Source: Verrucomicrobiia bacterium (lineage in GTDB: Bacteria > Verrucomicrobiota > Verrucomicrobiia > Opitutales > Opitutaceae). From it: 16,560 nucleotides of DNA. Under the pieces are notes generated by a model. That model did not search any database. It saw nothing but the letters and a program-made list of their open reading frames with translations, and was not told the DNA's origin. Each line of letters begins with the position of its first letter. Within the stretch, counting starts at the first letter, position 1. Location: assembly GCA_030424825.1 (NCBI GenBank), contig JAUHWE010000022.1, positions 1 to 16,560 on the forward strand. Reading direction: 5' to 3'. Made by a program: the position numbers and the translations under genes. Of the stretch, positions 1 through 16,560 are shown piece after piece.

Positions 1-987
1 GGCACTGGTTACCGTGATGCTGGAAAGCACCATCTTTTTAGCTCTCACTTTGGCCCAAGGAGAAAGAAGACCGACCGATAACAGGGTCGCGATCAAGTTG
101 GAAATGGTCACCCATATGTATCTGCCGGTCCGTACGTCTGAACGAAAGGTGATGTCCTGGTCATGTCCAAGACTGAGTACTGAAAGATTGTAGCGCAGCA
201 ATTGGGCACCGAGAAAACCGATAATGATCGCAAACACAGGGATGTAGACACCGTAAATGATCCCTAGAATGAGGAATGGCGCTGATTCTTCCGAAAAGCC
301 CGAACCCGTGGCATTAGTCACCGCGATGGTTCCCACCACTACACCGCCCACCAGCAATCCGATCCCTAGGATGATGCCCAACGCAGAGAGGTATATCTTA
401 AAGTACGGGCCGGTATCACCCTTATAGTTAAAGGGAGTTTTCCCAATGGAGGCGTTCCCATAAATGTATTCAGCAATCTTCAACTTGAAGAGTGGATATA
501 GAATGCCTGCTGTGATATAGGTCAAAAAAGCATAGCCCCAATAGGCGCTGTACGCCTCTCCCGTTCTTCCGGAAAAATGGAATCGCACGTTCCGGAAACT
601 GGTATTATGCATCCAAAAACGAAGCGATGAGGCAATAAAGAAAGGTCCTAGTGCAACCAATACAAGGATGACTCCTAGGCCAATAAACGGGCTGATAATG
701 TTATTGATTCCCAATACATAGAGGATGATGGCAAAGTAGATGACGAGATACGCCTTCAGCATTCGCTTCGGATTCGCCAGATAGTCGAATCGATTGTCGT
801 CGAGAACAGTGTTCGCATAAAAATATCGACGCGTGCGGACTTTTGCCCAGGGAAGATAAATACCAAGCGTCAAGATGGTCAGCGCCACATTGACGATCCA
901 GATCTTAAAATACTCACCGGCAGTGCCGTTGAAGGTGATGGGAAAATCCCTAGAGGTGGAGGGTTCTTCGAAACTTACGGTATCCAT
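1..987 (-). CDS. DUF898 (YjgN-like) integral membrane protein, 3' end off the window
   Basis: The open frame reads leftward from an ATG at 985-987 and is still open at base 1, giving 329 residues without a stop. Residues 18-60 have the DUF898 signature: an F-x-G-x-x-GEYFKIW stretch, a membrane segment, then LGIYLPWAKVRTRRYF. The pattern recurs, which is typical of the family: a G-x-x-GEAY unit near 140-150, GDTGPYFKIY near 190, and SVGLLSPWAKVRAKK at about 304-318. Several further hydrophobic segments lie between (about 80-120, 198-222, 238-262). The family is a multi-pass inner-membrane protein of unknown function. No clear Shine-Dalgarno precedes the ATG. It is divergent from the gene at 1300. 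Family call is from my own translation and is confident; no function can be given. Confidence 0.87.
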   Translation of the reverse strand, partial: MDTVSFEEPSTSRDFPITFNGTAGEYFKIWIVNVALTILTLGIYLPWAKVRTRRYFYANTVLDDNRFDYLANPKRMLKAYLVIYFAIILYVLGINNIISPFIGLGVILVLVALGPFFIASSLRFWMHNTSFRNVRFHFSGRTGEAYSAYWGYAFLTYITAGILYPLFKLKIAEYIYGNASIGKTPFNYKGDTGPYFKIYLSALGIILGIGLLVGGVVVGTIAVTNATGSGFSEESAPFLILGIIYGVYIPVFAIIIGFLGAQLLRYNLSVLSLGHDQDITFRSDVRTGRYIWVTISNLIATLLSVGLLSPWAKVRAKKMVLSSITVTSA

Positions 988-1096
988 GAATTGAGGTAGA
1001 GGATTTTAATTACGTAATAACGCTGCTTGCCGATCCCAAAGAACTCAAGCGATTTCTGATGCCCGCCCCGACCGGGCAAGAAGAAATTCCTGTCCT

Positions 1097-1127
1097 GCGG
1101 TCGCCGCGAGCGACGTCCCTACAGAAT
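1097..1127. repeat. REP-like palindromic element, copy 1
   Basis: A 31-bp stretch matches 5826-5856 at 29 of 31 positions. Its core GTCGCCGCGAGCGAC (1100-1114) forms a 5-bp stem (GTCGC/GCGAC) with a 5-nt loop. Read on the minus strand it begins TGTAGGGACGTCGC, which resembles the start of the repeats at 15495 and 15559 (TGTAGGTCGTC). The intergenic placement and palindromic core suggest a dispersed REP-type element. Confidence 0.7.
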
Positions 1128-1224
1128 ATTCGACTTGTGAGTCACGTTCTCGATTAGCTCGGACTAGCACCCCCAAGAGCCTCTGAAAAGGACGACTTCC
1201 ATCCTGCCGAATGAGGCCACCTAC

Positions 1225-1240
1225 ATTACAAAATTGTAAT
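1225..1240. promoter_or_regulatory. Inverted repeat ATTACAA-AA-TTGTAAT, possible operator
   Basis: Two perfect 7-bp arms (ATTACAA and TTGTAAT) flank an AA centre, 59 bp upstream of the start codon at 1300. The size and symmetry fit a binding site for a dimeric helix-turn-helix repressor or activator, but no cognate regulator is identifiable nearby. A related ATTAC/GTAAT palindrome lies at 1009-1018. Confidence 0.35.
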
Positions 1241-1299
1241 GAAACAATTGAACCCTTCGCGCGTCTTACCCTCGAAGCAGATGATAGTTTAGAATTGAA

Positions 1300-1971
1300 A
1301 TGAATCACGTAACGAAAAGAAGCACACTGATGCTAGCCATTGCGGCGATCGCGATCGCGACGACCGCGATCGAAACCGCTGAAGCGGACCCTAGGGTAGA
1401 GGTAAGAGGGAGCATTGGGCTCCGCCTACCGAATGGGGCCATATCGATATCCGTGGGTAATTCACGGTACCACTACCATCGCGGAACCTACTACAAAAAA
1501 GGGAAGCGAGGCTACGTAGTCGCAAGCCCTCCTCGGGGAGCGGTGATTCGGGAACTGCCACGCGGCCATACGCGGATCGTAATCGCAGGGGATGTCTACT
1601 ACCGCTACCGCGGCGCCTACTACCGACGCGAACCGCACGGCTATATTGTGGTGGACGCTCCGCTCGTCGTTCGAGAGAAGACGCCCACTTCCACAGTTGA
1701 GACTGACCCTCTGAAAAACTACCAATCCGTTTGGGTAGGCGACCAGGAACTGCTCTTCCGGGACGGCCAGTTCTTCGAGAAAACACCGGAAGGCATTGTC
1801 TGGATTGAGGCTCCAATCGGAGCGATCACTCCCGAGATTCCTGCCGACGCAGTAAGCGTCTGGTATCAGGATAGAGAATACTTTGACTCCGATGGCGTCT
1901 ACTTCCGAAAAACGCCGGAAGGATACAAGGTGGTTGAAAAGCCCTGGGGTGAAGCGGTGTTAAACGAATAA
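1300..1971 (+). CDS. Secreted DUF6515-like repeat protein
   Basis: The protein has 223 residues. Residues 1-29 form a clear Sec signal peptide: basic start, an alanine/isoleucine-rich core, and probable cleavage after AEA. The mature part contains four imperfect repeats of the pattern Y-x-x-x-G-x-Y/F-Y/F, about 5-6 residues, GY-x-VV-x-x-P-x-G, centred near residues 62-80, 101-120, 150-168 and 191-209. Tyrosines and the GY-VV-P core are the conserved positions. This matches the DUF6515 type, envelope or periplasmic proteins without assigned function. The first two repeats are rich in Arg and Tyr, the last two more acidic, suggesting duplication and divergence. The signal-peptide core contains repeated GCGATC hexamers (about 1345-1371). 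Shine-Dalgarno is weak. The gene stands alone between a divergent and a convergent neighbour. Confidence 0.78.
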   Translation: MNHVTKRSTLMLAIAAIAIATTAIETAEADPRVEVRGSIGLRLPNGAISISVGNSRYHYHRGTYYKKGKRGYVVASPPRGAVIRELPRGHTRIVIAGDVYYRYRGAYYRREPHGYIVVDAPLVVREKTPTSTVETDPLKNYQSVWVGDQELLFRDGQFFEKTPEGIVWIEAPIGAITPEIPADAVSVWYQDREYFDSDGVYFRKTPEGYKVVEKPWGEAVLNE

Positions 1972-2101
1972 CCTGCCCATCGCATTACCGACGCCCTTCA
2001 AAAAACTTTAACTGGAGCGGCGACCGCCCACAATTGACAACCGCATACGTGGCGGCGCCGCTCTTGCAATTTCGTATCCTTCCCTCTTCCACCCCATAGC
2101 C

Positions 2102-2755
2102 TCAATCATCGTGGGACACCAATTGGGCGATACACTCAGCAGCATGCGTCATTACAATTAAATGACCGCCCGCTATTGGGCTGGAAACTCCTTCAGGCAA
2201 CGGAATCACCCGATCATGCTTCCCGTGTATCCTCTGCAGCTTAACGCCCACTTTCAATCCTTCCCAACGAAATATCGCCTTACACATGTTTCTGATGAAC
2301 TCCGGGTCGCTCCTAGAAAACATGCCCGACAGGTCACTCGGCAAGGATCCCGCTGAGAGGCGAATAAATTGAAGCGGAGCGAAATCAATCAAAGGATGAA
2401 GCCGCTTTAACAGACGACTGATTTCTTCTTGGCAAACAGCACTTCCGATAAGGACAAGCTTCTCCAAATCAATCTGATTCGCGATTTCGCAGGCGACTAT
2501 GCCTCCCAGCGACGTTCCAATCACAGTATCTCCTTTTCTGATACCCTGTTCAAGGATCAGCCGTTGAGCCAGCTCCCCTATCGAAGTTTCGCCTTTTGAC
2601 TTCGGCCAATCGTGAAACTCGGAGTCACTCAATTCCCGCCAGGGACCACCATACATTTCGTTCGTGGCCCCCATCCCCGGATAAAAGTGATTCATCGATT
2701 TTGTTCCAATCTGATCAGATTCCCAAGAGAATTCGTGCGAAACTGCAATCGTCAT
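2102..2755 (-). CDS. Small alpha/beta-hydrolase-fold protein
   Basis: The protein has 217 residues from ATG 2755. The nucleophile elbow is G-T-S-L-G-G with Ser82 at the centre. A HGKHDRVIPLP stretch supplies the acid residue (Asp181) and GGHL the catalytic His198, in the usual order and spacing for the superfamily. There is no signal peptide, so it is probably a cytoplasmic esterase or related hydrolase; the substrate cannot be predicted. A GGGAGAATAGGGG stretch precedes ATG 2755 and supports that start. However, the beta-strand expected at the N-terminus (NHFYPGMGA) begins right after an internal ATG at 2695, which would remove 20 residues that look unstructured and could be the true start. 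It converges with the gene at 1300. Confidence 0.75.
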   Translation of the reverse strand: MTIAVSHEFSWESDQIGTKSMNHFYPGMGATNEMYGGPWRELSDSEFHDWPKSKGETSIGELAQRLILEQGIRKGDTVIGTSLGGIVACEIANQIDLEKLVLIGSAVCQEEISRLLKRLHPLIDFAPLQFIRLSAGSLPSDLSGMFSRSDPEFIRNMCKAIFRWEGLKVGVKLQRIHGKHDRVIPLPEGVSSPIAGGHLIVMTHAAECIAQLVSHDD

Positions 2756-3203
2756 TTTCCCCTATTCTCCCACGAACTGAAATCCCGAACGAGACATCGG
2801 AATTATCAGACCCTCAATTACGCCGAACCGTTCACCATCCTTTTCAACACCATGGGACGAATGAGTTCCTTCCATGAAACGAGTAGCATACCTCACGTCA
2901 CCAGGCGTATCTTTGAGGGCTTAATCGACAGGGTTCCCGATTCCCATGGAACCCACCGCGGGGAGGAAGCCTCTTGTTGGCAGTCATCGAAAGGGGACAT
3001 TCCCCCATCGAAAAAACATTCGAATGAGCAGCCCAAAGCCATTTCGAATCGCGTTGATGGGCCATAGTGAGAATTCGTGTGAAAAAGGCGAATTATGCCT
3101 AAAACTGGGCAAGATACGATTGGATATTCTATGGATTCGAACTAGGATAGACGATGCAATTTACCGTGCTGGGCACGGCTGGAAAACCGAACCAATACTA
3201 ACT
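2756..3203. other. 448-bp stretch without a convincing gene
   Basis: Open frames cross this region on the plus strand (for example an upstream extension of the next gene from 2946), but their translations lack a recognisable domain and look like chance reading. A possible sigma-70-like pair TTGGAT (3120-3125) and TAGGAT (3143-3148) with a 17-bp spacer sits about 55 bp upstream of the gene at 3204; it is a weak match. A GGGG-ACATT-CCCC hairpin occurs near 2994-3007 without a T-tract. Nothing else was found. Confidence 0.5.
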
Positions 3204-3602
3204 ATGAAAAACAAGACGACAGAAACAATCAAACACGAGTCGATCCAGGTTGAAGAGCTCTTTGGTGGAAAGCTTGTCAAGGTGATCGCTTCCGGAAAAT
3301 TAAGCCGCGACAGCTACGATTTCTTCACGCCCGAATTGGACAGCCTGATCGAGCGAAATGGGAAAATTCGATTGCTTTTCGAAATGATCCACTTCGAAGG
3401 GTGGACCCTCGGAGCGGCCTGGGAAGACCTGAAATTCAGCTGTAAGCACTTCAGCGATATCGAACGAATCGCCGTAGTCGGAAACAAGAAATGGGAAAAG
3501 GCGATGGTCGTCGTCTGCAAACCTTTCACCAAAGCTAAGATTCGCTATTTCGACATTTCAGAAATCGGATTGGCCAACGACTGGGTTGCAGAAGGATTCT
3601 AA
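3204..3602 (+). CDS. SpoIIAA-like (STAS-fold) protein
   Basis: The protein has 132 residues. It follows the SpoIIAA-like family pattern throughout: G-KLSRDSYDFF near 31-41, NGKIRLLFEM near 52-61, FEGWTLGAAWEDLKF at 64-78, a beta strand IERIAVVG at 86-93, the W97 region, and KIRYFDISE at 112-120. Length is typical of the stand-alone family (about 115-130). Members have an anti-sigma-antagonist-like fold, but their role is generally unknown; some bind lipophilic ligands. A longer in-frame reading exists from 2946, but the extra 86 residues are not conserved-looking, so ATG 3204 is chosen although its Shine-Dalgarno is poor. The aldolase gene follows after 61 bp on the same strand, so co-transcription is possible. 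Confidence 0.82.
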   Translation: MKNKTTETIKHESIQVEELFGGKLVKVIASGKLSRDSYDFFTPELDSLIERNGKIRLLFEMIHFEGWTLGAAWEDLKFSCKHFSDIERIAVVGNKKWEKAMVVVCKPFTKAKIRYFDISEIGLANDWVAEGF

Positions 3603-3635
3603 AACCGTGCAAACGTCCACTTGCCACGTACAGGT

Positions 3636-3652
3636 TTGAGAATCTCAAGGAG
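3636..3652 (+). promoter_or_regulatory. Dyad overlapping the aldolase Shine-Dalgarno
   Basis: TTGAGA-A-TCTCAA (3636-3648) is a perfect inverted repeat with one central base. Its right arm overlaps the AAGGAG ribosome-binding site at 3647-3652, which lies 11 nt before the ATG at 3664. It could be a protein operator, or in RNA a small hairpin that partly covers the ribosome-binding site. The ribosome-binding site itself is well supported; the regulatory role is inference. Confidence 0.4.
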
Positions 3653-3663
3653 AATAAACGTCT

Positions 3664-4689
3664 ATGGAACCTTTAAAATCATTAAACCATATCGCCAAAG
3701 CCCTAGTAGTATCTGATAAGGGACTACTCGCAATCGATGAAAGCATTCCCACGATGGGAAAACGGTTCGCGCCACATGGAGTCGAGAACCACCTGGACAA
3801 CCGGCAGGACTATCGAGAGAACATTCTGTCTACGCCAGGTTTGAGCGAATTTATCAGCGGGACCATTCTCTTCGATGAAACCATTCGCCAAAAAGCGCAC
3901 AACGGGATACCAATGGCTGAATTCCTAGGCGAGAAAGGCATCATCCCCGGAATTAAGGTCGATCGAGGACTGAAAGACTTTCCGGGATTTCCTGGCGAAA
4001 AATACACGCAGGGACTGGATGAGTTAGCGACACGTCTCGACGAATACCGGGAGTTGGGAGCGAGATTTACCAAATGGCGAGCGGTCATCACTATTGGCGA
4101 AGGCATACCAACATCGACCACCATTGAGACGAGTGCTCGCTCATTGGCTATGTTTGCCGCCATGAGCCAAGCCGCAGGACTGGTACCGGTCGTCGAGCCC
4201 GAAGTGCTCATGACGGGGAATCACACCTTAGAACGCTACGAATTGGTCTCAGCGATCACCCTCAAAACGGTCTTCGGACTGCTCGCGGATCACAGAGTCG
4301 AGCTGGAGGGCATGCTTCTCAAAACTGGCATGGTCCTCTCAGGGGATTCCTGTAACGTACAAGCGGATACCCATTCAATCGCCGCAGCCACTCTTAGATG
4401 CCTTCTACGAACCGTGCCCGCTTCCGTACCTGGAATCCTCTTCTTATCAGGAGGACAAAGCGAAGCCGAAGCCACCCGAAACCTAAATGCCATTTGCCGC
4501 CTCGGAGGCGCTCCTTGGGCGCTTAGTATATCGTTCGGACGGGCCCTCCAAGCCACCGCTCTCGCGACTTGGAAAGGAAAGCCTGAAAACGCAGGTGCAG
4601 CTCAATCGGCACTGCTCAATCGGGCCCGACTCAACAGCCTCGCCATGCAAGGCAAGTATTCGGAAGAAATGGATACTCTAATCGAATAG
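3664..4689 (+). CDS. Class I fructose-bisphosphate aldolase (eukaryotic type)
   Basis: The 341-residue protein belongs to the glycolytic class I aldolase family, which cleaves fructose 1,6-bisphosphate to dihydroxyacetone phosphate and glyceraldehyde 3-phosphate through a Schiff base and needs no metal. Visible active-site motifs are AIDES with Asp25, GIKVDRG with Lys98, FTKWR (Lys137, Arg139), VVEPEV (Glu178, Glu180), GMLLKTGMV with the Schiff-base Lys220, FLSGGQSE (260-267) and the phosphate-binding SFGRALQ (Arg293). All expected catalytic residues are present. It lacks the C-terminal tyrosine of animal enzymes, as bacterial members often do. AAGGAG precedes the ATG. The enzyme is cytoplasmic and serves glycolysis and gluconeogenesis. 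This is not the DhnA-type bacterial class I enzyme (FbaB), so no symbol is given. Confidence 0.95.
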   Translation: MEPLKSLNHIAKALVVSDKGLLAIDESIPTMGKRFAPHGVENHLDNRQDYRENILSTPGLSEFISGTILFDETIRQKAHNGIPMAEFLGEKGIIPGIKVDRGLKDFPGFPGEKYTQGLDELATRLDEYRELGARFTKWRAVITIGEGIPTSTTIETSARSLAMFAAMSQAAGLVPVVEPEVLMTGNHTLERYELVSAITLKTVFGLLADHRVELEGMLLKTGMVLSGDSCNVQADTHSIAAATLRCLLRTVPASVPGILFLSGGQSEAEATRNLNAICRLGGAPWALSISFGRALQATALATWKGKPENAGAAQSALLNRARLNSLAMQGKYSEEMDTLIE

Positions 4690-4787
4690 CCACCACAAGG
4701 ATTTGGCTACTTGTATTCTCTAACGGCGAATTATGTGGAACAAATCAGCCTCCTAAGCTAACCAAAGGAAAATCTAGCGATTCGCCA

Positions 4788-5777
4788 TTGAAATCAACCA
4801 CCCTCTACTTCTTCTGCGTTCTCTTTTGCTTCGCAAACATTACTCAGGCCGACAGCGAGAGCGGGCTCAGTCACCAAGCCCTCTTCGGCCCCAATACCGA
4901 ATACCCTTATTTCGAATCGATTTCCTTTCCCGAATCCGCCGATCCTGGAGCGTTCAACCTGCAGATCGCCCACTTTCTCGCTGAATCGAGCCTGCTCGCC
5001 TATGTCACCGAGGAGGAATTTATCGCCGAGACTCTGAAAAAGGCAGGATTTCCGGAAACGCGCTTTTTCGCACACGAAGGAACCTTTGCTTTCCTCGCCA
5101 TAAACGAAGACAGCCTCGTGTTGAGTTTTCGGGGAAGCGAAACCGCCAACAAGGCCGACTACACCACCGACGCGAAAATCGTTCAAACCCAATTCTACGA
5201 ATACGGCACCGCACACTTCGGATTCATTGAAGCGTTCGAATGGGTTCGTTCGGATCTAGACGATGTCATACAAAAATTGCTGGAAGACAGGGAGCGGTCT
5301 ATTTGGGTAACCGGTCATAGCTTGGGAGCCGCGCTGGCCACCCTCTATGGGATTCATCAAAAGAATCGAGTTTCTGCGATCTATCCCATTGGGTCTCCAC
5401 GTGTAGGGGGCATCGAGTTCGCGAAAAACACGCAGGATTTAGTCAAAGTGTATCGAATTGTCAATGACAATGACATCATTCCCAGAGTGCCGACTCCTCC
5501 GTTTTACAGGCACATCGGATCCACTTACTACTTAACCTCTTCTGGTGAGCTTGTGATAGACCCCACGTTAACTCAAAAGTGGGAGAGCCAACGCAAAGGG
5601 CACGCCGCTCTGATCCAAACGCTTTACAAGGAACATTGGCAAAAGGGCGACTTTAGCGCGGTCCCCACTGACTACGTGGTTGACCACTCACCCCGGCTCT
5701 ATGCCGAAGCGCTCGCGAAATTGACGGGTGACGACGTGACGCAGATCGAAGCGGAAACGCAAACGTCCCAAGATTAG
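4788..5777 (+). CDS. Secreted lipase, class 3 family
   Basis: The 329-residue protein begins with a signal peptide (about 1-21, cleavage after TQA), so it is exported. The lipase class 3 domain spans roughly 65-250: LSFRGSE (112-118) with the oxyanion-side FRG motif, AHFGFIEAF (142-150), the nucleophile elbow GHSLG with Ser178, GSPRVGG (202-208), VNDNDIIPRVP with catalytic Asp229, and YRHIG with catalytic His242. The triad is complete. It probably hydrolyses ester bonds of lipids outside the cytoplasm; the substrate is unknown. The start is TTG: no ATG or GTG lies upstream in frame, and it places the signal peptide correctly. The nearest purine-rich site (AAAGGA, 4764-4769) is 18 nt away, so initiation may be weak. 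A weak terminator follows. Confidence 0.88.
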   Translation: MKSTTLYFFCVLFCFANITQADSESGLSHQALFGPNTEYPYFESISFPESADPGAFNLQIAHFLAESSLLAYVTEEEFIAETLKKAGFPETRFFAHEGTFAFLAINEDSLVLSFRGSETANKADYTTDAKIVQTQFYEYGTAHFGFIEAFEWVRSDLDDVIQKLLEDRERSIWVTGHSLGAALATLYGIHQKNRVSAIYPIGSPRVGGIEFAKNTQDLVKVYRIVNDNDIIPRVPTPPFYRHIGSTYYLTSSGELVIDPTLTQKWESQRKGHAALIQTLYKEHWQKGDFSAVPTDYVVDHSPRLYAEALAKLTGDDVTQIEAETQTSQD

Positions 5778-5785
5778 GGAGCTTC

Positions 5786-5811
5786 TTTCGATCTGAACCG
5801 ATTGATTTTTT
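5786..5811 (+). terminator. Weak intrinsic terminator after the lipase gene
   Basis: TCGATC (5788-5793) can pair with GATTGA (5800-5805) through six pairs including one G-U, with a 6-nt loop, followed by TTTTTT (5806-5811). It lies 8 bp after the stop codon. The stem is AT-rich, so termination would be modest. Confidence 0.45.
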
Positions 5812-5825
5812 ATTGTTTGGGCAAT

Positions 5826-5856
5826 GCGGTCGCCGCGAGCGACGTCGCTACCGAAT
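5826..5856. repeat. REP-like palindromic element, copy 2
   Basis: This element matches 1097-1127 at 29 of 31 positions. The palindromic core GTCGCCGCGAGCGAC lies at 5829-5843. It is between the lipase terminator and the nnrS promoter, again in intergenic DNA. Confidence 0.7.
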
Positions 5857-5902
5857 TTCCCCTATCATATCCTCTGTTCTCCGCAGCTTTTCGCTCTCTT
5901 TA

Positions 5903-5944
5903 TTGATCTAAATCATGATCTTTCAGGCAGTTTTGCTCTAGAAT
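5903..5944 (+). promoter_or_regulatory. FNR/DNR-type activated promoter of the nnrS operon
   Basis: TTGAT-CTAA-ATCAT (5903-5916) matches the FNR/DNR box consensus TTGAT-N4-RTCAA at 9 of 10 fixed positions. A -10 hexamer TAGAAT (5939-5944, 5 of 6 to TATAAT) begins 29.5 bp from the box centre, predicting transcription from about 5951 with the box near -41.5. That is the class II arrangement, in which the box replaces the -35. The nirK promoter has the same spacing. The predicted transcription start lies only about 3 nt before the first possible start codon. Confidence 0.72.
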
Positions 5945-5953
5945 AACGACAGC

Positions 5954-7162
5954 TTGAACAATCAATCAAATAGACTGGCTCATTTGACTGCCGAACCATT
6001 CCGGCTTTTCTTTCCGGTCGGAATGACTTTCGGGCTTCTTGGCGTTATGCTTTGGCCGCTTTTCCATGCGGGCTGGCTGCCCTACTACCCGAATTTTGCC
6101 CACACCCGGCTCATGATCGAAGGATTCGCCGCGTTTTTCATCTTTGGCTTCCTCATGACTGCAGGACCTCGGCTCCTCGGAAGCGAGCCGTTTACCCGGA
6201 ATGCGGTATTCACCGTTTTCATTCTCACCTGCGCCGCTGGCATCGCCCATCTCGGCAATCAAACCGCATTGGGCGATCTCCTGTTTTGTCTGGCAACTAG
6301 CAGCGTCGTTATTCAGGCCGCTCGGGCCTACCGGAATCGATGCGATTGCCCCCCTCCCGGTTTTCCCCTGGCAGCTCTCGGACTGTTGAGCGCCTGTGCG
6401 GGGAGTCTTTTTCTCGCCCTCGTTTCACTTGGATACAATAATCCCTATCTTTTCAGCCTCGGCAAAATACTCCTATTTCAGGGGTTCACTCTACTACCCA
6501 TCATAGGCGTGGGCGCCTTTTTCTTTCCCAAGATACTGGGAGGCAGGAACGCACACGATTTCCCTGAAATGCGCGTCCCCAACCACGAGTGGAAACGGCG
6601 TTTCCTCCATAGCTGTTGGGTCGGTATCGGCTTCTTTGTATCGATTGCCTTCGAGCTTTCTGGATACATCTCTATTGCCTACTGGGTTCGCCTAGGAGCC
6701 CTTGGGGCCTATTGCATTGCGGAAATACCCTTCCAGGAATTTCACCGAGACCGGAGCATTCAGGGTACCCAGCTTCTCATCATCCTCTCCACCATCGCCC
6801 TCGGATTCGCGGGAGCGGCCATATTCCCCGCCAATAAAGTGGCTTGGCTCCATGCTTATTTTCTCGTGGGCCTTACCGGAGTGATTTTTCTCGTTTCAGT
6901 GCGTGTTGTATTCGGGCACAGCGGACGACCGGACCTGATTCTTAAAAGCGTTCGCCTGTCTAAATGGATTACGGGAACGCTCCTTTTTGCCGCGGCAACA
7001 CGGATATTCGCCGATTTCTACCTTTCCGTACAGACCAGCCACTACCTATATGCATCCGCCCTCTGGCTCGCATGCGGATTCGCATGGATGCTATTCGTCG
7101 CTCCGAAGACAATGGCGACAGAACCGGTGGGAGCCCGAACCTGCACTTCCGCGTCCAAATGA
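5954..7162 (+). CDS. nnrS: NnrS family heme-copper membrane protein (nitric oxide response)
   Basis: The 402-residue protein has about eleven or twelve hydrophobic segments and matches NnrS along its length. The N-terminal EPFRLFFPVG precedes the first segment. The family's histidine-containing stretch AHTRLMIEGFAAFFIFGFLM follows near residues 49-68, then the TAGPRLLG turn. NnrS is an inner-membrane heme-copper protein that helps cells withstand NO; its exact chemistry is not settled. It is the first gene of an operon under an FNR/DNR box, overlapping the next gene by 4 bp (ATGA). The start is uncertain: TTG 5954 is the furthest upstream but would be almost leaderless from the predicted promoter. 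TTG 5984, which would begin at TAEPFRLFF, is an alternative. No Shine-Dalgarno is seen for either. Confidence 0.88.
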   Translation: MNNQSNRLAHLTAEPFRLFFPVGMTFGLLGVMLWPLFHAGWLPYYPNFAHTRLMIEGFAAFFIFGFLMTAGPRLLGSEPFTRNAVFTVFILTCAAGIAHLGNQTALGDLLFCLATSSVVIQAARAYRNRCDCPPPGFPLAALGLLSACAGSLFLALVSLGYNNPYLFSLGKILLFQGFTLLPIIGVGAFFFPKILGGRNAHDFPEMRVPNHEWKRRFLHSCWVGIGFFVSIAFELSGYISIAYWVRLGALGAYCIAEIPFQEFHRDRSIQGTQLLIILSTIALGFAGAAIFPANKVAWLHAYFLVGLTGVIFLVSVRVVFGHSGRPDLILKSVRLSKWITGTLLFAAATRIFADFYLSVQTSHYLYASALWLACGFAWMLFVAPKTMATEPVGARTCTSASK

Positions 7163-8007
7163 ATATTGAAATGACAGTAAGGTCCATCAGAAGAATCACT
7201 CTCTTTCTTGGTCTTCTGGCCACTGGCAGTATTTCGTATTCAAATAGCGGTGACTCAATGGCCCTCATCCCAGGAGGCACCTACTCGCCGCTCTACAAGT
7301 CGAAGGTGGAGACCGAACCCGTAAACGTGGATCCGTTTCTCATCGATACGCATCCGGTTACCAACGGGGAATTTCTCGCATTCGTAACCGCAAACCCAAA
7401 TTGGCGGCGGTCTCAGGTAAAGCCCATCTTCGCCGATGAGAGCTACCTGCACCACTGGAGCGATGATCTGGAACTAGGACCCTACGCTGACAAGATCCGC
7501 GACCTCCCGGTGACCAACGTCTCCTGGTTCGCCGCTCGCGCCTATGCTCGCTGGAAAGGTCAACGACTACCCACGGTTTCCGAATGGGAACTGGTCGGAC
7601 TCGCCAGCGAAACTCATCCTGACGGGCGTGAAGAAGCCGGCTACTACAACCGGATTCTCGAATGGTACGGAAGACCCAATCAGCCGATCGAAAAGTGGAA
7701 ACCGGAGACCTTCCGAAACGTCTACGGCGTGTACGGCATCCACGGACTCGTCTGGGAATGGGTTGAAGATTTCAATACCGCATTAGTCACAGGGGAATCC
7801 CGAGGAGACTCCGAACTGGAGAGAAGCCTTTTCTGCGGCAGCGGTTCTGTAAATTCGTCAAACTTCAGGGACTATGCCGCGTTTATGCGTTTCGGCTTCC
7901 GAAGTAGCCTGTCTGCCTCCTACGCCATTCCCAATCTCGGATTTCGCTGCACCAAAGATGCCGACAACTCAAAACGTCAAATCTCCACAGGAGAATCCAA
8001 ACAATGA
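7159..8007 (+). CDS. nirV: NirV-like protein, FGE/SUMF1-fold, periplasmic, without FGE catalytic cysteines
   Basis: The protein has 282 residues from the ATG that overlaps the nnrS stop. A longer in-frame reading from 6964 lies inside nnrS and is rejected. Residues 1-28 form a signal peptide. The rest is a formylglycine-generating-enzyme-fold (SUMF1) domain: ALIPGGTY (35-42), PVTNGEFLAFV (66-76), LPVTNVSWFAARAYARW (116-132), RLPTVSEWE (136-144), GLVWEWVEDF (196-205), FGFRSS (245-250) and NLGFRC (259-264). Aligned by the flanking RS and NLGFRC motifs, the two active-site cysteines of true FGE correspond to Ala240 and Phe245, so sulfatase activation is unlikely. NirV proteins of this fold occur beside nirK in denitrifiers such as Rhodobacter. 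A role in NirK maturation is plausible but unproven. Cys226 and Cys264 remain. The downstream gene overlaps by ATGA. Confidence 0.82.
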   Translation: MNIEMTVRSIRRITLFLGLLATGSISYSNSGDSMALIPGGTYSPLYKSKVETEPVNVDPFLIDTHPVTNGEFLAFVTANPNWRRSQVKPIFADESYLHHWSDDLELGPYADKIRDLPVTNVSWFAARAYARWKGQRLPTVSEWELVGLASETHPDGREEAGYYNRILEWYGRPNQPIEKWKPETFRNVYGVYGIHGLVWEWVEDFNTALVTGESRGDSELERSLFCGSGSVNSSNFRDYAAFMRFGFRSSLSASYAIPNLGFRCTKDADNSKRQISTGESKQ

Positions 8008-8639
8008 AAACCATAATTCACATCATTTCACTCCTATCCGTCGTCCACTCGATTACCATCGCGAACGAGTCCGAAACCCCACCCTGCTGCGATACGTCAC
8101 CCCACCCGCATGAAGCAGCCGGACTTACTCCTGGACAGCCTTCCGCTCACTCAATCTTCAACGTCGAGTCCCTTTGGGAAAACCAGAACGGTGACCGGCT
8201 TCCTCTCAATCAACTGGGAGGGCGACTCCAGGTGGTCGCGATGGTGTACACAAGTTGCCAATACGCCTGCCCCAGAATATTGGCCGATTTAAAATCCATT
8301 CAGTTCGCACTTGAGGAAACCGCGGCCAGCGATCTTGGATTCTGTCTCGTAACGATCGATCCCGAACGGGATACCGTCGAAGCCTACACGGCCTATGCCA
8401 CAAAAAACGGCCTCGACCGCAACCGTTGGACCTTCCTTCGAGGAGGGCCCGGTGACATCCTCGAGCTCGCAAACCTCTTGGGGGTTCGCTACAAGAAGAT
8501 GCCTGACGGAGAGTTTTCCCACTCAAATATCATTACGCTTCTCAAGCCCAATGGCGAGGTCGGATACCAGCTTAACGGCTTGGGAGCCGATCCGGCAGAG
8601 CTGATTACAACTGCCAAACACCTCCTGCATAGGCACTGA
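8004..8639 (+). CDS. SCO1/SenC family copper chaperone
   Basis: The 211-residue protein has an N-terminal signal or anchor (about 1-20) followed by a thioredoxin-fold domain. The copper-binding motif YTSCQYACP gives Cys85 and Cys89 (CxxxC), and the third ligand is His173 in FSHSN, all at family-typical spacing. An extra CC pair (28-29) and several histidines near the N-terminus (34, 36, 49) might add metal contacts. SCO proteins deliver copper to periplasmic or membrane copper enzymes, classically cytochrome oxidase CuA. Here, between nirV and the regulator and facing nirK, NirK is the most likely client. It is translationally coupled to the gene upstream by an ATGA overlap. Confidence 0.92.
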   Translation: MKTIIHIISLLSVVHSITIANESETPPCCDTSPHPHEAAGLTPGQPSAHSIFNVESLWENQNGDRLPLNQLGGRLQVVAMVYTSCQYACPRILADLKSIQFALEETAASDLGFCLVTIDPERDTVEAYTAYATKNGLDRNRWTFLRGGPGDILELANLLGVRYKKMPDGEFSHSNIITLLKPNGEVGYQLNGLGADPAELITTAKHLLHRH

Positions 8640-8726
8640 AGTTCATATTGACGGGACAATTGGAGGTTGCGGAGGAGCCTACAGGTCGACGTAATATGCG
8701 GCCTGTTTCAAGATCCCTCCGCCACC

Positions 8727-9452
8727 ATGTCCCAACCCCGATTCAATTCTCCGCAAACTAACTCACTCAGGGTCGAAGCCATTAAGAGTATCCTCCGCCA
8801 GTCCTCGCTTTTCGCCAAACTCGAAGAATCCGCCCTTGAAACGGTTGTCGATGCTTGCGTCACAAAGCAACTCGCCAAAGGCGAAACGCTTTTCCACGAA
8901 GGCACCGTCTCCCAAGGGTTTTACATCGTGCAAGCCGGAACGATCTGCCTCAACCGATTGAGCCATGAAGGAAAGGAACAAGTAATCAGTGTCTTCAAAC
9001 CCTTCACCTGCTTTGCGGAAGCCACCCTAGGCAGCCTTGAGAACTACCCGGCAAATGCCGTTGCAGTCGAACCGAGCCAAGTAATCCTTGTACGGAAAGA
9101 TCGCTTTCGCTCCATCATTAAATCGAATCCGGATCTTGCCCTCACGATTCTCGCCTCGATGAGCCTTCACCTGAAACACCTCGTTCAAATGATCGACGGG
9201 TTGAAGTTCAAGCATATCGAATCCCGCCTCGCAAATTGGCTCGATAGCAATGCCACCTATTCGAGCGATCAATCGAAAGGCGAAGTCGAGTTGCCCATGA
9301 GCAAAAAGCTGTTGGCCAGTCAACTGGGGGTGACGAGTGAAACCTTGTCACGCGCCTTCGCTCGATTCCGTGATGAAAATATAATTACCGTCAATGGACG
9401 GCACATTTCCATTACCGACGCAAAGGCGCTTTCCACCTATATCAACGAGTAA
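8727..9452 (+). CDS. Crp/Fnr family regulator, DNR-like
   Basis: From ATG 8727 the protein has 241 residues. An open frame continues up to TTG 8667, which would add 20 residues; GGAGG sits immediately before that TTG, too close to serve it, and no good Shine-Dalgarno precedes 8727, so the start is uncertain. The N-terminal half is a cyclic-nucleotide-binding-type beta barrel (FHEGTVSQGFYIVQAG, then the SHEGKEQVISVFKPFTCFAE region), followed by a long dimerisation helix and a winged helix-turn-helix (MSKKLLASQLGVTSETLSRA). The recognition helix carries E-T-L-S-R, the E-x-x-S-R signature of FNR and DNR that reads TTGAT half-sites. The N-terminal cysteine cluster that holds the FNR iron-sulfur centre is absent, so it is more like NO-responsive DNR/NnrR. 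It is the last gene of the nnrS operon and may autoregulate it. Confidence 0.88.
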   Translation: MSQPRFNSPQTNSLRVEAIKSILRQSSLFAKLEESALETVVDACVTKQLAKGETLFHEGTVSQGFYIVQAGTICLNRLSHEGKEQVISVFKPFTCFAEATLGSLENYPANAVAVEPSQVILVRKDRFRSIIKSNPDLALTILASMSLHLKHLVQMIDGLKFKHIESRLANWLDSNATYSSDQSKGEVELPMSKKLLASQLGVTSETLSRAFARFRDENIITVNGRHISITDAKALSTYINE

Positions 9453-9472
9453 TCGCAAGATCTCCAGCTACC

Positions 9473-10888
9473 TCAATGTTCGCTGCGCTTCTGCGTGACG
9501 TCCATCGCGGTCACTTCACCGTAGTCGTTGCCCCAGGTATTCATCACGTAGGTCAAGACGCTAGCGACTTGTGAATCGCCGAGCGCAACCGCGGGCATCA
9601 CCCCATTATAGGTTGTACCGTTCACGGCGATCTCGCCTTGTAGGCCATTGATGACTACACCGATTGCCCGACTCTTGTCTGCGGCAAGGTAATCGGAACC
9701 GGCAAGCGGAGGAAAAGCCCCGGGAATGCCCACTCCTGTAGGCTGATGGCAGGCCAAGCAGTTTTGTGCATAAATGCGTTCACCCATCTCCATACGCTCC
9801 GCTTTCGACAGAGGACCGCTAGAGACCGCGCTTGCGGAATCCCCCGGAATCTGCTGGATGCCTCCCCCTTCAGGCAAGTAGATCCCCTCTTCCTGTTTTC
9901 CTGAATAGACGAGTTTATCCTCCGGACCATCCACCTTTAGCATTCCAATGGCTCCTTTGTTGAAGGCTCGGAATATCGAGTGATCGACAAGAATATAGGT
10001 CCCTGAGGTTTCAAGAGCGAAATCAACAATGGCAGAACCCCCTGCCGGGACCATCGTCGTTTGCACATTGCGATTGATTGCGGAGAGTCCACCCTCGACA
10101 TAAACCGAGTCGAAGATTTCTCCAATGACGTGAAAGCTGGAGACCAAGTTTGGCCCTCCATTGCCTACGTAAAGGCGCACCTTGTCACCTACGCTAGCCG
10201 TGATCGCATTGTCCCCGACCATTGCCCCGACCGATCCATTGAATACAACATAGTCCGGTATCTCCGTAAGGGCTTTTTCCATACTGAAAGGTTGGTTGCC
10301 TTCTTCACCATAAGGGCCTTTCGTGTAAAACTCGCTTTGCATCACGTAGAACTCTTTATCTACCGGAGGCAACCCCTCCTCCGGCTCGACCAAAATGAGG
10401 CCATACATACCGTTTGCGATATGCATGCCCACGGGAGCCGTCGCGCAGTGATAAACATACAGGCCCGGATTTAGGGCGGTGAATGAGAACGTCGACGTTT
10501 TCCCCGGAGCCGTAAACGAAGAGGCCGCTCCACCTCCCGGTCCCGTCACCGCATGCAAATCAATATTGTGCGGCATTTTGCTGGATGGGTGGTTGTTCAA
10601 GTGAAACTCGACGAGGTCCCCTTCCCTAACTCGAATGAAGCTTCCGGGAACGGTGCCTCCAAATGTCCAGAAAGTGTATTCAACGCCATCCGACAAGCGC
10701 CCGTTAAATTCGAGGGTCTCGAGATTGACGACTACCTTCGCCTTGTGACTCCTCACAATGGGAGGTGGAACGTTGGGCGCAGTCGTCAATACCGCTTCTT
10801 CAACGGGTAAACCTTGCCCCAAGCCAAGTGAACGGGATAGGATGATTGAACCGAGCGCAATCGTACGAGTAAAAACGGGTGACTTCAT
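9473..10888 (-). CDS. nirK: Copper-containing nitrite reductase NirK with C-terminal cytochrome c domain
   Basis: The 471-residue periplasmic enzyme reduces nitrite to nitric oxide. A signal peptide covers about 1-26. Two cupredoxin domains follow. Type 1 copper ligands are His107, Cys148, His156 and Met161; type 2 ligands are His112, His147 and His303; catalytic Asp110 and His253 are present. The short Cys-His loop ([17 protein letters not shown]) marks the class II, AniA-like form. After a linker (about 340-365) comes a cytochrome c domain with CLACH (377-381) and probable axial Met431, making it a self-contained electron-entry fusion as in Ralstonia-type NirK. ATG 10888 is chosen over an upstream ATG at 10936 because it begins the signal peptide, has AGGA just upstream, and 10936 would lie upstream of the predicted transcription start. 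It converges on the regulator gene with a 20-bp gap. Confidence 0.96.
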
Positions 10889-10916
10889 AATTCCTGTAGG
10901 TTGAAAAACGATTGCG

Positions 10917-10958
10917 ATGATAGGGCAGCGACGCATTCGTCACCTTGATTTATGTCAA
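10917..10958 (-). promoter_or_regulatory. FNR/DNR-type activated promoter of nirK
   Basis: The box TTGATTTATGTCAA (10945-10958, plus-strand reading) has both TTGAT and GTCAA half-sites intact. On the minus strand a -10 hexamer TATCAT (plus 10917-10922, 5 of 6 to TATAAT) begins 29.5 bp from the box centre, placing the box at about -41.5 from a predicted start near 10910 and leaving a leader of about 22 nt. No -35 hexamer is needed in this class II layout. Confidence 0.78.
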
Positions 10959-11265
10959 GATCCTGACAGTTACTCTCCGATACCTAACGATGGGTCTGAG
11001 CGGAACACCACCTGTGACACGTCACCGATTGATCACCCGCCAACACTTCCCACGGCTCAACCATCGAGATGCAACTCAAGCGTCCTATTTCACCTAAAAT
11101 CGGAGAGAGCCCAGCCATGGCCACACTCGGATCTCCGACCGATTCTCTTGCGGATGTTCCGTGATATCGACGGCTTGAGTCAACCAAGGCATCTTGCGCT
11201 ACCCCCTCCAGCCTTCAGTGCAACATATCGATTGACCCCACGATATTTCACTACACAATCGGCCC
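10959..11265. other. Intergenic stretch upstream of the protease gene, nothing clear
   Basis: This roughly 300-bp divergent region separates nirK from the protease gene. Apart from a possible -35-like TTGACC at 11232-11237 without a good -10 at usable distance, I see no gene, repeat or structured element. Open frames crossing it have no recognisable content. Confidence 0.5.
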
Positions 11266-13458
11266 GTGTTCAACTCGCACATACCCTTGGGTATCCCCAC
11301 CCCTAAAGCCTTTGCCACCCTCGCTGTATGCCTCCATTGTATCATTCCAATGGGACTGGGAGCTGACCGTTTCAAGCCCACCCTAATCGGAGGCAGCGAC
11401 GCACCCCTCAACGCCTATCCATGGATGGCCGCGCTATACCGGAATTCGGACAGGTCCAATACAGGGGTCAATGACAAACAATTTTGCGGGGGCGTACTGA
11501 TCCACCCCTACTGGGTACTGACGGCTGCCCACTGCGTGGATTGGATTGACGACTCTTCCGGCTTCATCGTCGCTTTCGGAAATGGCGATCTGGAAAACGG
11601 GATCACGCACCGCAAGTTTGCAACACTAATAATGATCCATCCCGAATATCTCCCCGTCCACAACTTTGGTCATGATTTCGCCCTGATTCGCCTCGATTCC
11701 CCAATACGGGACATCAACCCAATACCCATCAACTCCGATCCGCTCCTGCACGACGCCCTTGATGAGGCCCGCATAATCGGTTGGGGGATCACGGAACCCC
11801 TCGATTTCGAGCAATCGGGGGTGGCCCGGCTGCAAGTCGCAGACGTTCCGATTGTCAGTAACGACGTTGCGGATCCGCTAGAGGAGGGTGACGGATACAT
11901 TACGGAAGCGATGATCGCAACCGGCAAAACGAATCCACTCACCACTGCCTATCCGGGAGACAGCGGTGGACCGCTTCTCGCGCCGGGAAATAGTGGAGAA
12001 CCCTGGAAGCTAATGGGAGTCGCAAGTTTTGGGGACGTGTGTGACCCCTTTAATTATCCCTACACTTTCTACAACAACATCGCGTCCGAGCTCGATTGGA
12101 TAAAGTCAGTCGCCGGAAAACTGTCTTTCTCCGAAAATCCTGATTTTGAATACATGAAATCGAGTGACAATGAGGTTCTCGATCTGACTGGATACTCACG
12201 CCCGGAAATCGACGAAAACGGAATCCCCCGAATTCGGTTCCAGATTCCACCGGCATCGGGTTACCATTTAGAACTCAAGACTTCCGACAATCTCCAAAAT
12301 TGGGAATCATCTGATTTCATTCCAACGATCGAGGATTGGACTGTTTCAGAGGATGGCGCGATTGAGCGGATCGCCAAATCCTATAGTCAGGAAGCACCGA
12401 TTTTTGCCCAGGGAACCTATTCCCAAAACGCTTCCGCACCAATAGGCCCCTTTCCCCTCTCACCCTCATCAAGATTGGTTGGGTCACTGAAACGGCACGC
12501 AACAACCGGAGACGAAGTCAATGTATTCAAGCTTTCCTTCCAAAACCCCGGAGACGAAATTAAACTAAGAGCCTGGTCTTCGGACGGGACAGGCCTCATC
12601 CTTGGCCTGTTGGAACGCAGTGAGGGCAAAAGCCGGATCGTTGCTGAGAACGTAAGCGACTACCGGTATTTAAACAGCAGATCGCAAGAAGTTGTGGCCA
12701 CGGCTAAAAGCGGCTGCAGCTATTTCGCCTTCGTTGAAGGGCGGGACTATAACGGTTCCTACGAGCTATCCTATTTAGTCAACCCGAAAGAAGAAACACT
12801 CCAAATCGAGACTCCAGTATCAGGCATCCTTGAATACTCGGATAGTCCCGTTTCCGAATCCGGGCACTACTCAGACACCTACAAAGTCGCGTCTGGCGCG
12901 ATTTCCGTAAGGGTCAATTTCACCCTCTCCTTTCCCGGCGCCGTTCAACTCTACAACACCTACACGTCTCGAATTGTTTCCGAGGTTGCGGTTTACGAAG
13001 CAGGGGCTTCCGAGTTCCTCGCTTATCGCCAGCAAGGCAGGGACGAACTTCTGGCAATACGCATCGTCAACTCCCAACCAGATATTCTTGGAGAATATCA
13101 AATCTCTGCTTCCGTCTTCTCGCATCCGAGCACAATTCAACTGGGACAGACCCAGCATCGAGCCTTTACCAGTACTCCAGACGAGGATGTCATTCTCGAT
13201 TCTATCCGAATCACGGGGAGCCTCCCTGCGTTGAGGACCTATGTAGCACTAAGAGCTTTCGGGGATTTTTCTCCGGCCTTCTTCATTTTAAACGACACCG
13301 ACCAGGACATTGTAGAATCAGGGTATGACTATTGCGATGTCAACGCGGTCAAGTCTTTCATCCCAGAACTGGGCAAAACCTACCGAATAGTCATCGCAGG
13401 CGAGCCTGAATACCTCAACCTAAACTATTCAATTAGCCTTACGAGAACCCAACCCTAG
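11266..13458 (+). CDS. Secreted S1 (trypsin-fold) serine protease with beta-rich C-terminal repeats
   Basis: The 730-residue protein starts at GTG, with a hydrophobic export signal ending near residue 33. The S1 domain (about 40-285) begins LIGGSDAPLNAYPWMAAL and has a full triad: His89 in LTAAHC, Asp137 in GHDFALIRL and Ser233 in PGDSGGPL. Cys74 and Cys90 form the usual disulfide. The position equivalent to chymotrypsin 189, six residues before the serine, is Thr227, not the Asp of trypsin, and the Cys191 equivalent is missing, so trypsin-like Arg/Lys specificity is not expected. Residues about 320-370 contain a YHLELKTSDNLQNWE stretch, a motif seen in secreted Verrucomicrobial proteins. Three beta-rich units follow (about 385-515, 516-620, 621-730) that resemble pre-peptidase C-terminal domains. 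No clear Shine-Dalgarno. Likely extracellular; its substrate is unknown. Confidence 0.88.
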   Translation: MFNSHIPLGIPTPKAFATLAVCLHCIIPMGLGADRFKPTLIGGSDAPLNAYPWMAALYRNSDRSNTGVNDKQFCGGVLIHPYWVLTAAHCVDWIDDSSGFIVAFGNGDLENGITHRKFATLIMIHPEYLPVHNFGHDFALIRLDSPIRDINPIPINSDPLLHDALDEARIIGWGITEPLDFEQSGVARLQVADVPIVSNDVADPLEEGDGYITEAMIATGKTNPLTTAYPGDSGGPLLAPGNSGEPWKLMGVASFGDVCDPFNYPYTFYNNIASELDWIKSVAGKLSFSENPDFEYMKSSDNEVLDLTGYSRPEIDENGIPRIRFQIPPASGYHLELKTSDNLQNWESSDFIPTIEDWTVSEDGAIERIAKSYSQEAPIFAQGTYSQNASAPIGPFPLSPSSRLVGSLKRHATTGDEVNVFKLSFQNPGDEIKLRAWSSDGTGLILGLLERSEGKSRIVAENVSDYRYLNSRSQEVVATAKSGCSYFAFVEGRDYNGSYELSYLVNPKEETLQIETPVSGILEYSDSPVSESGHYSDTYKVASGAISVRVNFTLSFPGAVQLYNTYTSRIVSEVAVYEAGASEFLAYRQQGRDELLAIRIVNSQPDILGEYQISASVFSHPSTIQLGQTQHRAFTSTPDEDVILDSIRITGSLPALRTYVALRAFGDFSPAFFILNDTDQDIVESGYDYCDVNAVKSFIPELGKTYRIVIAGEPEYLNLNYSISLTRTQP

Positions 13459-13504
13459 ACCACCGAGGCACAGGGTCCCAAAAACACGGCTCCTCCGACT
13501 AGAC

Positions 13505-15334
13505 CTATTCGCCTTGCTTCGCCCGCCTTTTCTTGAATGGAGGCTTGCCCCTTCCTTCGGGCTTCGGCTTCTCCTTAATTCCAGAGCGCGCTTCCCTATC
13601 GAATGCCCGGTTTTTGTTTTCCTTGTTCTGACGCGATGAAACATCCAAACGTGAAATGCGCATTTGCTGACCCGACACCCAAGCCTTTTTTAATACCTGC
13701 ACCACTTCACGTGGCATTCCTTCCGGCAAGTCAACCGTACTGTAGTCCTCGTAAAGCTCGATCCTGCCAATGTACTTACTATCGAGTCCCGCCTCATTCG
13801 AAATCGCCCCGACTATATTTCCAGGCTTAACCCCATGGGTATAGCCCACTTCGATACGAAAGCGCTCTGTGCCGGGTTCAGGAGGCATTCGCTTGTATTC
13901 ACTCTTGTCCCGCTTGGGCGGGCGACTCTCGGAATCTCGGCCTCTGTCAGAACGCCGCTCTCGCGGTTCCCGGTCCTCGTTGCGTTCCTGCCTAATTGGC
14001 TTACGCTCGGACAGCAACAACGGTGAATCCCCTTGGGCGATTTTCGCTAGTGCCGCAGCGATCTCCAGTGACGGCACATCGTGTTCCTGTCGGTATTGCT
14101 CAATAATGTCTTTGAAAAAATCCAATCCGTTCTGATCAAGCACTTCCGTTATCGTCGTCTTAAACTTCTCGATACGTTTGTCATTGATGTCTTGCGTTGT
14201 CGGCATCTCCATCAACTCGATCTTCTTATTGGTCGTTCGCTCAATCGATTTCAAGAGCCGCTTTTCACGCGGCGTCACAAACAGGATGGCATCCCCCGCC
14301 CTACCCGCTCGTCCCGTACGCCCAATCCGATGGATGTAAGATTCATTATCGTAGGGGATGTCATAATTGACCACGTGACTCACTCGATCCACGTCCAATC
14401 CACGCGCCGCCACATCAGTGGCAATCAATATGTCCAGCTTCCCGGTCTTGAGCCGATTGATCGTCTTCTCCCGCTTGGCCTGAGGAATGTCTCCACTCAG
14501 CGGCGCCGCCGCGAAACCGCGAGCCTGAAGTCGCTCGGCCAGCTCTGCGGTTGCCAGCTTGGTCCTTACGAAGATAATCATCGCGTCAAACTCCTCACCC
14601 TCGAGGACGCGGGTTAAAGCGTCCAGCTTGTGCAGACCACTCACCATCCAATAGCGTTGGCGAATCGTTTCCGCAGTCGAGGTCGTCGTCTTGATCTTGA
14701 TTTCGACGGGATCATTCAGGTGACGCTGGGCAATCCTCTTTATCGGAGCGGGCACCGTCGCTGAGAACAGCGCCACCTGCCTTCCCGCTGGCGTCCTCTC
14801 CATGATCCAATCGACATCATCAATGAATCCCATCCGGAGCATCTCATCCGCCTCGTCGAGAACAACACAGGACAAAGCCCCCAAATCCAAGGTCTCGCGG
14901 CGCATATGATCCATTACCCGGCCAGGAGTGCCTACGATCACATGCACACCACGGTTAAACTGACGCAACTGGGCACGAAAGTCCGTGCCTCCGTAAACCG
15001 GGACTACATGAAAATCCTTCATCTTGGAGGCGTACTTCTGAAAGGCTTCCGCCACTTGAATCGCCAGTTCCCGCGTCGGAGTCAACACGATCACTTGCGG
15101 CTTTTTCGTAACCGACAGATCGATTTTCGAAAGTAGAGGAAGGGCGAACGCCGCGGTTTTCCCCGTTCCCGTTTGAGCCTGACCAATGACATCCCGCCCT
15201 TCAAGCACATGCGGAATGATGGCCGCTTGGATCGGTGAAGGCGATTCGTAGCCGATATCAGCCAGCCCTTTCATTACCGAATCGGAAAGTCCCAACTCAT
15301 TGAAACCCTGTATGTTGTCTTTGTCTTCGCTCAT
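13505..15334 (-). CDS. deaD: DEAD-box ATP-dependent RNA helicase, DeaD/CsdA type
   Basis: From ATG 15334 the protein has 609 residues. Helicase motifs occur in order: Q motif around Gln36, AQTGTGKT (53-60), PTRELA (86-91), TPGR (136-139), DEAD (160-163), SAT (191-193), ATDVAARGLD (305-314) and HRIGRTGR (335-342). A basic, Arg/Glu-rich linker (about 445-485) leads to a DbpA-type RNA-binding domain (about 491-563), then a Lys/Arg-rich tail of about 45 residues. This is the layout of CsdA, a cytoplasmic helicase in ribosome assembly and mRNA turnover, often cold-induced. The frame stays open to an ATG at 15448, but those 38 residues are not family-like; ATG 15343 is another close choice. No Shine-Dalgarno is evident, and a perfect dyad sits just upstream. 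It converges with the protease gene. Confidence 0.94.
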   Translation of the reverse strand: MSEDKDNIQGFNELGLSDSVMKGLADIGYESPSPIQAAIIPHVLEGRDVIGQAQTGTGKTAAFALPLLSKIDLSVTKKPQVIVLTPTRELAIQVAEAFQKYASKMKDFHVVPVYGGTDFRAQLRQFNRGVHVIVGTPGRVMDHMRRETLDLGALSCVVLDEADEMLRMGFIDDVDWIMERTPAGRQVALFSATVPAPIKRIAQRHLNDPVEIKIKTTTSTAETIRQRYWMVSGLHKLDALTRVLEGEEFDAMIIFVRTKLATAELAERLQARGFAAAPLSGDIPQAKREKTINRLKTGKLDILIATDVAARGLDVDRVSHVVNYDIPYDNESYIHRIGRTGRAGRAGDAILFVTPREKRLLKSIERTTNKKIELMEMPTTQDINDKRIEKFKTTITEVLDQNGLDFFKDIIEQYRQEHDVPSLEIAAALAKIAQGDSPLLLSERKPIRQERNEDREPRERRSDRGRDSESRPPKRDKSEYKRMPPEPGTERFRIEVGYTHGVKPGNIVGAISNEAGLDSKYIGRIELYEDYSTVDLPEGMPREVVQVLKKAWVSGQQMRISRLDVSSRQNKENKNRAFDREARSGIKEKPKPEGRGKPPFKKRRAKQGE

Positions 15335-15341
15335 ATCAAAC

Positions 15342-15354
15342 ATCGTTAAACGAT
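15342..15354. promoter_or_regulatory. Perfect dyad at the deaD start
   Basis: ATCGTT-A-AACGAT is a perfect inverted repeat with one central base, 7-20 nt upstream of the deaD ATG at 15334 and touching the alternative ATG at 15343. It occupies the place of the ribosome-binding site, so it may be an operator or a leader hairpin affecting translation. Function is inference. Confidence 0.3.
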
Positions 15355-15456
15355 TAGCGATCCTCAACCAGGCCCGCAAAAATGGTCGCGCATTAGGGAC
15401 CGCTTCTCTCATGGCAGCAAGAAGAATCGAGAGGGCCCAAAACGGCACCCTTTCCT

Positions 15457-15587
15457 ACTTTGACGGGTCAGCGACCCATCCCACAAAAACCCAAATTGTA
15501 GGTCGTCTCGCTGAGGCGACAACTTTGACGGGTAAGTGACCCGTCCTACAGCATCCGGATTGTAGGTCGTCTCGCCGAGGCGACAAC
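15457..15587. repeat. Cluster of four alternating hairpin repeats (two types, period about 64-65 bp)
   Basis: Two palindrome types alternate. Type 1 is GACGGGT-AAGTG-ACCCGTC (15527-15545), with a variant at 15462-15480. Type 2 is a 19-nt hairpin with an 8-bp stem including one G-U, at 15502-15520 and 15566-15584. The two 29-bp units around type 2 (15495-15523 and 15559-15587) differ at one base only, and that base is in the loop, so stem pairing is preserved. The TGTAGG start of type 2 resembles the reverse strand of the elements at 1097 and 5826. Confidence 0.82.
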
Positions 15588-15649
15588 CCATCTACAAGAC
15601 TCGCCTAGAAGATCGTCTCCTTTATCAATAAGACACTGAAATCCCGCCG

Positions 15650-15679
15650 TTGACAGACAAGCTACCAAACGTTGATCAT
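15650..15679 (+). promoter_or_regulatory. Possible sulfatase promoter
   Basis: A perfect -35 TTGACA (15650-15655) is followed after 18 bp by GATCAT (15674-15679), only 3 of 6 to TATAAT. Transcription would start about 4 nt before the ATG at 15690, again an almost leaderless message. The -10 is weak, so this is tentative. Confidence 0.3.
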
Positions 15680-15689
15680 CGAAGCGCCA

Positions 15690-16560
15690 ATGAATACCAC
15701 CCCAACCCTCGTTCTCATTCTCAGCTGTACGCTGCTTAGTCTAATTAGCAACCATTGCGAAGCCGCAGCTAACCATGGGAAACCCAACATCGTACTCATC
15801 ATTTCGGACGACATGGGCTACTCTGACCTCGGTTGCTATGGGGGTGAAATCGAGACACCCCAACTGGATGCCCTCGCCGCCAATGGAATTCGATTCACGA
15901 ACTTCTACGTCAACAATATGTGCTGGCCAACTCGAGCTAGCTTGATGACCGGACTGTATCCAAAATCCTCCCTATCCGATGGATCCGCGACCGGCGGGTT
16001 TCATCCTGATGTCACGACACTTCCACAAGCCCTCAAAGACGCCGGCTATGCCACTTTCATGTCCGGTAAATGGCACTTGTCCGATCCCGACCAACCGAAC
16101 GGGCCCAGCGCTCCGCACAAGCGAGGATTCGATCGAGCGTACAGCACCTACTGGGGGACGTCCGATTTTTTCGCGCCCGTAGACCTGTACCTGAATGGTG
16201 AGCGTCGTGACCACGAATGGAAAGACAATCCAGATTTCTACTACACCGATGCGATCACTGACTACGCGATTACCTTTTTAAACGATCATTCTTCGGATGA
16301 CGCTCAGAAAGAGAATCCCTTCTTCCTCTACGTGGCCTACAACGCCGCCCACTGGCCCTTGCACGCCAAACCCGAGGACATCGAACACTACAAAGGCAAA
16401 TACGCCCAAGGCTGGGACGCGTTGAGAACACAGCGCTACCAACGCATGGTGGATCTAGGCATCGTCGATCCTTCCTGGCAATTGTCGCCCCGGCATCCCG
16501 ACGTTCCCGCGTGGGAGGACGAGGCCCACAAAGCATGGCAGGAGCGACGCATGGAAGTGT
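15690..16560 (+). CDS. Secreted sulfatase (arylsulfatase type), 3' end off the window
   Basis: My translation gives 290 residues before the window ends. A hydrophobic N-terminus (about 1-27) indicates export. The alkaline-phosphatase-superfamily sulfatase domain starts at NIVLIISDDMGYSDLGCYGG, with metal ligands Asp40 and Asp41. The activation motif is C-W-P-T-R (Cys78 to Arg82), followed by ASLMTGLYP; Cys78 should be converted to formylglycine. Further active-site residues are Lys127 and His129 in SGKWHL and His221 in AAHWPLHA. The enzyme likely removes sulfate esters from a polysaccharide or other sulfated organic; the substrate cannot be predicted. Its maturation enzyme is not evident in this window, because the FGE-fold gene at 7159 lacks the needed cysteines. 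It is divergent from deaD. Confidence 0.92.
   Translation, partial: MNTTPTLVLILSCTLLSLISNHCEAAANHGKPNIVLIISDDMGYSDLGCYGGEIETPQLDALAANGIRFTNFYVNNMCWPTRASLMTGLYPKSSLSDGSATGGFHPDVTTLPQALKDAGYATFMSGKWHLSDPDQPNGPSAPHKRGFDRAYSTYWGTSDFFAPVDLYLNGERRDHEWKDNPDFYYTDAITDYAITFLNDHSSDDAQKENPFFLYVAYNAAHWPLHAKPEDIEHYKGKYAQGWDALRTQRYQRMVDLGIVDPSWQLSPRHPDVPAWEDEAHKAWQERRMEV

Follow-up and report, generated by a model that had tools for sequence, protein, structure and literature searches.

Two short palindromes bracket an nnrS operon and a convergently read nirK gene in the window, the 16,560-nt stretch of verrucomicrobial contig JAUHWE010000022.1 analysed here, and a Crp/Fnr-type regulator is encoded between them. 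Do these elements form a nitrogen-oxide regulon, and what works its promoters? Sequence comparison makes it highly probable that both are DNR-type, FNR-box class II activator promoters run by the 8727-9452 regulator, with NO, or low oxygen plus nitrite, as its most likely signal (Table 1).

Table 1. Promoter elements and genes of the proposed regulon in the window.
Feature	Position	Strand	Basis or remark
FNR/DNR-type box TTGATCTAAATCAT, nnrS operon	5903..5916	+	sequence scan
-10-like hexamer TAGAAT, starting 29.5 bp from the TTGATCTAAATCAT box centre	5939..5944	+	
Predicted nnrS transcription start	5951	+	from geometry, taking the box centre as -41.5
nnrS (NnrS, PF05940, 109 bits)	5954..7162	+	TTG start 3 nt past predicted transcription start
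FGE-sulfatase-domain protein	7159..8007	+	start 7159 our choice, overlaps nnrS stop; alternative 7171
SCO1/SenC copper protein	8004..8639	+	
Crp/Fnr regulator, DNR-like, E-T-L-S-R recognition helix	8727..9452	+	
nirK, three-domain copper nitrite reductase with C-terminal cytochrome c	9473..10888	-	start codon chosen from sequence
Predicted nirK transcription start	10910	-	from geometry
-10-like hexamer TATCAT, starting 29.5 bp from the TTGACATAAATCAA box centre	10917..10922 (reads 10922-10917)	-	
FNR/DNR-type box TTGACATAAATCAA of nirK, followed by GG	10945..10958 (reads 10958-10945)	-	sequence scan

Each box carries one mismatch to TTGAT-N4-ATCAA over the 10 positions compared, and each hexamer matches TATAAT at five of six positions. 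The initial annotation had described the two promoters as matched in geometry, and both hexamers do start exactly 29.5 bp from their box centres; no further box in the window (up to two mismatches) has a 5/6 hexamer at this offset. Class II activators classically bind with their site centred near -41.5. The constant distance from box centre to -10 that marks class II promoters recurs in related genomes, with 1-bp deviations of the best hexamer in two of them (G017 and G033). For nirK, the ATG at 10888, preceded by AGGA and leaving a 22-nt leader, is a more likely start than the position 10936 of the open reading frame list. On the other side, the predicted transcription start would make nnrS near-leaderless; a literature search combining leaderless, Verrucomicrobi and transcription start matched no paper. 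The FGE-sulfatase-domain protein of this operon we take to be the nirK neighbour called NirV.

The layout was then followed through 57 genomes as the pattern box-N22-TANNNT, with an N17 spacer, 5 bp shorter, as control. Longest-ORF gene calling missed regulators at several loci, so tblastn took its place there. A close regulator homologue (E below 1e-25, the next match lying at about 1e-8) is present in 18 genomes. The N22 pattern gave 63 matches, 51 in these regulator genomes and 12 in the other 39, against 19 for the N17 control, split 3 and 16 (Fisher P = 4e-7). The three N17 matches in regulator genomes are the G019 hcp site, which is the same as an N22 match, a porin box in G006 and a site inside an EF-Tu gene, and two of them are probably real boxes. 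An open reading frame follows 12 N17 sites, and nine of these were scanned; L214 and L219 fall on genes already covered by the N22 matches L164 and L173, and L224 was left out. Around the relatives' loci, a hexamer of at least 4/6 stands at offset 29.5 in 16 of 80 oriented boxes, and at any other offset in five at most.

In a target grouping made post hoc, with the hits already known, 36 of the 51 N22 matches in regulator genomes precede nitrogen-oxide, copper, respiratory, NO-stress or anaerobic genes, counting the anaerobic ribonucleotide reductase of G006 and leaving out a class II enzyme from a genome lacking the regulator. None of the 12 matches in other genomes does so, and eight of these have no downstream open reading frame of 100 amino acids. 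Porin, azurin-like, DUF2249, anaerobic ribonucleotide reductase and oxidase-like genes are among the linked targets. FNR-like sites thus stand ahead of nir, nnrS and other nitrogen-oxide genes, as in a DNR regulon, and the fixed distance from box to -10 tracks both the regulator family and these genes across genomes, which bears out the regulon first proposed from the window. The fit is imperfect at its edges: among the 18 regulator genomes, G002, G020 and G029 gave no exact N22 match, the G002 nnrS box ends in T, and hexamers of only 3/6 occur at G002 nnrS (TAAGGT), in G025 (TAACCT) and in G036 (GAGAGT).

At the level of single genes, a box with at most one mismatch precedes nnrS in three of the four genomes that bear it, all three of this genus (own, G002 and G006), and a TA...T hexamer stands 29.5 bp from the centre in every case; the nnrS of G039 has none within 400 bp upstream. 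The window NirK scores above the family cut-off (TIGR02376, 353.7 bits), shows the three-domain architecture, and matches 2zoo (656 bits) and 3ziy (618 bits) across nearly its full length. Seven of ten nirK genes above this cut-off have a box of at most one mismatch within 400 bp upstream; those of G009 and G044 and one of G033 have none in that interval. In a same-genus relative, a cytochrome-fused NirS lies beneath the same promoter layout.

The regulator itself has a cNMP-binding fold (PF00027, 70.9 bits) and a Crp helix-turn-helix (PF13545, 60.7 bits). Its proposed start, ATG 8727, holds, since both same-genus orthologues begin there, and the recognition helix claimed for it is kept as E-T-L/F-S-R or E-S-L-S-R throughout an alignment of 23 sequences that includes the window regulator. 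Recognition helices of the E-x-x-S-R type read TTGAT. Against solved structures the pairwise scores are 103 bits for 3fx3, 100 for DNR and 61-63 for FNR, which by these scores makes DNR the closest named solved regulator. An FNR-type N-terminal Fe-S cysteine cluster is absent from the full-length window regulator and from its two same-genus orthologues; most distant homologues entered the alignment as local matches, and their N-termini are missing from it. The heme ligand of DNR is His139 (PMC8510549), and the residue aligned with it here is Lys150, flanked by His148 and His151.

These features bear on the signal. From the target genes and the missing Fe-S cysteines, NO or nitrite would be the signal, and the protein would act in a DNR-like manner, with NO, or low oxygen plus nitrite, the most likely cue. 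It is less likely, though the most serious of the alternatives, that the same promoters are worked by a regulator sensing oxygen or redox state: the anaerobic ribonucleotide reductase and oxidase-like genes among the targets would suit such a sensor, as would the lack of a histidine at the DNR heme-ligand position, but nitrite, NO and NO-stress genes make up many of the linked targets, and the window regulator and its two same-genus orthologues lack the cysteine cluster expected of an FNR-type oxygen sensor.

Could a different Crp/Fnr protein work the boxes while the neighbouring regulator merely hitchhikes? The window regulator is the sole HTH_Crp_2 match in its own genome, but this assembly is a draft of 811 contigs and 89% completeness, from which another Crp/Fnr gene may be missing. 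G006 does have a second such gene (32% identical), and the nirK of G036 carries a box, yet that genome gave no regulator match. Against this, the site pattern follows homologues of the window regulator from genome to genome, and we regard a second, missing protein as improbable.

Under the preferred reading, a dimer of the 8727-9452 regulator would bind TTGAY-N4-RTCAW centred at -41.5, replacing a -35 element, and bring in RNA polymerase at the -10 hexamer, which lies 29.5 bp off. Both nirK and the nnrS-(NirV-like)-SCO-regulator genes would be turned on in this way. The regulator gene would itself be among the genes switched on, so the protein probably raises its own level; no box (up to two mismatches) lies directly ahead of the gene itself, at 8640-8726. 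Related Opitutales genomes would share this circuit and its spacing, with extra members, the porin gene among them in the own genome. Binding, activation, transcription starts, signal and autoregulation are what we infer from these comparisons. That the boxes are instead operators for repression is very improbable: a protein sitting on them would cover the -35 region and could block polymerase, but a centre near -41.5 is an activator's position, and a constant distance to the -10 is needed by activation and not demanded by repression.

How far the regulon reaches was asked of the own genome. The initial annotation had placed regulator, sites and targets all within 5 kb. This is right for nirK, nnrS and the regulator; a third promoter of the same layout stands outside, ahead of a porin gene on contig C322, so the regulon extends further. 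With one mismatch allowed, a search of the own genome gave 30 matches against 27 for the reversed control; no wider regulon therefore stands out in this genome, and we claim no further targets. Among 20 porin loci, scanned over 400 bp upstream of the tblastn match with at most one mismatch, four have a box (own, one G006 copy, G023 and G017), and a TA hexamer at 29.5 occurs solely in the own locus and the G006 copy.

Four of the 100 oriented TTGAYNNNNRTCAW sites in the own genome have a 5/6 hexamer at 29.5, whereas the other 51 offsets combined have 10, or 0.20 per offset (Poisson P for at least four, 5e-5; for at least two, once the pair of window sites behind the hypothesis is set aside, 0.017). 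Coincidence is an unlikely source of the window geometry. One of the four, C394:12529 (TTGATGGGTATCAT, with TATCAT at 29.5), was rejected as a promoter, since the gene at whose 5′ end it is found runs on the minus strand and the site faces the other way; this site is probably due to chance. That all the promoters are accidental palindromes and hexamers in AT-rich intergenic DNA has next to no probability, for although many of the 100 sites lie within coding sequence and the one-mismatch search gave no signal, the offset peak, the co-occurrence, the target types and the conserved nnrS and nirK promoters strongly disfavour it.

A bolder extension is less likely than not: a verrucomicrobial lineage of NO-responsive activators apart from DNR and NnrR, with a rigid -41.5 grammar, nitrite reductases exchanged between relatives (cytochrome-fused NirK here, cytochrome-fused NirS in the same-genus genome) and an almost leaderless nnrS mRNA, its start codon 1-3 nt from the predicted transcription start in three same-genus promoters.

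This kind of switch is well known in other bacteria; the lineage, the extra targets and some details appear new. Among the literature matches listed, judged by titles and abstract openings, none describes a verrucomicrobial nitrogen-oxide regulon, and 'Verrucomicrob' has 0 occurrences in the available text of two regulon papers (PMC1274295, PMC8510549). The present site model and target list offer a testable nitrogen-oxide regulon for a phylum that this text leaves unmentioned. Constant spacing also allows simple target prediction in Opitutales drafts, and one promoter layout stands above NirK in one genome and NirS in another of the same genus.

Escherichia coli FNR class II promoters share with the window boxes the site core TTGATnnnnATCAA and the -41.5 position, but the N-terminal cysteine cluster of the FNR oxygen sensor has no counterpart in the window regulator. 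NnrR of alpha-proteobacteria activates nirK and nnrS; its consensus site is TTGcgnnnncgCAA (PMC1274295), whereas the window sites read TTGAY-N4-RTCAW. Closest is the DNR regulon of Pseudomonas and beta-proteobacteria, with the published consensus CTTGATnnnnATCAAG (Rodionov 2005, PMC1274295), which is alike in the type of site, in the absence of Fe-S cysteines and in its nirK and nnrS targets. It differs from the present system in several respects: here no NorB was found in the own draft genome, where PF00115 gave just CtaD and a CcoN-like protein, no histidine stands at the aligned heme-ligand position, the regulator gene lies directly downstream of the nnrS genes, the linked targets include porin, azurin-like and DUF2249 genes, and the host is verrucomicrobial.

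The window corresponds to contig C331 of a 5.04-Mb draft genome (811 contigs, 89% complete). Its genes run, from left to right, from a class I aldolase and a lipase through nnrS, an FGE-sulfatase-domain gene, SCO1 and the Crp/Fnr regulator to a convergent nirK. The copper nitrite reductase that nirK encodes has three domains, the C-terminal one a cytochrome c; it matches 2zoo at 656 bits and 3ziy at 618. 'NirV' is a name used for an FGE-sulfatase-domain protein beside nirK. The closest named relatives are two Opitutales drafts (JAJFLS010000422 and JABITN010000093; regulator identity 75-76%). At four loci from relatives (L144, L147, L152 and L155), nirK adjoins a NirV-like gene, with SCO also present in the last three, and in genome G002 the called homologue immediately ahead of the regulator gene is nnrS. 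The window thus unites both groups.

Features of the nnrS-nirK region (window positions)
Feature	Position	Strand
nnrS	5954-7162	+
FGE-sulfatase-domain protein	7159-8007, if the start is the overlapping ATG	+
SCO1 protein	8004-8639	+
Crp/Fnr regulator	8727-9452	+
nirK	9473-10888	-, convergent to the regulator side

The initial annotation placed FNR/DNR-type boxes ahead of nnrS (5903-5916) and nirK (10945-10958), each with a -10-like hexamer (TAGAAT and TATCAT) that begins 29.5 bp away from the centre of the box, and the boxes, hexamers and spacing were all confirmed. Across the genome, 4 of 100 oriented box-like sites have a 5/6 hexamer at this offset, compared with 10 over 51 other offsets (Poisson 5e-5, or 0.017 when the two sites that suggested the idea are left out). 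The third site, TTGATTTAGATCAA with TATAGT on contig C322, lies upstream of an outer-membrane protein gene with an Alginate_exp match and is a convincing predicted promoter of this porin gene (predicted leader, 20 nt); the fourth is probably due to chance. Among 20 porin loci examined, one of two orthologues in genus member G006 has an upstream box (TTGATCTAGGTCAA; hexamer TATTCA, 3/6), and those of G023 and G017 have a box with no hexamer in place. The other 16 have no box, including every one of the three in G007 and G009, two members of the genus that lack the regulator.

We then searched 57 genomes for TTGAYNNNNRTCAA-N22-TANNNT, using an N17 spacer as control. The N22 pattern gave 63 matches in 24 genomes and the control 19. 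Genomes with a regulator homologue at E < 1e-25 (18 of 57; next-best matches about 1e-8) held 51 N22 matches against 12 in the others, and 3 N17 matches against 16 (Fisher P 4e-7), or 0.57 N22 matches per megabase against 0.09. Of those three N17 matches, the hcp site in G019 and the porin site in G006 are probably genuine boxes. In the fetched loci of relatives, a non-random sample picked around regulators and nirK genes, 16 hexamers of at least 4/6 lie at 29.5 among 80 oriented boxes, and no other offset has more than 5.

nnrS was found in 4 of 57 genomes (divided between two contigs in G006), and three genus members share TTGATCT-N2-ATCATG followed by a TA...T hexamer at 29.5 (TAGAAT 5/6, TAAGGT 3/6, TACGAT 4/6). 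The box is the longest conserved stretch 5′ of the gene in these members; the 400 bp upstream of the fourth nnrS, in G039, contain no box. The start codon falls 1-3 nt past the predicted transcription start in all three members (window 5951-5956; L276; L277), and the nnrS mRNA may therefore be nearly leaderless; the predicted nirK leader, by contrast, is 22 nt. Above the family cut-off there are 10 nirK genes in nine genomes, seven with a box (at most one mismatch) no more than 400 bp upstream. The hexamer reads 5/6 at 29.5 in the window, 4/6 in G019, 3/6 in G025, 5/6 in G030 and 3/6 in G036, and is shifted in G017 (TATGAT at 28.5) and in the C26 copy of G033 (TAGACT at 30.5). No such box lies within 400 bp upstream of nirK in G009, G044 or the other G033 copy; G009 and G044 have no close regulator.

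The ORF following each of the 63 N22 sites was extracted; 52 sites had one of at least 100 aa, of which 51 were scanned against Pfam and the window nirK was classified separately. Among the 51 sites in regulator genomes, the families found downstream include NirK 3, cytochrome cd1 NirS 1, hybrid-cluster protein 2, ScdA/RIC 1, DUF2249 8, plastocyanin/azurin-like 7, SCO1/CusF 2, UbiA 4, COX1-like 3 (two scoring under the Pfam threshold), cytochrome c 2, Rrf2 1, globin 1 and anaerobic ribonucleotide reductase 1. Counted together as nitrogen-oxide, copper, respiratory, NO-stress or anaerobic genes, these sum to 36 of 51 in a grouping made post hoc with the matches already known, and some ORFs may be mis-framed. 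The remainder comprise six other families (cupin, DUF6448, DGC, nitronate monooxygenase, TonB plug, porin), six ORFs with no family and three sites with no ORF. The 12 sites in the other 39 genomes precede MFS, HipA, class II ribonucleotide reductase and RapA_C, with eight lacking an ORF.

In G006, the anaerobic ribonucleotide reductase gene (L132:7565-9886) carries a box whose hexamer at 29.5 is TATATT; close to it is a second Crp/Fnr gene (L132:10714-11430). The COX1-like proteins (about 480 aa; L194:2420-3856, L206:233-1672, L140:4328-5770) are encoded close to UbiA genes, in a directly divergent arrangement in G017 and G039, and their boxes follow this same layout. They retain VH, GH and HYH motifs; of the two histidines that form HH in a CcoN-like protein, G030 retains one and G017 and G039 neither. 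They are possibly an unusual NO reductase. Separately, contig C766 of the window's genome (L191:1375-2904) encodes a CcoN-like protein without the histidines aligned to those of a CcoN-like relative.

The regulator has an E-T-L-S-R recognition helix, in agreement with the E-x-x-S-R helix originally described, and no N-terminal FNR cysteine cluster. Among solved structures it matches 3fx3 at 103 bits and DNR at 100, against 61-63 for FNR entries. It is the sole HTH_Crp_2 match in the 89% complete draft; two further proteins match PF00027, neither with HTH_Crp_2. Taken together, the two promoters are best explained as part of a DNR-type class II activator regulon, for which we infer binding, activation, transcription starts and signal.

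In the portions available of the paper that supplies the DNR site consensus (PMC1274295), the DNR group likewise lacks Fe-S cysteines. In a pairwise alignment, His139, the heme ligand of DNR, is matched by Lys150 of the window regulator, which has His148 and His151 on either side, so heme binding by this protein is only a possibility. Behind a box and TACAAT at 29.5, G006 encodes a 707-aa protein (L132:3863-5986). Its residues 166-707 match cd1 NirS (903 bits); its residues 12-150 match the tail cytochrome found in three-domain copper nitrite reductases (105 bits). The two-cytochrome C1-C2-NirS reading frame is apparently absent outside Chloroflexi, according to the accessible part of PMC8756737; the extra N-terminal cytochrome c here resembles the NirK tail and is only a possible counterpart of their C1. 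This kind of regulon is already known; the available sections of two regulon papers (PMC1274295, PMC8510549) do not mention Verrucomicrobiota, the phylum of the present candidate.
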